Notes: generated by a model from the sequence alone, not told the origin. A DNA stretch of 64,000 nucleotides from Marispirochaeta aestuarii (GCF_002087085.1 NZ_MWQY01000009.1:124001-188000), one strand, 5' to 3'; numbered from the stretch's first letter, positions 1 to 64,000 are shown. Numbers and translations are program-made.

Positions 1-716
1 CTGTCCACAACTGCCCGCAGGTTGATCGGGATTCCCGCCGCCAGAGCCGCGTCGATCCCCCGGACGATCCGGTCAAAGGTGGCACCGCCTCCATGCAGGG
101 GACGCCGTCTGTCATGGACCACCCCCACCCCGTCGAGGGTAACCTGGACCTCCCGGATACTAGCTGAGGATAAAAGGGGAATATAGTTCTCCAGCTCATA
201 CCCGTTGGTCACAACCGCTACGCTCAGCTTACGATCCGCCGCCTTTGTCAGGATTCTCTCCAGCACATTCCGGGAAGCTGAGGAAGGGAGGAGGGGCTCG
301 CCGCCGAAAACAGTTATGTACTTTTTTCGTCCCGCCAGTTCCGTATCGAGCCAGCGGAAAAAAGCATCGGTAAGCTCCGGATTACGGCTGTCGTTCGCGT
401 GGTCATAACTCTCCTGGTAACAGTAGGAGCAGGCAAAGTTGCAGGCATAGGTGGGGACAAAGAAAACCTGAACCTCCTCCGCTTCCCTGGCTTCGATAAA
501 AGAGAGGTAAGCATTGCGATAACGCCTGTTTTCTTCCCCTTCATCAGACAGGTAACCCTTTTCAATGAACTCCGTCGGATCCGCGATGTTTCCCTTTTCA
601 TACTCCCGGGCCAGTTCCGGGGAAAGGATATCCGCCTGCTTTGACAGGGGATTCAGCAGGATATAATTATCCGAGTCCTTCAGTTTCCTGAAGATGTTAT
701 GTTTCGAGCGGGTCAT
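1..716 (-). CDS. Radical SAM peptide-maturase-like protein, C-terminus cut by window edge
   Basis: The visible 238 residues contain the radical SAM iron-sulfur motif CNFACSYC (C92, C96, C99), followed by the GGEPLL segment that binds the SAM amino group and a VTNGYEL strand typical of the partial TIM barrel. About 80 residues precede the cluster motif (ILLNPLSKQADIL...), as in peptide-modifying SPASM-type maturases, where such a front part often binds the leader peptide. The start ATG at 716 is chosen because it opens the in-frame reading; the upstream AGGAAGAG serves as ribosome site. The C-terminal SPASM or auxiliary-cluster region lies outside the window, so the subclass cannot be fixed. 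It lies 62 nt downstream of a tiny cysteine-rich peptide gene, with a strong hairpin between. Radical SAM membership is certain; peptide maturation is inferred from context and the N-terminal extension. Confidence 0.85.
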   Translation of the reverse strand, partial: MTRSKHNIFRKLKDSDNYILLNPLSKQADILSPELAREYEKGNIADPTEFIEKGYLSDEGEENRRYRNAYLSFIEAREAEEVQVFFVPTYACNFACSYCYQESYDHANDSRNPELTDAFFRWLDTELAGRKKYITVFGGEPLLPSSASRNVLERILTKAADRKLSVAVVTNGYELENYIPLLSSASIREVQVTLDGVGVVHDRRRPLHGGGATFDRIVRGIDAALAAGIPINLRAVVD

Positions 717-746
717 TTTCTCTTCCTGAGCTTTGTAATCTAAAGT

Positions 747-770
747 TCCCGGGGGAGTACTCCCCCGGGA
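747..770 (-). terminator. Perfect 24-nt palindrome, hairpin between peptide gene and radical SAM gene
   Basis: The 24 bases are exactly self-complementary (half-site TCCCGGGGGAGT), giving a very GC-rich stem around a GTAC centre. It begins 8 nt after the stop codon of the small peptide gene. No U-run follows on the minus strand (ACTTTAGATT comes next), so it is more likely a leaky attenuator or an RNA-stabilising 3' end than a full terminator. Such an element would let the peptide message accumulate above that of the downstream enzyme. Confidence 0.7.
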
Positions 771-778
771 TGCAGGTC

Positions 779-886
779 CTAATCGTGGCAGCCCGCGACA
801 ATCTTTGAGGTCTTGGCGCAGCACTGGGCTACGGCCTGACCGGAAGAAGGAGTCTTCTTCACCAGGGAAAGCATTTTTTTCTTCAT
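779..886 (-). CDS. 35-residue cysteine-containing peptide, candidate RiPP precursor
   Basis: ATG at 886 has a strong AAGGAG ribosome site 6 nt upstream, and TAG ends at 779, giving 35 residues. The N-terminus is basic (MKKKMLSLVKKT), followed by a small, flexible stretch (PSSGQAVAQ) and a C-terminal CCAKTSKIVAGCHD with three cysteines. It has no transmembrane segment and resembles no housekeeping small protein I know. It sits 35 nt after an ArsM-like methyltransferase gene and 62 nt before a radical SAM gene, all on one strand. Leader/core division, the order precursor then maturase, and the intervening hairpin fit a ribosomally made, post-translationally modified peptide. The cysteines could be thioether donors (sactipeptide or ranthipeptide type) or metal/arsenic ligands. 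Function is inferred; the open reading frame and ribosome site are seen directly. Confidence 0.7.
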   Translation of the reverse strand: MKKKMLSLVKKTPSSGQAVAQCCAKTSKIVAGCHD

Positions 887-921
887 GCCTGTCTCCTTAT
901 CTCCTCTTCAATTATATAGTA

Positions 922-1599
922 TCAGCTTTTCTTTCCGGGCTTGTATCCCCGGATAGTCCAGCTGGATACTTCAATTTCTCCCTTGGGGTAGGGAGCGCTC
1001 TCTTCCAGAACGCTGATTTCGGCGAAGCCGGCGTTCTGAAGATGCATAAGGTATTCATCACGGGTTACGGAACCCGCCCAGCATTCCGCGACCGCCTCCG
1101 GGTCGTTACGGTATTTTTCCGGGACCGGCGCGGTACTGTAAATGTCGCTCACCACAAAACGTCCACCGGGCTTGAGTATGCGGAATACCTCGTTCCAGAC
1201 CTTCTGTTTGTCCTCGGCATGATTGATGGTGCAGTTGCTGATAACCAGATCAACCGTTGCATCATCGAGCTTCAGGTGTTCCAGGTCGGTTTTAATTACC
1301 TGTCCGTTGCTGATGCCGAATTTCTCCAGGTTGCGTTCAGCTTTGCGGATCATACCATCGGATATATCGATTCCGATAACCCGCCCGCCCGTACCTGTCT
1401 CTTCCGCGAGGCGTATCAGGTCGAGACCCCGGCCGCTGCCCAGATCGACGCAGGTCTCTCCAGGGGCAGCTGCCGCATGGTTGATGGCACCTCCACAGGA
1501 GAGACAGCAGGATGTTTCTGCCAGCTCACTGTATCGTACATTTATACTGCTGACCGTGCTTTGCGACTGTGCAGTGCAGCAGGATTGTGTTTCCGTCAT
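922..1599 (-). CDS. ArsM-like SAM-dependent methyltransferase
   Basis: Class I methyltransferase of 225 residues. Motif I is VDLGSGRGLD (51-60), the acidic loop is GIDIS (76-80), and the post-motif strand is ILKPGGRFVVSD. It has the ArsM hallmark cysteines: C123 in SNCTINHAEDK and C173 in AECWAGS, 50 residues apart as in characterised arsenite methyltransferases, plus an N-terminal group C31, C32 and C35 that can supply the third thiolate. Two more cysteines (C7, C8) lie at the very N-terminus. I chose ATG 1599 over an upstream TTG at 1644 because GGGAG lies 6 nt before it. It follows the MarR gene by 37 nt and precedes the small peptide gene. The known family role is As(III) methylation; whether the substrate here is arsenic, another thiophile or the neighbouring peptide is open. 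Confidence 0.8.
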   Translation of the reverse strand: MTETQSCCTAQSQSTVSSINVRYSELAETSCCLSCGGAINHAAAAPGETCVDLGSGRGLDLIRLAEETGTGGRVIGIDISDGMIRKAERNLEKFGISNGQVIKTDLEHLKLDDATVDLVISNCTINHAEDKQKVWNEVFRILKPGGRFVVSDIYSTAPVPEKYRNDPEAVAECWAGSVTRDEYLMHLQNAGFAEISVLEESAPYPKGEIEVSSWTIRGYKPGKKS

Positions 1600-1636
1600 A
1601 TCATCTCCCTGTATAGTTCTCTTTGAAGTCCGGGTA

Positions 1637-2077
1637 TCATACAACCTGCAGCAGAAGTTTCATGCCCTGTCGAACCTGTTCGATCTGCCTGGTGTCAAGC
1701 TTTTCAAGGAAATCACGTTCGCAGGTGTCCTTTATCCGGCTGAGATCCTTCAGATGCTCCTTCCCTGCAGAGGAAAGTCGTATTATTGAGCTGCGCCGGT
1801 CATCGGCATCCTGTTCCGAAACGAGCAGTCCCCGGTCAAGAAGGCCTCCGATAATACGGCTTCCTCTGGATGTTGAGACCCCGAGCCTCATGGACAGCTC
1901 CTTTGAGCTCATGCTGATATTATTCAGCAGGAAAATCGTCATGACCTCCCGGGGGGAAAGTCCGTATCTGCTGCCGATTTTTTCCTCGATATTACAGCGG
2001 TTTTTGAAGTCTATTACGAGATCGATAAGTCGTTCAGGTTGTTTAAGCGCTTCGTTGCCCACAGCAATTGTTGCCAT
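1637..2077 (-). CDS. MarR-family transcriptional regulator
   Basis: Winged-helix regulator of 146 residues. The recognition region is SSKELSMRLGVSTSRGSRIIGGLLDRGLL, and the wing is VSEQDADDRRSSIIRLSSAGKEHL, the classic MarR wing with its DxRxx signature. Long helices at both ends would form the dimer interface. Two cysteines (in NRCNIEE and KDTCERDF) could act as thiol, metalloid or oxidant sensors. It is the first gene of the minus-strand operon leading to the methyltransferase, the small peptide and the radical SAM enzyme. A consensus-like promoter containing a perfect palindrome lies immediately upstream, so autorepression of the operon is likely. ATG 2077 has no ribosome site in front, and the -10 box lies 6 nt upstream, so the message may be leaderless. 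The inducer is unknown. Confidence 0.88.
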   Translation of the reverse strand: MATIAVGNEALKQPERLIDLVIDFKNRCNIEEKIGSRYGLSPREVMTIFLLNNISMSSKELSMRLGVSTSRGSRIIGGLLDRGLLVSEQDADDRRSSIIRLSSAGKEHLKDLSRIKDTCERDFLEKLDTRQIEQVRQGMKLLLQVV

Positions 2078-2083
2078 GAGCAA

Positions 2084-2112
2084 CTAATATCAGTTATATA
2101 ACTTTTTGTCAA
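2084..2112 (-). promoter_or_regulatory. Promoter with embedded palindromic operator for the marR-methyltransferase-peptide-rSAM operon
   Basis: Read on the minus strand: a perfect -35 TTGACA (2112-2107), a 17-nt spacer and -10 TATTAG (2089-2084). The spacer holds the perfect palindrome AGTTATATAACT (2092-2103), where a MarR dimer would block RNA polymerase. The expected transcription start falls at or next to the regulator's ATG. Confidence 0.7.
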
Positions 2113-2157
2113 TATGGTTTTTTTATTATATTATTCCTCAAAGGCAAAGGCTGCCAA

Positions 2158-2667
2158 TCAACGTGTCTTCCCCCGGGTCTTATCAAGAAATATCGCCTTT
2201 ATGCCCCCCTTGTCGAGGATATTCATGGCGTAGGAGGAGAGCTTCTCCCCTTCAAGGACTTTTCCAGTCCGGGAATTAGTAACGGTCCCCTGTTCCAGAT
2301 CGATTTTTAGTGTGTCTCCGCTTTCCACCCGGGAGGAAATTCCCTTGCACACCAGAAGCGGCAGGGCCAGGTTGATGGCGTTGCGGTAAAAGATGCGGGC
2401 AAAGGACTCGGCCACCACCGCCGCAACGCCGGCATGCTTCAGTGCTATGGCTGCGTGCTCCCGGCTCGAGCCGCAGCCGAAGTTTGTACCCGCAACGACG
2501 ATGTCCCCGGGCTGAAGCTTTGAGGCGAAGGAGGGATCAGCCCCCTCAAGGCAGTGCCGGGCTATCTCGTCAGGTTCCACCAGCTCGAGGTACTGTCCCG
2601 GGTAGATCTGGTCCGTGTCTATGTTTTTTCCAAAGAGGTGGGCTTTTCCTGTGTATCCGGTCTTCAT
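2158..2667 (-). CDS. leuD: 3-isopropylmalate dehydratase-type small subunit (LeuD/HacB-like)
   Basis: A 169-residue swivel-domain subunit of an aconitase-family hydro-lyase. It contains the YLRT-equivalent region [13 protein letters not shown], the substrate-loop motif [13 protein letters not shown] (glycine/serine-rich, with the arginine that binds substrate carboxylate) and the helix [17 protein letters not shown]. The length suits the short, archaeal-like LeuD/HacB class. Its ATG overlaps the stop of the large subunit by 4 nt (ATGA), so the two are translationally coupled. No leuA or leuB is adjacent, so the enzyme may act on isopropylmalate, citramalate or dimethylmalate-type substrates; the family does not settle which. 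It works as a heterodimer in the cytosol with the gene upstream. Confidence 0.85.
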
Positions 2668-3938
2668 ACTGATGCTCCTTGAGGGGTGTCGAGGTATTTG
2701 CCGGGATCCGCCAGGCTGCCTTCCAGGGCGGAGGCGGCCACCAGGGCCGGGGAACCAAGGTAGATCTCTGCTTCCGGGCTTCCCATGCGTCCCGGGAAAT
2801 TTCTGTTCGTGGAGGAGACGCAGACTTCTCCCCTGGCCAGGATTCCCGCATGAGTCCCCAGGCAGGGGCCGCAGCCGGGGGCGTTGAAGGTTGCACCGGC
2901 TTCGATCAGGGTCTGTACGTAGCCCTTTTCCATGGCTTTTTTGTATACCTCCATGGAGGCTGGAATTACGACCATCCGCGTGGCAGGGGCTATTTTCCTT
3001 CCCTTTACCACCTGTGCCGCAGCCTCCAGGTCCTCCAGACGTCCGCCGGTACAGGAACCGATGAATGCCTGGTCCACCTTCACCGGGGAAACCTCCGAAA
3101 AAGGAAACACATTGTCCACACTGTGGGGACAGGCAAGCTGGGGCTCCAGGGAGGATACATCGAAGAAGTGCTCCCCGGCGTAGGTGTAGCCCGGATCGGT
3201 CTCGTCCAGGATGTAATCAGTCCCGAAACGCTCTTCCACGTAATCCAGCACGGCCCGGTTGGGCTTCATCCAGGCGGTCTTGGCTCCCATTTCCACCGCC
3301 ATATTGCAGACGGCCATCCGCTCCGATACCCCCAGGCCTTCCACGTACTCCCCGCAGAACTCCACCGCCTGGTAGACCGCCGCATCCGCCTTGAGCTTTC
3401 CGATGATGTGAAGAATCACATCCTTGGCATAGACCCCGGTCCGGGGCTTGCCGGTAATCTCGATTTTTATTACTTCCGGGACCCTGAACCAGAGTTCCCC
3501 GGATATCAGCACCGTGGCAGCGTCGGTTGCCCCGATTCCGGTACCGAAGGCCCCGAAGGCCCCGTGGGTAGTTGTATGGGAATCCGTGGCCACCAGGATC
3601 ATACCCGGACGGATCAGCCCAGCCTCGGGCATAACCTGATGACAGACCCCTGCATTGATATCAAAGTGATGGGTAAGGCCCTGTTCCCTGGCGAAGTCCC
3701 GCATCTCCTTGTGGATCTGGGCGGTGCGTATCGTCGGGGCCGGGGAATAATGGTCAAATACAAAAGATATCTTCGTCGGGTCCCAGACCTTTGTGCCTCC
3801 CATCTCGTAAAAGGAACGGACCACCTGAAGGTACAAATCGTTGAGTTCGATAAAATCAACCGAGCAGTTCAGGATCTCCCCGGGTGTAACGGAATCGACC
3901 CCCGCCGCCCGGGCGAGCATCTTTTCTACTGCGTGCAC
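2664..3938 (-). CDS. leuC: 3-isopropylmalate dehydratase-type large subunit (LeuC/HacA-like, [4Fe-4S])
   Basis: A 424-residue aconitase-family large subunit. The three cluster-ligand cysteines are present: C296 in GSCTGG, and C356 and C359 in CGPCLG. Substrate-site segments include VATDSHTTTHGAFGAFGTGIGATD. The size and HHFDINAGVCHQV signature match the LeuC/homoaconitase subgroup that also includes 2,3-dimethylmalate and citramalate dehydratases. The start is GTG at 3938 with AAGGAG 7 nt upstream. Divergent from alanine dehydrogenase across a 142-nt promoter region. Because the other leucine genes are not here and the neighbours are catabolic (alanine dehydrogenase, tricarboxylate-type transporter), a catabolic hydroxy-dicarboxylate role is as plausible as leucine synthesis. 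Confidence 0.87.
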   Translation of the reverse strand: MHAVEKMLARAAGVDSVTPGEILNCSVDFIELNDLYLQVVRSFYEMGGTKVWDPTKISFVFDHYSPAPTIRTAQIHKEMRDFAREQGLTHHFDINAGVCHQVMPEAGLIRPGMILVATDSHTTTHGAFGAFGTGIGATDAATVLISGELWFRVPEVIKIEITGKPRTGVYAKDVILHIIGKLKADAAVYQAVEFCGEYVEGLGVSERMAVCNMAVEMGAKTAWMKPNRAVLDYVEERFGTDYILDETDPGYTYAGEHFFDVSSLEPQLACPHSVDNVFPFSEVSPVKVDQAFIGSCTGGRLEDLEAAAQVVKGRKIAPATRMVVIPASMEVYKKAMEKGYVQTLIEAGATFNAPGCGPCLGTHAGILARGEVCVSSTNRNFPGRMGSPEAEIYLGSPALVAASALEGSLADPGKYLDTPQGASV

Positions 3939-4080
3939 TGAAATCTCCTTATTCTATAATATCAGGGACAGTATAGCAGAGAAAATACCGGGAGGGGGAT
4001 CGATCTTCAGCTAGAAAAACAGCGGTTTTTTGCTGACTCCCATGGTATAAAGATAGAGTAGTCAACCCAGGGAGGTACCC
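3939..4080. promoter_or_regulatory. Divergent promoter region between leuC-like gene and alanine dehydrogenase
   Basis: On the plus strand a TATAAA -10-like box at 4046-4051 precedes a GGAGGT ribosome site (4071-4076) and the ald ATG. On the minus strand the sequence TGATATTATAG just upstream of AAGGAG resembles an extended -10 for leuC. No convincing -35 or operator was seen on either side. Confidence 0.35.
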
Positions 4081-5190
4081 ATGATACTAGGCTGTCCAAA
4101 GGAAATAAAAAAGCAGGAATACCGGGTGGGACTGACGCCCCACTGCGTTTCCGCCTATTCCCGGCGGGGACACAAGGTTCTGGTTCAGAAAGGAGCCGGG
4201 GAAGGTTCCGGTTTCGAGGACCAGGAATACGCGGAAGCGGGAGCCAGACTCGTGGAGACAGCCGCGGAAGCCTGGGCCGCCGATATGGTGGTCAAGGTAA
4301 AGGAACCCCTGCCGGAGGAGTATCGGTTCTTCCGCAGAGACCTGATTCTCTATACCTATCTGCACCTGGCTGCGGCGGAGGAATTGACCCGGGAGATGCT
4401 CGAAACGAAGGTAAAAGGTATCGCCTATGAAACAATCCAGACCGATGACGGGCACCTGCCCTGTCTTACACCCATGAGCGAGATCGCAGGACGACTGAGC
4501 GTACAGGAGGGGGCCAAGTACCTGGAAAAGACCTTCGGAGGCCGGGGTGTTCTGCTGGGAGGGGTCCCTGGAGTCGAACGCGGAAAGGTGGCCATCCTCG
4601 GCGGCGGTGTCGTCGGCATGAACGCCTGTAAAATCGCCGTAGGCATGGGAGCGGAGGTAACCATCCTGGATATCAGCACAGCCCGGCTGGCCTACATGGA
4701 CGATATATTCCAGACGCAGATAACAACCCTGGTTTCCAGTGAACGGAATATTGAAAAGATCGCCCGGGAGAGCGATGTGATTATAGGGGCAGTCCTGATT
4801 CCCGGAGCAAAAGCACCGCGGCTGATCCGGAGGGAACACCTCAAGCTGATGAAAAAAGGCGCCGTGCTGGTGGATGTCGCCGTGGACCAGGGGGGCTGCT
4901 TCGAAACAACCAGGGCCACCTATCATGATGACCCGGTCTATCTTGTGGATAATGTAATCCATTACTGCGTGGCAAATATGCCCGGTGCCGTCGCCCGCAC
5001 ATCCACCCTGGCCCTGACAAACGCCACCCTGAACCATGGCCTGCTCCTTGCCGACAGGGGGGTGGAAGCCGCCTGCGCGGAATCAGCCCCTTTACGAAGG
5101 GGTCTGAACACCCTCGACGGCAGATGCACCCACCGGGGTGTGGCGGAGGCCTTCGGCATCGCCTACACCGATCCCGCAACACTGCTATAG
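4081..5190 (+). CDS. ald: Alanine dehydrogenase
   Basis: A 369-residue NAD-dependent L-alanine dehydrogenase (L-alanine + NAD + water to pyruvate + ammonium). The substrate residues are in place: R15 in EYRVGL, K74 in VKVKEP, H95 in YTYLHLA and the catalytic aspartate in DVAVDQGG. The Rossmann motif is AILGGGVVGMNA. The start is supported by GGAGGT 5 nt upstream, and the first residues (MILGCPKEIK) are the standard family N-terminus. The gene stands alone between the divergent leuCD pair and convergent tctC. In an anaerobe it would most likely serve amino-acid catabolism or ammonium assimilation. Confidence 0.95.
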   Translation: MILGCPKEIKKQEYRVGLTPHCVSAYSRRGHKVLVQKGAGEGSGFEDQEYAEAGARLVETAAEAWAADMVVKVKEPLPEEYRFFRRDLILYTYLHLAAAEELTREMLETKVKGIAYETIQTDDGHLPCLTPMSEIAGRLSVQEGAKYLEKTFGGRGVLLGGVPGVERGKVAILGGGVVGMNACKIAVGMGAEVTILDISTARLAYMDDIFQTQITTLVSSERNIEKIARESDVIIGAVLIPGAKAPRLIRREHLKLMKKGAVLVDVAVDQGGCFETTRATYHDDPVYLVDNVIHYCVANMPGAVARTSTLALTNATLNHGLLLADRGVEAACAESAPLRRGLNTLDGRCTHRGVAEAFGIAYTDPATLL

Positions 5191-5212
5191 AGTCGAAATT
5201 CATTACCCGGGG

Positions 5213-5259
5213 AATAAAAAAAAGCCCCCGATGCATCCTTCAGGATGCAGTCGGGGGCT
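5213..5259 (-). terminator. Rho-independent terminator of tctC
   Basis: Long stem-loop at 5223-5259: AGCCCCCGA pairs with TCGGGGGCT and TGCATCC with GGATGCA around a TTCA loop, with a one-base bulge. The A-tract at 5216-5223 reads as a U-run after the hairpin on the minus strand, so it mainly ends tctC; it may also slow transcripts leaving ald. Confidence 0.9.
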
Positions 5260-5276
5260 GAGGATACAATTTTTCC

Positions 5277-6254
5277 CTATTTGCCCATGATAGACTTGTA
5301 CATCGCTTCCTGCTTGCTCAGGAAGTCGAAGGTGTCGTCAGGAGTCATATAGGTGGCGGTTACCAGCAGAGTCTTTTTGGCCTCGGCGGCGTAGTCGGGG
5401 TTGTTGACCACGTTTTTCAGGGCTGCGGTAAAGGTCTCTACGATGCTGTCCGGGGTCTCCTTGGGAAAAGCATAGTAGAAGAATTTTGTAAAGGAGACGT
5501 CATAGCCCATTTCCTTGAAGGTGGGAACATCGGGGAAAGATGGATTCCTCTTATCGGACATAACGCCCAGGGCATGAAAGTCGCCGCTTTTGATATAGTC
5601 GGAGACAAGACCGTACTGGGTACCGATAATATCAATCTGGTTACCAAGAAGTGCCGCAGTCTTGGCAGCAGCACCGCCGACGTCGACGATATTCAGCTTT
5701 ACACCGGCGGCCTGCTGGTATGCCAGCAGATGCAGGTGAGTGAAGGAACCTACCTCGGTTGCAAAGGAGATACTCTCGGGGTTCTTCTTTGATGCTTCTG
5801 TAATGTCCCTCATGTCCTTGTAGGGAGCCTTTGCGCTTCCAACAAAAGCATTGGTTTCGTCGAGAACAGCGAGTCCGCCGAGTTTGTAGTCCTGGAAGGA
5901 GTAGTCAACAAGGCCGAGAAGCTTGTTCAGCAGAAGTCCGGGATGGAAGAAGAGAATGGTGTTGCCGTCGGGTTTGGCATCCAGTACTCTCCGGCTCCCC
6001 AGGGAACCGCCGGCTCCGCCGACATTCACAACAACCACCGGCTGTCCGAGTTCCTTTTCAAGGTACTTTGCGAGAATACGGCTGTTGACATCGGTGTCGC
6101 CGCCGGGACCTGCAGGAACGATTACTTCGATAGGCCTGGTGGGCCACTCAGCGGATTTCGCAGCTGCCTGCCCGCCCTGTTCAGCCTCACCGTTGGCGAA
6201 CATCAGGGGCGCCGCCAGCGCAGTTATCAATAAAACAATCAGTAGGCGTTTCAT
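5277..6254 (-). CDS. tctC: Tripartite tricarboxylate transporter substrate-binding protein
   Basis: A 325-residue periplasmic binding protein of the TctC/Bug family. After a signal peptide ending LMFANGEAEQ comes WPTRPIEVIVPAGPGGDTDVNSRI, the typical Bug start with the PxGPGG substrate loop. Further family motifs are VVNVGGAGGSLGSRRV and KPDGNTILF. It would hand a carboxylate (tricarboxylate, dicarboxylate or aromatic acid) to the TctA/TctB membrane unit encoded about 2.3 kb away on the other side of the regulator. Two adjacent ATGs exist (6257 and 6254); the second has better spacing from GGGAGG. A sigma-54 promoter lies just upstream and a strong terminator downstream, so it is a one-gene transcript on the opposite strand to tctBA. 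Confidence 0.93.
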   Translation of the reverse strand: MKRLLIVLLITALAAPLMFANGEAEQGGQAAAKSAEWPTRPIEVIVPAGPGGDTDVNSRILAKYLEKELGQPVVVVNVGGAGGSLGSRRVLDAKPDGNTILFFHPGLLLNKLLGLVDYSFQDYKLGGLAVLDETNAFVGSAKAPYKDMRDITEASKKNPESISFATEVGSFTHLHLLAYQQAAGVKLNIVDVGGAAAKTAALLGNQIDIIGTQYGLVSDYIKSGDFHALGVMSDKRNPSFPDVPTFKEMGYDVSFTKFFYYAFPKETPDSIVETFTAALKNVVNNPDYAAEAKKTLLVTATYMTPDDTFDFLSKQEAMYKSIMGK

Positions 6255-6291
6255 CATGAAACCTCCCTTTGTGGTGATGATACAAATACAG

Positions 6292-6308
6292 AAGCAGGAA
6301 TCGTGCCA
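6292..6308 (-). promoter_or_regulatory. Sigma-54 (-24/-12) promoter of tctC
   Basis: Minus-strand TGGCACGATTCCTGCTT has the invariant GG and GC separated by exactly 10 nt and a full TGGCAC -24 element. Predicted transcription starts near 6282, about 25 nt before the tctC ATG. The adjacent gene encodes a sigma-54 activator, which supports the call. Confidence 0.8.
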
Positions 6309-6349
6309 GTCCTTCCCCCGGGGAATTCGGCTGATTTGTAGTAATTTTA

Positions 6350-6388
6350 TGTTTCACGGATTGTTTCTAAGTGTTACATCATGTTACA
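6350..6388. promoter_or_regulatory. Phased TGTTWCA repeats, candidate enhancer for the sigma-54 activator
   Basis: Four similar 7-mers in the same orientation: TGTTTCA (6350), TGTTTCT (6362), TGTTACA (6372) and TGTTACA (6382), spaced 12, 10 and 10 nt, i.e. about one helical turn. They lie roughly 70-105 bp upstream of the predicted tctC start, the normal place for an activator binding site. They would fall inside the regulator gene if its first ATG (6381) were used, one reason to prefer a later start. Confidence 0.5.
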
Positions 6389-6440
6389 CTCTGAACAGCC
6401 AATGAAACACAACGATGATTCTTTCGAGGAATATACGAGG

Positions 6441-8447
6441 ATGAGTAAACACGAAAGGGATCACAGAGAAGGATCCTCTGAGCTGGCAGTCCGCTTGATC
6501 CTGATTGCCCCTTTCAAGTCATTTGCCGATCGTTTTGAAGCCACGTTTCATGAGCATAATGCCAGGCACGTGAGCGCCCCCTATGAAATTTACAAGTACG
6601 ACCTGAATACCCTTATCGCCGAAGGAGCCGAAGAGATAAAATCCATAGACCTGGATTGCGATGTGGTTATTGCCCGGGGTTTTACCGCCGCGGATCTTGC
6701 AAGCCGCAATACCTATATTCCTGTTGTCGAGGTTGCCGTGGAGGCAACGGATATCCTCGACAGGATGGTAGAGGCCCGCCGTCTTTTTCCTGACAGCAAG
6801 ATCGCCGTTGTAGGGTCCTCCAACATGGTGATGGGGATCGAACGGATATCCACCTTAAGCGGAATCGAAGCCCGGGCTTTTACCTGTGAGGACAGGGAGG
6901 AGATCGAGAAAATCGTACATAATCTGGCCCGCAGCAATTACGGGGTCGTAATAGGCGGGGTACGGACCATTGACTATGCACGCAACATGGGGATGGAAGC
7001 TCTGCTGCTGGAATCCAGCAGAGAGGCTATGTGGCATGCCATTACCCAGGCAAAAAAGTACGCCTATATAAACCGCAAGGAACGGGAGCGCCGGCACAGT
7101 CTTTCCACGGTGCTGAACCAGACGAATGAGGGCATCATATTCCTGAACAGAGAACACAAAATCGACGTTTTTAATATGGCCGCCTCTCGTATTCTCGGGA
7201 TACAGTCGAACAGAGCCCTGGGAAAACGAATCGACCAGATCCTTCCCAGCCCCCAGTTCACCGGCTTTCTGAGCAACTCCAAGGTTCAGAAGGACGAGAT
7301 CATCGAGCTGAGCAAAGCCCGCCTCGCCATAAGCAAGAGTCCCGTCTACATACTGGGGGACCGAATCGGTACGGTAATTACATTTCAGGATGAAACCCAC
7401 ATCCAGCATCTCGAGAGCCGGGTCAGGGTCCATCAGCACGCCCATGGTCATGTGGCCAGACACACCTTTGATGATATTCTGGGCACAAGCCAGCCCATAC
7501 GATCCGCGGTCAGGATGGCAAAGCAGTACAGTCAGGTGGATTCTAACGTCATAATCACCGGACAGACCGGTACGGGAAAGGAGATTTTTGCCCAGAGTAT
7601 TCACAACCACAGTTCCCGCAGGGACGGCCCCTTCGTGGCCGTCAACTGCGCTGCCCTGCCGGAATCTCTTCTGGAGAGCGAACTCTTCGGATACGTTGAA
7701 GGGGCCTTCACCGGCGCGGCGAAGGGGGGCAAGGCGGGTCTGTTTGAACTGGCCCACCGGGGAACGATTTTTCTGGATGAGATTTCCGAGATGCCCCCCC
7801 TGCTCCAGGGACACCTGCTGCGGGTTGTTCAGGAAAAAGAGATACGGCGGCTGGGTCACGACCGGGTTATTCCCATCGACGTCCGGATAATCGCCGCTGC
7901 AAACCGCGATCTTGCAAGCCTGGTCAAGGCCGGCCAGTTCCGGAGCGATCTGTACTACCGTCTGCACATACTGCACCTTCATCTTCCGACCCTGGACGAA
8001 CGCAAAGACGACATACCTCTCATGGTGGAACACTGGGTGCGCTGGTACTCACGGGAGTTCGGTTTTTACGACGTGCGGGTTACCGAAGAAGCCAGACATG
8101 CCCTGGCAGCTTATTCATGGCCCGGAAATCTTCGTCAACTCATGGGAGTATGCGAACAGCTTGTGGTGCTGCATCAGAAAGATACCATCGATGCAGAAAG
8201 CGTGCATGCAGTAATGGGGGGAGATCATGGTGCCGGCATGAACAAGATTGCGCCGGATCCCGAGTCGATTGCTCCATCGGATATACGCGGATTCAAACCT
8301 GTCCTGCCCCAGGATAAGGAACACTTCGAGCGGGAAAAAATCCTGTCCGTACTCCAGCTTTGCGCCAACAATCGCACCCTGGCGGCACGCATGCTGGGAG
8401 TAAGCCGCACTACCCTCTGGAGGCATATGCAGAAGCTCGAGATCTGA
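6441..8447 (+). CDS. PrpR-type sigma-54-dependent activator of the tct transporter genes
   Basis: About 668 residues. The N-terminal ~180 residues form a PrpR_N-like sensor (CDVVIARGFTAADLASRN, VVEVAVEATDILDRM, YGVVIGGVRTIDYAR) that in this family binds a small carboxylate. A PAS domain follows (LNQTNEGIIFLNREHKIDVFNMAA). The AAA+ domain has Walker A GQTGTGKE (nt 7560-7583), the sigma-54-contacting GAFTGA loop (nt 7701-7718) and an intact arginine-finger region. A Fis-type helix-turn-helix (CANNRTLAARMLGVSRTTLWRHM) ends the protein. The frame opens at ATG 6381, with a second ATG at 6402; I prefer ATG 6441 because CGAGGA precedes it and the upstream repeats then remain intergenic. It lies between tctC and tctBA, both of which carry sigma-54 promoters. 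Confidence 0.9.
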   Translation: MSKHERDHREGSSELAVRLILIAPFKSFADRFEATFHEHNARHVSAPYEIYKYDLNTLIAEGAEEIKSIDLDCDVVIARGFTAADLASRNTYIPVVEVAVEATDILDRMVEARRLFPDSKIAVVGSSNMVMGIERISTLSGIEARAFTCEDREEIEKIVHNLARSNYGVVIGGVRTIDYARNMGMEALLLESSREAMWHAITQAKKYAYINRKERERRHSLSTVLNQTNEGIIFLNREHKIDVFNMAASRILGIQSNRALGKRIDQILPSPQFTGFLSNSKVQKDEIIELSKARLAISKSPVYILGDRIGTVITFQDETHIQHLESRVRVHQHAHGHVARHTFDDILGTSQPIRSAVRMAKQYSQVDSNVIITGQTGTGKEIFAQSIHNHSSRRDGPFVAVNCAALPESLLESELFGYVEGAFTGAAKGGKAGLFELAHRGTIFLDEISEMPPLLQGHLLRVVQEKEIRRLGHDRVIPIDVRIIAAANRDLASLVKAGQFRSDLYYRLHILHLHLPTLDERKDDIPLMVEHWVRWYSREFGFYDVRVTEEARHALAAYSWPGNLRQLMGVCEQLVVLHQKDTIDAESVHAVMGGDHGAGMNKIAPDPESIAPSDIRGFKPVLPQDKEHFEREKILSVLQLCANNRTLAARMLGVSRTTLWRHMQKLEI

Positions 8448-8472
8448 CGCAGCCGGTGTTGTGCAGATCCTT

Positions 8473-8488
8473 TGGCATGGATATTGCA
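8473..8488 (+). promoter_or_regulatory. Sigma-54 (-24/-12) promoter of tctBA
   Basis: TGGCATGGATATTGCA has GG and GC exactly 10 nt apart and a consensus TTGCA -12 element. It begins 26 nt after the stop of the sigma-54 activator gene and 51 nt before the tctB ribosome site. Confidence 0.82.
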
Positions 8489-8538
8489 TCTCTTGATGAC
8501 GTATCAATTCTATTGACAACCGCAAGGAGGTTTTCTTA

Positions 8539-9063
8539 ATGCTGGATTTCTTTCGTAAAAACAGGGATACCGCCCTGGGACTGATGTTCATCCTGCTGTC
8601 CATCGGGGTCTACATCGCGTCCTTTTCCATACGGGAGGTGGTGGACATCTCGGTGGGTCCGCGGTTTGTTCCACGCCTGGTGGCTGTCGCAATGGCGATA
8701 CTGGGTGCAGTTCTGATTGTGCAGAATATTATCATACGCCGAAAAATAGCAGAAAAGGTCGGGGAAGAACTGGCCGTGGAAGCTGTAACCGAGGATCCGG
8801 ATACCACCCCGGTGGACCAGATAGATCAGCGCGCGGTTCTTGGAACCATCCTGCTCCTTATTCTGTACGTATCCCTGATCTGGACCTTCGGCTTTGTCCC
8901 GATGACCATACTGTACCTGTTTTTCCAGTTCTGGGTACTTACCCCGAAGGACAAGCGTCGCTGGTGGCTCCTGATTCTGATCGCGGTGCTTGTTCCCCTG
9001 GGGATAAACTATCTGTTCGTTAACTGGTTCAGGCTGATGCTGCCTTCCGGAATGATCTGGTAG
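8539..9063 (+). CDS. tctB: Tripartite tricarboxylate transporter small membrane subunit
   Basis: A 174-residue inner-membrane protein of the TctB family with four hydrophobic segments: 12-30, about 42-66, about 99-120 and about 143-163. A charged cytosolic or periplasmic loop (IRRKIAEKVGEELAVEAVTEDPD...) follows the second. The N-terminus (MLDFFRKNRDTALGLMFILLSIGVYIASF) and the motif GPRFVPRLVA are usual for the family. It is the small partner of TctA; its exact role in the tripartite carrier is poorly known. AAGGAGG lies 8 nt before the ATG. It is co-transcribed with tctA 12 nt downstream, from the sigma-54 promoter at 8473. Confidence 0.9.
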   Translation: MLDFFRKNRDTALGLMFILLSIGVYIASFSIREVVDISVGPRFVPRLVAVAMAILGAVLIVQNIIIRRKIAEKVGEELAVEAVTEDPDTTPVDQIDQRAVLGTILLLILYVSLIWTFGFVPMTILYLFFQFWVLTPKDKRRWWLLILIAVLVPLGINYLFVNWFRLMLPSGMIW

Positions 9064-9075
9064 AGGAGATTGAAT

Positions 9076-10596
9076 ATGCTGACCATGATTCTTAACGGTT
9101 TCAACGAAGTTCTCGCCCTGCAGCCGATGCTGCTGATCATTGGCGGTGTCGCCACGGGTATTATTTTCGGCGCGATTCCCGGTCTGACCGCTACCATGGC
9201 GGTTGCCCTCTGTCTGCCCCTTACCTTCGGCATGACCCCGATTTCCGGAATGTCCCTGCTTGTAGGGCTCTACATCGGAGGCGTCTCCGGAGGATTGATT
9301 TCCGCCATTCTCATCAACATTCCGGGGACCCCGTCCTCCATATCAACCACCTTCGACGGTGCCCCCATGGCACAGCGGGGACTGGCGGGCAAGGCTCTCG
9401 GCGCCGGAATGCTTTACTCCTTCCTGGGGGGACTCTTCAGTATTATCATACTCACCTTTGTATCCCCGCCTCTGGCCCGCTTTGCCCTGCGATTCGGTCC
9501 CTTTGAATACTTCGCCATCGCAATCTTTTCTCTTACCATGATTGCAACGGTAAGTGCCGGTTCCCTTATCAAGGGACTCCTGAGCGGTATGGTCGGAGTT
9601 CTACTTGCCACCGTCGGGGTGGCGCCCATCGACGCTTTTCCGCGCTTCACCTTCGGGCTGTATGAACTGTCCGGAGGGTTTAACCTGCTGCCGGTTCTGA
9701 TCGGTCTCTTCGCCATATCAGAAATCCTGAAAACTGCGGAGACGGCTATCAATCCCGATATAAAGGTGATTCAGAAGTACAAGGTCAAGGGCTTCGGCCT
9801 GTCCATGAAGGAGTTCCTGGGTCAGACAAAGAATTTTTTCCGTTCCAGTCTGATCGGTACAGGAATCGGTATTCTGCCGGGCATCGGCGGAGGAACCGCA
9901 AATATTATAGCCTATATCTCCGCCAAGAAGGCCTCGAAGCACCCGGAAAAGTTCGGGACCGGGGTTCTGGACGGCGTGGTGGCCTCCGAATCCGCCAATA
10001 ACGCCGCTGTCGGGGGTGCACTGATCCCCCTGATCACCCTGGGTATTCCCGGCGATACCGTAACCGCCATGCTCCTGGGCGGTCTGATGATCCACGGTCT
10101 TGCTCCGGGGCCCATGCTTTTTGTCACCAGCGGCAACGTCGTGTACGGTATTTTCGTCGCCCTCTTCATAGCCAATATAATCATGCTGGCCATGGAGTTC
10201 TACGGCATGCGTATTTTCGTGCGCCTCCTGGATATACCCAAGTACTACCTGCTTCCGGTAATCATGGCCCTCTGTGTTGTCGGGGCCTACGGCTTGAACA
10301 ACCGGGTCTTTGATGTCTGGTCCCTGGTCTTCTTCGGCCTCCTGGGATACGGGCTCCTGAAAACCGGTTTTCCTTTGCCCCCGGTCATTCTGGGCTTCAT
10401 TCTCGGACCCATCGCGGAGACCAATCTGCGCCGGGGATTGATGCTTTCAAAGGGAGATTTTACCCCTTTTCTGACACGACCCATAGCGGCGATCTTTCTT
10501 GGAATCACCGTAATTTCCATTGCCCTGTCCATTTACAATGAACAGCGCCGGGCCAGGCAGCGAATTGAAGAAGCTGCTCAGGAACTGCAGGAATAA
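9076..10596 (+). CDS. tctA: Tripartite tricarboxylate transporter large membrane subunit
   Basis: A 506-residue polytopic inner-membrane protein, about 11-12 segments, of the TctA family. It carries the two conserved glycine-rich loops: GAIPGLTATMAVALCLPLTFGM near residue 35 and GILPGIGGGTANIIAY near residue 260. The motif IPGTPSSISTTFDG is also typical. It forms the substrate channel driven by an ion gradient, fed by TctC. ATG 9076 is preferred to the TTG at 9070 because GAGGAG at 9063-9068 then has proper spacing. It is the last gene of the unit, and a stem-loop follows. Confidence 0.95.
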   Translation: MLTMILNGFNEVLALQPMLLIIGGVATGIIFGAIPGLTATMAVALCLPLTFGMTPISGMSLLVGLYIGGVSGGLISAILINIPGTPSSISTTFDGAPMAQRGLAGKALGAGMLYSFLGGLFSIIILTFVSPPLARFALRFGPFEYFAIAIFSLTMIATVSAGSLIKGLLSGMVGVLLATVGVAPIDAFPRFTFGLYELSGGFNLLPVLIGLFAISEILKTAETAINPDIKVIQKYKVKGFGLSMKEFLGQTKNFFRSSLIGTGIGILPGIGGGTANIIAYISAKKASKHPEKFGTGVLDGVVASESANNAAVGGALIPLITLGIPGDTVTAMLLGGLMIHGLAPGPMLFVTSGNVVYGIFVALFIANIIMLAMEFYGMRIFVRLLDIPKYYLLPVIMALCVVGAYGLNNRVFDVWSLVFFGLLGYGLLKTGFPLPPVILGFILGPIAETNLRRGLMLSKGDFTPFLTRPIAAIFLGITVISIALSIYNEQRRARQRIEEAAQELQE

Positions 10597-10620
10597 CAGT
10601 TCAGGGCCTGTATTGATCGA

Positions 10621-10652
10621 GGGTAGAGAATTCCCCCCGGAAATCTCTACCC
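10621..10652 (+). terminator. Stem-loop after tctA
   Basis: GGGTAGAGA pairs with TCTCTACCC, extended imperfectly by TTCC/GGAA, followed by ATTTTAG. The short U-run makes it a moderate rho-independent terminator for tctBA. Confidence 0.6.
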
Positions 10653-10725
10653 ATTTTAGTCCCGACGCCAGCCTTCACAGATATCCGCAAATCGTGAATA
10701 ATACCTCTGTATCGGAGGTAAAAAG

Positions 10726-11163
10726 ATGCCAACTGTCCAGGAATACCAGAAGCAGCGGATGCTTATACGAAAAAGCGACCCCAGGCGGGCCGACGTGCTC
10801 GGTCTGATCCTCGATACCGCCAAAAAGGCGGCAAAGGAAGAAAACCGGGAAACCACTGAGGCCGATTTTATCGCAGCAGTGAAGAAGCAGATCAAGGCCA
10901 TGGAAAAGACCGTGGAACTGGTGCAGGCAAACAATGGAGATACCAGCAGCCAGGTAGCTGAAATCGCCATAATGCGGGAGTATCTTCCTCCCATGATGAG
11001 CGAAAAGGAGCTGAACGCCGCAATTGACAGGATCCTGGCGGAATTCCCGGAAGAGGAACGGATTAAAAAGAACCAGGGAAAGTTCATGGGCAGACTTAAA
11101 GTCCTGGGAGATTCCGTCGACATGGGAATGGCAGCCAGGATTCTGTCTGGAAAACTCGGCTGA
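10726..11163 (+). CDS. GatB/YqeY-domain protein
   Basis: A 145-residue cytosolic protein of the YqeY family, which resembles the C-terminal tRNA-binding tail of the amidotransferase subunit GatB. Features are KKAAKEENRETTEADFIAAVKKQIKAMEKTVEL, the AEIAIMREYLPPMMSEKEL signature and the end MGRLKVLGDSVDMGMAARILSGKLG (the usual MG.vm....g..D...v.....L pattern). Length equals the normal family length. The ribosome site GGAGGT lies 7 nt before ATG. It is preceded by a terminator and so is probably transcribed alone. Its function in bacteria is not established; a role connected with tRNA or amide transfer is suggested by homology only. Confidence 0.88.
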   Translation: MPTVQEYQKQRMLIRKSDPRRADVLGLILDTAKKAAKEENRETTEADFIAAVKKQIKAMEKTVELVQANNGDTSSQVAEIAIMREYLPPMMSEKELNAAIDRILAEFPEEERIKKNQGKFMGRLKVLGDSVDMGMAARILSGKLG

Positions 11164-11274
11164 TTCATTACATGAAGAGATACCGGTTTTTTTCTTCGTT
11201 TTTTTTAAATTTCATATTTAAAATTCTTCAATTATAAAGTAGAATATATACTCAGAAATACGGCGGAATTAGAC

Positions 11275-12000
11275 ATGAGTTCACTAGATCAGAAAATTTT
11301 TCAGAAATTCGAAAAAGCCAGCCGGGCGGATACCATATACGAAATCATCAAGGACGGCATCCTGCAGGGGGTATGGAAGCCCGGGGACAAGATCGATGAC
11401 CAGGAACTGGCAAAGAGACTCGGGGTAAGCCGACTTTCGGTACGGGAAGCCCTGTCAAAATTTGTGGAAAACCTCATTATCGAAAAGCAGCACTGGAAAG
11501 GATACCAGGTACGTCAGCTCCAGTGGGAAGAGATCGAAGGGGTTATGGAGATCCGGGTAGCCCTTGAGAGCATTGCAATTGAGCATGTTGCACGGAATGT
11601 AACTCCAGAGCTCATTATAGAGCTGGAAGGAGCACTGGACCAGGCAGTCCGGGATATGGAAGCGGATGATCATGCAGCTTTCAGAGTCTCAGACTACACC
11701 TTTCATGAAATACTTCATCGGGAATGCGGTAACATCTGGATAACCAATATTATCAGCAATATCCGGGTCCTTATCGAGATAATCCGACAGATCTCCCAGG
11801 AGGAACATTTCCGGGATGTAGCTGCAGCGAGTATTGCCGAGCACAGGGCCGTACTGGACTGTCTCAGAAATGGGGACACCCGGGCTGCGGCAGAAACCCT
11901 GCGTCAGCATTTCCAGAAACACACCGAACGCGTACGGTCCGAGTATAAACAGCCTGAGACCGCTGAGCACACTGAGGATTACGCAGCGTCAGAAAAATAA
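11275..12000 (+). CDS. GntR-family (FCD subclass) transcriptional regulator
   Basis: A 241-residue regulator. The N-terminal winged helix (IYEIIKDGILQGVWKPGDKIDDQELAKRLGVSRLSVREALSKF) is the GntR signature. The C-terminal all-helical FCD domain has the metal/effector residues expected (RVALESIAIEHVA, DYTFHEILHREC, SIAEHRAVLDCLRNGDTRAAAETLRQHF with its HRA and H at the end). The FCD group senses small organic acids such as gluconate, lactate, glycolate or malonate. It is the first gene of a plus-strand run with a zinc alcohol dehydrogenase, a LarA-like protein and chromate-transporter genes, so it probably controls hydroxy-acid or polyol use. The upstream 111 nt are AT-rich; I see no clear operator. 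Confidence 0.9.
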   Translation: MSSLDQKIFQKFEKASRADTIYEIIKDGILQGVWKPGDKIDDQELAKRLGVSRLSVREALSKFVENLIIEKQHWKGYQVRQLQWEEIEGVMEIRVALESIAIEHVARNVTPELIIELEGALDQAVRDMEADDHAAFRVSDYTFHEILHRECGNIWITNIISNIRVLIEIIRQISQEEHFRDVAAASIAEHRAVLDCLRNGDTRAAAETLRQHFQKHTERVRSEYKQPETAEHTEDYAASEK

Positions 12001-12024
12001 TAGTCTGGAAATAAGGAGTACTTG

Positions 12025-13113
12025 ATGAGCAGCATGAAGGGTCTCGTTACCTACCCTGATGGCGAGATCAAACTTACAGAGGTTCCCGTACCCCGGATCG
12101 GGGATAATATCTTTGCCCCCCGGGACGTACTGTGCGAAGTAGAATACTGCGGTATATGCGGAAGCGACATTCATAAGTGGCTTGCCGAGGACAAGGGAGA
12201 CATAAAGTATCCGCCCAACTCGGTTGTAAGCGGTCATGAGATTGTCTCTGTCGTGAAAGAGGTGGGAAGCGGGGTCACCCGCTTCAAACCCGGGGACCGG
12301 GTGGTCCACGAGATCGTAACCTTCTACTGCGGAGAATGCCCCGCCTGCCTCGAAGGCCGCTACAATATATGCAACACCATTCCCCCCATGCAGGGACGGG
12401 CCCACTTTATGACCGGGGGCGGTTTCGCAAGGTATGTTGTCTGGCCGGAACAGCAGCTCCACAGGCTTCCGGATTCAGTGGGCAGCAGGGAGGCTGTACT
12501 GATGGAACCCACCGCCGGCAGTATTCACAGCGTTATTACCCGCATGGGCATCAAGGCCGGGGAATCCGTTGCCATCCTGGGACCGGGAGCCAGAGGACTT
12601 CTGATGATGCAGGTCTGTAAAGCCATCGGTGCAGGTCCCATTATCATGACCGGCCTTACCCGGGACGAACCCTTCCGGCTGGCCATGGCGAAAAAGATGG
12701 GAGCCGACCGGGTCGTCAATGTGGAAAAAGAGGACATCCGGGAGGTGATCAGAGAGATGACCGGCGGGATCGGGGTCGACGCGGTACTGGAAAATACCGG
12801 GTCAGTGGAACCGATCGCCGAATCTCTGGATATCGTACGCAAGGGCGGCAAGGTTCTCTGGGCGGGAGGCGGAATCCGCGGCGGCATTGTTGCCCCGGTG
12901 GATACCTACAAGATCATTGTCAAGGAGATCGATGTAAAGGGAGAGATCTCGCAGATTCCCTACGACTGGAAAACAGCGATTCATCTGGTATCCACGGGAA
13001 AGATTGAACTTGCTCCCCTGGTTACCCACGATTTTATCCTGGACGACTGGCGAAAGGGTTTTGACCTGGCGGCTACCAGTGCAGAGTGCCTGCGGGTCGC
13101 CCTGAAACCCTGA
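12025..13113 (+). CDS. Zinc-dependent medium-chain alcohol/polyol dehydrogenase
   Basis: A 362-residue MDR-family enzyme. It has the catalytic zinc cysteine in CGICGSDIHKW, GHE at GHEIVSVV, and the four structural-zinc cysteines in a CGECPACLEGRYNIC region. The cofactor site reads GPGARGLLMMQ, a variant of the usual GxGxxG. A C-terminal part VDVKGEISQIPYDWKTAIHLV is like threonine, sorbitol and L-threonate-type dehydrogenases. ATG 12025 is used because AAGGAG is 6 nt upstream; the TTG at 12022 is less likely. It would oxidise a secondary alcohol on a polyol or sugar acid with NAD(P). It follows the GntR gene by 24 nt and precedes a LarA-family gene by 23 nt, so the three are probably one operon. 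Confidence 0.88.
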   Translation: MSSMKGLVTYPDGEIKLTEVPVPRIGDNIFAPRDVLCEVEYCGICGSDIHKWLAEDKGDIKYPPNSVVSGHEIVSVVKEVGSGVTRFKPGDRVVHEIVTFYCGECPACLEGRYNICNTIPPMQGRAHFMTGGGFARYVVWPEQQLHRLPDSVGSREAVLMEPTAGSIHSVITRMGIKAGESVAILGPGARGLLMMQVCKAIGAGPIIMTGLTRDEPFRLAMAKKMGADRVVNVEKEDIREVIREMTGGIGVDAVLENTGSVEPIAESLDIVRKGGKVLWAGGGIRGGIVAPVDTYKIIVKEIDVKGEISQIPYDWKTAIHLVSTGKIELAPLVTHDFILDDWRKGFDLAATSAECLRVALKP

Positions 13114-13136
13114 AATCCCGGGAGAGCAGTCAGCGA

Positions 13137-14405
13137 ATGAGTATAATACAGAGCCTGTTGAATCAGGTCCCGCTTCCCAGAATGGTCAGGGTCCGGCAGC
13201 ACTTCGAGCGACCGGTACTCTCCGATCCCGTGGGTGAATTCCTGTCCCGTTTTCGCAGCAGCTCTCTCCTCGAAAAGATCACCAGGGGTATGAGTATCGC
13301 CATTGCAGTGGGAAGCCGGGGTATCAGCAACCAGCCTGCCATTGTCAAAGCCCTGGTTTCCGAACTCAAATCCGCCGGGGCGGAGCCTTTCATTGTTCCC
13401 GCCATGGGTTCCCACGGAGGTGCCGTCGCGGAAGGTCAGAAGGCAATGCTCGAAGGTATGGGCTTTACCGAAGAGTATCTTGGCGTCCCCATCCGGGCGA
13501 CCATGGAAACGATCTGCCTCGGGGACGCAGGGCCTGATCTCCCCGCCTATATCGACAGATACGCCCACGAGGCCGATGGAATTGTCATTGTAAACCGCAT
13601 AAAACCCCACGTGGCTTTCCGGGGACCCTACGAGAGCGGACTGGCCAAGATGATCACCATCGGCCTGGGAAAACAGCGTGGCGCCGAGGTATGCCACAAT
13701 CTGGGATTCGGGAAAATGGCGGAGCACATTCCCGTGATTGCAGCCAGAATCCTGGAGGCGAGCAACATCCTCTTTGCCGTGGCTCTTCTTGAGAATGCCT
13801 ATCACGAAACCTGCCAGGTTGAGCCGATAGACGCAGAGGAGATCCTGAAAAAGGAACCGGCTCTTCAGGAAAGGGCCAAGGAGCTGGCACCGCGCCTTGC
13901 CTTCGACGAACTGGAAGTCCTGATTATGGACGAAATCGGCAAGGACATCAGCGGAACCGGTTTCGATACCAACGTGGTGGGCCGTTACCACACACCCTAT
14001 GTTACCGGAGGCCCCCGGATCGCCCGGGTGGCGGTACTGGATATTACCGACGTGAGCCACGGCAACGGAAACGGCCTTGGTATAGTGGACTTTACCACCC
14101 TGAGGGCCTTTAACAAGTTTCGCTTTGACCAGACCTACCCGAATTCCCTTACATCTACTGTACCGGCAAGCGTGAAGATTCCCATGGTACTGGAGAACGA
14201 CCGCCAAGTCTTTCAGGCAGCGATTCGCACCTGCAACCTGAGCCGCAAGGAAGATGCCAGAGTTGTCCGTATAAAGAATACCATCTCCATGGATGAGATA
14301 GAGATATCGGAAAACCTGCTTCCCAGTGCCCGGGAAAATCCCCTGCTGGAGATCGTATCCGCACCCTGTGAACTGTCCTTCGACGAAGAGGGGAACCTCT
14401 TCTAG
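13137..14405 (+). CDS. LarA/DUF2088-family protein (lactate-racemase-like)
   Basis: A 422-residue protein with the LarA N-terminal (DUF2088) pattern: AIAVGSRGISN, the histidine-glycine loop PAMGSHGGAVAEGQ (H93), and NRIKPHVAFRGPYESGLAKM (K156, H158, K171). In LarA these regions bind the nickel pincer cofactor and a 2-hydroxy acid. Homologues include racemases or epimerases of other hydroxy acids, so the substrate here cannot be named. The usual pincer-making genes larB, larC and larE are not in the window. ATG 13137 is chosen because the frame upstream overlaps the dehydrogenase gene. The neighbouring dehydrogenase and GntR/FCD regulator support a hydroxy-acid pathway in which it inverts a stereocentre. 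Confidence 0.7.
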   Translation: MSIIQSLLNQVPLPRMVRVRQHFERPVLSDPVGEFLSRFRSSSLLEKITRGMSIAIAVGSRGISNQPAIVKALVSELKSAGAEPFIVPAMGSHGGAVAEGQKAMLEGMGFTEEYLGVPIRATMETICLGDAGPDLPAYIDRYAHEADGIVIVNRIKPHVAFRGPYESGLAKMITIGLGKQRGAEVCHNLGFGKMAEHIPVIAARILEASNILFAVALLENAYHETCQVEPIDAEEILKKEPALQERAKELAPRLAFDELEVLIMDEIGKDISGTGFDTNVVGRYHTPYVTGGPRIARVAVLDITDVSHGNGNGLGIVDFTTLRAFNKFRFDQTYPNSLTSTVPASVKIPMVLENDRQVFQAAIRTCNLSRKEDARVVRIKNTISMDEIEISENLLPSARENPLLEIVSAPCELSFDEEGNLF

Positions 14406-14466
14406 TGTACGAGAAAGCAGACGTGCTTGCCGGGGTGCCTCCTTTACGCTACACTGCCGCCGGAAT

Positions 14467-15021
14467 ATGAAAGACTTTTTCAAGGACCTCATGGTCCTCT
14501 ACTCACTGTTCTTCAAAATCGGTCTCTTTTCCATCGGCGGCGGGTATGTAATGCTTCCGATGCTGCGCCTTGAACTTGTGGAAAAGCGCAAATGGGTGAA
14601 CGACCGGGAACTCCTGGATTACTACGCCATCGGACAGGCTACTCCGGGGATTATTGCCGTCAATACAGCCACCTTCGTGGGCTACACACGGCGCGGGATT
14701 CCCGGCGCCCTTGCATCGACGGCGGGCATGGTCAGCCCCTCGCTGATTATAATTCTGGCAATCGCGATCTTTATTCCCATGATGGAGACCATGCCCCTTT
14801 TCCAGAAGGCCTTCAGGGGAATACGGGTGGCCGTTTCGGTACTTCTTGTTTCGACCCTCATCTCCCTTACAAAAAAGGGCTGGAAATCCTGGATAGACGG
14901 CCTGCTCACCCTGGCGGCCTTCAGCGCGGTAGTCCTCCTGGGGGCCTCACCCTTTCCGGTGATTCTTGCAGCGGGATTTCTGGGACTTCTTTTACGCCGT
15001 CACAGGAGCGGCCTCCAATGA
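14467..15021 (+). CDS. Chromate transporter, short-chain subunit 1
   Basis: A 184-residue single-domain CHR-family membrane protein (Pfam chromate transporter). It has the LFFKIGLFSIGGGYVMLPML signature, the AIGQATPGIIAVNTATFVGY loop and GMVSPSLIIILAIA. Long ChrA proteins carry two such halves in one chain; here two half-size genes follow each other, as in the short-chain CHR pairs that work as heterodimers. The ATG lies 61 nt after the LarA-like stop, and its own stop overlaps the next start by 4 nt. The family exports chromate in some bacteria; in an anaerobe the real substrate may be another oxyanion. No chrB-type regulator is near. Confidence 0.9.
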   Translation: MKDFFKDLMVLYSLFFKIGLFSIGGGYVMLPMLRLELVEKRKWVNDRELLDYYAIGQATPGIIAVNTATFVGYTRRGIPGALASTAGMVSPSLIIILAIAIFIPMMETMPLFQKAFRGIRVAVSVLLVSTLISLTKKGWKSWIDGLLTLAAFSAVVLLGASPFPVILAAGFLGLLLRRHRSGLQ

Positions 15022-15557
15022 GCTTCATCTCCCTTTTTATCACCTTTTTCAATATAGGGCTCTTTACCATCGGCGGAGGGCTGGCAAGTCTGCCCCTCCT
15101 CTACGAGGCGGTTGTGGACGGCGGCATGATCAGCCGCAACCTCTTTGTCGATATGCTGGCCATAAGCCAGTCGACCCCGGGACCCATAGGCATAAATATG
15201 GCCACCTTTGCCGGCTACCAGATCGCCGGGATTCCCGGAGGATTTGTCGCCACCCTGGGGATGGTAGCCCCGTCGCTGATTATAATCGTGCTCATTGCCG
15301 CCTGGTTTACCAACTTCTCGTCCCATCCCCTGGTACAGGATGTGATGGGGGGTATCCGTCCCGCGGCCCTCGGCCTTATAGCCTCGGCAGCCTGGTTTAT
15401 ATTCCGGGAAGCCCTTTTTATCCCGGGTACCGATATGCAGATCAGTCTCCCCGCTGCGGGTCTGTTTATTGCCCTGGCTGCTGCCTACAAGCTGAAACCC
15501 GCCACTCCGGTTGTCTATATTCTTGCCGGGGGTGTTCTGGGAATCTTTCTGTTCTGA
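15018..15557 (+). CDS. Chromate transporter, short-chain subunit 2
   Basis: A 179-residue partner of the preceding gene with the same architecture: FFNIGLFTIGGGLASLPLLY, AISQSTPGPIGINMATFAGY and GMVAPSLIIIVLIA. The two proteins are clearly paralogous but diverged, and in paired systems they insert with opposite membrane orientation. ATG overlaps the previous stop (ATGA), so translation is coupled. The C-terminus ends in a hydrophobic segment (VVYILAGGVLGIFLF). It is the last gene of the GntR-ADH-LarA-chr run; no strong terminator was found directly behind it. Confidence 0.9.
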   Translation: MSFISLFITFFNIGLFTIGGGLASLPLLYEAVVDGGMISRNLFVDMLAISQSTPGPIGINMATFAGYQIAGIPGGFVATLGMVAPSLIIIVLIAAWFTNFSSHPLVQDVMGGIRPAALGLIASAAWFIFREALFIPGTDMQISLPAAGLFIALAAAYKLKPATPVVYILAGGVLGIFLF

Positions 15558-15812
15558 ACCTGATGTCATCAGAAGCAGATACCCTATTGATTATTCCCGG
15601 CCGCCGGTGTAAAGTGCTGTTCAGACCTTCCCTTTGAGGGGAAGAGTTAAAAACGAATCTTAGCAGCACTTCCTGCTTCGCTATGGACGAAGCTTCAATC
15701 CTGGGTACATGGGTATATGTTTTTTGCCTCATGCTTATTGCTTTCGATTGTGTGTTAGGAATCGTTAGAAATACCGTCCGCTGATTTTCACGGACGACGC
15801 ACAGGCGGAAAC
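15558..15812 (+). promoter_or_regulatory. 255-nt gene-free leader before the DEAD-box helicase gene
   Basis: Holds three small stem-loops: CTTCCC/GGGGAAG near 15628-15645, GCTTCG/CGAAGC near 15682-15700, and CGTCCG (15775-15780) with CGGACG (15791-15796) just before the GGCGGA ribosome site. Long structured leaders are common in cold-regulated csdA/deaD messages; this is a suggestion, not proof. No coding frame with a ribosome site was seen. Confidence 0.35.
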
Positions 15813-17441
15813 ATGACAGAATTCTCATCCCTCGGTTTAACCGAAGAGCTCCTCAAGGGGACCTCCAAACTCGGGTTTACCACACCCACCCCGATTCAGG
15901 CCAGGGCGATCCCTGAACTTCTGAACTCCGACGGGGACTTCGTTGTACTTGCAGGCACCGGCACGGGTAAAACAGCGGCCTTCGGCCTTCCTCTGCTTCA
16001 GAAACTGGATCCCGGCTTTCGCGGTACCCAGGCCCTTATTCTGAGTCCCACCAGGGAACTCTGCTGCCAGATAGCCGAGGATCTCAAGCGCTTCTCAGCC
16101 TTTCTGCCCGAGGTTTCCATCGTTCCCGTCTACGGCGGGGCCAGCATGGGGCTTCAGATCCGGGAGCTGAAAAGGAATCCCCGGATTATCGTTGCCACCC
16201 CGGGACGACTGATCGACCACCTGGAACGGGGAAATATTGACCTTGGCCAAATCCGGACCCTCGTTCTGGACGAAGCAGACGAGATGCTCTCCATGGGCTT
16301 TCGCGAGGAACTTGAATCGATCCTGGCCCTGACTCCCGGAGATAAACAGACCTGTCTCTTTTCCGCAACCATGCCCCGGGATATCCGCGCCATGGTTCAG
16401 AACTTTCTCGACAATCCCCGGGAAATCTCCTCCCTCAAGAGCGAGGAAGAGGCAAGTACCGTTGACCACAACTACCTTATGGTCAATCACCGCGACCGTT
16501 TTGAAGCCCTGCGCCGTTTTATCGCGAAACAGCAGAATTTCTACGGCATCGTCTTCTGCCGCACAAAAGACCAGACCCGCGAGATCGCCGTGAAGCTTGC
16601 GGAGGACGGACTTTCCGCTGACGCAATCCACGGCGACCTTTCCCAGATGCAGCGGGATTACGTTATGCAGCGCTTTCGCAAAGGAGCAGTCAGCATCCTG
16701 GTCGCCACCGACGTTGCCGCCCGGGGCATCGATGTGGACAGCCTGACCCATGTAGTACATTACGAACTACCCCATGACGCCGAGTCCTACGTACACCGCT
16801 CAGGACGTACCGGCCGTGCCGGAAGAGAAGGCATGTCCCTGGCAATCGCTACCCCCGCAGACCGCCACAAGCTGCGTTCCCTGGAGCGGCGCATAAAGAG
16901 CGGGGTAAACCGCATTGAGGTTCCCACGGGGAACGAAATCCTGCAGCACAGGATAGACACCTTTGTGACGGAGCTGGAAAACGCCGAAGAACTTCCGAGG
17001 GAATCAGCCGACTGCATGAAAGGTGCCATCGAACGCCTGCGCGGCCTCTCCCAGGAGGAACTGATCGAAAAGATCCTCCACACCCAGTTCAGGGAACAGA
17101 TTGAATACTTCAGCAAAAAGCAGGACATACGAGCCGCCGTCCAGGGGCCCCGGGAACGAAAGGGCGGTTTCAGGGAACAGGACAGCAGAAAACGCGGCCC
17201 CCGGGGCAGGAACGAAGTGGATTATGTAAAGGTAAAGTTTTCCATGGGAAGCCACGAAGGCCTGACAAAATCGGAGATTATCGGTCTTGCAAACCGGGCC
17301 ATGAAGGGAATGCGATTTCCCATCGGAGAGGTTCGGCTCAAAAAGAGCAGTGCAACCATAGAGGTCCCCAGGGATATTTCCCTGGAACTTGCCCGGCGGA
17401 TCGAGGGCAAGGTAATCCGGGAAAAACGTCAGACCGCATAA
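15813..17441 (+). CDS. deaD: DEAD-box RNA helicase with DbpA-type RNA-binding tail
   Basis: A 542-residue ATP-dependent RNA helicase. Motifs in order: Q motif GFTTPTPIQ, Walker A AGTGTGKTAAF, PTRELCCQ, TPGRLIDH, DEAD in LVLDEADEML, SAT in FSATMP, and then DVAARGIDVD and HRSGRTGRAGREG in the second RecA domain. Residues from about 465 to the end form the DbpA/CsdA RNA-binding domain (VKVKFSMGSHEGLTKSEIIGLANRAMKGMRFPIGEVRLKKSSATIEVP), preceded by a basic arginine/glycine-rich linker. This is the CsdA/DeaD layout that acts in ribosome assembly and RNA decay, often in the cold. It begins after a structured leader and ends at a bidirectional terminator shared with plsC. Confidence 0.95.
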   Translation: MTEFSSLGLTEELLKGTSKLGFTTPTPIQARAIPELLNSDGDFVVLAGTGTGKTAAFGLPLLQKLDPGFRGTQALILSPTRELCCQIAEDLKRFSAFLPEVSIVPVYGGASMGLQIRELKRNPRIIVATPGRLIDHLERGNIDLGQIRTLVLDEADEMLSMGFREELESILALTPGDKQTCLFSATMPRDIRAMVQNFLDNPREISSLKSEEEASTVDHNYLMVNHRDRFEALRRFIAKQQNFYGIVFCRTKDQTREIAVKLAEDGLSADAIHGDLSQMQRDYVMQRFRKGAVSILVATDVAARGIDVDSLTHVVHYELPHDAESYVHRSGRTGRAGREGMSLAIATPADRHKLRSLERRIKSGVNRIEVPTGNEILQHRIDTFVTELENAEELPRESADCMKGAIERLRGLSQEELIEKILHTQFREQIEYFSKKQDIRAAVQGPRERKGGFREQDSRKRGPRGRNEVDYVKVKFSMGSHEGLTKSEIIGLANRAMKGMRFPIGEVRLKKSSATIEVPRDISLELARRIEGKVIREKRQTA

Positions 17442-17449
17442 AGGTCTAT

Positions 17450-17478
17450 AAAAAAGCGGGCCTGTGCCCGCTTTTTTT
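17450..17478. terminator. Bidirectional terminator between deaD and the plsC-like gene
   Basis: GCGGGC pairs with GCCCGC around CTGT, with six A before and seven T after, so it works in both directions. The T-run supplies part of the stop codon of the convergent acyltransferase gene. Confidence 0.95.
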
Positions 17479-18142
17479 ATTCAAGCCTTTCGATCAGATC
17501 TTCGCCGATCTCATCGACCCGGGAATACTCACCCCTCAACTCCGGAGGTAAAAGCAGGGCCATCTGCTTCATCATCTGGTCGGTGAGGAGTCTCCGGCTC
17601 TCCTTGTTTACCCTCTCCGGGGCCGCCAGCTTGAAGGGCGTACCTACCTTGAAATGGATCTGCGTACGTTTAAAACGCTTCAGATTTTTCCAGAGATTCT
17701 GGCTCCCGTAATGTGCAACCGGCAGAATCGGAACATCGTTCTGCAGGGCCAGGGTAACCACTCCGGGATTTCCCTTTTGCAGGTGCCCGTTTCGGGAACG
17801 GGTTCCCTCGGGAGCCAGACCGATAATCGCTCCCTCGGAGAGGAGTTCCCCCACCTTTCGAAATGCCGCCGAAGGCGGTGCGCCCCGTTTCAGGGGAATC
17901 CCGCCCCAGCGCCGTGCGATGTTTTTTACCACCGGGACCCGAGAGAGTTCGACCTTCATGACACCGTATATCCTCCTCGGACGCATGAGCAGATAAAAAA
18001 GCGGGGCCTCCAGAAAATTTATGTGGTTGAACACAACCAGGAGAGGACCGGTCCGGGGGACCTTCTCAAGCTCGGAAGATTCAATACGGCAGGCGACACG
18101 AATAAGCAGATACACGAATGAGTCAAAAAGACGTCCCAGCAT
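17477..18142 (-). CDS. plsC: 1-acyl-glycerol-3-phosphate acyltransferase-like protein
   Basis: A 221-residue PlsC-family acyltransferase making phosphatidic acid or a related lipid at the inner membrane. It shows the catalytic block as NHINFLEAP, i.e. H-x4-E rather than the usual H-x4-D, and the phosphate-binding block APEGTRSR. Between them lies the RRWGGIPLKRG region (block II/III). A hydrophobic/amphipathic N-terminus (LGRLFDSFVYLLIRVACRI) would attach to the membrane. I start it at ATG 18142 with AGGA 6 nt upstream; the longer frame to 18313 crosses the divergent promoter region and lacks family similarity. It is convergent with deaD, sharing its terminator, and divergent from the AOR operon. 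Substrate and acyl donor are not determinable here. Confidence 0.88.
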   Translation of the reverse strand: MLGRLFDSFVYLLIRVACRIESSELEKVPRTGPLLVVFNHINFLEAPLFYLLMRPRRIYGVMKVELSRVPVVKNIARRWGGIPLKRGAPPSAAFRKVGELLSEGAIIGLAPEGTRSRNGHLQKGNPGVVTLALQNDVPILPVAHYGSQNLWKNLKRFKRTQIHFKVGTPFKLAAPERVNKESRRLLTDQMMKQMALLLPPELRGEYSRVDEIGEDLIERLE

Positions 18143-18193
18143 GGGTTTCCTTCTCCTGTTCCTGTTGAACTGTATGATCCTCGATAAGGATCC

Positions 18194-18238
18194 TTGACAA
18201 GCCCTGAATGTGCCTTGAGAATATAAGCATATCTCAAG
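18194..18238 (+). promoter_or_regulatory. Promoter with inverted repeat for the AOR operon
   Basis: Perfect -35 TTGACA (18194-18199), 17-nt spacer and -10 GAGAAT (18217-18222). An exact inverted repeat CTTGAGA-N11-TCTCAAG (18214-18238) covers the -10 and the start site, and a second one, GATCC-N7-GGATC (18176-18192), lies just upstream. The first is well placed for a repressor; no regulator gene adjoins. Confidence 0.55.
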
Positions 18239-18255
18239 TATGTTGTCGAGGATGT

Positions 18256-20154
18256 ATGAAAGTAAAGGGAGCAGCGGGAAAGTATCTGTATGTGGACCTG
18301 ACAGGCAGGACATGGAAGGAATACCCGATACAGGAAAGAGACCAGCGTCTGTACCTGGGCGGCAAAGGTCTGGCGATCAAGATCTACTATGATCTTTTAC
18401 GTGAGCGACTCAAGGATATCCCCCCCCTGGGTCCGGAGAACCTTCTGATCATCTCAACGGGTGTGCTCCTGGGAACGAAGGCCCCCTGTTCTGCCCGTTT
18501 CGAGGTTCTTACAAAATCTCCCCTGACAAACCTGCTGGTAGGTTCATCCTGCGGCGGCCCCTTCGGCGAGGGCCTGCGTACAGCCGGCTGGGACGGCCTG
18601 ATCCTCAGTGGAAAAAGCAGGGAACTGCTGCTGCTCAGGGTCAGCAGCGATGGGGCTTTCTTTGAATCCGCGTCAAAGCTGAAAGGTCTGGGGACCGAGG
18701 CAACCCAGGAAAACCTGCAGCTGAAAAAAGACGAGGCATCCCTGTGTATCGGGCCGGCAGGAGAAAACCTGGTGCACTACGCGAACATCCGGTCCGGTCA
18801 CAGATTTGCAGGGCGCGGAGGGGTCGGAGCGGTTATGGGGGCCAAAAACCTCAAGGCCGTCGTTGTAAAGGGCTGGTCCCACACCATCGAGCCTGTTGAT
18901 CCGGAGGGTTTCAGCAGGATTTCAACGAAAACCCGGAAAATGATCCAGCGAAACCCCATATCCAAAGCCTATAAAGCCTACGGAACCTCGGCAAATGTTC
19001 GCTACGGCATGAAAGCCGGGTTCTCTCCGGTACATAATTTCCGTGACAGGTACCACCCGGAGACAAAAAAAACATCCGGCGAATACATGGCGGACCGCTA
19101 CTCATCGCGCTTCTCCACCTGCAGGCACTGCGTCATCCTCTGCGGACACAAGGGCCTGTTCCCCGACGGAAAGACCCGCCAGCTTCCGGAGTATGAGACA
19201 GTAGGGATGTTCGGGAGTAATATCGAAAACTTCGATTCCGACCTGATCGGTGTCTGGAATGAGGAAATGAACGACCTGGGCATGGACACCATTTCCGCCG
19301 GAGGTTCCATAGCCTGGGCCATGGAAGCGGCGGAGAAGGGTTTTCGTCCAAGCAGCCTGCGCTTCGGCGACACCCGGGAGATATCCGGTATGCTCAGGGA
19401 AATCGCCTTCCGGCAGGGCGAGGGTTATGAACTGGCGGAGGGAACCCGGGTCCTGAGTGAAAAATACGGCGGCCGGGAGTTCGCAATCCAGGTGAAGGGG
19501 CTGGAATGTGCCGCCTACGATCCCCGGTCATCCTGGGGACAGGGGCTCTCCTACGCTGTCTACAACAAGGGAGGCTGTCATCTGGGCTCCTACCTGGTGG
19601 GACTTGAACAGATCCTGAAGTACATGCCCCCCCATACAACCCTGGGAAAGGCATCCTGGGCGGTCTTCTGCGAGAACCTCTATGCGGCGATCAACTCCCT
19701 GCAGATATGTCAGTTTACCAGTTACGGAATCCTCACCGAACCTCTCATTCCGCGCCGGGTACCCCGCTGGGTTCTGCGGGTGCTGACCATCCTCACTCCC
19801 CGGATTTCCCAGCAGCTGATGGACTGGACTCCCCTGAACAGGATGTTCAGTACCGTAACCGGTATAAAACTCAGCAAGAACGGGCTGCTCCGGGCTGGAG
19901 AACGCATAACCAAGCTTGAACGCTGGATCAACCTCTGCATGTCTGAAACAGCCGCGGATGATTCCCTTCCCGCCCGCTTTACCGAAGAGAAGAAGACCCG
20001 CTTTCCGGGCAGGAATACGACAGTACCGATTCGTACCATGGTAAAAAAATACTACCGACTCCGGAAGTACAATCCCGCGGGCATTCCGCAGCGGGAGGAT
20101 CTGGAGCGGCTTATGGAGGAAGCCCCGTGCCCCGCCCCCTTCGAATCCGAGTAA
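18256..20154 (+). CDS. aor: Aldehyde:ferredoxin oxidoreductase, tungsten/molybdopterin type
   Basis: A 632-residue AOR-family enzyme interconverting aldehydes and carboxylic acids with ferredoxin. The four [4Fe-4S] ligands are C289, C292 and C296 (CRHCVILC) and C485 (in LQICQF), spacing close to that of the Pyrococcus enzyme. N-terminal motifs (YLGGKGLAIKIYYDLL, PLGPENLLIISTG, CSARFEVLTKSPLTN, GRGGVGAVMGAKNLKAVVV) form the bis-pterin cradle. ATG 18256 is used; the frame upstream to 18208 overlaps the promoter. It overlaps the next gene by 28 nt. With the iron-dependent alcohol dehydrogenase two genes on, it could reduce carboxylic acids to alcohols, or run the other way to oxidise aldehydes. 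Tungsten versus molybdenum cannot be told from sequence. Confidence 0.94.
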   Translation: MKVKGAAGKYLYVDLTGRTWKEYPIQERDQRLYLGGKGLAIKIYYDLLRERLKDIPPLGPENLLIISTGVLLGTKAPCSARFEVLTKSPLTNLLVGSSCGGPFGEGLRTAGWDGLILSGKSRELLLLRVSSDGAFFESASKLKGLGTEATQENLQLKKDEASLCIGPAGENLVHYANIRSGHRFAGRGGVGAVMGAKNLKAVVVKGWSHTIEPVDPEGFSRISTKTRKMIQRNPISKAYKAYGTSANVRYGMKAGFSPVHNFRDRYHPETKKTSGEYMADRYSSRFSTCRHCVILCGHKGLFPDGKTRQLPEYETVGMFGSNIENFDSDLIGVWNEEMNDLGMDTISAGGSIAWAMEAAEKGFRPSSLRFGDTREISGMLREIAFRQGEGYELAEGTRVLSEKYGGREFAIQVKGLECAAYDPRSSWGQGLSYAVYNKGGCHLGSYLVGLEQILKYMPPHTTLGKASWAVFCENLYAAINSLQICQFTSYGILTEPLIPRRVPRWVLRVLTILTPRISQQLMDWTPLNRMFSTVTGIKLSKNGLLRAGERITKLERWINLCMSETAADDSLPARFTEEKKTRFPGRNTTVPIRTMVKKYYRLRKYNPAGIPQREDLERLMEEAPCPAPFESE

Positions 20155-20651
20155 AGCGCTGCCGGACTCTCTATCTCCGTCTTCTTCTCTGTATCCTTGG
20201 CCGCGCCATTCCCCGGGCGATCCGGCTGTCCCGGGAAGCACAGGAGGAATGCCGGAAATTCCCGTCGGACTTTCGCATTCTTCTTGGCCTCAGGGCTCCG
20301 GGTCCGGCTCTGATACTTGAATCCGACGGCCTGGGACGCCTCTATCGTGCCGCCGGCGCAGAGACCTCCCCGGACCTGGAGATCAGGCTCAAGAGCGTGG
20401 AAGCGGCCTTTCGTCTTTTCACCTTCCAGGAAAGTACAGCCGCCAGCGAGGCGGGAGGAAGACTGACAGCCGCCGGGAGCCTTGCCCTGGTACTCTCGTT
20501 TATCAGAATAATTGATGTGGTGGAGATCCTGCTGCTGCCCCGGGTCATTGCACAGCGGGCCGTAAAATTGTGGCACAAGCCGGACCGGCTTATTCTCAAA
20601 CGTCTGGCTCTCTATTTCAGCCTGCTTCTGCCTGCCCCGAAAAGGAGATGA
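20127..20651 (+). CDS. Uncharacterised small protein, SCP2-like in pattern, in the AOR operon
   Basis: A 174-residue protein starting at GTG 20127 inside the end of the AOR gene, supported by GGAGGA 6 nt upstream. The N-terminus is very basic and hydrophobic (VKRCRTLYLRLLLCILGRAIPRAIRL). The middle part (RILLGLRAPGPALILESDGLGRLYRAAGAETSPDLEIRLKSVEAAFRLFTFQEST, then GGRLTAAGSLALVLSFIRI) follows the outline of a sterol-carrier-protein-2 fold: strand-rich, with a late GRL..GDLALAL-type helix. Its stop overlaps the ribosome site of the iron-ADH gene, so the three genes are coupled. A hydrophobic-ligand-binding role beside an aldehyde/acid-converting enzyme would make sense, but the family call is tentative and rests on pattern only. 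Confidence 0.55.
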   Translation: MPRPLRIRVKRCRTLYLRLLLCILGRAIPRAIRLSREAQEECRKFPSDFRILLGLRAPGPALILESDGLGRLYRAAGAETSPDLEIRLKSVEAAFRLFTFQESTAASEAGGRLTAAGSLALVLSFIRIIDVVEILLLPRVIAQRAVKLWHKPDRLILKRLALYFSLLLPAPKRR

Positions 20652-20653
20652 CA

Positions 20654-22279
20654 ATGAAGCGTCGTATTCTGCCCACCGGGACAGTAATATGCGGAACAGC
20701 CGCGGTGGAACAGATCGGGTATGAGTTCAGTGTCCGTGGTATCAGACGTATAACTGCAGTCAGCGACAGTAAACTGCTCAATAAATCCCGGAGCCTGCTC
20801 TCCGACATGGAACCTGACCCCGGAACAGATATCAGGATAATAAGCTCTGATGAAGAACCCCCGGAGGATACCGGGGGCCTGATACTCATGGGAAGTGCCC
20901 CACTACCTGAAACGAAAAGGCGATGCCCCGTATTGAGGATCCCCCTGGTCCCTGATGATCTGTCTTCCCGGCTGCCGGGAACGGATATCCTGGTGCTGGA
21001 CCGACGGTTTTTCCGCCGCGAGGGTCTCCTCGATCAGTTTCTCAGGGAGCTCTACCGGGAGAGTCTCAGCGAGGAGAGCAGTTATCCTTTTCCCCTGCAG
21101 TTTCCCGGAATCTTTCAGTTTTCCGCCGATACCGAACTGATATGGGGAGACGGAACTCTCGGGGAGCTTGGAGAACTCCTGTCACGGGACAAAGTACGGG
21201 CGCCCATGCTTGTCACCGACAGAGGGATTGTCGCGGCGGGACTGCTCAAAGGTCTGCTGGATTCCCTTGACCCCGGTCTGGATATTATTGTCCGGGACAA
21301 CGTACCTCCCGACTCTGACCTGCAGCTCATCGGCAGCCTTACTGAAGATTACCGGGCATACCGGCGGGACGGGATTATTGCCATGGGGGGCGGATCAGTT
21401 CTGGACACAGCCAAGGGGATGATAATCAACCTTGAACTTGGGGGAAAGAATATTCTTGCCCTGGAAGGATCGAACCTGCTGTCTCCTTCGCCGGTGCCTG
21501 TGTACATGATACCCACAACTTCGGGTACCGGCTCAGAGGCCACCAGGGTCGCGGTTATCGCCGACCATAATGAAAAAAGAAAACGCCTCTTTGTCTCCCA
21601 GTTTCTCCAGCCCCGGGCGGCAATTCTCGACAGCTCCCTGACCATTTCGCTGCCCCCTTATCTGACTTCCATTACAGGAATGGATGCCATGAGTCATGCA
21701 GTGGAAGCCTTTACCTGCCTTGGCAAAAATCCGTTAAGTGATCTTATGGCCTGGCGAGCTCTGGAACTCCTGTCTGCACATCTGGAACAGGCGGTCACAT
21801 TTCCGACCCAGGCGGTCCACCGACGGGGAATGGCCTTGGCATCGAATCTGGCTGGGCGGGCCTTCTCAAACTCCATGGTTGGGATGGTCCATACAATAGG
21901 GCATGCCATCGGGGGAGTCTGCGGAGCTCCCCATGGATCCTGCATGGCAGTATTGCTGCCCTTTGCTCTGGAGTATAACGGAGACATCATCACCGAAGCC
22001 CTGGGAAAACTTCTCGTACCCCTGAAGGGCATTGACAACTACGAGCATACCGCGGCGAGTGCACGGGGCCCTGCAGTCATCAGACATATACGGGAACTGA
22101 ACAGGTCGCTGCACACTGCCACCGGAGGCAGGCATCCGTGTTCCCTGAAGGAGATAGCCGTAAAGCCTTCAGATTTCAAGGCCATTGCGGAAGCCGCCCT
22201 GGGTGACGCATCCCTGATGTATAATCCCAGGGAGCTGAGATACGGGGATATAATCGAGATTCTGAAAGAGGCCTACTGA
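20654..22279 (+). CDS. Iron-containing alcohol dehydrogenase with an extra N-terminal region
   Basis: A 541-residue protein; classic group III iron-ADHs have about 385. The C-terminal ~390 residues are a full enzyme: NAD site GGGSVLDTAKG, IPTTSGTGSEAT, metal ligands in GMDAMSHAVEAF (D and H) and GMVHTIGHAIGGVCGAPHG (two H). The first ~150 residues (MKRRILPTGTVICGTAAVEQIGYEF, then GIRRITAVSDSKLLN) look like a degenerate copy of the start of an iron-ADH, where a beta-hairpin and GxxxL..G of a true copy recur at about residue 155 (FQFSADTELIWGDGTLGELGELL). ATG 20654 lies 6 nt after AGGAG. Reaction: aldehyde to alcohol with NAD(P)H, plausibly after the AOR step. Confidence 0.9.
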   Translation: MKRRILPTGTVICGTAAVEQIGYEFSVRGIRRITAVSDSKLLNKSRSLLSDMEPDPGTDIRIISSDEEPPEDTGGLILMGSAPLPETKRRCPVLRIPLVPDDLSSRLPGTDILVLDRRFFRREGLLDQFLRELYRESLSEESSYPFPLQFPGIFQFSADTELIWGDGTLGELGELLSRDKVRAPMLVTDRGIVAAGLLKGLLDSLDPGLDIIVRDNVPPDSDLQLIGSLTEDYRAYRRDGIIAMGGGSVLDTAKGMIINLELGGKNILALEGSNLLSPSPVPVYMIPTTSGTGSEATRVAVIADHNEKRKRLFVSQFLQPRAAILDSSLTISLPPYLTSITGMDAMSHAVEAFTCLGKNPLSDLMAWRALELLSAHLEQAVTFPTQAVHRRGMALASNLAGRAFSNSMVGMVHTIGHAIGGVCGAPHGSCMAVLLPFALEYNGDIITEALGKLLVPLKGIDNYEHTAASARGPAVIRHIRELNRSLHTATGGRHPCSLKEIAVKPSDFKAIAEAALGDASLMYNPRELRYGDIIEILKEAY

Positions 22280-22296
22280 TTCAGGAACATGAACCT

Positions 22297-23514
22297 TCAG
22301 ATCTGCCGGTATGTCTCGAGAAAGTCCTTCAGGGCTCCCAGAACGTGCTCCAGTTCGTCGACCCGGGGAAGAAATACGATCCTGAAATGGTCCGGTTCGG
22401 GCCAGTTGAAACCTGTTCCCTGAACCATCAGCACCTTCTTCTCCTTGAGAAAGTCCAGAATGAACTTCATGTCGTCCACGATTCCGAAACGGCCGGTGTC
22501 GATCTTCGGAAAGAGATAGAGTGCCCCTTGAGGTTTTACACAGGTAATTCCCGGAATGTCCGTCAGCATTCTGTAGGCGATGTCCCGCTGTTCCCGCAGA
22601 CGGCCGCCGGGAAGCAGCAGATCCTTGATGCTCTGATACCCCCCCAGGGCCGCCTGGATTGCATACTGGGCCGGCACATTGGCGCACAGCCGCATGTTGG
22701 AGAGCATGGAGAGGCCTTCGAGGTAATCCTCGGCATGGGTCCTGCGTCCGCTGATGATCATCCATCCGGCCCTGAAGCCCGCAGCCCGGTAGACCTTGGA
22801 AAGTCCGTTGAAGGTCACCATCAGAATATCATCCGCCAGGGAGGCTGTAGGGGTATGGCTTGTGTCATCGTAAAGGATCTTGTCGTAGATTTCATCGGAA
22901 AATACGATCAGGTCGTGCTGCCTGGCGAGTTCCACGATCTTTTCGAGGATCTCCCGCGGGTAGACACTTCCAGTGGGATTATTGGGATTGATAACAACGA
23001 TACCCCGGGTCCGATCAGTTATCTTCGAAGCCATATCCTCGATATCGGGATACCAGGAAGACTCTTCGTCGCAGCGGTAATGGACGGCCTTGCCGCCCGA
23101 AAGGGTCGCAGCCGCCGTCCAGAGCGGATAGTCCGGCGACGGTATCAGCACCTCGTCGCCATTGTCCAGAAGACCCTGCATTGCCATCACAATCAATTCG
23201 CTGACGCCATTGCCGATATAGATGTCCTCGATCCCGACCCCCTCGATGCCGATCTGCTGACAGTACTGCATCACCGCCTTGCGGGCAGGAAAAAGACCCT
23301 TTGAATCGATATAACCCTGGGCATCGTGAAGATTGAGCACTATGTCATGCAGGAGCTCGTCGGGGGCGTTGAAGCCGAAAGCGTAGGGATTACCGGTATT
23401 CAGCTTCATTACATGAAAGCCCTCCTCCTCGAGGCGCTGGGCTTCGCTCAAGACAGGTCCCCGGATATCGTAACAGACATCATCAAGCTTACGGGACTTC
23501 CGTATTTCCCTCAT
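22297..23514 (-). CDS. alaA: Alanine aminotransferase (AlaA-type, fold type I PLP enzyme)
   Basis: A 405-residue class I aminotransferase, the same length as E. coli AlaA and very like it along the chain. Signature stretches are SSKLE-like KSRKLDDVCYDIRGPVL, GIGNGVSELI-type YIGNGVSELIVMAMQ, PSPDYPLWTAAATLSGGKAVHY, INPNNPTGSVY and the PLP-lysine site NGLSKVYRAAGFRAGW. The arginine binding the substrate carboxylate is in DHFRIVFLPRVD. It transfers the amino group between glutamate and pyruvate. The gene is convergent with the iron-ADH gene (17-nt gap) and follows the membrane protein gene by 1 nt, so those two are co-transcribed. Confidence 0.93.
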   Translation of the reverse strand: MREIRKSRKLDDVCYDIRGPVLSEAQRLEEEGFHVMKLNTGNPYAFGFNAPDELLHDIVLNLHDAQGYIDSKGLFPARKAVMQYCQQIGIEGVGIEDIYIGNGVSELIVMAMQGLLDNGDEVLIPSPDYPLWTAAATLSGGKAVHYRCDEESSWYPDIEDMASKITDRTRGIVVINPNNPTGSVYPREILEKIVELARQHDLIVFSDEIYDKILYDDTSHTPTASLADDILMVTFNGLSKVYRAAGFRAGWMIISGRRTHAEDYLEGLSMLSNMRLCANVPAQYAIQAALGGYQSIKDLLLPGGRLREQRDIAYRMLTDIPGITCVKPQGALYLFPKIDTGRFGIVDDMKFILDFLKEKKVLMVQGTGFNWPEPDHFRIVFLPRVDELEHVLGALKDFLETYRQI

Positions 23515-23515
23515 C

Positions 23516-24373
23516 CTATTTTTCTCCGTTCTCCGTTTTCAGGCTTCCGCCGATATCAGAATCCTCGTCATCAGAGGTATCAAGATAGTAGAGCCATTCA
23601 ACAGCCTCATCCAGAACCGTTCCGAGAACAACAATATGGACCGCTGTTCTGGCCTTTTCAGCGATCCGCAGGAATTCGGTCCGCGTATATTTCGAACGCA
23701 ATCCGGCAACCAGGGTATTCTGGTACCGCTTTGCCTCTTCGTCCTGGACTGCACAGGTGTCGAGCATATAGGCCGTCAACAGATTCAGTATCGGCGATTT
23801 TTCTTCCGTCAGGGAGAGAAACTGGATTTTTGCTTCCTCCAGCCTTCGCTGTAAAAGGAGGGCAAAACCGTAACACCAGACAATCCAGGGTCGGTCCTCT
23901 CCCCGGATTTCCAGGAACTCCCTGAAATAGTTCTCAGCCCCGGGAGGGTCATTATTCAACAGGTAGGGAATACCCAGGGAAAGCGCGAAAGAAGGCATTG
24001 CCGCAGGCCGCTTGTCCCGCAAAAGTTCCTCAATCCTGCCGATTACATTGAGACGCGAGCTTATAAGTGCGGCATTGATTGCCATGCGGACTTCCTGTCT
24101 GCGGACACGCCCCTCTTCCAGGCGACTCAGGACATACCCAATAATGCCGCCCCATTCTTCCCGTTCCAGCAGGGAAAACAGGCGCCAGTTCCGGATAAAA
24201 TAGACATTAAGGATTCCCATTATCAGGAAAAAAACCAGGGGCAGGTACCAGTTGTCAGCCCAGAACTCCTTTGTATACTCCCATCCCAGTACAGCCAGGG
24301 GCATAAAAAAGATGATTAAGAAGGAGAACAGGATAACAACGTTAAAAAGTATAAAAATTACCTTAAATTTCAC
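23516..24373 (-). CDS. Membrane-anchored helical-repeat protein, function unknown
   Basis: A 285-residue protein starting at GTG 24373 with AGGAG 7 nt upstream. Two transmembrane segments lie at about 5-29 and 45-63 (IFILFNVVILFSFLIIFFMPLAVL; YLPLVFFLIMGILNVYFI). The rest is predicted cytosolic and all-helical, with TPR-like patterning (PSFALSLGIPYLLNNDPPGAENYFREFLEIRGEDRPWIVWCYGFALLLQRRLEEAKIQFLSL). The C-terminus is acidic (DTSDDEDSDIGGS). I do not recognise a named family; proteins of this plan appear as conserved hypotheticals. It is the first gene before alaA, separated by a single base, which implies co-transcription but not necessarily a shared task. Confidence 0.75.
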   Translation of the reverse strand: MKFKVIFILFNVVILFSFLIIFFMPLAVLGWEYTKEFWADNWYLPLVFFLIMGILNVYFIRNWRLFSLLEREEWGGIIGYVLSRLEEGRVRRQEVRMAINAALISSRLNVIGRIEELLRDKRPAAMPSFALSLGIPYLLNNDPPGAENYFREFLEIRGEDRPWIVWCYGFALLLQRRLEEAKIQFLSLTEEKSPILNLLTAYMLDTCAVQDEEAKRYQNTLVAGLRSKYTRTEFLRIAEKARTAVHIVVLGTVLDEAVEWLYYLDTSDDEDSDIGGSLKTENGEK

Positions 24374-24478
24374 CGAAATTCTCCTATAATATAAGAAGGA
24401 GTGTAAAGAATATGCCAGACCGGGTCAACGGCATGGTATTTTACTGGATTTTTACACAGATGAGGGCAGCATATTATT

Positions 24479-25639
24479 GTGAATAAGGTCGGTTTAGACA
24501 ACTTGGAAGTCAATTCGTATATAGATGCCCCGGTTTTCCTCGATGATGCGTATATAATTCTTTCGCCGGATATTCCGGTCTCACAGGAATTATTAACCCG
24601 TCTTTCCAGCTGGCATTACACCCAGGTGTATACCGACGGACAGCCGGCGGAGAAGCCCAGAAACACCGGAGAAAACGCTGAAGAGAGCAGGCTCGGGTTC
24701 CTGAAAGAGGATGTCCACGAGAGCGCCGAGCGGCAGGAGGTAAGCTCCTTCTATCAGCAGAAGGTAGAAGAGGTCCGGAGTATCTACAGCAGGTTTGCCG
24801 AACGGGAAGAACTGCGGATAGACGAGGTTACGGATATCATCAAGGATATCATATCAACCTTGAAGAGTTCCCGTCGTTTCCTGCTGAGCGTCCCCTTTAT
24901 CTCCCAGCCCGAAGAGGACTATCTTGCGTCGAGCTGTCTGAAGACAGCCATTCTGAGTCTCGCCGTGGGCGAATTTCTCAAGCTCCCCCCCCACAGACTC
25001 ATCGAGGTAGGCAGCGCCGGACTCCTGCATAAGATCGGGATGATGAAAATCCCCAGAAATATCTACATGAGCGACCGTCCTCTGAGCCCCAACGAGAGAA
25101 AAACGATCTACGCCCACCCCATAATCGGTTTCAAAATACTGAAGGCAGCAGCCTTTCCCGCCACTGTCGCCCTGGCGGTGCTGGAACATGCGGAACACGT
25201 GGACGGAACCGGGTATCCCAGGAAACTCACCAGCGACAAAATATCCCTCTACGGGAAGATCGTGGCTGTGGCAACAGCCTATAACGGGGCGGTCTCCCGC
25301 AGACCCTACAAGAAGGAGCGGGACGGTCATTCCGGTATCATGGATCTTCTGAAGGATATCGGCAAACACTTCGATGAACGAATTCTTCGAGCCCTGGTTT
25401 ACACCCTTTCGATTTATCCCATCGGCACCTACGTGGAACTTACCAACGGGGCCAAGGGGGTAGTTGTGCGAACAAATATAAACGACCCGAAGTATCCCGC
25501 CATAAAGCTTCTCCTTAACGAAAAGGGCACCCTCTACGCCGAAGCCCCTGTTCTGCAGACCAAGGAAGGAGACCCGATCCAGATTGCCCGCTCCCTTCCC
25601 CCCGACGCGGTCAGGGAATTGGAGGAAAGGCTGGGATAA
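24479..25639 (+). CDS. Degenerate HD-GYP-domain protein (metal ligands lost)
   Basis: A 386-residue protein with an HD-GYP-shaped domain at about 145-320. The GYP motif survives (VDGTGYP, 241-247), as do H184, H213 and H237. The other ligands of a c-di-GMP phosphodiesterase are replaced: the HD aspartate by K185 (LLHKIGMMKIP), the following lysine by M188, the second histidine of HH by A238, the first helix histidine by S152, and the aspartate of VADxYDA by T266 (VATAYNG). Hydrolysis is therefore unlikely; nucleotide sensing or scaffolding is possible. The N-terminal ~90 residues have a short alpha/beta part often seen before spirochaetal HD-GYPs, and the tail (about 320-386) is a beta-rich extension. 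The GTG start is the best available but has no well-placed ribosome site. Confidence 0.85.
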   Translation: MNKVGLDNLEVNSYIDAPVFLDDAYIILSPDIPVSQELLTRLSSWHYTQVYTDGQPAEKPRNTGENAEESRLGFLKEDVHESAERQEVSSFYQQKVEEVRSIYSRFAEREELRIDEVTDIIKDIISTLKSSRRFLLSVPFISQPEEDYLASSCLKTAILSLAVGEFLKLPPHRLIEVGSAGLLHKIGMMKIPRNIYMSDRPLSPNERKTIYAHPIIGFKILKAAAFPATVALAVLEHAEHVDGTGYPRKLTSDKISLYGKIVAVATAYNGAVSRRPYKKERDGHSGIMDLLKDIGKHFDERILRALVYTLSIYPIGTYVELTNGAKGVVVRTNINDPKYPAIKLLLNEKGTLYAEAPVLQTKEGDPIQIARSLPPDAVRELEERLG

Positions 25640-25704
25640 ATTCCCTTTCCATCGTTGACAGCCGGGGGGACTTCGGTCTACGGTTGCTCTCACGCAAAAC
25701 AACC

Positions 25705-26880
25705 ATGAGAAAATCACACACCCAACGCGAAAACAGATCTTCAAAGGTACCCATTGTCCTCCGGCAGCTACTGATTGCCGAGGGAGCACAAAAACAGCAG
25801 CTCAAGGAGGAACTCCAGCGAATTCTGTCGGATCCACGGGAGCTCTTAACCTGCGGTATACTGGATTCTGAACACCGGCTGTATAAAAACGCCCAGACAG
25901 TGGACGATGCCCTTGAATCGGTGACCAATGGGATGGAGGACCCTGCCCTGCTGGAGCAGCTTTTGCAGGTTCCTGATGATTCCCTGGTGGGCCCCTGGAA
26001 AAACTGCGTTTTATGCATTAAGGCCCTGTATGACGGAGACACAAAAAAACTGCAGCGTCTGAAAGAGCAAATCCCTTCGGAAACACCTCCCTTCAAACTC
26101 GCGGAACTCGCTCTGATGATGGCCTCCGGGAATATCCCTGAGGAGGAGAAAAACAGTCTTCGAGGCTGCTTTTCTTCCGAGATCCTTGAATCACCGGATT
26201 ATGTTATCAGTGCCGGAGAACAGATGGAGGATGCCCTGGAAATGGGCTTGATTGACCTTTTCGCGGATACCGCTGCCATGCTGGTCCGGGATCTCGAACG
26301 GGACTATACGGAGGCGGCGGAAGACTTCGCGCTCTGGTGTTTTTCCCGGCTGGCCAGGGAAGACCATTCTCCCGCACCACTGTTAAAGCGTTTCAGGAGC
26401 ATTTTCGGGGAATCCGGAACCCTGCGTCTTGCGGCCCTGGGAATAGCGGAAGAAGACGCCGATGCCGCTCTTTACTACTGGCTGAAATTTATCGTTTCCC
26501 TCCTCGAGGAACGACAGATCGAAAGGGAGACCCTTGCCGCCGCCTTATACATCGCCGCACACCTGGGAGACATGGGGATCCTTAAGGAAGGAGATTCCGA
26601 TACTGATACGCAGAGCAGCGAAGACCTCCTTCTGCTACGCCAGTTTCAGAAACTGCTTCAGAAAATCAGTGAAGAAGCAGGGCAGCAGTTTCCGGATATT
26701 TCGATCTCCGCCCTCGGAACCCCGGAGGACTGCCGCAGAACAGCAGTTCTTTTCAGTTCCGGTTCCGAAAACAGAATCACAGGCTACAGAATTCCGGAAA
26801 CTGAACGCCCGGAAAGCAAAGAGGAACAGCGAATCCTTCCGGAAAAACAGGAACCGCAGCAGCTGGAACTCTTCGCCTGA
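25705..26880 (+). CDS. Uncharacterised acidic helical protein
   Basis: About 391 residues, almost wholly alpha-helical by pattern, with no signal peptide or membrane segment. It is rich in leucine, glutamate and aspartate and has several runs like ELALMMASGNIPEEEKNSLRGCF and DLFADTAAMLVRDLERDYTEAAEDFALWCFSRLA that suggest helical-repeat packing. The C-terminal ~50 residues are charged and probably disordered (RPESKEEQRILPEKQEPQQLELF). I recognise no family. The frame opens at TTG 25684; ATG 25705 is the first ATG, but no good ribosome site is visible for either, so the start is uncertain. It lies between the degenerate HD-GYP gene and a J-domain-like gene on the same strand; all three could be co-transcribed. 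Confidence 0.65.
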   Translation: MRKSHTQRENRSSKVPIVLRQLLIAEGAQKQQLKEELQRILSDPRELLTCGILDSEHRLYKNAQTVDDALESVTNGMEDPALLEQLLQVPDDSLVGPWKNCVLCIKALYDGDTKKLQRLKEQIPSETPPFKLAELALMMASGNIPEEEKNSLRGCFSSEILESPDYVISAGEQMEDALEMGLIDLFADTAAMLVRDLERDYTEAAEDFALWCFSRLAREDHSPAPLLKRFRSIFGESGTLRLAALGIAEEDADAALYYWLKFIVSLLEERQIERETLAAALYIAAHLGDMGILKEGDSDTDTQSSEDLLLLRQFQKLLQKISEEAGQQFPDISISALGTPEDCRRTAVLFSSGSENRITGYRIPETERPESKEEQRILPEKQEPQQLELFA

Positions 26881-26907
26881 ACATACCCTTAACAGGAGAA
26901 AAGCCGA

Positions 26908-27204
26908 ATGGCCATCTTTACCTATGATCCTTTCGCACGCCTGGGCATCTCCCGCGATGCCGACGCCGACACCATCAATACAGCATACCGACAGGCCCTT
27001 GAGACTGCATCGGGAAAAGAAAAAGAAGAGCTACAACGACAGTGTTCCCTGCTTCTGGATTCCCAGGGACTGCAGATTGCCCGGCTTGCAACACCCGTGG
27101 GGGGAACAAACTTCACTGAGCTTACGGAAGGACTTCCCGCCCGCCCGCGCTACGTGGGACCTGGGAGATGGAAAAAGGTTCTCCGGAAAATGCTTCAGGC
27201 GTAG
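26908..27204 (+). CDS. Small J-domain-like protein lacking the HPD motif
   Basis: A 98-residue protein. The N-terminus, YDPFARLGISRDADADTINTAYRQALETA, matches helices I and II of DnaJ J-domains (the yxvLGv...a....Ik.aYr pattern). It then runs directly into KEKEELQRQCSLLLD with no HPD tripeptide, so it could not stimulate DnaK ATPase in the normal way. The second half (QIARLATPVGG...RYVGPGRWKKVLRKMLQA) is unlike known J-proteins. AGGAG lies 10 nt upstream of ATG. It follows the uncharacterised helical protein by 27 nt. It may be a protein-interaction remnant of a co-chaperone; the assignment rests on local pattern only. Confidence 0.6.
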   Translation: MAIFTYDPFARLGISRDADADTINTAYRQALETASGKEKEELQRQCSLLLDSQGLQIARLATPVGGTNFTELTEGLPARPRYVGPGRWKKVLRKMLQA

Positions 27205-27268
27205 AGCTTGCGTCATCGGTTGTTTTGCCCTACTCTTTTGATAACCCTATCCCCTGGAGGCACCAACA

Positions 27269-28933
27269 ATGCAGACGATCTTTTGCACCCTGCCGTCAAA
27301 AAAGCGGATCAAGCTTGACTACGGGACCAGGGTATCGGAGCTTATCCGGAGCGAAGCGGAATTCTCTGCACCTCCCAGGCCGATCATTGCCGCTCTTGTA
27401 AACAACGAACTTGTCAGTCTCTCCTTCAAGATAGAGATTTCCTCCAGCCTGGAACCCGTTTCCCTGGACTCGGTGGTGGGGATGCGGATATACCGCAATT
27501 CCTTGAGTTTTCTGCTCTCCCGGGCTGTCTCGGAACTCTTTCCCCGGAGAAAGCTGATTATCGGTCACTCCCTGGGGCACGGCTACTACTTCTACTTCAA
27601 CAGTGAAGAAGAGATAAGTGCCGACGACCTTGAAGGCATCGAGAAAAGAATGCGTGAGATAGTTGCCAGGAATGAACCGATAGTCCGCCGGGTGATCTCC
27701 TACGGTGAAGCTCTGGACTATTTCATGAAAACCGGACACCACTCCCGGGTTGAACTCCTCCGTTTCCGCAACGAAGCCAAGATTCCCGTCTATGAAAGCG
27801 GGGAACACCGGGAAATAGGCTATCAGCCCCTGGTGCAATCAACGGGACTCCTGAACCTCTTTGAGCTCAAGCCCTATTCCCCGGGATTTCTGCTGCGCTA
27901 CCCCTCTTCAGCTGCCCCCGACAGGGTAGCCAAGTTTTCTGACAATCCTGTCCTCTTCTCGGTTTTCATGGAATATAAGGCCTGGGGCAAGATACTGAAC
28001 GTAAACAGCGTCGGAAAACTCAACCGACTGGTGGAATCCCAGAAGATCGGCGACTTTATTCAGGTTGCCGAGGCGCTCCACAACAAAAAGATTGCCTCCA
28101 TCGCAGACCGGATAGCAGAGCGCCGGGGGACCGTCAGGGCAGTTATGATCGCCGGCCCCTCCTCCTCGGGAAAAACGACCTTCACCAAGAAACTGGGAAT
28201 CCAGCTGAAGGTCCTGGGTTTTAATCCCATAGCCATATCCCTGGACGACTACTTTGTACCCCGGGAAAAAACGCCTCTGGACGAAAATGGGGACTATGAC
28301 TTCGAGGCGCTGGAGGCCATTGACATCGAGCTGCTGAACCAGCATCTGATTCGGCTCCTGAAGGGTGAAGAGATTGAAATCCCCCTCTTCGACTTTATAA
28401 TTGGAGACCGCAGACCTTCAGGGAAGTATCTCAAGCTCAACCGTAGAAGCATCCTTCTTATGGAGGGAATCCACGGCCTGAACGACGCCCTTACCCCCCA
28501 GGTAGATCCGGAGACAAAATACAAGGTATATGTTTCCGCCCTTACTCAGCTTAATCTGGACGATCGCAACCGGATTCCCACTACCGATAACCGGCTTCTG
28601 CGCAGGATGGTCAGAGACCACCAGTTCAGGGGACACAGTGCCCTGAGGACTCTGCAGATGTGGCCTTCGGTGCGGCGGGGAGAAGACAGAAATATCTTCC
28701 CTTACCAGAACAACGCCGATTCCGCCTTTAACTCCGCCCTGGATTACGAGCTGGCGGTCCTGAAGAATTATGCAGAGACCCTGCTCAGAACAGTTAAACC
28801 CTTTCACCGGGAATACGCCGAGGCGATGAGGCTTACAAGCTTTCTGCACAACTTCATCGGCATACCCGACAGGGAGGTCCCCAGGGACTCAATCCTGCGG
28901 GAGTTTATCGGCGGATCAAAGTTTCACTATTGA
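27269..28933 (+). CDS. TGS-domain nucleoside (uridine-like) kinase
   Basis: A 554-residue multidomain protein. The first ~65 residues resemble a TGS-type beta-grasp domain (KKRIKLDYGTRVSELIRSE...). Residues about 70-250 resemble the second additional domain of threonyl-tRNA synthetase (GHSLGHGYYFYF..., RRVISYGEALDYFMKTGHHSRVELL). The C-terminal ~270 residues are a phosphoribulokinase/uridine-kinase P-loop domain: Walker A AGPSSSGKTTF, ISLDDYFVPREKTPLDENGDYDFE with the catalytic aspartates, and the lid region RRMVRDHQFRGHS. This fusion is known in clostridia, Thermotogae and spirochaetes and phosphorylates nucleosides. GGAGG lies 7 nt before ATG. Its stop overlaps the end of the convergent gene by 7 nt. 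Confidence 0.88.
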   Translation: MQTIFCTLPSKKRIKLDYGTRVSELIRSEAEFSAPPRPIIAALVNNELVSLSFKIEISSSLEPVSLDSVVGMRIYRNSLSFLLSRAVSELFPRRKLIIGHSLGHGYYFYFNSEEEISADDLEGIEKRMREIVARNEPIVRRVISYGEALDYFMKTGHHSRVELLRFRNEAKIPVYESGEHREIGYQPLVQSTGLLNLFELKPYSPGFLLRYPSSAAPDRVAKFSDNPVLFSVFMEYKAWGKILNVNSVGKLNRLVESQKIGDFIQVAEALHNKKIASIADRIAERRGTVRAVMIAGPSSSGKTTFTKKLGIQLKVLGFNPIAISLDDYFVPREKTPLDENGDYDFEALEAIDIELLNQHLIRLLKGEEIEIPLFDFIIGDRRPSGKYLKLNRRSILLMEGIHGLNDALTPQVDPETKYKVYVSALTQLNLDDRNRIPTTDNRLLRRMVRDHQFRGHSALRTLQMWPSVRRGEDRNIFPYQNNADSAFNSALDYELAVLKNYAETLLRTVKPFHREYAEAMRLTSFLHNFIGIPDREVPRDSILREFIGGSKFHY

Positions 28934-30543
28934 AAAGAAAGGTGGAAATAGAGACTTCCTCCATCGGGGCGGGGCAGAAACCGGAGACTCACCAGCGGGA
29001 AATCCCCGGTCTCTGAGCTTTCCTTCGCGGATGCAGCACCGGATTCAAAGGGATCAGGGAAGTCCGTCAGTTCCGCCAGGGCCAGACAGAAGGCCCCGCC
29101 CAGCCAGAAACCCAGAGCAAGATTACGCTTCAATTCAAAGCTGTCGAAGCTGTTCTCCCAGGCAGAGTAGCGCGCCGGACTGGATACCTCCTGATAACGG
29201 TACCAGTCCGCCAGAGAATCCGTCCTGCCGATACCCGCGAGGGAAGCAAAAACGTTACCCCCCGAAAACAGGGCAAGCCCGCTTCCCACCAGCACCCGGT
29301 CCCAGAAGTTTGATGCCAGAGCTTCCCTGTCTCCAGGCTGCGCCGGAGCTGCCAGAACTGCCGCACTGCCCAGGGTCCACAATCCCAGGACCATCCCCTG
29401 CCGGGCAAGTACCCATGGAAACTCCCGGTCATACTCTTCGTCGTAATAGGTATCCGAGTGTCCCCGGGCACGCAGATAGGAACTCTCCGCCAGGGGATCA
29501 ATGCTGTCGAGGTAGAGAAGGTGCCCTGCCAGGGCGGTTCCGATACCTGCGTAGAGGTACCATTTGCCACGGTAACTGAACTTCAGATCCCCTGCATCTC
29601 CTCCGATCAGGGGAAACCCGGCGGTAACGGGGGCGGCCGCGTGCATTGTCCAGGCAGCGGTGGAGGAAATGGTACGGGCTGCCCGGTAGAAATCTTCCGC
29701 AGTACCGTAGCTGTCCCTGTCGGCCGGGAGCAGGGCGTTCCGGGCCAGGTAATCGCTGGAAACGCTTTCCGCTCCGCTCATGAGAGTCAGCATATTGGCC
29801 AGGCCTCCGAGCTGATACAGTGCGATTCCCGTTGTGAAAAGACGTTCTCCGGTGCTGGTCTGTACCGGTGCTGCAGGCTCTGTATCCTGAAGCACTGTTT
29901 CAGACGTCTCCGATTCAGCGGGTACATCCCCGGCTTCTTCCCCGCCGCTGAGTTCCCCGGCGGAATCTGCCGAAGGAGCTTCCGCTGTATCTTCAGGAAT
30001 TTCTTCCTCCGGGACGGAGGGTTCCTGATCAGGTCCCCGGGCAATTACCGCTTCGGCCAGTCCCATCTGTACAGCGAGATTTTCTCCAACCTCGGCAACC
30101 GTGGCGTCGTAGTTTCGAATATCGATGAAGAACTCTTCCGCCCTGCCCTTTCTCGCGCCGTCGGCGCTGATCCCCTGGAGGCTCAGGATATAACCCCCTC
30201 CGCTCCTTTCCAGGCTGAATACCGCTATCCCATCAAGACCAAGCCTGCCGGCCAGATCCCGGGCACATTCGGGATCATCGCACCCGGCGATTTCCGCAGC
30301 GGTCAGTCCTTCGGCCTCCCGCTTTTTCTGCAGTTCTTCTCCGGCCAATACCCGTCCGCCGGTATACTCCCGGATAGTATCACCTGCAAGGCCTTCCCCT
30401 ACCTTCAGCAGATAGGAAGGAACCCCTTCGCCTCTGATGGAAACAAGACCGATCTCCTGGGCTGATCCGGGAAGGGAGAAAAACAGACAAAGAAGGGTAA
30501 GATAAAAAAAAGGTGATCCCCCGATCCGTACAATCCTGTTCAT
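28927..30543 (-). CDS. Uncharacterised secreted/outer-envelope protein
   Basis: A 538-residue protein with a clear signal peptide (FFYLTLLCLFFSLPGSAQ). The N-terminal ~150 residues are an alpha/beta domain (GLVSIRGEGVPSYLLKVGEGL, then CDDPECARDLAGRLGLDGIAVFSLERSGGGYILSLQGIS), like periplasmic domains that assess a lipoprotein or TolB-type function. A proline/glutamate/serine-rich linker (about 180-230) follows. Several moderately hydrophobic stretches come after (FTTGIALYQLGGLANML, YLYAGIGTALAGHLLYL, RQGMVLGLWTLGSAAVLAA, FWLGGAFCLALAEL), and the end YFHLSFQ is aromatic as in outer-membrane proteins. I choose ATG 30543 over 30567 because the signal peptide then starts correctly. No family recognised; transcribed alone. 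Confidence 0.75.
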   Translation of the reverse strand: MNRIVRIGGSPFFYLTLLCLFFSLPGSAQEIGLVSIRGEGVPSYLLKVGEGLAGDTIREYTGGRVLAGEELQKKREAEGLTAAEIAGCDDPECARDLAGRLGLDGIAVFSLERSGGGYILSLQGISADGARKGRAEEFFIDIRNYDATVAEVGENLAVQMGLAEAVIARGPDQEPSVPEEEIPEDTAEAPSADSAGELSGGEEAGDVPAESETSETVLQDTEPAAPVQTSTGERLFTTGIALYQLGGLANMLTLMSGAESVSSDYLARNALLPADRDSYGTAEDFYRAARTISSTAAWTMHAAAPVTAGFPLIGGDAGDLKFSYRGKWYLYAGIGTALAGHLLYLDSIDPLAESSYLRARGHSDTYYDEEYDREFPWVLARQGMVLGLWTLGSAAVLAAPAQPGDREALASNFWDRVLVGSGLALFSGGNVFASLAGIGRTDSLADWYRYQEVSSPARYSAWENSFDSFELKRNLALGFWLGGAFCLALAELTDFPDPFESGAASAKESSETGDFPLVSLRFLPRPDGGSLYFHLSFQ

Positions 30544-30679
30544 GCAGCCGCCCTCATCCTTATACAAGGGATAATTCCTGTTTACTTTAGCATAGTTCAG
30601 GTAAAAACTCTTCCCAAAAAATTCTCAACCCTCCCCACTCTGTTGCAGAAAGTTGAGTTTTCTGCCTAGGATATCCCGA

Positions 30680-31954
30680 ATGAGCACAAAGATTCCCGGA
30701 GACAAACTCGCGCAGTTCAGAAACGCAGCGATATATTCCTCCCTGGACCGGAAAGATCAGTCCTCCCTGGAGGAACTGGCCTCGAACCGGCGGCTCTCCG
30801 TCCAGCAGCTCAGGCAGGTCCTCGAAATCGCCCGGGACCTCCAGATGTGGGGAATCGGCCCCATATCATCATGGATAGAAGAGCTGCCTCCCGCGGATCC
30901 ACGGGAGGGAAAGCGGCAGGCGGTGAAGACCGTTGATACCCTTGTCTCCCGCTGGGAGGAGGAACGGCGAAGAGGTCCGGAATATACGGGAAATGCGCCT
31001 GTGTATGGAGCTTCCCCCCGCAGCATCATGGAGAGCACCGCACCCGCGACGATTCTTGGATCCTGCCCCGTAGCCTCGGAAAAGACCCGCTGCTGCAATC
31101 TTCAAACCCTGGACGCGGTAATAAACTGCGGTTTCGGCTGCACCTACTGTACCATCCAGTCGTTTTACGATCAGGGGAGGATCTACCTTCACAGCGATCT
31201 GGGCAGAAGACTCAGGGAACTTCACCTGGATCCTGAAGGGATCTACCACATCGGAACAGGACAGTCTTCAGATTCCCTCATGTGGGGCAACCGGGAAAAC
31301 CTGCTGGCCGACCTCTTCGATTTTGCCCGGCGTAATCCTAATGTGATTCTGGAGCTTAAAACAAAATCGGACAATATCTCCTGGCTGCTGGAGAACAGCC
31401 CTCCCCCCAATGTACTTGTTACCTGGAGCCTCAACAGCGAGCAGATGATCCGCTGGGAAGAGCGCGGTACCGCCCCCCTGGAAAAACGCCTGGACGCGGC
31501 AGCCCGGACAGCCCTGGCCGGTTATCTGGTGGGCTTTCATTTCCATCCCATGGTTCCCCATGACAACTGGAGAGAATCCTATGCTGCCGTCTTCTCCAGA
31601 CTTCTCTCCGACTTTGATCCTTCCCGGGTCGCCATGACCTCCTTCGGGACCCTGACGTTCATAAAACCGGTAATCCGGGCAATCCGTGAACGGGGACAGG
31701 CAACCCAGGTTCTGCGTATGCCCCTGACAGAAACTGCAGGTAAATACTCCTATCCGGAGGATACAAAGGTGGACCTCTTCCGCTTCGGCTACGAGAGCCT
31801 CGCGGCCTGGCACGAAAAGGTCTTTTTTTATCTCTGTATGGAGCCCGCCGGACTCTGGGAACCGGTTTTCGGCTTCTCCTATCCAGACAACACAAGCTTC
31901 GAAGAGGCCATGAAGCTCTCCTACCGCAGCAAGATACTGTCCCCACGATTTTGA
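30680..31954 (+). CDS. Radical SAM protein related to spore photoproduct lyase
   Basis: About 424 residues. It has the SPL-type cluster motif CGFGCTYC (C-x3-C-x2-C) in NCGFGCTYCTIQSFYDQG, preceded by LGSCPVASEKTRCCNLQTLDAV, and followed by the SPL-family stretches IGTGQSSDSL, ILELKTKSDNISWLL, VLVTWSLNSEQMIRWEERGTAPLEKRLDAA and VGFHFHPMVPHDNW. Its N-terminal ~100 residues differ from the Bacillus enzyme. ATG 30680 is preferred to TTG 30653. Spore photoproduct lyase repairs a UV thymine dimer in spores; the homologues in non-sporulating bacteria are uncharacterised or may act on other lesions. It is divergent from the secreted protein gene and stands before the winged-helix operon. Confidence 0.85.
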   Translation: MSTKIPGDKLAQFRNAAIYSSLDRKDQSSLEELASNRRLSVQQLRQVLEIARDLQMWGIGPISSWIEELPPADPREGKRQAVKTVDTLVSRWEEERRRGPEYTGNAPVYGASPRSIMESTAPATILGSCPVASEKTRCCNLQTLDAVINCGFGCTYCTIQSFYDQGRIYLHSDLGRRLRELHLDPEGIYHIGTGQSSDSLMWGNRENLLADLFDFARRNPNVILELKTKSDNISWLLENSPPPNVLVTWSLNSEQMIRWEERGTAPLEKRLDAAARTALAGYLVGFHFHPMVPHDNWRESYAAVFSRLLSDFDPSRVAMTSFGTLTFIKPVIRAIRERGQATQVLRMPLTETAGKYSYPEDTKVDLFRFGYESLAAWHEKVFFYLCMEPAGLWEPVFGFSYPDNTSFEEAMKLSYRSKILSPRF

Positions 31955-31975
31955 ACACTATATCCTGAATAAGGC

Positions 31976-32025
31976 TTGACAAACCTCATATCGCAAAGTA
32001 ACTTTGTAATGCAAAGTTACTTTGC
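31976..32025 (+). promoter_or_regulatory. Promoter and perfect inverted-repeat operator of the export operon
   Basis: -35 TTGACA (31976-31981) with a 17-nt spacer to TAACTT (31999-32004). The arms GCAAAGTAACTTTG and CAAAGTTACTTTGC (31993-32025) are exact reverse complements around TAATG, and each arm is itself nearly palindromic (CAAAGT-A-ACTTTG). Two dimers could bind side by side over the -10. The winged-helix protein encoded second in the operon is the obvious ligand. Confidence 0.8.
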
Positions 32026-32052
32026 GCAGCAAATACCGATAAGGAAGGGCTA

Positions 32053-32652
32053 ATGGAAGCAGATAAAGAGGAACTCCGTAAATACCTCAGGGATCTAAAG
32101 GAGATGAAGGACCTGGTGGCACGGCACGAGGAGCGCCCCATCGTTGAGTACTGGGACTTTGTTGCCTGGGGAGCACTGCTCATCCTGGGAACCCTGCTGC
32201 ACGCCCGGTTCTTTCCGGATACAATAAACACCGCCCTGCTGGTGATCTGGCTTCCGGTCTTAATCATCGGAGGCTTTATAGAGACCATGGCCTGGGTTTA
32301 CCTGGTAAAACGGCTGGAGATGCCCCTGTCTTCCCGAAGAAACCAGCGCTTCTACCTTGCCTCCGTGGTAATCCTTATCGCGGTAATCTTCATACTCTAC
32401 TACCTGATTCACCTGAAAGGCCCCATTCCGGGGATGTTGCTCCTATTGCTGGCGGTGCTTTTTGCCTTCGTCGCCCAGATGAGTTACCTGGGCCTGTTCA
32501 TTGAGACGGTACTGACCCTGGCTGCCGGGATCGTGCTTACGGTTCTGGACGTACGGGGCTCTGCGGCATCGGTGGGGGTCGGTATTTTCGCCGGCCTGGA
32601 ATTCATTGTTATGGGAATACATACGAGGTTTCTGGAAAAGCGGAATGGATAA
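32053..32652 (+). CDS. Six-helix inner-membrane protein, first gene of the winged-helix operon
   Basis: A 199-residue protein with a charged N-terminus (MEADKEELRKYLRDLKEMKDLVARHEERP) and about six hydrophobic segments (FVAWGALLILGTLLHA, LVIWLPVLIIGGFIETMAWVYLV, FYLASVVILIAVIFILYYLI, GMLLLLLAVLFAFVAQMSYLGLF, VLTLAAGIVLTVLD, VGVGIFAGLEFIVMGI). I recognise no named family; such proteins occur next to PadR-like/winged-helix regulators. AAGGAAGG is placed before ATG. Its end overlaps the regulator start by 8 nt, implying coupled amounts, so it could act as a membrane signal partner of the regulator. It is transcribed from the operator-controlled promoter at 31976. Confidence 0.75.
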   Translation: MEADKEELRKYLRDLKEMKDLVARHEERPIVEYWDFVAWGALLILGTLLHARFFPDTINTALLVIWLPVLIIGGFIETMAWVYLVKRLEMPLSSRRNQRFYLASVVILIAVIFILYYLIHLKGPIPGMLLLLLAVLFAFVAQMSYLGLFIETVLTLAAGIVLTVLDVRGSAASVGVGIFAGLEFIVMGIHTRFLEKRNG

Positions 32653-32983
32653 GCTCTACACCCGCTTTGACGGGGTCTTCTTCGAAAAAACCCGCCTCTC
32701 CCTTTTAACCCTGATAATTCAGGAGGAGAGCGTCTCCTTCAACACCCTCAAACAACAGCTGAATATGAGCGACGGGGCACTCTACACCCATCTTGAAAAA
32801 CTTGTAAGCGCCGGGTACGTGGCAAAGAGGCGGGAGATCGCCGGGACTTCCGTCCAGACCCTCTATTCCGCCAGTGAGGAGGGGAAAGAGCGCTTCAGGG
32901 AGTATCTGGATTTCCTTGAAGATATGATTACCAGCCATAAATCTTTCACTGATGATTCCGGAACAAAAGGAGAAACGCCATGA
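32645..32983 (+). CDS. Winged-helix transcriptional regulator of the export operon
   Basis: A 112-residue single-domain winged-helix protein of the HTH_34/PadR-like kind. Its parts are TRLSLLTLIIQEESVSFNTLKQQLNMSDGALYTHLEKLVSAGYVAKRREIAGTSVQTLYSASEEGKERFREYLDFLEDMI: recognition helix DGALYTHLEKL, wing VAKRREIAGTSVQTLYSAS, dimerisation helix after it. ATG 32645 overlaps the previous gene by 8 nt, and its stop overlaps the lolA-like start by 4 nt. It very probably binds the symmetrical operator at 31993-32025 and so autoregulates the operon. The signal is unknown; no effector domain is present beyond the winged helix. Confidence 0.85.
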   Translation: MDKLYTRFDGVFFEKTRLSLLTLIIQEESVSFNTLKQQLNMSDGALYTHLEKLVSAGYVAKRREIAGTSVQTLYSASEEGKERFREYLDFLEDMITSHKSFTDDSGTKGETP

Positions 32984-33738
32984 AACTCACAGGACTGATA
33001 GTGCTGATATTCGCAGGGCTCCCCCTCTGCGGTGTATTCGCTCAGATTCCATCGGGGGACGAACTGCTGCGCATGACGGAGGAGACCATCAATCCTTCGA
33101 TCTATCGCTCACAGATGAGCATTACAACGGTAAAACCCGGGCAGAAAGAGAGTACCCTCGGTATGGAGGTTTATTACAAGGAGGACACGGGGACATTTAT
33201 GGAGATGACCTCTCCGGCACGCAGCCGGGGCCTGCGCTTTCTTGAGAAGGAGACCAATCTGTATATGTACAACCCGAAATCCAACAGCAGAAGACCCCTG
33301 AGACTCTCCCCGGAACAGTCCTTTCAGGGAACGGTCTTTTCCAACAACGACGTTTCCGATCCCAAATATACCGACGACTACAGTGCGTCCCTCTCCGGGG
33401 AAGACAGCTTTAATCATCCCGATACCGGAAAGACAGACTGCCTGATAGTTCTGGCGAAGGCAAAACGGAAAGAGGCTCCCTATGGAAAGATCAGAATCTG
33501 GCTTCATAAAGACAGTCTTCGTCCCCTCCGTTTCGATTATTACGCCAAATCCGGACTGCTCTTCAAGAGCATGATACTCAGTGATTACAAGGAACTTGCC
33601 GGTGCCATGCGTCCGGCCGTCATGCACATGGACTCCTACGAGATTGAAGGCGCCTGGTCAGAGGTGATTATCGATTCCATGGAGGCCCTCCCGGATATTC
33701 CCGACAGCCGCTTCAGCACTGCTGCCCTGACACGGTAG
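32980..33738 (+). CDS. LolA-like outer-membrane lipoprotein-sorting protein
   Basis: A 252-residue periplasmic protein with a signal peptide (LTGLIVLIFAGLPLCGVFAQ). The mature part follows the outer membrane lipoprotein-sorting family: DELLRMTEETINPSIYRSQMSITT, MEVYYKEDTGTFMEMTSPARSRGLRFLEKETNLYMYNPKSNSRRPLRLSPEQSFQGTVFSNNDV, then SDCLIVLAKAKRKEAPYGKIRIWLHKDSLRPLRFDYYAKSGLLFKSM. The unclosed half-barrel of LolA holds acyl chains. In this operon it lies with a beta-barrel, an ABC ATPase and two FtsX-like permeases, a layout matching an outer-membrane-directed lipid or lipoprotein relay. It overlaps the regulator stop by 4 nt. Confidence 0.87.
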   Translation: MKLTGLIVLIFAGLPLCGVFAQIPSGDELLRMTEETINPSIYRSQMSITTVKPGQKESTLGMEVYYKEDTGTFMEMTSPARSRGLRFLEKETNLYMYNPKSNSRRPLRLSPEQSFQGTVFSNNDVSDPKYTDDYSASLSGEDSFNHPDTGKTDCLIVLAKAKRKEAPYGKIRIWLHKDSLRPLRFDYYAKSGLLFKSMILSDYKELAGAMRPAVMHMDSYEIEGAWSEVIIDSMEALPDIPDSRFSTAALTR

Positions 33739-33752
33739 AGGACGGGAGTGAA

Positions 33753-34940
33753 ATGACGGGAAATCTTCGGGTAACAGGATTTTTTCTCCTCCTTGTAAAC
33801 CTGATGTCCGGGGTATCGGTGCTTGCCCAGGAATACTCCGTCTTTGGCGAGATTGAAATGGAAGGGAGTTTTGCCCTTACACCGAAGGGAGAAGCCGACA
33901 ATTTCCTCGACTCCTTTCTGGGAGCTGAAGCGAACCACCGCCTCGATTATGAAGAGTTCAGTTTTACCGCCAGGCACAGGGTGGAGGTCGACCGGCAGGA
34001 AGAGCTGCACCATTATCTATACGAGGCCTACATCGATTACCGGGCCGCGGAAATCCTGAGCATAAGTGCGGGAAAACAGCGCATTCCCTGGGGTCGGGGG
34101 GTTGCATTCTTCCCGACGGATGTTCTGCACCCCAGTCACACCCGGGAGGACGTGGAGGGTTTTACCGGCTTGAGCCTTATTCTCAATCCGGACATGAACC
34201 TCCAGCTTGCGGGGGCCCTTGATTTCAGCACGCCCCTTGCCGGGGCGACCCCGGAAGAAAACGAAGACTTTTACCGGGATCTCAAGTACGCCCTGTACCT
34301 GAGCCTTCTTGCAGGGAAGGTCGACCTGGCCTTTTCCGCCGTTTACAGTCCGGAGGAGACCCTTCGACCGGGATTCGGAATGTCCTGGGATATCGCCGGA
34401 TTCATCGTAACTGCAGAAGGAGCCGTGGAGTTCAACAATTCCACGGAGTATCCGGACACAGACCTGTTCAACTTCGAGGCTCCAGGCGCTTTCCGGCCCT
34501 ACCCTCTGGTAGCGGCGGGAATAAGCCGGAACCTTACACCGCGACAGATGCCGGATCTGAGTCTGATGTTTGTAACGGAGTACCTCCATGCCGGTACCGG
34601 ATACGATAAAAAAGAACGGGAAGAATACTTTAACATCATCGGCACATATCTGGCCTCCGGGAAAGAGCATCCGGAGATTGAATATCTGGGGCGGAATTAC
34701 CTGTTTGCCCTGGCCAGCCTCGAACTTTACATGCGCTTCAGCCTGGAACTCTCCGCATACGCAAGTCTCGATGATCAGTCGCTTTCGTACGCTGCGACGG
34801 GTACCCTGCTCAGTATTCGGGGGATGGACCTGAGTCTCAAGGGCGAACAGATTATCGGAGGACAGCGGTCCGTGTTCGGGTCCCTGAAAGCCGGTGAGGG
34901 AGAGTATCGCGTAACACTGAAATCGACCATCTATTTTTAA
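33753..34940 (+). CDS. Outer-membrane beta-barrel protein of the export operon
   Basis: A 395-residue protein with a signal peptide (VTGFFLLLVNLMSGVSVLAQ) followed by alternating hydrophobic/polar strands and a terminal aromatic (KSTIYF), the pattern of a barrel inserted by the BAM machinery. Strand-like pieces include YEEFSFTARHRVEVD, YLYEAYIDYRAAEILSISAGKQRIPWGRGVAFFP, MNLQLAGALDF and VDLAFSAVYS. The GKQRIPWGRG turn resembles alginate-export/DUF1302-type porins. GGGAG stands before ATG. It is probably the outer-membrane exit or receiver of the ABC system encoded downstream; that is inference from the operon. Confidence 0.75.
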   Translation: MTGNLRVTGFFLLLVNLMSGVSVLAQEYSVFGEIEMEGSFALTPKGEADNFLDSFLGAEANHRLDYEEFSFTARHRVEVDRQEELHHYLYEAYIDYRAAEILSISAGKQRIPWGRGVAFFPTDVLHPSHTREDVEGFTGLSLILNPDMNLQLAGALDFSTPLAGATPEENEDFYRDLKYALYLSLLAGKVDLAFSAVYSPEETLRPGFGMSWDIAGFIVTAEGAVEFNNSTEYPDTDLFNFEAPGAFRPYPLVAAGISRNLTPRQMPDLSLMFVTEYLHAGTGYDKKEREEYFNIIGTYLASGKEHPEIEYLGRNYLFALASLELYMRFSLELSAYASLDDQSLSYAATGTLLSIRGMDLSLKGEQIIGGQRSVFGSLKAGEGEYRVTLKSTIYF

Positions 34941-34951
34941 GGGAGTTGATT

Positions 34952-35644
34952 ATGCCGGTTTTGAAAATCGAAGACATACACAAGGATTACCTGCTGGGAA
35001 AGTCCGTTATTCATGCCCTCAAAGGGCTTAGTTTGAGCGTCGAAAAGGGGGATTTTATCTCTGTTGTCGGTCCATCGGGCTGCGGCAAAACCACCCTCCT
35101 GAATATCCTCGGCTGCATAGACAAGCCAAGCTCCGGCAGGGTCTATTTCAGGGGAGAGGATCTTTCAAAAATGACGGACAATCAGGAGGCGGACATCCGG
35201 CTCAGGGAGATAGGTTTCATCTTCCAGTCCTTTAACCTTGTTCCGGTATTGAGCTGTTCCGAAAACATCGAGTTTCCCCTTATTCTGGCTGGGGTTCCCA
35301 AAAAGGAACGCCGGAGGCGGACGGCACGACTGGTGGAAATCGTGGGACTTGCGGATTTTGCGGAGCATAAACCGGATGAACTCTCCGGAGGACAGCGTCA
35401 GCGGGTGGCGATTGCCCGGGCCCTTGTAAACAATCCGTCCCTGGTCATCGCCGACGAACCGACGGCGAACCTCGACTCCGAAACGGGAAACTCGATCCTG
35501 GAGACCATGAACCGCCTTAACCGGGAGGAAAAGGTCACCTTTATATTTTCCACCCACAATCCGGAAATCATGCAGTACGCCAGGACCATCATACATCTGA
35601 AGGACGGTGCCGTTACACGTGTAGACCAGGGGGTCCCGGCATGA
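34952..35644 (+). CDS. ABC transporter ATPase, LolD/MacB type
   Basis: A 230-residue ATPase. Walker A GPSGCGKTT, Q-loop FIFQSFNLVPVLSCSENIEFPL, signature LSGGQRQRVAIARALVNNPSLVIADEPTANLDSETG with Walker B, and the H-loop FIFSTHNPEIM. The NLDSxTG and FNLxP motifs are those of the LolD/MacB/FtsE branch that drives extraction or export rather than import. GGGAG lies 7 nt before ATG 34952 (the TTG at 34946 is rejected). Its stop overlaps the first permease gene by 4 nt. Confidence 0.93.
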   Translation: MPVLKIEDIHKDYLLGKSVIHALKGLSLSVEKGDFISVVGPSGCGKTTLLNILGCIDKPSSGRVYFRGEDLSKMTDNQEADIRLREIGFIFQSFNLVPVLSCSENIEFPLILAGVPKKERRRRTARLVEIVGLADFAEHKPDELSGGQRQRVAIARALVNNPSLVIADEPTANLDSETGNSILETMNRLNREEKVTFIFSTHNPEIMQYARTIIHLKDGAVTRVDQGVPA

Positions 35645-36858
35645 TCTTTATCCGCGTCGCCTGGCAGAATATGCTCGTCCACCGGCGGCGGACCCTGCTC
35701 ATCCTGTTTTCCATAAGTCTCTCGGTGGCAGTCATCCTGTTTGTCTCGGGAATGGCGGAAGGCCTTAAAAAGAACTTTTTCCGGGGCATGCTGGAAGAAA
35801 GCGGGCACCTGCAGATCCTTCCCGCGGGGACCGATGATGCCCTGGATCCCTACGATCCTGATCTTCTGATTCAAAACCCCGACGAAATAGTCTCCGACCT
35901 GTCCGCCAGGAAGGGGGTACAGAGAGCGGAGAAGGTTCTGAGCTTCGGGTGCATGCTCCTGGCCGGGGACAGAAATCTTACCATCGAAGGCCGGGGTACT
36001 AATAAAGAGACCCGGATCTTCTCCAAAGCCCGGGATGGCATATACGCGGGAGGTTTTCTTGCAGACGACAACGGGGGTAAGCCGGGAATCTGCATCAGCG
36101 CAGGTATTGCTGATCTCCTGCATGTGGATCTCGGGGACCCGCTGGTGGTTCTCGTGGAAGACAGCACCGGAAGCCCCTGGTACATCGAGTATTCTGTAAC
36201 CGGGCTTTACGCAACGGACAGCAGGGAGTTTGACGAGGGTAGCTTCTATCTGCGCCACGAAGACGCCGAGGAGCTTCTGTATTTTCCGGGTAAAACACGG
36301 GAGATCCGGGTTGTTCTGCTCGATCCGGCCCTGGCGGGTCCTCTCGCTGACCAGCTTGATACAGGCGCGGCGCCTTACAGGGGAACTGAGATAAAAACAT
36401 GGCGGGAGATCCACGGCAGTTATCTGGTGCTCCTCGATTTCTTCGATATCTTCATGGTCTTCATGAATATCTTTACCGTGCTGGTGGCCGCAACAGTTAT
36501 AACCAACTCCATCCTGATGAATATCTTTGAACGTACCAGGGAGTACGGCACCCTGAGGGCAATAGGAATGAAGCGGTACCAGCTCTTCGGGTTTATCCTT
36601 ACCGAGGGTTTCGTACAGGGCGTCGCCGGAAGCCTTTTGGGACTCGTTCTGGGGATTCCCCTGGTACTCTATTTTCAGGCCTACGGCATGAACTGGGGAG
36701 AGATTACGGAAAGCTTCGGACTGGGAGAGACCTTCTACTTCGCCTTTGCCCCGGAACACGCCATTGCCGGTCTCATCTCGGGGATTGCCATCGCCTGTAC
36801 AGGCTCCCTCTACGCCGGCTGGGTAAGCTCCAGGATGAGCATAATGGAATCCCTGTAA
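35641..36858 (+). CDS. ABC permease, FtsX/LolCE type, first
   Basis: A 405-residue permease. It has the type VII (MacB/LolC-like) layout: one N-terminal membrane helix (LLILFSISLSVAVILFVSGM), a large periplasmic domain (about 45-260), and three C-terminal helices (about 265-385: FFDIFMVFMNIFTVLVAATVI, GFVQGVAGSLLGLVLGIPLVLYF, AIAGLISGIAIACTG) with the FtsX-signature loop NIFERTREYGTLRAIGMKRYQLF. It pairs with the second permease and the ATPase to form an export/extraction machine. ATG overlaps the ATPase stop by 4 nt. Confidence 0.92.
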   Translation: MIFIRVAWQNMLVHRRRTLLILFSISLSVAVILFVSGMAEGLKKNFFRGMLEESGHLQILPAGTDDALDPYDPDLLIQNPDEIVSDLSARKGVQRAEKVLSFGCMLLAGDRNLTIEGRGTNKETRIFSKARDGIYAGGFLADDNGGKPGICISAGIADLLHVDLGDPLVVLVEDSTGSPWYIEYSVTGLYATDSREFDEGSFYLRHEDAEELLYFPGKTREIRVVLLDPALAGPLADQLDTGAAPYRGTEIKTWREIHGSYLVLLDFFDIFMVFMNIFTVLVAATVITNSILMNIFERTREYGTLRAIGMKRYQLFGFILTEGFVQGVAGSLLGLVLGIPLVLYFQAYGMNWGEITESFGLGETFYFAFAPEHAIAGLISGIAIACTGSLYAGWVSSRMSIMESL

Positions 36859-36870
36859 ATGGAGAGTGAT

Positions 36871-38103
36871 ATGGCACTTATACTGGTCGCCCTGAGAAAC
36901 GTATTTCGCAACAGACGACGGAGCATTCTCAATATAATTGCCCTCTGCCTGGGGACCTGCCTGATGGTTCTGGGTCTCGGCTGGGTGGAGGGCTATCACA
37001 GCTACGTCTACACGGCAATGCAGAATTTCGAGTCCGGTGAGGTTCAGCTGATACCGGAGGGGTATCTGCAGGAGGAACGGCGACTTCCTCTGGACCTGAA
37101 CCTCAGCGGCTACCGGGAACTGAAGGACCGGCTTCTGTCTGTTCCCGAGGTACGGGAGGCCACCGGGCGAATCGATTTTTCTCTGCGCCTTTCCAACAGA
37201 AAGGAGTCGATCTACCTGGTCGGCCGGGCCATCGATCCTGAAAGCGAAGCCAACACCACGGTTCTGGCGGACTACATACACTCCGGCGACTACCTTTCGT
37301 CACAGCAGGGAGGAGTTCTGATCGGAAAAGCCCTGGCGGAACGGATGGCGGTGCAGCCCGGAGACACAGTATACATCGTTGCCCAGGACAAATACGGGGT
37401 GGAAAACTTCATCGACATACGGGTGGCGGGAATCTTCAATTACGGTTTCCCCCCCATCGACAAAAACGTGGTGTTCATGGACCTGGCCAGTGCAATGGAT
37501 CTTCTTAGCATGGAGGATGAGGTTACACGGATCGTGATGAGGTTGAACCAGGGGATATCTCCGGAGAAAGGGGTATCCCTCTTACGCAGGCAGGATATCG
37601 GGGGCGAGATACACAGCTGGAAAACCTTCGCCCAGGCGACCGTATCGGCAGTCGAGACCGACACCCGCAGTTTTTACCTGATGCTGATCATCCTGTATCT
37701 GCTGATAGTGCTGGGACTGCTGAACTCCATGTCCATGAGCGTCCACGAAAGAACCCGGGAAATCGGTTCCCTGCGGGCCCTGGGAATGAAGAGGCGGGAG
37801 GTCCTGGGACTCCTTCTGGCGGAAAGCGGCTGGATCTCCCTCATTTCCGCGGCAGTCGCCGTTGTCCTGTCCATGCCCATGGTCTGGTACCTTGGCAGCG
37901 TTGGCCTGGACATTACATCCCGGATGCCGGAGAGCATCCCCGTCCCCTTCGGCGAACAGTTCTACGCCGATTTCCGGATACGCCATTTCGCCATTAGCCT
38001 TGCTGCAGCGACGCTCTCAGCCATGGTCGGAACAATCAGGCCCTCTGTAAAGGCATCCCGTCTTGTGGTCGCAGAAGCTCTGCGGGGAGGAAGAATCGCT
38101 TAA
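36871..38103 (+). CDS. ABC permease, FtsX/LolCE type, second
   Basis: A 410-residue paralogue of the preceding gene. N-terminal helix ILNIIALCLGTCLMVLGLGW, periplasmic domain to about residue 270, then three helices with the loop SVHERTREIGSLRALGMKRREVLGLL. ATG 36871 is chosen over 36859 because GGAG lies within good distance and the sequence then starts like its neighbour. The two permeases differ enough to form a LolC/LolE-type heterodimer. The gene end overlaps the convergent PfkB gene by 4 nt, leaving no room for a terminator between them. Confidence 0.92.
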   Translation: MALILVALRNVFRNRRRSILNIIALCLGTCLMVLGLGWVEGYHSYVYTAMQNFESGEVQLIPEGYLQEERRLPLDLNLSGYRELKDRLLSVPEVREATGRIDFSLRLSNRKESIYLVGRAIDPESEANTTVLADYIHSGDYLSSQQGGVLIGKALAERMAVQPGDTVYIVAQDKYGVENFIDIRVAGIFNYGFPPIDKNVVFMDLASAMDLLSMEDEVTRIVMRLNQGISPEKGVSLLRRQDIGGEIHSWKTFAQATVSAVETDTRSFYLMLIILYLLIVLGLLNSMSMSVHERTREIGSLRALGMKRREVLGLLLAESGWISLISAAVAVVLSMPMVWYLGSVGLDITSRMPESIPVPFGEQFYADFRIRHFAISLAAATLSAMVGTIRPSVKASRLVVAEALRGGRIA

Positions 38104-38987
38104 AGCTTCGACAGAACCTCCTCCAGTGAGGGAAAGGAATCCCTGCCGCCGGGTTTACTTACCGATATACCCGCGGCACAGGCGGCGAAGCGCAGGATCC
38201 GGTCAAGGTCCCAGGAGTTGAGAAGCCCGTAGGCAAAGGCGCCGTGAAAGATATCCCCCGCAGCGGTGGTATCGACGGTCGTAACGGTAAAAGCGTCGTA
38301 GCCTCCCCTCCGGTCTCCCAGGGCCCAGACACCGCCCTTCTCTCCCAGGGTAATAACGGCACAGTTGCCGTTTCGCCGCTGCAGGAGTTCAAGTGCCCTG
38401 AACACCTGTTCCGGTCCGGCGAGTTCTTCTCCCAGCATTGCAGATGCAAAAGCCGCGGATGCCACCGGATAATCCACACGCTCCACGAGTTCCCAGGTCG
38501 CGCCCCTCAGGGAACCGGCATCCAGGATTGACACGGCTTCAGGCCAGCGTTCCAGGGCCTCCCTGGCGGCCGCCAGGGAATGACCGTCGAAGAGGAGTAC
38601 CTCGGGTTCACAGAGGAGCAGGTTTTCCGGCAATCTGTAGACATCTTCCGTACTCCGGTGATTGATGATACTGCGGCTGCCGCTGGTATCGTTAACCAGG
38701 ATGGCGGAAACAGGAGTCGGATACCCCTCGCAGGGAAGAACTCCCCCGGTATCCACCCTGTAAGCTTTAAACTCTTCAATCAGCAGGGAACCGAAGGGAT
38801 CCCGTCCCACTGGACCTGCCATGGCGACAGAGACATCCCAGTATCCCAGCAGGGCTGCGGCATTGGCTGCCGGGCCACCGCCCGATAAACTGCGGGCGGT
38901 TGCCCTGGATTTCGTATCTTCCCGGGGAAAACCGTCGACCCGGAGTATCAGGTCGACGGAGGAATGACCGATGCACAGAATTTTCAA
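38100..38987 (-). CDS. PfkB-family carbohydrate kinase
   Basis: About 295 residues of the ribokinase/PfkB fold. The N-terminus is KILCIGHSSVDLILRVDGFPREDTKS, with the sugar-binding GGGPAANAAALLGYW (the usual GG..N.A). The catalytic/anion-hole motif is TTAAGDIFHGAFAYGLL, where the standard GAGD reads AAGD but the catalytic aspartate is kept. It phosphorylates a sugar or nucleoside; the substrate is not predictable. Start codon: GTG 38999 or TTG 38987; GAGGT lies 6 nt before the TTG, so I prefer it. It is convergent with the export operon and divergent from livJ. Confidence 0.87.
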   Translation of the reverse strand: MKILCIGHSSVDLILRVDGFPREDTKSRATARSLSGGGPAANAAALLGYWDVSVAMAGPVGRDPFGSLLIEEFKAYRVDTGGVLPCEGYPTPVSAILVNDTSGSRSIINHRSTEDVYRLPENLLLCEPEVLLFDGHSLAAAREALERWPEAVSILDAGSLRGATWELVERVDYPVASAAFASAMLGEELAGPEQVFRALELLQRRNGNCAVITLGEKGGVWALGDRRGGYDAFTVTTVDTTAAGDIFHGAFAYGLLNSWDLDRILRFAACAAGISVSKPGGRDSFPSLEEVLSKL

Positions 38988-39288
38988 AAAGAACCTCACT
39001 TACGGGCAGAATAAAACAGGGACACCTCAAAAAACCGCACTTTTTCCCAAACCCCGCATCATCAATATTTCCAGCGGTCCTCAACTCCTGTTCCTGCAAG
39101 AGCTTGCGGATGCTATAAAACATTACATCTTCGACTGTGGCAAAAATACCACGTTTTTAGAGGCACCCATACAAAAGCAGAAAATCCGTGTGTTTTTTAA
39201 GGATTCTGCAAAAAATCTCTTGATCATTTGCCAATTTAAAACCATTATATAGTAACTCTCGTTATAAATACAATTCAAGGAGATGGTC
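38988..39288. promoter_or_regulatory. AT-rich gene-free region before livJ and behind the pfkB-type start
   Basis: About 300 nt. Near its right end TTGATC (39221) and CATTAT with a 17-nt spacer form a weak promoter for livJ, and AAGGAG precedes the livJ ATG. A short stem GTGG/CCAC followed by TTTTT lies near 39138-39160. Open frames here are not supported by ribosome sites or recognisable sequence. Confidence 0.3.
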
Positions 39289-40404
39289 ATGAAAAGATTG
39301 CTTTCCATTGCAATTATTTTGATTGCAGCCGTCGGGCTCTTCGCCAACGGACAGGGCGAAGATACCGTTAAAATCGGCGTTGCAGGAGCTCATTCCGGAG
39401 ACCTGGCGTCCTACGGTCTTCCCTCGGTAAAAGCCGCGGAGCTCGTTGTTGAAGACTGGAACGCCAAAGGCGGAGTTCTGGGAAAACAGATCGAGCTGGT
39501 TATTGAGGACGATCAGTGCAAACCCGAGGTTGCAACCAACACCGCCGCAAAGCTGGTTGGCGAGCAGGTGGTCGGCGTTATAGGTCATATCTGTTCCGGA
39601 GCCACAAAATCCGCTCTGGGAATCTACAAGGATTCCAACATTCCGGTAATCTCTCCCTCCGCAACCAACCCGCCCCTTACCAAGAGCGGAGACTATCCCA
39701 ACTTCTTCCGCACCATCGCTCCGGATGACGCTCAGGCAAAACTGGATGTGGATTTCGCGGTTGACACCCTGGGTCTCACCAAGATCGCCGTTCTCCACGA
39801 CAAGGGAGATTACGGCAAGGGATTTGCCGACTTCGCCAAGGAGTACCTTGATCAGCGATCCAATGTCGAGGTAGTTGTCTACGAAGGTATCCAGGTAGGT
39901 GCCGTTGACTATTCCGCCATAATCAACAAGGTAGCAGCCTCCGGTGCCGAAGCGATCATCTACGGAGGTTATCACCCCGAAGCTTCGAAACTGGTCGGCC
40001 AGATGAGAACCCGCGGAATGGACACCATCTTCATTTCCGACGACGGCGTTAAGGACGACACCTTCATCAAGGTCGCCCAGGATGCCGCCGAAGGTGTTTA
40101 CGCCTCCGGTCCTGTCGACACGACATCCAATCCCCTGGCAGTGAAAGCCACCGAAGATCACCAGAAAAAATTCGGAGAGGATCCCGGTGCCTTCTTCCTG
40201 AACGCCTATGCTGCAACCCAGGCTCTTCTCAATGCAATTGAAAAAGCCGGCTCCACCGAGTACGACGCAATAGTCAATGCTCTGCGCAGCGAATACGTGG
40301 AGACCCCCCTTGGAAACATCAGCTTCGATGAAAAGGGCGATGCAATCGGGGTCGGTTTCTCCGTTTATCAGGTTCAGAACGGGGTTTACGTAGAGCTCAA
40401 ATAA
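39289..40404 (+). CDS. livJ: Branched-chain amino acid-type ABC substrate-binding protein
   Basis: A 371-residue periplasmic binding protein of the LivJ/leucine-isoleucine-valine family (type I fold). Signal peptide MKRLLSIAIILIAAVGLFANG, then VKIGVAGAHSGDLASYGLPSVKAAELVVEDWNAKGGVLGKQIELVIEDDQCKPEVATNTAAKLV, and the ligand-site loop VIGHICSGATKSA. It would bind leucine, isoleucine, valine or a related amino acid or short amide. ATG 39289 is chosen (AAGGAG 6 nt upstream) over 39283. It is the first gene of the liv operon; two hairpins follow it, which usually keep the binding protein in excess over the membrane subunits. Confidence 0.93.
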   Translation: MKRLLSIAIILIAAVGLFANGQGEDTVKIGVAGAHSGDLASYGLPSVKAAELVVEDWNAKGGVLGKQIELVIEDDQCKPEVATNTAAKLVGEQVVGVIGHICSGATKSALGIYKDSNIPVISPSATNPPLTKSGDYPNFFRTIAPDDAQAKLDVDFAVDTLGLTKIAVLHDKGDYGKGFADFAKEYLDQRSNVEVVVYEGIQVGAVDYSAIINKVAASGAEAIIYGGYHPEASKLVGQMRTRGMDTIFISDDGVKDDTFIKVAQDAAEGVYASGPVDTTSNPLAVKATEDHQKKFGEDPGAFFLNAYAATQALLNAIEKAGSTEYDAIVNALRSEYVETPLGNISFDEKGDAIGVGFSVYQVQNGVYVELK

Positions 40405-40417
40405 ACTTGCTAATTCT

Positions 40418-40438
40418 GTCATATTCATGTAATATGAC
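40418..40438 (+). terminator. First hairpin between livJ and livH
   Basis: GTCATATT and AATATGAC are exact complements with a 5-nt loop. No U-run follows, so it is likely an RNA-stabilising or partial-termination element at the end of the livJ message. Confidence 0.55.
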
Positions 40439-40467
40439 ACGTTCTTTCAGAAATCTTGAGAACATTC

Positions 40468-40494
40468 GGAACAGGCCCGTACAGGGCCTGTTCC
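40468..40494 (+). terminator. Second, strong hairpin between livJ and livH
   Basis: GGAACAGGCCC pairs exactly with GGGCCTGTTCC around GTACA, and ATTCGGA/TCCGAAT flank it for a longer outer stem. It is followed by TTGCTTCC, a poor U-run, so partial readthrough into livHMGF is expected. Confidence 0.7.
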
Positions 40495-40590
40495 TTGCTT
40501 CCGAATCAATACTCACAACGTGTACGCAACTTTGCCGCAGGAAATGCAACAAGGCGGTTTTATTATAGAAGGAGCCTGCAGGAAACCACC

Positions 40591-41499
40591 ATGAATCTAG
40601 ATTATTTAATTCAGCTTACGCTGTCGGGAATGACGCGGGGCAGTATCTACGCGCTGATCGCCCTCGGGTATACCATGGTTTATGGTATCATTCAGCTTAT
40701 CAACTTTGCCCACGGCGAAATATACATGATCGGTGCTTTTACGGCCCTCATTATTGCCACCGTCCTTAACATGACCGGGATGCCCGGGGTAGCGGTTTTT
40801 ATCATTGCCATGATCATTGCCGTTGTTTACTCCTCCGCATACGGAGTAACAATGGAAGCCATGGCATACAAACCGGTACGTCGTGCCCAGAGGCTGTCAG
40901 CCCTGATAAGCGCCATCGGCATGTCCTTCTTCCTGCAGAATTACGTGCTGCTTGCCCAGACTTCGGACTTTCTGTCCTTTCCCAAGCTGATACCCCAGTT
41001 TGCATTTCTTGAAGGGGCCAGAAACTTTTTAACCTCCACCCAGATAATCATCTTCGCCGTCACTGCCGTGGTCATGGTGGCCCTCACCATTCTTATCAAG
41101 TTCACCAAGATAGGAAAAGCCATGCGGGCCACAGCCCAGGACAAGACCATGGCCCTTCTGGTGGGAATAAATATCAACCAGGTTATTGCTGTTACCTTTC
41201 TCATCGGCTCCGCGATGGCGGCCGTAGGGGGAGTCCTGATCAGTTCCCACGTGGGGCAGATCAACTTCTATATCGGTTTTCTGGCGGGCATCAAGGCCTT
41301 CGTGGCCGCCGTTCTCGGCGGAATCGGGTCAATTCCAGGCGCTGTCCTCGGCAGCTTTGTACTTGGTCTGACGGAGAGTTTCGGAGCCGGTTACATATCA
41401 TCGGACTATGAGGATGTGTTCGCCTTTATTATTCTGGTGCTGATTCTGATATTCCGTCCTGCCGGGCTCCTCGGCCGTGCCCAGAGCGACAAGATATAA
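40591..41499 (+). CDS. livH: Branched-chain amino acid-type ABC permease LivH
   Basis: A 302-residue inner-membrane permease with about eight hydrophobic segments. Family stretches: LTLSGMTRGSIYALIALGYTMVYGIIQLINFAHGEIYMIGAF at the start, RRAQRLSALISAIGMSFFLQN, and the EAA-like loop GKAMRATAQDKTMALLVGININQVI. The start ATG 40591 has AGGA upstream; the frame runs back to 40456, but that part covers the hairpin and is not protein-like. It pairs with LivM; 12 nt separate the two genes. Confidence 0.94.
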   Translation: MNLDYLIQLTLSGMTRGSIYALIALGYTMVYGIIQLINFAHGEIYMIGAFTALIIATVLNMTGMPGVAVFIIAMIIAVVYSSAYGVTMEAMAYKPVRRAQRLSALISAIGMSFFLQNYVLLAQTSDFLSFPKLIPQFAFLEGARNFLTSTQIIIFAVTAVVMVALTILIKFTKIGKAMRATAQDKTMALLVGININQVIAVTFLIGSAMAAVGGVLISSHVGQINFYIGFLAGIKAFVAAVLGGIGSIPGAVLGSFVLGLTESFGAGYISSDYEDVFAFIILVLILIFRPAGLLGRAQSDKI

Positions 41500-41511
41500 G
41501 GGATACACACA

Positions 41512-42759
41512 ATGAACAACGCTGTACAGGAACTGAAAAAATCCTTAATCACCTCGCTGTGGTTCATGTTTCTGACCTTCCCCATCATGGTCATCAAGGT
41601 CAACACGGTAGAAAATATTGTAAACTGGCGCTGGTCCAACATGGTCTTTGTGGGCGTTCTCAGTTTCATCATCTCCTACTTCTGGCGGGGCATGCTGCGA
41701 AAAAAGGAACGGGGAGACAAACTGTTTGACCTCTCCAGGTTCATGCCTGCAAAATTGCGGGATCTGGATCTTCGGGAGACCCTTTCTGATAAAAAGATTG
41801 CCCGACCTGTTCTTGCTGTACTTCTGGTGGCGGCGCTTGTATTTCCCTTCGCCGCGGGCATGTATCAGACCAGTATAATGACCACGGCCCTTATGTACAT
41901 CATCCTGGGTCTCGGTTTAAATATCGTTATCGGGCTGGGTGGAATGCTCCATCTCGGCTATGCGGCCTTCTATGCCGTGGGAGCCTACACCTACGCGATT
42001 CTGCACCGGGATTTCGGCATCGGATTCTGGGTCGCCCTGCCTCTGGGCGCAATACTGGCCATGCTGTTCGGAATGCTCCTGGGTTTTCCGGTGCTGCGGC
42101 TCAAGGGCGATTATCTTGCCATCGTTACCCTCGGTTTCGCAGAAATCGTGCGCATCGTGCTGGAGAACTGGAATGACTTCTCCTCCGGTCCTTCCGGGAT
42201 CGCCAATATTCCACGGCCCAGTTTTTTTGGAATGAAGCTTTCACTCCCCAACGCGACTATCTACATTTACATGATAACCCTGGCCCTTGTTCTTTTCACG
42301 ATCTTTGTGGTTCGAAGACTTGAGAACTCACGCCTCGGTCGAGCCTGGGAAGCCATGAGGGAGGACGCCATTGCCTCCGAGTCCATGGGCGTCAATATAA
42401 CAACAACAAAACTGACGGCCTTCGCCCTGGGAGCCTTCTGGGCCGGCATGGTTGGGGTTATCTTCGCCGCGAAAACGACCTTTGTTAATCCCGCCAGCTT
42501 CACCCTGATGGAGTCGGTCCTGGTCCTCTGTATTATAGTACTGGGAGGAATGGGATCCACCACGGGAGTCATTGTGGGTGCCCTTATTATCGTGCTGCTT
42601 CCCGAATACCTGCGGGCCTTCTCCGAATACAGGATGCTCCTGTACGGTGCTGTACTCGTCATGATGATGGTCTTCAGACCCAACGGTATAATCCAGAAGG
42701 TACGGAAACGGCATACCTTTGACATCAAAGAGGCAAGCAGTGGAGGCAGCAATGAGTAA
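41512..42759 (+). CDS. livM: Branched-chain amino acid-type ABC permease LivM
   Basis: A 415-residue permease. The first ~115 residues contain two or three extra hydrophobic segments (LITSLWFMFLTFPIMVIKV, MVFVGVLSFIISYF) and a charged stretch, as in the long LivM type. The core runs from about 115: MTTALMYIILGLGLNIVIGLGGMLHLGYAAFYAVGAYTYAIL, then GFPVLRLKGDYLAIVTLGFAEIVRIVLENW and the ATPase-contacting loop SRLGRAWEAMREDAIASESMGVNITTTKL. It overlaps the livG start by 8 nt. Confidence 0.93.
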   Translation: MNNAVQELKKSLITSLWFMFLTFPIMVIKVNTVENIVNWRWSNMVFVGVLSFIISYFWRGMLRKKERGDKLFDLSRFMPAKLRDLDLRETLSDKKIARPVLAVLLVAALVFPFAAGMYQTSIMTTALMYIILGLGLNIVIGLGGMLHLGYAAFYAVGAYTYAILHRDFGIGFWVALPLGAILAMLFGMLLGFPVLRLKGDYLAIVTLGFAEIVRIVLENWNDFSSGPSGIANIPRPSFFGMKLSLPNATIYIYMITLALVLFTIFVVRRLENSRLGRAWEAMREDAIASESMGVNITTTKLTAFALGAFWAGMVGVIFAAKTTFVNPASFTLMESVLVLCIIVLGGMGSTTGVIVGALIIVLLPEYLRAFSEYRMLLYGAVLVMMMVFRPNGIIQKVRKRHTFDIKEASSGGSNE

Positions 42760-43543
42760 CACCGTACTGAATGTAGAAAACCTTACCATGAACTTCGGGG
42801 GACTTCGGGCCGTGGATGATGTCTCCCTCAGCATAAAGAAGAACGAGATTGTGGCCCTTATCGGACCCAACGGCGCCGGTAAAACCACCTTTTTCAACTG
42901 TGTCACCGGTGTCTACGCCCCGACGGAAGGTAAAATAACCATCACCCCACCGGAAAAGAGCAGCGAAGTTATTAATGGTCTGAAACCCCACAAAATAACG
43001 GAGAAGGGGCTTGCCCGGACCTTCCAGAACATCCGGCTTTTTCAGAACATGACTGTCCTGGAGAATATAATGATCGGCAGGCACTGCCGCCTGAAATCCG
43101 GCATTCTCGGCGCGATCTTTCGCAGCCCGGCCACCCGGGAGGAAGAGGAAAAACTCATCCACGAAAGTTACGCCATTCTAAAAAAGATCGGTATAGAGCG
43201 CTACGTAAACGATCTTGCCAAGAACCTGCCCTACGGCGCACAGCGTCTTCTCGAGATCGCCCGTGCCCTGGCCACCGACCCTTTTCTGCTGCTGCTGGAC
43301 GAACCCGCAGCCGGGATGAACCCCAATGAGACCAGGGATCTTGTCGACCTGATTCTGCGCCTCAGGGAAAACGAGGATGTAACGATATTCCTGATCGAAC
43401 ACGATATGAGCCTTGTAATGACCCTTTCCGAGCGGATCTATGTTGTCGACTACGGACAGTTGATTGCCCAGGGCACCCCCGACGTGATCAAGCAGGATAA
43501 ACGAGTTATCAAAGCCTACCTGGGAGAAGAGGTTCATGCTTAA
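42752..43543 (+). CDS. livG: Branched-chain amino acid-type ABC ATPase LivG
   Basis: A 263-residue ATPase. Walker A GPNGAGKTT, Q-loop ARTFQNIRLFQNMTVLENIMIGRH, signature variant LPYGAQRLLEIARALATDPFLLLLDEPAAGMNP with Walker B, and H-loop IFLIEHDMSLVM. The LivG-typical insert before the Q-loop (TITPPEKSSEVINGLKPHKITEKGLA) is slightly longer than average. ATG 42752 has GGAGG 5 nt upstream and overlaps the livM stop. Its stop overlaps the livF start by 8 nt. Confidence 0.94.
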   Translation: MSNTVLNVENLTMNFGGLRAVDDVSLSIKKNEIVALIGPNGAGKTTFFNCVTGVYAPTEGKITITPPEKSSEVINGLKPHKITEKGLARTFQNIRLFQNMTVLENIMIGRHCRLKSGILGAIFRSPATREEEEKLIHESYAILKKIGIERYVNDLAKNLPYGAQRLLEIARALATDPFLLLLDEPAAGMNPNETRDLVDLILRLRENEDVTIFLIEHDMSLVMTLSERIYVVDYGQLIAQGTPDVIKQDKRVIKAYLGEEVHA

Positions 43544-44246
43544 ACTTGAATCGGTATCTACATATTACGGCAATATACAGGCCCTCAAAGAGGTGAGCCT
43601 CTCCATCAATGAAGGAGAAATCGTTGCCCTTATCGGAGCGAACGGTGCCGGAAAATCCACAACCCTCATGTCTATCTGCGGAGTAACACCTCCACGGAAG
43701 GGGCGTGTCCTTTTTGAAGGTGAGGACATAACCCATCTCTCCAGCGAAAAAATCGTTGCCCTGGGTATAAATCAGGTTCCTGAAGGTCGCAGGATTTTCC
43801 CCTACCTTACCGTCAGGGAAAACCTCGACATGGGTGCTTTTCTGCGAAAGAGCAAAACGGAAGTACAGCGGGACCTGGAATATGTTTTCGAACTTTTTCC
43901 CCGCCTCGCCGAACGTCGCCACCAGCAGGGAGGAACCCTGAGCGGGGGGGAACAGCAGATGCTGGCAATTTCCCGTGCCCTGATGAGCCGTCCCAAGCTG
44001 CTTCTGCTGGATGAACCATCCCTTGGTCTTGCCCCTATCCTGGTCCAGCAGATATTCAAAATAATACGCCAGATAAACAGGGACAACAACACAACCATCT
44101 TCCTGGTTGAACAGAATGCCAACCTGGCACTCAAGACCGCCCACAAGGGCTATGTAATGGAAACCGGAAGAGTCACCCTGTATGACACGGCGGAAAACCT
44201 CCTGAACAACGAAGAGGTTAAAAAGGCATATCTGGGAGGAGCCTGA
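43536..44246 (+). CDS. livF: Branched-chain amino acid-type ABC ATPase LivF
   Basis: A 236-residue ATPase, the normal LivF length. Walker A GANGAGKSTTLM, Q-loop VPEGRRIFPYLTVRENLDMGAFLR, signature LSGGEQQMLAISRALMSRPKLLLLDEPSLGLAPILV, H-loop IFLVEQNANLAL. It is the last gene of the liv operon and forms the ATPase heterodimer with LivG. A stem-loop follows. Confidence 0.94.
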   Translation: MLKLESVSTYYGNIQALKEVSLSINEGEIVALIGANGAGKSTTLMSICGVTPPRKGRVLFEGEDITHLSSEKIVALGINQVPEGRRIFPYLTVRENLDMGAFLRKSKTEVQRDLEYVFELFPRLAERRHQQGGTLSGGEQQMLAISRALMSRPKLLLLDEPSLGLAPILVQQIFKIIRQINRDNNTTIFLVEQNANLALKTAHKGYVMETGRVTLYDTAENLLNNEEVKKAYLGGA

Positions 44247-44270
44247 CGGTATTCCCCGCCTGAACCCTGG

Positions 44271-44297
44271 GAGCCCTTCTGCATGACGGAAGGGCTC
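44271..44297 (+). terminator. Stem-loop after livF
   Basis: GAGCCCTT pairs with AAGGGCTC (44290-44297), followed by TGTTGTTTCTG. The stem is strong and the U-run interrupted, so a moderate terminator of the liv operon. Confidence 0.6.
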
Positions 44298-44394
44298 TGT
44301 TGTTTCTGCTTCCCTTCAACGAGACCCTGGGCACGATATTCCCCCGGGACAACCGAAGGATGAATCAGACAGGCCTGTTACCGGAAAACCAGGA

Positions 44395-46506
44395 TCATCG
44401 GGGAAGCTCATCGAGTTCCCGCCTGAGCTCTTCAACCCGGGATACCGGTTTCCTGCAGATAAAACCGCTGCAGACATACGCTGCAGATCCTGTATCCTCG
44501 TTGGCATGATACTCGCGGGTAAAGGGCGCACATTGGGAGAGCAGCTTTTCATTGGCCGCATCTTTTTTCAGTACAACTGCGCCCGGCATAAATCGGCCGT
44601 TTATTTCGCGCAGCATCTTTTCGCTCTCCTTTCCATCTCCCACAACGACGATCTCCCGTTCACCAGATCCCTCCTGCCCCAACAAGAGATAGTGACCGGC
44701 GGCAACAAAGCTGGTGCTGGCGATCGGTGCCCTGTCTGTTTCATCCGCCCATGCTTTCAACAAGGCCTCTGCCCGGTCCCGGAATCCGCTGTCGGAAGTA
44801 ATTCTGAATAAAAGGAGCAGGTTATCCATCATCACGGAGGTTCCGGAGGGAATTGCGCCATCGTAGAGATGTTTACTCCTGAAAGGGACTTCGCGCTTCT
44901 CCCGCGAGGCGAGAAAATAATCGCCCCTCTCACTGTCGAGAAAATCTTCATCAACTATCCCTGACAGCGATAGAGCCTGCTCGAGAAACTGAGCATCGAA
45001 ACTGCTGTGGTAGAGTTCGAGATATGCGGATATCAGGAAGGCGTAATCGTCGAGGTGGCCACCGACAGAAGCCGTGCCGGCGCGGTAACTGTGGAAAACC
45101 CTACCGTCGTTAGCTCGAAGTCTTGTGCGCAGAAACTCCTCGGTTTCGAGGGCCTTCCGGAGCAGGGAGGAGTCTTCCAGAACACGGGCGGCCCGGGCAA
45201 GAGCCTTCAGCATCAGCGCATTCCAGTCGGCAAGTATCTTGTCGTCCGTGGAGGGTGACCGTCTCTCGTTTCTCCGTGACAAAAGAGCCCGTCTCAGATC
45301 ATCCCAGTCAGAAGAAACCTCACTATCGGATGATCCCGGGCTGCAATGGAGGATGTTGCTTTCCATTGATTTTCCGCTTACCGGATCGCTCCAGTTACCC
45401 TCTTCCCGCAAACCGAAGCGGTCAGCCGTTGCCGAGGCCTCATCCTCTCCGACCATTTCCACGAGAATTTCGATAAACTCCTTTCGGCTCCAGAGATAAT
45501 ATTTTCCCTCCTCACCCTCGCTTTCGGCATCCAGAGCGGAGTAGAAGCCCCCTTCAGGGGATGCGAGTTCTCTACAGCAGAACTCGATTATCTCCCGTGC
45601 CGTCTTTGCATATTCGGTCTTACCGGTCAGACTACGGGCATTGATGAAAAGCAGGATGAGCTGGCCCTGGTCGTAAAGCATTTTCTCGAAATGGGGGATC
45701 CGCCACTGCCGGTCGGTTGAGTAGCGGTGAAAGCCGAAACCTATATGGTCATAGATGCCGCCGGCACGCATCATCTCGAGACTCTTCTCGACCATGGCAA
45801 TATACTGTTCTCCCCCATGGATATCCCGGGCATGCTCGAGCATAAAATTCAGGAGGTGGGCCTGGGGAAACTTGGGAGCACCGCCGAAACCTCCCCACTC
45901 GGGGTCAAATGTTTCGGAAAGCCGTTCAAAAAGCCCTGAAAGCCGGGTACGGGGAAACTCCCCGGAGCGGGAAGAAGACTCGTCGGTATTCCCCTTAAGG
46001 GCTTCAATGACGGATTCGGCGGAGGCCAGGACCCTGGGACGCTCCTCCTTCCACAGCCTTGAAATCTCAGGAAGAAGATCCAGGAGTCCTGCCCTCCCCG
46101 GCCCGCCCTTTCTGGGCAGGTAGGTGGCTGTAAAGAATGGTCTGCCCTCCGGGGTCGCGAATATTGTCAGGGGCCAGCCACCGGAGCCGTGGATTCTCAA
46201 AGCTGCATCCATGTAGAAAGCATCGAGATCAGGTCTCTCCTCGCGATCGATCTTGACAGGCATGAATCCCTTGTTCAGAAGCCGGGCAACATCCTCGTTC
46301 TCGAAGGACTCCCTCGCCATGACATGACACCAGTGGCAGGTCGAATATCCAATCGAGATAAACAGGGGAATATCCCTGCTCTTTGCCTCCCCGAGGGTTT
46401 GTTCGCTCCACATACGCCAGGCTACAGGGTTATTCGCATGCTGGAGAAGATAAGGGCTGTTCGAACGGCTCAGTTCGTTGAGATTATCGCTGTCATTGCT
46501 GCGCAT
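44395..46506 (-). CDS. DUF255/YyaL-family thioredoxin-fold protein
   Basis: A 703-residue two-part protein. The N-terminal ~165 residues are the DUF255 thioredoxin-like domain: SPYLLQHANNPVAWRMW, SIGYSTCHWCHVMARESFEN (C57, C60) and KIDREERPDLDAFY. The rest is an (alpha/alpha)6-barrel like N-acylglucosamine epimerases, with FDPEWGGFGGAPKFPQ, YDHIGFGFHRYSTDRQWRIPHFEKMLYDQGQL and DDKILADWNALMLKAL. Length is standard. Human SSP411/SPATA20 and bacterial YyaL share this plan; the biochemical role is not established. The gene is transcribed alone, divergent from phhB. Confidence 0.93.
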   Translation of the reverse strand: MRSNDSDNLNELSRSNSPYLLQHANNPVAWRMWSEQTLGEAKSRDIPLFISIGYSTCHWCHVMARESFENEDVARLLNKGFMPVKIDREERPDLDAFYMDAALRIHGSGGWPLTIFATPEGRPFFTATYLPRKGGPGRAGLLDLLPEISRLWKEERPRVLASAESVIEALKGNTDESSSRSGEFPRTRLSGLFERLSETFDPEWGGFGGAPKFPQAHLLNFMLEHARDIHGGEQYIAMVEKSLEMMRAGGIYDHIGFGFHRYSTDRQWRIPHFEKMLYDQGQLILLFINARSLTGKTEYAKTAREIIEFCCRELASPEGGFYSALDAESEGEEGKYYLWSRKEFIEILVEMVGEDEASATADRFGLREEGNWSDPVSGKSMESNILHCSPGSSDSEVSSDWDDLRRALLSRRNERRSPSTDDKILADWNALMLKALARAARVLEDSSLLRKALETEEFLRTRLRANDGRVFHSYRAGTASVGGHLDDYAFLISAYLELYHSSFDAQFLEQALSLSGIVDEDFLDSERGDYFLASREKREVPFRSKHLYDGAIPSGTSVMMDNLLLLFRITSDSGFRDRAEALLKAWADETDRAPIASTSFVAAGHYLLLGQEGSGEREIVVVGDGKESEKMLREINGRFMPGAVVLKKDAANEKLLSQCAPFTREYHANEDTGSAAYVCSGFICRKPVSRVEELRRELDELPR

Positions 46507-46648
46507 GGAGAACTCCTCTCCCGACCTGGTTCATATCCTTACTACAATGATAATAAAGGAAAGGACAAAAGGAAATCAGTACCCGCCGCGCCCGACGATA
46601 TGGCTGCCCCTGGGAATTGATGGTCGAAGAGTTCTGCATATTCTCATT

Positions 46649-46676
46649 TTGGAACTCTTAGACTTGCTAGTATATT
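46649..46676 (+). promoter_or_regulatory. Promoter of phhB
   Basis: TTGGAA (46649-46654), 16-nt spacer, TATATT (46671-46676), about 50 nt before the phhB ATG. The rest of the 223-nt gap to the divergent DUF255 gene shows no clear element. Confidence 0.5.
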
Positions 46677-46729
46677 AAAAATGACATGCCCGGTGCAGGT
46701 ACAATTTTCTTTAAACGAGGAGGCAGAAC

Positions 46730-47089
46730 ATGGACAAATTACATATGCAGCAGTGTAAACCGTGCAGGGGAGATGAACCTGCACTGACACAGGACGAAAT
46801 AGAATTATTCCTGGAGCAGGTTCCGGCTTGGAAGCTGTATCAGGCTCAGGAGGGCCCCAGAATTACCCGCGGCTTCTCTTTTGACGATTTTTCCCAGGCG
46901 CTCTCGTTTACCGACAGGGTGGGTCAATTGGCCGAACAGCAGGGCCATCATCCCAGGATCACTACGGAATGGGGAAAAGTGGAGGTAAGCTGGTGGACCC
47001 ATAAGATCAGCGGTCTTCATACAAACGACTTCATCATGGCGTCAAGAACGGACAAGCTGTACGATGAATTTTCAGGAGCAGCTTCGTAA
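46730..47089 (+). CDS. phhB: Pterin-4a-carbinolamine dehydratase
   Basis: A 119-residue PCD/DCoH protein. The signature E-x3-H-H-P is E69...H73-H74-P75, followed by W90-H91 and D100 in EVSWWTHKISGLHTNDF. The N-terminal ~20 residues carry two cysteines (QQCKPCRGDEPAL), longer than the core family. GAGGAGG lies 7 nt before ATG. The enzyme recycles the 4a-hydroxypterin formed by phenylalanine hydroxylase, but no hydroxylase lies here; in many bacteria PCD-like proteins are linked to molybdopterin or other pterin metabolism, which would fit the AOR gene elsewhere in the window. Probably transcribed alone. Confidence 0.9.
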   Translation: MDKLHMQQCKPCRGDEPALTQDEIELFLEQVPAWKLYQAQEGPRITRGFSFDDFSQALSFTDRVGQLAEQQGHHPRITTEWGKVEVSWWTHKISGLHTNDFIMASRTDKLYDEFSGAAS

Positions 47090-47199
47090 GCTGAAAAACC
47101 CACACCCTGTGTGAAGCACATCCTTTCGGCCTTCTGAGAGATATCGCAAGCGGAAGGATGGGGGCCCGGGAGCAGGAACTGGCTGGCCCCCTTCAAACG

Positions 47200-48042
47200 C
47201 TACTGATCCTTATCCATCAGCCTGCTCAGGCCCTTGTACGTGGAGACGAGGGAATGCACAACAACCTGGGAGTCCTTCAGGGAATCGAAGGTGCTCTCCA
47301 GGGTTGAGGTACCATCCATCAGCGCGGAACTCTCCTGCTCCAGGGCCGCGGAGATCTCGCTTATGGCTTCTGCAAGTTTTCCTTCTTCCGCCTGGGTTTC
47401 ACTGAAGCTTTGACGTACCTCGGATATATCGGTACTGAAATTTCCCAGGACCTGGGTAAAGCGTTTGACATAATCGCTCATCTGCCCGATAAAAGTCGAA
47501 AACTCATTCAGGGAATCGGTGATCTCCCTGGTAAAGCGGGCGGTCTGTCCCGCCAGATTTCGGACCTCCCCGGCTATAACCCGGAACCCCTTTCCAAACT
47601 CCCCTGCCCGGGCAGCCTCGATGGAAGCGTTAATGGCGAGGACATTGGTCTTTTCCGAAACATCCTGAATGGAAGTAGTGATAGACTTTATGGCTTCGGT
47701 ACGTTTACGGACGTCGTCAAAGAGATTTTGCATCTCTCCCGAAACAGATCTTACTTCCACAATCTCATCCACCCGGCTCTGAAGTTCTCCGTCCAGTCGG
47801 CGGGTTTCGTGGATGATTTCGCCCATTTTCTGGTCAATACGACTCGTATTCTCTGAGACATGCTGGGAAGTTGAACGGAACTCCTCGAAGGTTGTAACAA
47901 TGGATTCCAGGGAATCCCGGATTGCGTCGATATCTTCGGTAATAATCTTCATGGACCGCTCGGTTATCTCACCAAGCATTACCGACTTGTTATATCCCAG
48001 AACTATCTTTCTGTTCGCTTTGGAGTCAATAAAATCATCCAC
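47200..48042 (-). CDS. Soluble methyl-accepting chemotaxis-type receptor
   Basis: A 280-residue cytosolic signalling protein without membrane segments. It is almost entirely coiled coil with the receptor hairpin tip in the middle: [39 protein letters not shown] (consensus [29 protein letters not shown]), the CheA/CheW contact. The first ~30 residues ([21 protein letters not shown]) may be the docking part for a sensor partner. The upstream gene, 3 nt away, encodes an ODP-like diiron protein. In Treponema such a pair forms an oxygen/iron-sensing chemoreceptor, which is the likely role here. Confidence 0.9.
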
Positions 48043-48045
48043 AGC

Positions 48046-48810
48046 TTACGCTCCTGTCAGGGACTTTAGATGGTCTATTCCACAATTCAGATTACCGAAC
48101 CAGTCGTAAAATTTCCTGACAAGTTCACCCCGCATCATTGCGCCGTGTTGAGGAGCGAGAATAGAAACATCGAGTTTTCGACACATACTGATCCATCGAG
48201 CAGCCGCCTGGTTACTCCCCATGGCCCTTGCATGAAAGGGTTCCATGAGGCGCGTATGGTTTTCAAAATCTTCCACCTCCGGATATTCCCTTCCCTCCGG
48301 GAAAACCGCGGTCCCGATATCACCGGAAAAAAGGATTTTCGACCTGGGATCGTAGAGAGAAAAGTTTCCTGCGGAATGAAGAAAATGGGCGGGTATCAGC
48401 TTAAGAGAAACAGAGCCGAGATTTATGCTTCCTCCCTCGTCCTCAAGGGGAGTGATTCTGCTCTGGTCCACCAGACCGAAGTGGGGTACGAAACGACGCC
48501 AGATATCGTGGATATACACCTGGGCCTTTGTTACACCGAGCCACAGCGCAATCCCCGAGGAGACGTCCGGATCCTGGTGAGAAAAGAAAATCGATTCCAC
48601 ATCATCAAGGCTGATAAAACGGCTGACAACGGATACTACCCGTGAAAAGAGATGAACTCCCCCGGGATCAAGAAGTATCCCTTTACCGGAATTGACAATA
48701 AGATACTGATTGGTCTGAATCGCACCGGAAGATACATCTGCGTCCCATCCAAGCCATATTACTTTATGATCATTCTCCTCGTACAGCACGTAACCGCGGG
48801 TTGTATCCAT
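48046..48810 (-). CDS. ODP-like diiron metallo-beta-lactamase-fold sensor protein
   Basis: A 254-residue protein of the flavodiiron beta-lactamase fold but with no flavodoxin domain. Diiron ligands: H78, D80 and D82 in SHQDPDVSSG, H142 in AHFLHS, D164 in SGDIG and H222 in PQHG. In flavodiiron enzymes the first motif is HxExDH; here its last histidine is V83, a change expected for the ODP sensor group, which binds oxygen without fast reduction. ATG 48810 is chosen because AGGAGG lies 5 nt before it; the earlier ATGs lack this. It overlaps no gene but is 3 nt from the receptor gene it precedes. Together they are likely an O2/Fe(II) chemotaxis sensor. Confidence 0.85.
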   Translation of the reverse strand: MDTTRGYVLYEENDHKVIWLGWDADVSSGAIQTNQYLIVNSGKGILLDPGGVHLFSRVVSVVSRFISLDDVESIFFSHQDPDVSSGIALWLGVTKAQVYIHDIWRRFVPHFGLVDQSRITPLEDEGGSINLGSVSLKLIPAHFLHSAGNFSLYDPRSKILFSGDIGTAVFPEGREYPEVEDFENHTRLMEPFHARAMGSNQAAARWISMCRKLDVSILAPQHGAMMRGELVRKFYDWFGNLNCGIDHLKSLTGA

Positions 48811-48843
48811 CTGCACCTCCTGCATGTGATTTGTCACAAGGCA

Positions 48844-48872
48844 ATTATGATTGAATTTACCGTATTATTCAA
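48844..48872 (-). promoter_or_regulatory. Promoter of the ODP-chemoreceptor pair
   Basis: Minus-strand TTGAAT (48872-48867), 17-nt spacer, CATAAT (48849-48844), ending about 34 nt before the ODP start. The -35 and spacer also form an ATTGAAT/AATTCAAT inverted repeat. Confidence 0.6.
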
Positions 48873-48878
48873 TAAATC

Positions 48879-49721
48879 CTAGGAAGAATGACCAGAATAC
48901 AGTTGGATGAGATTCCCTGCCCGACGTTTCCAGGCTTCCCGTAACTCGGATCTGTGGCGGAGATAATCGTTGTCATCACTTTTTCTTTCCCGCCGAATAA
49001 CATCCATTGCATCCACGAGCAGACCGGAGAAATAGTTGATCTTTTTCACTCCCCTGCGCACGGCTTCGCGTATGGCTTCATCCGGGACACCCGTTGCCCC
49101 ATGAAGTACCAGGGGAACACCGGTTTCCCGGGCGATCCTTGATATAAGTTCCTGCTGAATTTCAGGCTCCGCTGTGTACAAACCGTGGGCAGTTCCCACA
49201 GCGACGGCCAGGGCGTCCACCCCGGTCTCGGCGCAGAATTCCCCTGCCTCCTGCGGATCCGTATAAACGGCTCCCCTGGTGTCCACCAGTCCGGCCACCC
49301 CTTCGTCGCCAGGAAGCGGTCCAAGTTCAGCCTCGACAGAAGCGTTGAACAGACGGGCCCTCTGAACTATCCCTCGTGTAACTTCGACGTTTGCAGCGAA
49401 GGGTTTTCTGGAGGCATCGATCATTACCGAGGAGAACCCTGAATCCAGGGCTTCATCTATAATATCCAGATCCTCCGGACCCGCATGATCCAGGTGGAGG
49501 GCCGCAGGAATATCGGCTTCAACACACAGGGCTCGAATGGAGGGAATAAACAGACGGCCTCCCAGGGCCTTCCAGTGACGTACGGCTATCCCGATAATCA
49601 CCGGCTGCCGGGCTTCTTCTCCCGCTTCAAGACAAGCCCGGGCCATTTCAAAATCGACGCAGTTGAACGAGGCAATCGCTCCACGTGACTGTTCGAGCAT
49701 TTCCTTGCAGTTTATCAGCAT
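48879..49721 (-). CDS. Class II (zinc) ketose-bisphosphate aldolase
   Basis: A 280-residue FbaA/GatY/KbaY-family aldolase. Zinc ligands and active site: ALHLDHA (H76, D78, H79), SVMIDASRKPF, VEAELGPL, AVGTAHGLY and PLVLHGATGVPDEAI. The length fits the GatY/KbaY subgroup, which cleaves tagatose or fructose 1,6-bisphosphate, or related ketose phosphates, into two triose/diose pieces. ATG overlaps the FGGY kinase stop by 7 nt, so it acts on the kinase product or downstream of it. Sugar identity is not determined. It is the last gene of the minus-strand regulon. Confidence 0.9.
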   Translation of the reverse strand: MLINCKEMLEQSRGAIASFNCVDFEMARACLEAGEEARQPVIIGIAVRHWKALGGRLFIPSIRALCVEADIPAALHLDHAGPEDLDIIDEALDSGFSSVMIDASRKPFAANVEVTRGIVQRARLFNASVEAELGPLPGDEGVAGLVDTRGAVYTDPQEAGEFCAETGVDALAVAVGTAHGLYTAEPEIQQELISRIARETGVPLVLHGATGVPDEAIREAVRRGVKKINYFSGLLVDAMDVIRRERKSDDNDYLRHRSELREAWKRRAGNLIQLYSGHSS

Positions 49722-51277
49722 TTTCCACCCTCCTTGACTTCGGAGGCTTCCTTCGAGAAATCCTCCGCCGCGGCATATACATCACCTGTGTTCAAGGCAT
49801 TATACAACGCTTCCCGTAAAAGAGCAGCCTTGCGATAAATATCGAAACGTGAAGAATTCGGGTGAATATATCGATCCTCCCCGTCCCTGACCGAATCAAA
49901 TGCCTTCTGATAGCTCTCTTCAACACCGAGACTGACCAGAGCGCTAATCAGGGCACCCCTGGAAGAAGCTTCGCTGCTGGGAGGAATACGAACGGTTGTT
50001 TCAAAGATGTCAGCCTGCATTTGATTAAAGAGCTCGAACCTTGTCAGTCCTCCGGCCACACAGATTTCAGTCAATTCAGCGGGAATTATCTCCCGCATTC
50101 TCTTTAATCCCGCACCCATCTCCAGAACCAGGGATTCAAGCAGTGCCCGGGCAATATCGGCCTTGGAATTGGCCAGGGTCAAATTAAAAATGGTTCCCTT
50201 TGCCAGAGGATTCCAGAACGGCGCGGCACTGCCCTTGAAATGAGGAAGAACGATCACCCCGTGAGCCCCCGGGGGGGATTCCCGGACCAGCTGGTTCACT
50301 TTGAGAATATCCGCCTGTTCATTCTGCCTGCCCGTTTCTCCGAATTCGCCGGCGAACCAGCTGTACAGGATTCCAGTGGTAAGAACCCCTGCTTCAACGA
50401 CCCACTGTCCGGGGATGGCGGCTATGCTGCAGAGGGTTCTTGACTCCGGATGAAAGAGGGGCTCAGGCACCGGAGTAATCAGAAAAGAGCCGGTGCCGGT
50501 GTTAGCCTCCACGGATCCTGCCTCCAGGACTCCCATTCCCAGTGCGGCAACCTGCTGGTCTCCGCCTGCAAGAATTACGGGAGTCTTCCCTGGAAATGAG
50601 GTTTCTTTTGCAAGACCGGAGCTCAGATTTCCGATAATAGTTCCCGGAGAAGTCAGTTCCGGTAAACGATCCCTGTCAACAAAAGAGGCATCCAGCATCC
50701 GGCGGCTCCACTCCCGGTTGCTTACATCCAGAAGCATTGTACGGCAGGCCTGGGAATAGTCGCTTACAAATCTGCCGGTAAGCACAAAGGCGACATAATC
50801 CTGCACCCCCAGGAATTTATGCGCCGCGGCATAGACATCGGGTTTATTATCCCGGTACCACAGGATTTTTGGTGCGGAGAAGTAGGGATCGATTCTGAGC
50901 CCGGTTATTCTGTAGACATCCTCCGCAGAAACTTCCTTCCGGATCAGGTCGCACTGTCGTGAGGTGGTTTTATCCTGCCACATGAATACCTCATCCAGAG
51001 CTTTTCCAGCCCTGTCCACCGGTACAACCGAAGCCCGCTGGGATGTCACCGCAATGGCGAGAACCTCCGCATTATTGCTTACGGCATACTCACCGCAGGC
51101 GGAGAGAACATGGCGGATACCCCTGTCCCAGTCCTCAGTGGATTGCCGTACCCGACCATCCTTATAAAAATTCGGGGAATATCCATGGGACTCTGAAACA
51201 AGTTCCTTTCCATTGAGCGTATATAAGGTTCCTCGGATGCTGGAGGTGCCGACATCCAGAGCACAAATTGTTTGCAT
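49715..51277 (-). CDS. FGGY-family carbohydrate kinase
   Basis: A 520-residue FGGY kinase. N-terminal phosphate motif CALDVGTSSIRGTLY, MWQDKTTSRQ with the catalytic aspartate, AGGDQQVAALGMG, NTGTGSFLI, and the C-terminal EICVAGGLTRFELFNQMQADIFETTV signature (the GG..S....Q..AD family pattern). It is closest in outline to xylulose/gluconate/erythritol-type members. The substrate could be a ketose or a sugar acid imported by GntP. It starts 110 nt after gntP, with a large hairpin between, and overlaps the aldolase gene. Confidence 0.9.
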   Translation of the reverse strand: MQTICALDVGTSSIRGTLYTLNGKELVSESHGYSPNFYKDGRVRQSTEDWDRGIRHVLSACGEYAVSNNAEVLAIAVTSQRASVVPVDRAGKALDEVFMWQDKTTSRQCDLIRKEVSAEDVYRITGLRIDPYFSAPKILWYRDNKPDVYAAAHKFLGVQDYVAFVLTGRFVSDYSQACRTMLLDVSNREWSRRMLDASFVDRDRLPELTSPGTIIGNLSSGLAKETSFPGKTPVILAGGDQQVAALGMGVLEAGSVEANTGTGSFLITPVPEPLFHPESRTLCSIAAIPGQWVVEAGVLTTGILYSWFAGEFGETGRQNEQADILKVNQLVRESPPGAHGVIVLPHFKGSAAPFWNPLAKGTIFNLTLANSKADIARALLESLVLEMGAGLKRMREIIPAELTEICVAGGLTRFELFNQMQADIFETTVRIPPSSEASSRGALISALVSLGVEESYQKAFDSVRDGEDRYIHPNSSRFDIYRKAALLREALYNALNTGDVYAAAEDFSKEASEVKEGGKC

Positions 51278-51319
51278 TATGACCTCGAAAATTATGAGAA
51301 AATAGTATAGGTTTATAAT

Positions 51320-51386
51320 GGGAAGCGGCCACGATCGGTCGCATTGGTTGGCGCCTTTACGGACCGATCGCGGCTTGCCTTTCCCG
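51320..51386 (-). terminator. Large imperfect hairpin between gntP and the FGGY kinase gene
   Basis: CGATCGGTC (51332-51340) and GACCGATCG (51362-51370) are exact complements, extended by GCGGCC/GCGGC-type pairing and an outer GGGAA/TTCCC. It follows the gntP stop directly; the next minus-strand bases are ATTATAAACC, with no U-run. It is an attenuator or message-stability element. Confidence 0.6.
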
Positions 51387-52730
51387 TTAAGCCAGTCCTG
51401 GAAGAATTCCGGAGAAAAGGCTTAATATCAGTATGATTACCAGTGCGGTTACACCGGCGATGGTGCCGCCCGCTGTCCACGACTTCAGCGTATCCTGTAC
51501 ACTGATGTTCGCGTATCTGGACACGACCCAGAAGCCGGAATCGTTGGGCAGTGAGAGACCGACCCCTCCGGCACAGATTGCGAGCCCCACAAGAATCGGA
51601 GATACTCCCATACTCGCGGCAACAGGCCCAAGTATGGTGGATGTCGTAACCAGCGCTACCGTTGTGGAACCGAGAGAAGAGCGGAGTATCTGGCTCAGAA
51701 CAAATCCGAGTACTATCAGCGGCATATTCACATTCGTGAATATTTCCACCAGATAGTCCCCTATGCCCGTGCTCTTGATGACATTACCGAAGGAACCGCC
51801 GGCACCGGTTATCAGAAAAATCATACCCGCCGAACCGACAGCGGTAACAATAACTTCGTCGATGGACCGGGGAATGTATTTCTTGAGCGCCAGCATTGCA
51901 ACAATCACGCCGATCAGGAGGGCGATATTCTTGTCGCCGATGAAACCGAAAAAGGTCAGTACGGGGCCATCACCCCTCAAAACCATTTTCATAATGCTGC
52001 CGAGAAGAATCAGAACGATTGGCAGGAGCAGAACGGAAATGGACAAACCTGCACTTGGCCTGTTGTCCGTATTCTTCAGCGCCACCTCTTCTTCCGGAAT
52101 AACGTTGTTTTTGGCCCGCTTTCCCAGGAAAGTACCGAACAGGTATCCTCCGATAACCGCCGAAGGAATTGAGACAATCAGCGAATACAGCAGAAAGAGG
52201 CCAAAATCAGCTCCCATGTTTCCAGCCACGGCAATCGGACCCGGTGTCGGGATAACGATGGCATGGGTAACTATGAGACCTACTGCGAGGGCGGTAACAT
52301 AGGTGATAAAGGGTATCCTGGTTCGCTGGGATAAACGCCGGATAAGAGGTTCAAAAATAACGAAAGCGGCATCAAAGAAGACGGGGATAGATACCAGGTA
52401 CCCGGCAAAGTTGATTGCCAGGGGCGATCGTTTATCGCCGACTTTATTCACCAGGGTATGAGCAATCTGATCGGTGGCGTTGGCCTCGGCAAGTATCTGT
52501 CCGAGAACGATACCGAGACCGATAACAATACCTATCCCGGAAAGAGTCCCGCCAAATCCCGAAGCAAGCGTACCGCCTATCTGGTCAATGGGCATACCGA
52601 CCAGAAACCCGGTCAGAACGCCGCTTAAAAGCAATACGATAAAAGGATTCATACGGAACGCCAGAATTGCCAACAGAACAAAGGCAATTGCCACAATAAA
52701 AATTACGAGCAATAAAGGGCCTGTAACCAT
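51387..52730 (-). CDS. gntP: Gluconate:H+ symporter family permease
   Basis: A 447-residue GntP-family transporter with about 12-14 membrane segments. Family stretches: FRMNPFIVLLLSGVLTGFLVGMP, GIGIVIGLGIVLGQILAEANATDQIA, IPVFFDAAFVIFEPLIRRL, THAIVIPTPGPIAVAGNMGAD and RSSLGSTTVALVTTSTILGP. It imports gluconate or a related sugar acid with protons. AAGGAGG lies 8 nt before ATG. The adjacent hydroxyacid dehydrogenase and kinase make a sugar-acid pathway likely. Confidence 0.93.
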   Translation of the reverse strand: MVTGPLLLVIFIVAIAFVLLAILAFRMNPFIVLLLSGVLTGFLVGMPIDQIGGTLASGFGGTLSGIGIVIGLGIVLGQILAEANATDQIAHTLVNKVGDKRSPLAINFAGYLVSIPVFFDAAFVIFEPLIRRLSQRTRIPFITYVTALAVGLIVTHAIVIPTPGPIAVAGNMGADFGLFLLYSLIVSIPSAVIGGYLFGTFLGKRAKNNVIPEEEVALKNTDNRPSAGLSISVLLLPIVLILLGSIMKMVLRGDGPVLTFFGFIGDKNIALLIGVIVAMLALKKYIPRSIDEVIVTAVGSAGMIFLITGAGGSFGNVIKSTGIGDYLVEIFTNVNMPLIVLGFVLSQILRSSLGSTTVALVTTSTILGPVAASMGVSPILVGLAICAGGVGLSLPNDSGFWVVSRYANISVQDTLKSWTAGGTIAGVTALVIILILSLFSGILPGLA

Positions 52731-52813
52731 TTATTATTCCTCCTTATATAATCTCAACAAAAGCACCTTTATACAGAACCTGTGCATTACCTCCTTCCAT
52801 GTTTTTTTCTGGA

Positions 52814-53911
52814 TTAGCTCTGTATACCGGTAAGCCATTGTTTGAATTCAGAATTTTCGAGAATCTGCGGATTTACAATAAAGCGGGGCTTCCTGCCTTC
52901 AAGAAGTTTCTGTATATCTTCCATAAGCAGCCCCGGAGAACTGGTCAATGCTTCTTTTGTCGTTCCGGCAATATGGGTGGTGAGGGTAATATTATCCAGT
53001 TCCACAAATTTATCTTTCTCAGGAAGCGGCTCAGTGGGAAATACATCAAGTGCCGCACCGGCTATTTTTTTTTCCTTCAGAACGGAGTAGAGGGCATCGT
53101 AGTCAACTAAGCCTGCACGTCCGGTGTTGATAAAATAGCTTTCCGGTTTCATCAGCGCGAATTCCTTACTGCCGATCATTCCCCTGTTCTCATCCGTCAG
53201 CCTGGCATGAACGGTGACAAAATCACTCTGCCTGAAAAGATCTTCCAGGCTTACCAGTTTCACTCCAAGTTCTCCGGCAATTTCCGGATTCACATAGGGA
53301 TCGAAGGCCAGGATTTCAGTGTTGAAGCCTGAAAGCTTGCGGGCCACCAGCTGGCCGATATAGCCGAAACCGACAATTCCTATTGTCTTCTCCTTCAGCT
53401 GGGGGACCATATCGGAATTGGAAAATGTTTTTCTCCACTCTCCCTGTTTTATTGCCAGGTGGGCCCGGGCAATATTACGGGATTCAGATAGCATCAATCC
53501 TACTGCAAAATCACTGACGGCTTCCGCGTTTCTGCCCTGTACATTGAAAACAAGAATACCCCGGCGGTTTGCTTCTTCGAGATTCACGTTCTCCAGACCG
53601 GCACGGCAGACCCCGGCTATTCGGAGATCAGGCAGAGCCTCCATCAGTTTGGACGAAACAGGGACAAAGAGTCCCATGACAAGCTCTGCCTCCCGGTCTT
53701 CGGAACCAAGCATCTCAGGAACAATCTCGATCTCCGGTCCCTGTTTTTCAACTTCCAGTCTGCGAAACTGCAGCTTCTGCCAATCACTTTCCCAGTCGCC
53801 TGTTTTTACATCTTCAACATATTTTGCCAGGTAACGGTCAAAAGCGGGACGAAAATCCTTTCCCGGAATCATTGCGTCACCTATAATGCATGCTTTTTTT
53901 ATCTTACCCAT
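52814..53911 (-). CDS. D-isomer-specific 2-hydroxyacid dehydrogenase
   Basis: A 365-residue NAD-dependent enzyme of the SerA/LdhA superfamily. Rossmann motif TIGIVGFGYIGQLVARKL with the acceptor aspartate in ILAFDPYV, catalytic arginine in INTGRAGLVD, glutamate in DVFPTEPLPE and histidine in TTHIAGTT. The N-terminal part (GKDFRPAFDRYLAKYVEDVKTGDWESDWQKLQFRRLEVEKQG) is longer than usual. It interconverts a 2-hydroxy and a 2-keto acid. It lies 19 nt after the RpiR regulator gene and 83 nt before gntP, so it likely acts on the imported acid or an intermediate. Confidence 0.9.
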   Translation of the reverse strand: MGKIKKACIIGDAMIPGKDFRPAFDRYLAKYVEDVKTGDWESDWQKLQFRRLEVEKQGPEIEIVPEMLGSEDREAELVMGLFVPVSSKLMEALPDLRIAGVCRAGLENVNLEEANRRGILVFNVQGRNAEAVSDFAVGLMLSESRNIARAHLAIKQGEWRKTFSNSDMVPQLKEKTIGIVGFGYIGQLVARKLSGFNTEILAFDPYVNPEIAGELGVKLVSLEDLFRQSDFVTVHARLTDENRGMIGSKEFALMKPESYFINTGRAGLVDYDALYSVLKEKKIAGAALDVFPTEPLPEKDKFVELDNITLTTHIAGTTKEALTSSPGLLMEDIQKLLEGRKPRFIVNPQILENSEFKQWLTGIQS

Positions 53912-53930
53912 CGTTCTGTCTCCTTACTCT

Positions 53931-54797
53931 CTATCTTTTCTGACGGGCCACAGCTATCTGGGACCCGGCAATGGCTTCTATACCACGATTTCCCAGCTTG
54001 AAAGTCAGGACTATCGTCAATAAATCTATAATAACCAGCTGCAGGATTCTGGAGGTCATTGCATCCGGTCGGTAGTTCATCTCGTTTGTACTGCTCAAGA
54101 GCTGTATGCTGGTAAGCTCCGACAGGGTGGAATGGGGATAACTGGTAATCGCCAGGGACTCTCCTCCCTGCTCCAGCACCATCCGGCAGCAGTCCAGGAG
54201 CACTTCGCTCTCGCCTGAATGGGACACGAAAATAAAAAGGTCTCCCCTTTTTGCCTGCGCACTGTGTATCGCCATAATGTGGGGATCATGGCATACGGCG
54301 GCACTCAATCCGAGGCGGATAAGTTTATGAAAAAGATCTCCGGCAATATATGCCGAGGAACCGACTCCGAAAATAAAGAGTCGCGATGCATTCAGCACCT
54401 TCCCGGCGAAGGACTCCAGGTCCCGGTCAGAAATAAGACTCCTGATATCTTCAACTGCAGCTACCGTCGATGAGACAACCTTCTCTTTAATGCTTCCCAC
54501 CGAATCATCGCTTTCGATATCCGACCAGGCATATTTGGGGGTTTCTTCCTGCAATCCCTGGGCAAGCTGCACGCGGAAGACCTGATAGGAAGCGAACCCG
54601 ATCTTTCGCAGAAAGCGCATGATAGTGGTCTCGCTTGTGCCGCAGGTCGTAGCAAGATCGGTAATTGACAGGTACATCGCCCGGTCGCTGTTCTTCAGAA
54701 CGTAATCGGCGATTTTACGCTGTACCTCGCTGAGGCTATGGTAATTCCTGCGTATGGATGAGGGAATATCGATGGCCTTGCGTTTTTCATTTTCCAT
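53931..54797 (-). CDS. RpiR-family transcriptional regulator
   Basis: A 288-residue regulator. N-terminal HTH_6 domain (IRRNYHSLSEVQRKIADYVLKNSDRAMYLSITDLATTCGTSETTIMRFLRKIGFASYQVFRVQLAQ), then a SIS sugar-phosphate-binding domain (about 120-260: RLFIFGVGSSAYIAGDLFHKLIRLG, DLFIFVSHSGESEVLLDCC). It senses a phosphorylated sugar. It is the first gene of the run RpiR, dehydrogenase, gntP, kinase, aldolase, with its own promoter just upstream, behind the terminator of the xyl genes. The kinase or aldolase substrate is the likely effector. Confidence 0.92.
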   Translation of the reverse strand: MENEKRKAIDIPSSIRRNYHSLSEVQRKIADYVLKNSDRAMYLSITDLATTCGTSETTIMRFLRKIGFASYQVFRVQLAQGLQEETPKYAWSDIESDDSVGSIKEKVVSSTVAAVEDIRSLISDRDLESFAGKVLNASRLFIFGVGSSAYIAGDLFHKLIRLGLSAAVCHDPHIMAIHSAQAKRGDLFIFVSHSGESEVLLDCCRMVLEQGGESLAITSYPHSTLSELTSIQLLSSTNEMNYRPDAMTSRILQLVIIDLLTIVLTFKLGNRGIEAIAGSQIAVARQKR

Positions 54798-54849
54798 AGT
54801 AGTAAATTATTTTCCCCTATTCTCTGATCGGCGTTTATTTCCTACCTTC

Positions 54850-54877
54850 AGTCTATCACAGTTCAGTTTTCTGTCAA
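54850..54877 (-). promoter_or_regulatory. Promoter of the rpiR-type operon
   Basis: Minus-strand TTGACA (54877-54872), 16-nt spacer, TAGACT (54855-54850). It starts directly behind the terminator of the upstream transporter operon, about 53 nt before the regulator ATG. Confidence 0.6.
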
Positions 54878-54878
54878 T

Positions 54879-54908
54879 AAAAAAAGCGCCTCCCCGAAGG
54901 AAGGCGCT
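54879..54908 (-). terminator. Rho-independent terminator of the xylFGH-type operon
   Basis: AGCGCCT and AGGCGCT form the stem with CC/GG extension around CGAA, and the A-tract 54879-54885 is a seven-base U-run on the minus strand. It lies 20 nt after the permease stop. Confidence 0.9.
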
Positions 54909-54928
54909 GGAAAACAGGCAGGGAAATC

Positions 54929-56116
54929 TTATTTACTGCCGATTTTGCGGGTTGTCACGTCGAATATGACAGCCAGGGCAAGAACAGCACCCCGGACAAT
55001 GTACTGAGCGGCGATATCAATTCCCATCAGGTTCATTCCCGATGTCAGGGAGGTATAGACTATTGCTCCGATCAGGGAACTGACAACCGAGCCTACACCT
55101 CCGGCGGCGGAAACACCACCGATATAGGCGGCTGCGATGGCATCGAGCTCAAAGAGCGTACCGGCGGTAGTAGTCGCAGATTGCAGCCTGGCGGCGAAGA
55201 GCATACCAGAAAGCCCGGAAAGCATACCCATGGAACCGAACACAATGAAGGTGATTTTCTTGACATTGATACCGGAAAGTTCAGCCGCCTCCGGATTTCC
55301 GCCCACAGCATAGATGTGACGTCCGAGAACGGTTTTTTTGGTAACAAAACTGTATATGGCAACCACCAGGAGCACGATAACCAGCGTCCAGGACATCCCG
55401 TTATAGCCCGCAAGGATCCACGTTACGATTGCAATTATTACGGACATGAATACCATCTGCCCGATAAAGAGATGACGGGATACGGTCTCGAAGCCATAGA
55501 AAATTTTGGCTTTGCGTGCTCGTATCTTTGTTACAACGTTGAATCCGATAAGGAGAAGGCCGATAATAAGTGTCAGCTTATGCACTTCCGGAAGAAAAAC
55601 ATCCGAGGCAAAGATATCCGGAATAAAACCGTTACCCATGGCATTAAAGGTTGCGTTGGGGATTATAATGGTGCCTGTCTTCAGGGTGGCAAGAAGCAGT
55701 GCGCCGCGATAGATAAGCCAGCCGGCCAGGGAGGCAACAAATGCCGGAATACCGAGCTGTGCCACCGGATAGGCGGTAATAAGCCCTGCGACAATACCGA
55801 GAACCAGGATCATGGGAATGACAATCCATATGGGCAGATGCCAGAAAACCATACCTATGGCGGCTATGGCCCCCAGAAACCCCGATAAAAACCCCACCGA
55901 GAGGTCTATATGCCGGATAACGATTACCAGGGTCACACCAATCGCCAGAACGGCAAGATAGCCCGTCTGATTGAGAAGATTCGATATATTCCTGGAGGAT
56001 AAAAATATTCCGTCCGTGGCTACACCGAATATCAGAAAAATGATAAACAGGGCTATGTACATTCCGTAATCACGGATATTTCTTTTTAATTCAGTTTTCA
56101 GTTCATTGAGAATCAT
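54929..56116 (-). CDS. xylH: Sugar ABC transporter permease (XylH/MmsB type)
   Basis: A 395-residue permease, the long form of the ribose/xylose class with about 10-12 membrane segments. Typical stretches: SSRNISNLLNQTGYLAVLAIGVTLVIVIRHIDLSVGFLSGFLGAIAA, AQLGIPAFVASLAGWLIYRGALL, GRHIYAVGGNPEAAELSGINVKKITFIVFGSMGMLSGLSGMLFAARL and AYIGGVSAAGGVGSVVSSLIGAIV. It is the channel for a pentose or related sugar bound by the periplasmic protein encoded two genes upstream. The gap to the ATPase gene is 13 nt; a terminator follows. Confidence 0.93.
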   Translation of the reverse strand: MILNELKTELKRNIRDYGMYIALFIIFLIFGVATDGIFLSSRNISNLLNQTGYLAVLAIGVTLVIVIRHIDLSVGFLSGFLGAIAAIGMVFWHLPIWIVIPMILVLGIVAGLITAYPVAQLGIPAFVASLAGWLIYRGALLLATLKTGTIIIPNATFNAMGNGFIPDIFASDVFLPEVHKLTLIIGLLLIGFNVVTKIRARKAKIFYGFETVSRHLFIGQMVFMSVIIAIVTWILAGYNGMSWTLVIVLLVVAIYSFVTKKTVLGRHIYAVGGNPEAAELSGINVKKITFIVFGSMGMLSGLSGMLFAARLQSATTTAGTLFELDAIAAAYIGGVSAAGGVGSVVSSLIGAIVYTSLTSGMNLMGIDIAAQYIVRGAVLALAVIFDVTTRKIGSK

Positions 56117-56129
56117 GAACTCCTCCTTC

Positions 56130-57653
56130 CTAGTTGGTTGCCAGATGCATTATTTTTTCCTGGGTCGCCTCTTCTACAGGAAGCTCCCCGGTTATCCGTC
56201 CTTCAGAGACGACATATATTCTATCGCTCATACCAAGAACCTCAGGCAGTTCGGAGGAGATCATAATAATGCTCATCCCCTCGGCAACCAGTTTGTTCAT
56301 AATGGTATAGATCTCGTATTTCGCGCCAACATCTATTCCCCTGGTCGGTTCATCCAGGATCAGAACATGGGGTTTTACAAATAACCACTTGGCCACCTGG
56401 ACCTTCTGCTGATTACCTCCGGAGAGCTTCATAACCTGCTGTTCGAGACTTGGGGTCTTGATGTTCAAAGCTTCCCGGTATTCCCCGGCTATCTTGACCT
56501 CTGCGTTATCATCCACAATGCTGTTCTTTGCCAGAGCCTTCAGGTTGGCCAGAGTGACATTCTGCTTAACGTCCTGGATCAACACCAGACCGTTCTTCTT
56601 ACGGTCCTCCGACACATAGGCGATACCCGCCTTTATCGCGTCTTCGGGATGGGAAAAACGAACATTCTTCTTGTTCAGACTCATCTCGCCTTCCAGACGG
56701 TAATGATCCGGATTCCCGAAGATACTGCGGGCGAGTTCCGTTCGTCCGGACCCCATGAGGCCTGCAAATCCGATTATCTCTCCCTTTTTGACATTGAAGC
56801 TTACGTCCTTTAAATCATAACGTCCGGTTCTTGCATTGTAGGCTGTCCAGTCTCGAACCTCCAGAACGAGATCGTCTTCGACCTTGTGTTCACGTCGTGG
56901 AAATACGTTGTTTATTTCCCGGCCAACCATATGTTTGATCAGAACACCCTCCGAAACCTCACCGGCCTTGGCATCCAGGGTGCAGATAGTCTGTCCATCC
57001 CGAAGAACAGTCACGGTGTCGGCAATACGGATTACCTCTTTCAGTTTGTGACTGATCATGATGCTCGTTACACCCTGATTCTTTAAATCCTTGATCAGGT
57101 TCAGAAGATTATCGCAGTCGTCCTCGTTCAGGGCCGCTGTCGGCTCGTCGAGGATCAGGAGCCGCACATCCCGGCTGAGGGCCTTTGCGATCTCCACAAG
57201 CTGCTGCCGCCCCACCCCCAGATCCTTGACTTTGGTGTCCGGATTTATCTTGAGCCCGACTTTTTTAAGAGCCACTTCCGCCTGCTTTATGGTTTCGTTC
57301 CAGTTAACCAGGCCCCCTGAAGCCAGTTCGTGCCCCAGAAAAATGTTTTCATAGACCGTCATCTCCGGAACAAGAGCAAGCTCCTGATAGATAATGGCTA
57401 TTCCTGTTTTCTCGCTGTCACTGATGTGTCGGAAGGTTTGTTCCTTCCCATCAAAAATGATAGATCCCTCATACGAACCATGGGGATGCACACCGCTGAG
57501 AACCTTCATAAGGGTCGATTTTCCGGCCCCGTTCTCCCCTACTAAACAGTGAATTTCACCTTCTTCAACTGCGAAGCTTACCCTGTCCAGGGCCCTGACC
57601 CCGGGAAAGGTCTTGGTAATCTCGCGCATTTCAAGGATCTTTTTTCCACCCAT
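56130..57653 (-). CDS. xylG: Sugar ABC transporter ATPase (XylG/MmsA type, two cassettes)
   Basis: A 507-residue double ATPase. First cassette: GENGAGKSTLMKVLSG, EIIYQELALVPEMTVYENIFLG, signature LGVGRQQLVEIAKALSRDVRLLILDEPTAALNE. Second cassette: a degenerate Walker A GLMGSGRTELARSIFG, AYVSEDRKKNGLVL, signature LSGGNQQKVQVAKWLFVKPHVLILDEPTRGIDVGAKYE. One intact and one altered Walker A is normal for the sugar CUT2 family. It energises the XylH-type permease. An intergenic hairpin separates it from the binding-protein gene. Confidence 0.95.
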   Translation of the reverse strand: MGGKKILEMREITKTFPGVRALDRVSFAVEEGEIHCLVGENGAGKSTLMKVLSGVHPHGSYEGSIIFDGKEQTFRHISDSEKTGIAIIYQELALVPEMTVYENIFLGHELASGGLVNWNETIKQAEVALKKVGLKINPDTKVKDLGVGRQQLVEIAKALSRDVRLLILDEPTAALNEDDCDNLLNLIKDLKNQGVTSIMISHKLKEVIRIADTVTVLRDGQTICTLDAKAGEVSEGVLIKHMVGREINNVFPRREHKVEDDLVLEVRDWTAYNARTGRYDLKDVSFNVKKGEIIGFAGLMGSGRTELARSIFGNPDHYRLEGEMSLNKKNVRFSHPEDAIKAGIAYVSEDRKKNGLVLIQDVKQNVTLANLKALAKNSIVDDNAEVKIAGEYREALNIKTPSLEQQVMKLSGGNQQKVQVAKWLFVKPHVLILDEPTRGIDVGAKYEIYTIMNKLVAEGMSIIMISSELPEVLGMSDRIYVVSEGRITGELPVEEATQEKIMHLATN

Positions 57654-57718
57654 CTGATCCTCCTCTTTCTCAGAATATTATACCGTATCCCCATGAAAAG
57701 TGGCTGAATATTAAGAAG

Positions 57719-57747
57719 ACAGGCGATGGTTTATGGCCATCGCCTGT
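57719..57747 (-). terminator. Hairpin between the sugar-binding protein and ATPase genes
   Basis: ACAGGCGATGG pairs with CCATCGCCTGT around a short loop. It lies 32 nt after the binding-protein stop with no good U-run on the minus strand, so it should limit readthrough and leave more binding protein than ATPase and permease. Confidence 0.75.
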
Positions 57748-57779
57748 ACTTTCAACTTTAATTAATCAGCTCCAACCTA

Positions 57780-58892
57780 TCACAGGCCGGTAAAATCGGA
57801 GGCCTTGTAGTAACCGCTGTCGATCAATACTTCTTTAAGGTTGTCTTGTGTAACTGTAATAACCTCGGATTGAATGGCAAGTACATCGGTGGCACCATTG
57901 TCATACACACCGTAGGCCAGAGGTTTCTTTCCTTCGAGAATGGCCACTGCGGCGCTGATAGCGTCTTTTACCAGGGTACGGACATCCTTGAAAACAGTCA
58001 TGGACTGCTTGCCGTCGATTATGTACTGAATTGATGCCTTCTCTGCGTCCTGACCGGAAATGTAGTACTTTGTAACATCCGGATCAGCGGCAAATGCATC
58101 GGCGATTGCACGGGCGGTTCCGTCATTGGGAGCTGCTATAAATACCTCGCCCTTGGCATCGGGACCAACGGAAGTCAGGTTTGCCTCTGCGAGGTTTTTC
58201 GCAACGTTGAAATCCCAGTTGGTGGTAACCTGACCGATAATTTTGCCCATCTCTTCGCGGGTAAGGTTCTGTTTGCCGCTCAGGGCTACAGCCTCGGAAG
58301 AATTGCGGATAACAAAGGTACCGTCGGCAATCCTGGGCTGAAGAATATTCCAGGCTCCTTCGAAGAAGAGGAAGGCGTTGTTGTCCGTGGCAGCACCGGC
58401 ATAGAGATACAGGTTGTTATTCTTGCCCTTGGCATTGTCCACCAGATACTGACCAAACTGTTCACCAACGGTAATACTGTCGAAGGTTACGTAGTAATCA
58501 ACATTTGCAGTTCCGGTAATCAGGCGGTCGTAGGAGATAACACTCGCACCGGAGCGTTTCGCTTCGTCAGCGGCAGCGGCAGCGGCGGCACCGTCATGGG
58601 GACATATAATAAGGACCTTGATTCCCTTGGAAAGCAGGGCTTCCACATTCGCCCGTTCCCTGGCGGGGTCTCCCTGGCTGAAGAGGATCTCTACAGAATA
58701 GCCGGCCTTATCGAGGGCTTCCCTGAACCGGGCCTCATCCTGCAGCCATCGGGGTTCATCCTTGGTTGGCAGAACAATACCTACAGCCAGATCTGAATCA
58801 CCCTTGGACTCCTTTTCACCTCCAGCAAAGAGAGTACCTCCCATTCCAAAAAGAACTGAGAGAATCAGCAAAAACAATACAATACGCTTCAT
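57780..58892 (-). CDS. xylF: Sugar ABC substrate-binding protein (XylF/ChvE type)
   Basis: A 370-residue periplasmic binding protein. Signal peptide RIVLFLLILSVLFGMGGTLFAGGEKES, then VGIVLPTKDEPRWLQDEARFREALDKAGYSVEILFSQGDPARERANVEALLSKGIKVLIICPHDG, and the sugar-contacting SYDRLITGTANVDYYVTFDSITVGEQFGQYLV. These match the XylF/ChvE group binding xylose, arabinose, glucose or galactose. GGAGG precedes the ATG. It is the first gene of the transporter operon, behind a sigma-54 promoter and next to a two-component system, so it is both the uptake receptor and a marker of that control. Confidence 0.93.
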   Translation of the reverse strand: MKRIVLFLLILSVLFGMGGTLFAGGEKESKGDSDLAVGIVLPTKDEPRWLQDEARFREALDKAGYSVEILFSQGDPARERANVEALLSKGIKVLIICPHDGAAAAAAADEAKRSGASVISYDRLITGTANVDYYVTFDSITVGEQFGQYLVDNAKGKNNNLYLYAGAATDNNAFLFFEGAWNILQPRIADGTFVIRNSSEAVALSGKQNLTREEMGKIIGQVTTNWDFNVAKNLAEANLTSVGPDAKGEVFIAAPNDGTARAIADAFAADPDVTKYYISGQDAEKASIQYIIDGKQSMTVFKDVRTLVKDAISAAVAILEGKKPLAYGVYDNGATDVLAIQSEVITVTQDNLKEVLIDSGYYKASDFTGL

Positions 58893-58921
58893 GAAAACCT
58901 CCTTAGCGTTTACGTATACAT

Positions 58922-58938
58922 AAGCAAACAGCGTGCCA
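58922..58938 (-). promoter_or_regulatory. Sigma-54 (-24/-12) promoter of the xylFGH-type operon
   Basis: Minus-strand TGGCACGCTGTTTGCTT has a full TGGCACG and TTGC with GG and GC 10 nt apart. Predicted start near 58912, about 20 nt before the ATG. An NtrC-class activator gene ends 105 nt upstream. Confidence 0.85.
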
Positions 58939-59042
58939 GAACAGCAGAGGTTTTCAGAAGACGTTCTAATTCATTATAATATATGCAATTGCGAGTTCTG
59001 ATCGGTAGTATCGGAAGTTCAGTGCCGCATTCCCCCCGGTGC

Positions 59043-60431
59043 TTATGAACCACCATGCGGTGGAAATGCACCAGGTTCGATACCGTATTTTTTCAGCCGG
59101 TAGCGCATGGTATTCCTGGAGACACCCAGACGCCGGGCAGCGGCACTTATATTGCCGTCACAGGCATCCAGGGCGGACAGGAGCACCTTTTTTTCCATTT
59201 CATGAAGGGTTCGTTCCTTTCCGGTGAGAAACTCCACCTCCCCGGCAGAATCGAATACAGGATAGGGCTCCCGGGTAATGTCTGCAGGCAGATCCTTGGC
59301 TTCGATCACGGAGCCGGAAGAAAGTACGACGCAGCGTTCAATTACATTCTTCAGCTCCCGGACATTTCCCGGCCAATGATAGGATTCCAGGGCCCGGAGG
59401 GCAGCATCCGTCAGATACCGCTCATCCAGTCCAAAATCCACAACAAAGGTATCGAGAAAATACTCAGCCAGGGGAGCAATATCTTCCCGGCGTTTTCGCA
59501 GGGGCGGCAGTTCCAGGTGAAAGGTATTAATGCGATAGAAAAGGTCCCGCCGGAATTTCCCCTCTTCAACCAGCTGCTCGAGGTTCCGGTTGGTGGCACA
59601 TACAATACGGGTACGAATTTTTACCGGACGGTTCGATCCCAGGGGTTCGATGGTTTTGTTCTCCAGCATACGCAGAAGCTTGGGCTGGATGGAGAGGGGA
59701 AGATCACCAATCTCATCGAGAAAAAGGGTACCCCCCTCGGCCATACGAACCTTTCCTTCGAAATCGTCATCCGCTCCGGTAAAGGCCCCTTTCTTGTAGC
59801 CAAAAAGTTCCGACTCCAGAAGGCTCTCTGGAACCGCGGGGCAGTTTATACTGATAAACGGCAGATCCTCATCCCCCTGGTACACCGAATGAAGAGCACG
59901 GGCTACTACCTCCTTACCGCTGCCGCTCTCCCCGGTGAGCAGTACCGGCGAGGAGATACGCCCGATTTTTCGCAGAGTTTCGGCAATATCCCGCATAAGG
60001 GGAGAACGAAAGATAACCGTAAGCTCTTTCTGGTCGTCTCTGAGGGCAGTATTCTCCCTTTTAAGCTTGTCCAGCTGCCAGAGCCGGTTGACTGTGTGCA
60101 GAATGAGTTCCTTGTTGAAGGGCTTGGTAATAAAATCAACCGCTCCCATCTTCATGGCTTCCACCGCCCGTTCAATGGTTCCGTAGGCGGAGACCAGAAC
60201 GAAGGGGAGCCAGGGTTTACGAAGCTTGATCTCCTCCAGAAGAGCGATGCCGTCCATTCCGGGCATTTTCAGATCCGAAACCACAAGATCAATCTCCTGA
60301 TGCCTGTCAATCAGGTCAAGAGCCTGGATGCCATCCGCCGCTGTCAGAGTTGAATATCCGTGGGATTCAAACAGAATCTTCAGCACGGTCTGCATGTTCA
60401 ATTCGTCGTCAACAATAAGAATGGTTTTCAT
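59043..60431 (-). CDS. NtrC-family sigma-54-dependent response regulator
   Basis: A 462-residue regulator. The receiver domain (KTILIVDDELNMQ) has phosphorylation site D53 in VVSDLKMPGMDG. The AAA+ domain has Walker A GESGSGKE, GAFTGA in KKGAFTGADDD, FLDEIGDLP and R-finger region DLFYRINTF. The C-terminal Fis-type helix-turn-helix is ACDGNISAAARRLGVSRNTMRYRLKKYGI. It is coupled to the sensor kinase by a 4-nt overlap and would activate the sigma-54 promoter of the sugar transporter immediately downstream. Confidence 0.95.
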   Translation of the reverse strand: MKTILIVDDELNMQTVLKILFESHGYSTLTAADGIQALDLIDRHQEIDLVVSDLKMPGMDGIALLEEIKLRKPWLPFVLVSAYGTIERAVEAMKMGAVDFITKPFNKELILHTVNRLWQLDKLKRENTALRDDQKELTVIFRSPLMRDIAETLRKIGRISSPVLLTGESGSGKEVVARALHSVYQGDEDLPFISINCPAVPESLLESELFGYKKGAFTGADDDFEGKVRMAEGGTLFLDEIGDLPLSIQPKLLRMLENKTIEPLGSNRPVKIRTRIVCATNRNLEQLVEEGKFRRDLFYRINTFHLELPPLRKRREDIAPLAEYFLDTFVVDFGLDERYLTDAALRALESYHWPGNVRELKNVIERCVVLSSGSVIEAKDLPADITREPYPVFDSAGEVEFLTGKERTLHEMEKKVLLSALDACDGNISAAARRLGVSRNTMRYRLKKYGIEPGAFPPHGGS

Positions 60432-62521
60432 GTCAAATCCTGGAGTACAACGGTAAAGGTGCTTCCCGTTCCGGGAGTCGAATCTACATAAATAGAACCG
60501 TTATGTTCCTGTACAATTCTATGGACAATGGACAGGCCGAGGCCCGTCCCCTTGTTTTTCATGGTGAAAAAGGGATTGAAGATATTCCGGAGCGTTTCCT
60601 GATCCATTCCACAGCCCTGATCACTGATGCTGATTTTCAGAGTCTCATCGCTGGAACCCACCTTAATAAGGACAACTCCTTCTTCGCTGGCCTCAAGGGC
60701 ATTCTGAACAAGATTTCTGACCACCTGCTCCATAAGATCCTTGTCCAGATTGCGCAAGGGAATCCCGGAATCGATATCCACCTTAACGGCAACCCCTGGG
60801 TATTTATCCAGGGGCAACAGGGACAAAGCGGATCTTACAATATCTTCGATACTGCATTTGGCCCGGTTAATCTGCAGAGGCCGGGCAAAATCAAGAAAAT
60901 TCTGGATTATATAGTTGAGACTGTCAATCTCGCTTACCAGCAATCTGGTTAGCTCCTTGTACTGTTCTGCATGTTTAAGCTGTTCCTTCCCAAAATTGTC
61001 CCGCAGGATCTCCGCGGAAACCTTCATGATGGCCAGGGGGTTCCGTATCTGATGAGCCACCCCGGCCACCATTTCTCCAATGGCGGCCAGACGCTGGGAT
61101 ACCAGCAGCTGCTCCTCCAACTTCTTTATCTGGGTAATATCCGAAATCACCGCAATAACCCCGAGCTCCTCTCCTGCTCCATCCGAGAAGGGCGAAGTCG
61201 AGACATTCAGAATTTCTTCACGGCCATCATAAATAAGCCGGCACTCCTTGAGGGTCACATACTCTCCCTGATGTATTCCCTGCCGAATGAGATCCTTTAC
61301 CTCCTGGGGAAGTACCGCCATCTCCAGGTCAAGGGGAAGGCCGCTCTCGCCGTCCATATGAACCATGCTGCTGGCGGCGGCGTTACAGGCGTTGATCAGT
61401 CCGTCATGGCCGACGGTTATAATCCCCGACCGTACATTGTTGAGAATCAGTTCATTATAATTGGCTAGCGCCGTCAATTCCCGGTCCCGGTTCTGCAAAT
61501 TTATACGCATCCTGTTAACAGACTCAACCAGATCGCCGAACTCATCCCCCGAGGTCTGCTGAATAGGATACGAAAAATCACCATTGCCGATCCGGGCTAC
61601 CCCCTCCTGCAACGCTGTATAGGGCTGCAGAAAGGATTGCCGGTAAAAAAGAATACTCAGCATCAGCGCTATTGCCAGAACCAGCACGGTAAGGAAAATG
61701 GCGAGCCTGTTATAGTCCCTGATGTTCTTGCGGGACTCACCCATGTCAAGCAGACAGAGAAGACGACCGTGGGGAGTACCCAGACTCTCGATGGTTGAAA
61801 CCCCAAGAAGATAATCACCCACACTAATCACATCCCGGGTGGTCATCGTATTGGCACGCCTGAGCATCCGGGACCACTCGCCATTACTCAACGTAAAGGC
61901 GTGGACGGCCCGGGCCGGGAACTGTACATAGGCGATGGAATTACTGTTGCGCTGCAGCCGGTCCATAAACTGATAATCCAGGGCAATCCTGGCTCCGATC
62001 ATACCGATGACCTGTTCCTCCCGGACAATCTGAGCCACACTCCACAAGTACATTCCGGTGCCGTCATCATGCAGAAAACTCTGCAGCCCCTGTTTATATG
62101 CCCTGGCAACAATACCGATCAGGGCATCGTCGGGGGGCTTTTCGGTGGACTCGTCTACGGCCAGAAGGTTTCCCGCATCGACGAAAACGAAAATACCGTT
62201 AAGATCCAGGGCCCGATTGAAAAGGGAGAGCTCCCGCCGAAGGAGATTCCTGAGACGGAATTCCGCATACTCAATGACATTTTTCTGACCCGAAAGCAGG
62301 CTCACCTTGTTATTCAGATCATCCTGTACCTGCATCATGAAGGAATCGATATTCTCAATGGCTATAGACATCTGTCCACGAAAACTGTCGATGGTACTCC
62401 GGGATATAAGCATGTACATGCCTATCTGGGTGAGGATCCCCTGAAAAAGAACGATGGCAATAAAAGAGAGGGCCACCTTGGTGGAAATCTTTACCTTTCC
62501 CCGTTTTATAAAGGGAATCAT
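60428..62521 (-). CDS. Membrane sensor histidine kinase with PAS domain
   Basis: A 697-residue kinase. Membrane helices at about 17-37 and 275-295 enclose a ~235-residue periplasmic sensor; a HAMP domain (LQPYTALQEGVARIGNGDFSYPIQQTSGDEFGDLVESVNRM) and a PAS domain (LNNVRSGIITVGHDGLINACNAAASSM) follow. The H-box is AGVAHQIRNPLAIM, with Q where most kinases have E beside the histidine; the N-box QNALEAS, DQGCGMD and GTGLGLSIV are intact. It overlaps the binding-protein gene upstream and the response regulator downstream by 4 nt each. The signal is probably a sugar or the adjacent periplasmic binding protein. Confidence 0.93.
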   Translation of the reverse strand: MIPFIKRGKVKISTKVALSFIAIVLFQGILTQIGMYMLISRSTIDSFRGQMSIAIENIDSFMMQVQDDLNNKVSLLSGQKNVIEYAEFRLRNLLRRELSLFNRALDLNGIFVFVDAGNLLAVDESTEKPPDDALIGIVARAYKQGLQSFLHDDGTGMYLWSVAQIVREEQVIGMIGARIALDYQFMDRLQRNSNSIAYVQFPARAVHAFTLSNGEWSRMLRRANTMTTRDVISVGDYLLGVSTIESLGTPHGRLLCLLDMGESRKNIRDYNRLAIFLTVLVLAIALMLSILFYRQSFLQPYTALQEGVARIGNGDFSYPIQQTSGDEFGDLVESVNRMRINLQNRDRELTALANYNELILNNVRSGIITVGHDGLINACNAAASSMVHMDGESGLPLDLEMAVLPQEVKDLIRQGIHQGEYVTLKECRLIYDGREEILNVSTSPFSDGAGEELGVIAVISDITQIKKLEEQLLVSQRLAAIGEMVAGVAHQIRNPLAIMKVSAEILRDNFGKEQLKHAEQYKELTRLLVSEIDSLNYIIQNFLDFARPLQINRAKCSIEDIVRSALSLLPLDKYPGVAVKVDIDSGIPLRNLDKDLMEQVVRNLVQNALEASEEGVVLIKVGSSDETLKISISDQGCGMDQETLRNIFNPFFTMKNKGTGLGLSIVHRIVQEHNGSIYVDSTPGTGSTFTVVLQDLT

Positions 62522-63744
62522 AGACCGAGTTCCTCGATCTCGCTTTGGATAAACCTGAATGCATCCCTGACGGAGACATCTTCCTCAAGGGCAGAGTATA
62601 CCCATTTTCTGATGATAGTCGAAATCTCCTGATATCGCGGGTGGACAGGCCGAACCTTTGCGCCCCGTACCTGGACCCGCTTTGCATCGAAATAGGGATC
62701 CCGCATTCGTGTCTCCGGCTCGGACCAGACCTGACGCCAGACGGGAAACTCATGCAGATAACGCCGCTGGAACTCGGGAGACGAAAGGTAAGAGATAAAC
62801 CTCCAGGCCTCATCCTTCCGGGTGGACGACTTCATCACCGCAAGACCCTGAAAACCGGATACCGTTGCGCTGGCTCCCAGGGAATCAGAATACGGCAGGG
62901 TACTGACGGTAAAATCAAAAACCGGCGCTCCGCTTCCGCTTCCGGCGGCTTCCTCCAGCCTGCCGATAAGGAAGGTCCAGTTTGAAGTGAAAAGGGCGTC
63001 CCCCCAGGTGAAGACCTCCGCAGAGAACATCTCCCCCGCGTTGAGACTGTAGGGATTCAGAAGTCCCTCGTGCTTCAGATCGAGAAGGTATTCCAGGGCC
63101 ATTCTGTTCTCGGGCCTGTCCAGAATCAGCTTGTCCCGGGAGGGATCCCAGGTATTGCCAAAGGCCCCTGAGAGCCAGACAAGTTCGCAAACCAGGACCT
63201 CCTCGGACCTCAGGGAATCAAATATGGGGTATTCGATAACTCCCTTCTCCCTGGCGACAGCAGCCATGTGACGCATCTCCTCCAGGGTGTCGGGGGGACG
63301 GTCAAAGCCCGCTCGGCGAAGGAGATCCATATTGGTATAGAGCATCTGGAAGTTGGCAAGAAACGGCACACCCCACAGTTCACCTTTGTACATATTGGCA
63401 CTGTAGATTGGAGCAATCACACCGGCTTCCACACTCCTCCGCAGATCATCAGGTACAGGGTCAAGGATACCTCGGTCAACAAAATCAGCAGTCCAGATAT
63501 TATCCAGAAGCACGACGTCAAAGGCGTCCCCCTCTCCCGTTCTTCCGGTTACCAGATCGTAGATATCCTCATATTCCTCAAATCGCAGGGTGACTTCAAT
63601 TCCCGTTTCTTCGGTGAACTCCCTTCCCCGCTGTTCGACGTCCCGGGGATCATAACCGGCCTGGGCCATATAGATTACCCTCAGCGGATCGGCACTCAGC
63701 ATGACAGAAAAAAGGAGCAAAGCGACGGGCACAGAAAGTCTCAT
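62518..63744 (-). CDS. Extracellular solute-binding protein, likely sensory partner of the kinase
   Basis: A 408-residue family 1 (MalE/UgpB-type) binding protein. A signal peptide (MRLSVPVALLLFSVMLSA) precedes LRVIYMAQAGYDPRDVEQRGREFTEETGIEVTLRFEEYEDIYDLV, then FDVVLLDNIWTADFVDRGIL, GVPFLANFQMLYTNMDLLRRAGFDRPPDTLEEM and ALFTSNWTFLIGRLEEAAG. No ABC permease genes of its class are adjacent. Instead it overlaps the sensor kinase gene by 4 nt (ATGA). Similar gene orders are known where a binding protein presents its sugar to a kinase, so I infer a sensory role. ATG 63744 starts the signal peptide; the longer frame to 63780 does not. Confidence 0.9.
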   Translation of the reverse strand: MRLSVPVALLLFSVMLSADPLRVIYMAQAGYDPRDVEQRGREFTEETGIEVTLRFEEYEDIYDLVTGRTGEGDAFDVVLLDNIWTADFVDRGILDPVPDDLRRSVEAGVIAPIYSANMYKGELWGVPFLANFQMLYTNMDLLRRAGFDRPPDTLEEMRHMAAVAREKGVIEYPIFDSLRSEEVLVCELVWLSGAFGNTWDPSRDKLILDRPENRMALEYLLDLKHEGLLNPYSLNAGEMFSAEVFTWGDALFTSNWTFLIGRLEEAAGSGSGAPVFDFTVSTLPYSDSLGASATVSGFQGLAVMKSSTRKDEAWRFISYLSSPEFQRRYLHEFPVWRQVWSEPETRMRDPYFDAKRVQVRGAKVRPVHPRYQEISTIIRKWVYSALEEDVSVRDAFRFIQSEIEELGL

Positions 63745-63827
63745 AGATATCAAACTACACCAGCCCTCTGGAGATGACAAGTCTTAATATTTTTGATCCG
63801 GTAGATATCGTTTTCTGCAGAATCCTG

Positions 63828-63856
63828 TTTACCCGCCGAACAGGCTTCGATACAAT
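63828..63856 (+). promoter_or_regulatory. Promoter of the sirtuin gene
   Basis: TTTACC (63828-63833), 17-nt spacer, TACAAT (63851-63856), immediately before the sirtuin ATG at 63866. The distance leaves a very short or absent leader. Confidence 0.5.
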
Positions 63857-63865
63857 GTCCCTGCC

Positions 63866-64000
63866 ATGAATGAAGGAATCGTATTTGAACCCCATTTCAT
63901 CGACCTGATGAAGAGTTCAACCAGAATACTGGTTGTAACGGGAGCAGGAATCAGCACCAGTGCCGGGATTATAGATTTTCGAAGCCCCGGAGGCCTCTAC
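63866..64000 (+). CDS. Sir2-family NAD-dependent deacylase, cut by the right edge
   Basis: Only the first 45 residues are present. They contain the sirtuin NAD-binding signature VVTGAGISTSAGIIDFRSPGGLY (residues 23-45), with GAGIS and DFRS both intact; the usual proline of GIPDFR is isoleucine. The enzyme removes acyl groups from lysines using NAD. ATG 63866 follows a promoter-like element by only 9 nt, with no good ribosome site. The catalytic histidine and zinc ligands lie beyond the window, so activity cannot be judged. Confidence 0.85.
   Translation, partial: MNEGIVFEPHFIDLMKSSTRILVVTGAGISTSAGIIDFRSPGGLY

Follow-up and report, generated by a model that had tools for sequence, protein, structure and literature searches.

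PQQ and mycofactocin are intracellular redox cofactors that are made from ribosomal peptides with an invariant core by way of SPASM radical SAM (rSAM) enzymes. In the arsenosugar (ArsM and ArsS) and arsinothricin (ArsL and ArsM) pathways, the rSAM enzymes act on small arsenicals and not on a ribosomal peptide. In the SbtA/SbtM thio(seleno)oxazole RiPPs (Lewis et al. 2021, as cited in PMC13188914), the rSAM enzyme reportedly acts on Cys/Sec of a small peptide. The locus analyzed here pairs an rSAM enzyme with an ArsM-type enzyme, as the arsenosugar and arsinothricin pathways do, but it contains a peptide gene that those pathways lack; unlike the PQQ and mycofactocin systems, it has no recurring PqqD/MftB or peptidase partner, and its core is thiol-based. 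We consider it very probable that the peptide and the rSAM protein stand in a RiPP-type relation. That the system yields an intracellular peptide thiol cofactor, on which a thiophilic element, most likely arsenic, is held for the methyltransferase, is proposed only tentatively, as a reading that falls somewhat short of an even chance.

Organization of the operon

The window, that is, the whole 64,000-nucleotide stretch of Marispirochaeta aestuarii DNA that was analyzed, belongs to contig C9 of genome G000 (locus L003), its base 1 being C9:124001. The original prediction placed four minus-strand genes at the left end of the window, for a MarR regulator, a methyltransferase, a peptide and an rSAM protein, and all four are present there. 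Gene 1 of the operon encodes a MarR-family regulator of 148 aa (1637..2083 (-); Pfam MarR_2 match, 2e-10), with a TTG start and an in-frame ATG at 2077. It is followed by an ArsM-like SAM methyltransferase (MT) of 225 aa (922..1599 (-), counted from the ATG), by the predicted 35-residue cysteine peptide MKKKMLSLVKKTPSSGQAVAQCCAKTSKIVAGCHD, which we located at 779..886 (-) and which ends in the invariant core AQCCAKTSKIVAGCHD (782..829 (-)), and by a GC-rich palindrome or hairpin between the peptide stop and the rSAM start (744..772 (-)). The N-terminal part of the rSAM/SPASM maturase occupies 1..713 (-), and the remainder lies left of the window at G000:C9:123400-124000. When the source contig was read past the left edge, the full rSAM proved to be 437 aa long, from the ATG at window 713 to C9:123400. 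Directly after it come a thioredoxin–thioredoxin reductase (Trx-TrxR) fusion of 426 aa with CPPC and CATC motifs (C9:122117-123397) and a DUF1847 protein (C9:121556-122101). The operon order is MarR > MT > 35-aa peptide > rSAM/SPASM > Trx-TrxR fusion > DUF1847, extending beyond the window edge, where the conserved Trx-TrxR partner was invisible to the original prediction.

Genes for a LeuD/LeuC-like hydrolyase pair, for an alanine dehydrogenase-like protein and for a TctC-like solute-binding protein lie next to the operon (window 2158-6257); none of them was seen among the recurrent neighbours of related loci. Left of the window, L003:5932-9691 (-) holds a probable citrate lyase operon (citF/citE/citD/citC-like, by eye), close to a large sensor kinase and a response regulator.

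The peptide family and the downstream hairpin

We collected 126 distinct peptides, mostly of 30-42 aa, with a regular expression in which CC, C and K/R were fixed and A, G, H and D were left free. They share one design, namely, a leader M[K/R]S[LVI]..K, a variable linker, and 16 terminal residues A-Q-C-C-[AST]-K-x-[ST]-x4-G-C-H-D-COOH; the window peptide has an M+SLI+K-like leader followed by the 16-aa C-terminal core. The core residues A, C, C, K, G, C, H and D are found in 126/126 peptides and Q in 125, so that A, G, H and D are invariant although the collecting expression did not constrain them. The silent positions of the core codons are fully mixed and saturated with the amino acids constant, indicating that selection acts on the protein. 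A short precursor with a conserved leader and core, encoded beside its maturase, meets the membership test for an rSAM-dependent RiPP. The peptide has no matching model in NCBIfam, Pfam or PHROG, a hit to Pfam BTK (E=0.05) being a chance match.

Between the peptide stop and the rSAM start there is a self-complementary match at 747-770. A hairpin after the peptide stop reaches z<-2, relative to dinucleotide shuffles, in 91/131 loci (median z -3.5), compared with 28/131 and 24/131 loci for two control regions, and 29 have a T-run. The hairpin is probably an attenuator or partial terminator giving the peptide in excess over the enzyme, as would suit a stoichiometric product.

Distribution and linkage of the genes

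Searching genome contigs with the rSAM alone yielded 80 rSAM-selected loci, mostly from Bacteroidales metagenome-assembled genomes (MAGs), with others from Spirochaetota, Myxococcota, Acidobacteria, Fibrobacteres and Deltaproteobacteria. In 76/80 of these loci, the rSAM adjoins a peptide that shares the C terminus described above, so the prediction escaped one of the two outcomes set to refute it, that the peptide would not be conserved beside homologous rSAM genes. The four exceptions (L056, L057, L065 and L080) are in three genomes, each with a peptide beside an MT elsewhere. An MT is present in 73 of the 80 loci, and a Trx-TrxR fusion over at least 80% of its length in 66.

An independent search using the peptide profile only gave matches in 34/296 Spirochaetota genomes and, besides the centre, in 4/295 Bacteroidota genomes and 7/188 genomes of the Myxococcota/Deltaproteobacteria group. 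Among 46 wide peptide-bearing neighbourhoods, including the window's own, the MT is immediately upstream of the peptide on the same strand in 45/46, and MT>peptide>rSAM is contiguous in 42/46. At L168 and L215, the MT still adjoins the peptide and the rSAM is remote. In the same 296 Spirochaetota genomes, the rSAM profile is found in 33, and the MT in 34/34 peptide carriers; contig breaks alone keep the 34 peptide genomes and the 33 rSAM genomes from coinciding: the peptide-only genomes G730 and G763 hold rSAM fragments cut by contig ends, and the rSAM of the rSAM-only genome G614 (71% complete) is a fragment. One family-type MT stands alone in G587, a genome that is 76% complete. In these sets, peptide and rSAM were never found apart, save at contig ends or as separate loci of one genome. 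Two apparent departures were rejected: L159, seemingly a peptide without MT and rSAM, is a rearranged locus with both nearby, and at L165, seemingly without an rSAM, the rSAM is convergent and about 2 kb away.

The distances of rSAM and MT are correlated (r=0.83; 0/2000 permutations as high), suggesting that the pair travels together. The association of peptide, rSAM and MT recurs in more than 100 loci, far beyond chance. Its distribution is patchy, and the system is missing from two genomes of the same genus. No virus-borne copy was confirmed, and the search for plasmid copies found only rSAMs at 28-29% identity. A role in anti-phage defence was rejected, as PADLOC gave only generic rSAM and MT matches.

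The radical SAM/SPASM protein

The completed rSAM contains the CX3CX2C motif (CNFACSYC) and the SPASM signature in full, CX12GX4C...CX2CX5CX3C...C. All 77/77 sequences share eleven invariant cysteines, three of the SAM cluster, seven of SPASM and one extra, C276 in 438-aa numbering (C275 from the ATG), which is nearly invariant in a wider set. In the AF2 model (pLDDT 92.1), the N-terminus forms a beta3-alpha3 element resembling an RRE, and we assign it as a putative leader-binding RRE domain by topology only. With that proviso, the membership test for an rSAM RiPP maturase (intact CX3CX2C, SPASM cysteines and leader-binding element) is met. The nearest solved folds, CteB, SuiB, anSME, SkfB and ChlB, are all peptide- or protein-modifying, and CteB is the best PDB match by both sequence and fold; BlsE, a sugar-nucleotide enzyme, also matches, at a lower score. 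The best NCBIfam models are CefB and TIGR04463, with scores less than one third of their cut-offs (117-154 bits vs 525-600; the best score is 128 bits vs 600 for this rSAM and 150 vs 525 in a relative), and the protein falls far below the curated cut-offs of the named maturase families CefB, TIGR04463, PapB, SCIFF, Clo7bot and geopeptide. The second outcome that would have refuted the prediction, membership in a family with a known non-peptide substrate, did not materialize either, the best NCBIfam and PDB relatives being peptide maturases. We infer that the rSAM works like a peptide maturase and belongs to no named family. With the peptide kept beside such an enzyme, the predicted RiPP-type reading is well supported, its chemistry being inferred.

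A SPASM homologue with 32% identity, L214:1961-3268 (-) (G036:C116), occurs in a spirochaete without the peptide; it has lost CX3CX2C and is a pseudo-radical-SAM protein of unknown role.

The ArsM-like methyltransferase

In an alignment to ArsM structures, C35, C123 and C173 of the MT (METHYLTRANSFERASE) coincide with the As-site cysteines, and all three are invariant in 39/39 MT sequences. The original prediction had correctly picked out C123 and C173, 50 apart, and had missed C35, the third member of the triad. The closest folds are ArsM and AS3MT (ArsM 4fr0, TM 0.78), and three As(III)-binding cysteines in a SAM-methyltransferase fold meet the membership test for ArsM, so that the ArsM-like call stands on firm ground. 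When compared with 17 canonical Spirochaetota ArsM sequences, the MTs fall into a separate clade (support 0.87), and Ser34 replaces the Gly of ArsM in 38/39. Several features speak against the MT as an arsenic enzyme. The extensions that ArsM has at both termini are missing, and H127 is found in 39/39 sequences where 17/17 ArsM have Leu. Four MT members score 198, 194, 231 and 196 bits to NCBIfam NF008823 (ArsM), below the cut-off of 263, the window MT scoring 198, whereas the canonical ArsM of the same genome passes with 330. The latter belongs to an ordinary arsR-arsM pair apart from the peptide system (L262:7443-8580 (-); G000:C15), and a canonical arsM likewise exists elsewhere in many other carrier genomes, so that basic arsenic methylation in these genomes does not fall to the MT. 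Judged by its sequence, the MT is a dedicated paralogue and not the cell's general arsenic methylase. ArsM-like genes thus cannot all be taken for arsenic methylases, and the clade marked by H127 deserves separate annotation.

MT families related to this one include selenoproteins. An ArsM of another member of the class, L272:622-1293 (+) (G026:C1:572589-573128), is interrupted by one in-frame TGA and is likely a selenoprotein ArsM.

The MT might instead be a second maturation enzyme that methylates the peptide, by S-methylation of a core Cys or by N- or O-methylation, with no metalloid involved and with a methylated thioether peptide of redox or signalling role as the product. The missing extensions and the fixed H127 would fit such an enzyme, AS3MT is able to methylate its own cysteines (PMC9013690), and in peptide-selected loci the MT is the peptide's tightest-linked partner, closer than the rSAM (L168 and L215). 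However, the complete three-Cys As site is beyond the needs of a peptide methylase, and we regard this explanation as unlikely, though it retains real weight. An element held by the peptide for the MT remains our preferred reading.

Regulators and neighbouring genes

Only the peptide, MT, rSAM and Trx-TrxR are generally present; DUF1847 accompanies them at about one in three of the 80 loci. One spirochaete clade has the fusion at the front (TrxR>MT>peptide>rSAM), and L165 encodes Trx and TrxR separately. The original prediction had proposed to look beyond the left edge for a SPASM domain and for export or peptidase genes; the domain was found, but across the 80 neighbourhoods there is no recurring gene for a dedicated exporter or for a leader peptidase, so the system does not qualify as a bacteriocin or exported RiPP on this criterion. 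In many spirochaete loci a MarR homologue precedes the MT; in other clades ArsR-family or IS1595-type Zn-ribbon genes take that place. An ArsR-family regulator is just upstream of the MT at L067 and L069, and the family also occurs at L164. At 27 Bacteroidales loci a divergent IS1595-type Zn-ribbon protein stands beside the operon. This transposase zinc-ribbon protein of about 146 aa (e.g., L076:5464-5904 (-); also L008, L013-L015, L017, L022, L024 and L027) has the look of a transposase fragment that was domesticated as a regulator.

A complete arsR-arsM-acr3-arsC operon at L164:665-3444 (+) (G567:C75; acr3 at 437 bits vs a cut-off of 283) converges on the rSAM-MT pair and is the sole clear arsenic-resistance linkage seen; together with the ArsR-family regulators at L067 and L069, it counts in favour of arsenic. 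L010 has an acr3-like neighbour below threshold, and at L212 a SaoE/SO_0444-type permease homologue is directly upstream of the MT. Canonical arsM is commoner in carriers (10/34 vs 16/262 genomes, p=1.6e-4), but the excess is not significant by genus (p=0.06), and we therefore do not rely on it as evidence for arsenic.

Beside the Bacteroidales loci, genes for rhodanese, CoA-disulfide reductase/rhodanese, SQR, DUF302, OsmC and thioredoxins recur. They would suit a sulfur or selenium version of the system, in which the mature peptide is a persulfide carrier of sulfane sulfur or selenide, Trx-TrxR reduces it, and the MT caps or detoxifies by methylation; the selenoproteins among related MT families point the same way. 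However, the wide neighbourhoods from Spirochaetota and Myxococcota contain hardly any of these genes, which are thus clade-specific, and selenocysteine in the core was rejected, since a scan of the loci for in-frame UGA found no core Cys replaced. This version appears doubtful, and more so than methylation of the peptide itself.

Proposed mechanism

Arsenic is our best single guess for the element, leading but unproven. What the sequences show is a conserved set of genes, a core that does not vary, catalytic motifs that are intact, the cysteines of ArsM and a hairpin conserved after the peptide gene; the following mechanism is inferred. The RRE-like N-terminal domain of the rSAM would bind the conserved leader, and the SPASM enzyme would then modify the core AQCC[AST]Kx[ST]x4GCHD. 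A radical C-S step at one or more of the three invariant Cys is the likeliest reaction; both this reaction and the modification made remain inferred. The mature peptide would stay inside the cell, where its remaining thiolates may keep a thiophilic element ready for the MT, trivalent arsenic being the likeliest. The MT would use its own three-cysteine site, and whether its substrate is the bound element or the peptide is likewise a matter of inference. The NADPH-driven Trx-TrxR fusion may reduce the enzyme and/or the peptide between turnovers, an electron flow that is also inferred. AS3MT, which belongs to the ArsM family, is known to be supported by Trx/TrxR as a reductant (PMC9013690).

The invariant core, the lack of a recurring exporter, the probable overproduction of the peptide and the NADPH-Trx-TrxR relay suggest an intracellular thiol cofactor, and, given the ArsM triad together with Trx/TrxR, the best guess is a thiophilic element, with arsenic ahead of the others. 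Against this explanation, there are no biochemical data, arsenic genes are near few loci, and the Bacteroidales carry sulfur genes instead. Its fullest form, in which an rSAM-tailored tripod thiol peptide would chelate As(III) (or Sb/Te/Se) on the three invariant positions and pass it to the MT with the NADPH-Trx-TrxR relay, is unlikely as it stands.

It is also conceivable that the peptide serves as a small protein for metal binding or regulation, the rSAM acting elsewhere and the genes being merely co-regulated, with no RiPP pathway. Three Cys, one His and one Asp could indeed bind a metal unmodified, but the rSAM is of SPASM type and its N-terminus is RRE-like, the enzymes nearest to it modify peptides, and it parts from the peptide only at contig ends or within one genome, all of which leaves this explanation very improbable. 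Least credible of all is that the peptide is exported as a natural product, for instance a bacteriocin of the ranthipeptide or sactipeptide kind. The enzyme class shared with ranthipeptide maturases would allow this, but there is no conserved transporter or peptidase gene, and the core is nearly invariant across phyla, which suits a cofactor and not a diversifying bacteriocin.

Under the preferred reading of an intracellular thiol cofactor, and if it is confirmed, RiPP chemistry would be joined to metalloid or thiol metabolism. This unnamed RiPP-type family is found in several bacterial phyla, with a core as conserved as that of a cofactor precursor, tied to an enzyme seemingly built to hold arsenic. 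Were the arsenic-carrier form true, the peptide would take a glutathione-like part in arsenic methylation, and RiPPs would gain a new functional class. With one 35-aa peptide, three enzymes and a predictable mass change, the system offers a clean test case.

Comparison with known systems

The original prediction knew of no described family with this combination, and no paper on the motif or gene combination was found within open-access PubMed Central; a description in a subscription journal or preprint is not excluded. A term search of a Bacteroidales RiPP-mining paper (PMC10352776) gave no sign of the peptide system. Ranthipeptides are marked by thioether crosslinks from Cys to a beta or gamma carbon. 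A close likeness is to the SCIFF/ranthipeptide maturases (CteB, PapB) and CefB/TIGR04463, which share the SPASM rSAM, the N-terminal leader-binding element and the short adjoining Cys precursor; the peptide here differs in having no SCIFF, Cys-every-fifth or CX3D repeats, and the ArsM-like MT and Trx-TrxR are extras. Like SbtA/SbtM, the system has an rSAM with a small Cys-bearing peptide, but it differs in having no core Sec in the loci scanned, no SbtM-type family among the top matches listed, and other partner genes. With ArsM/AS3MT, it shares the MT fold, the three As-site cysteines and Trx/TrxR as a plausible reductant, whereas the separate, sub-cut-off clade, the change of L to H127, the loss of the terminal extensions and the tie to a peptide set it apart. 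Within what the open-access literature covers, this is a probable rSAM RiPP system in which known enzyme classes serve an undescribed precursor family in an unreported partnership.
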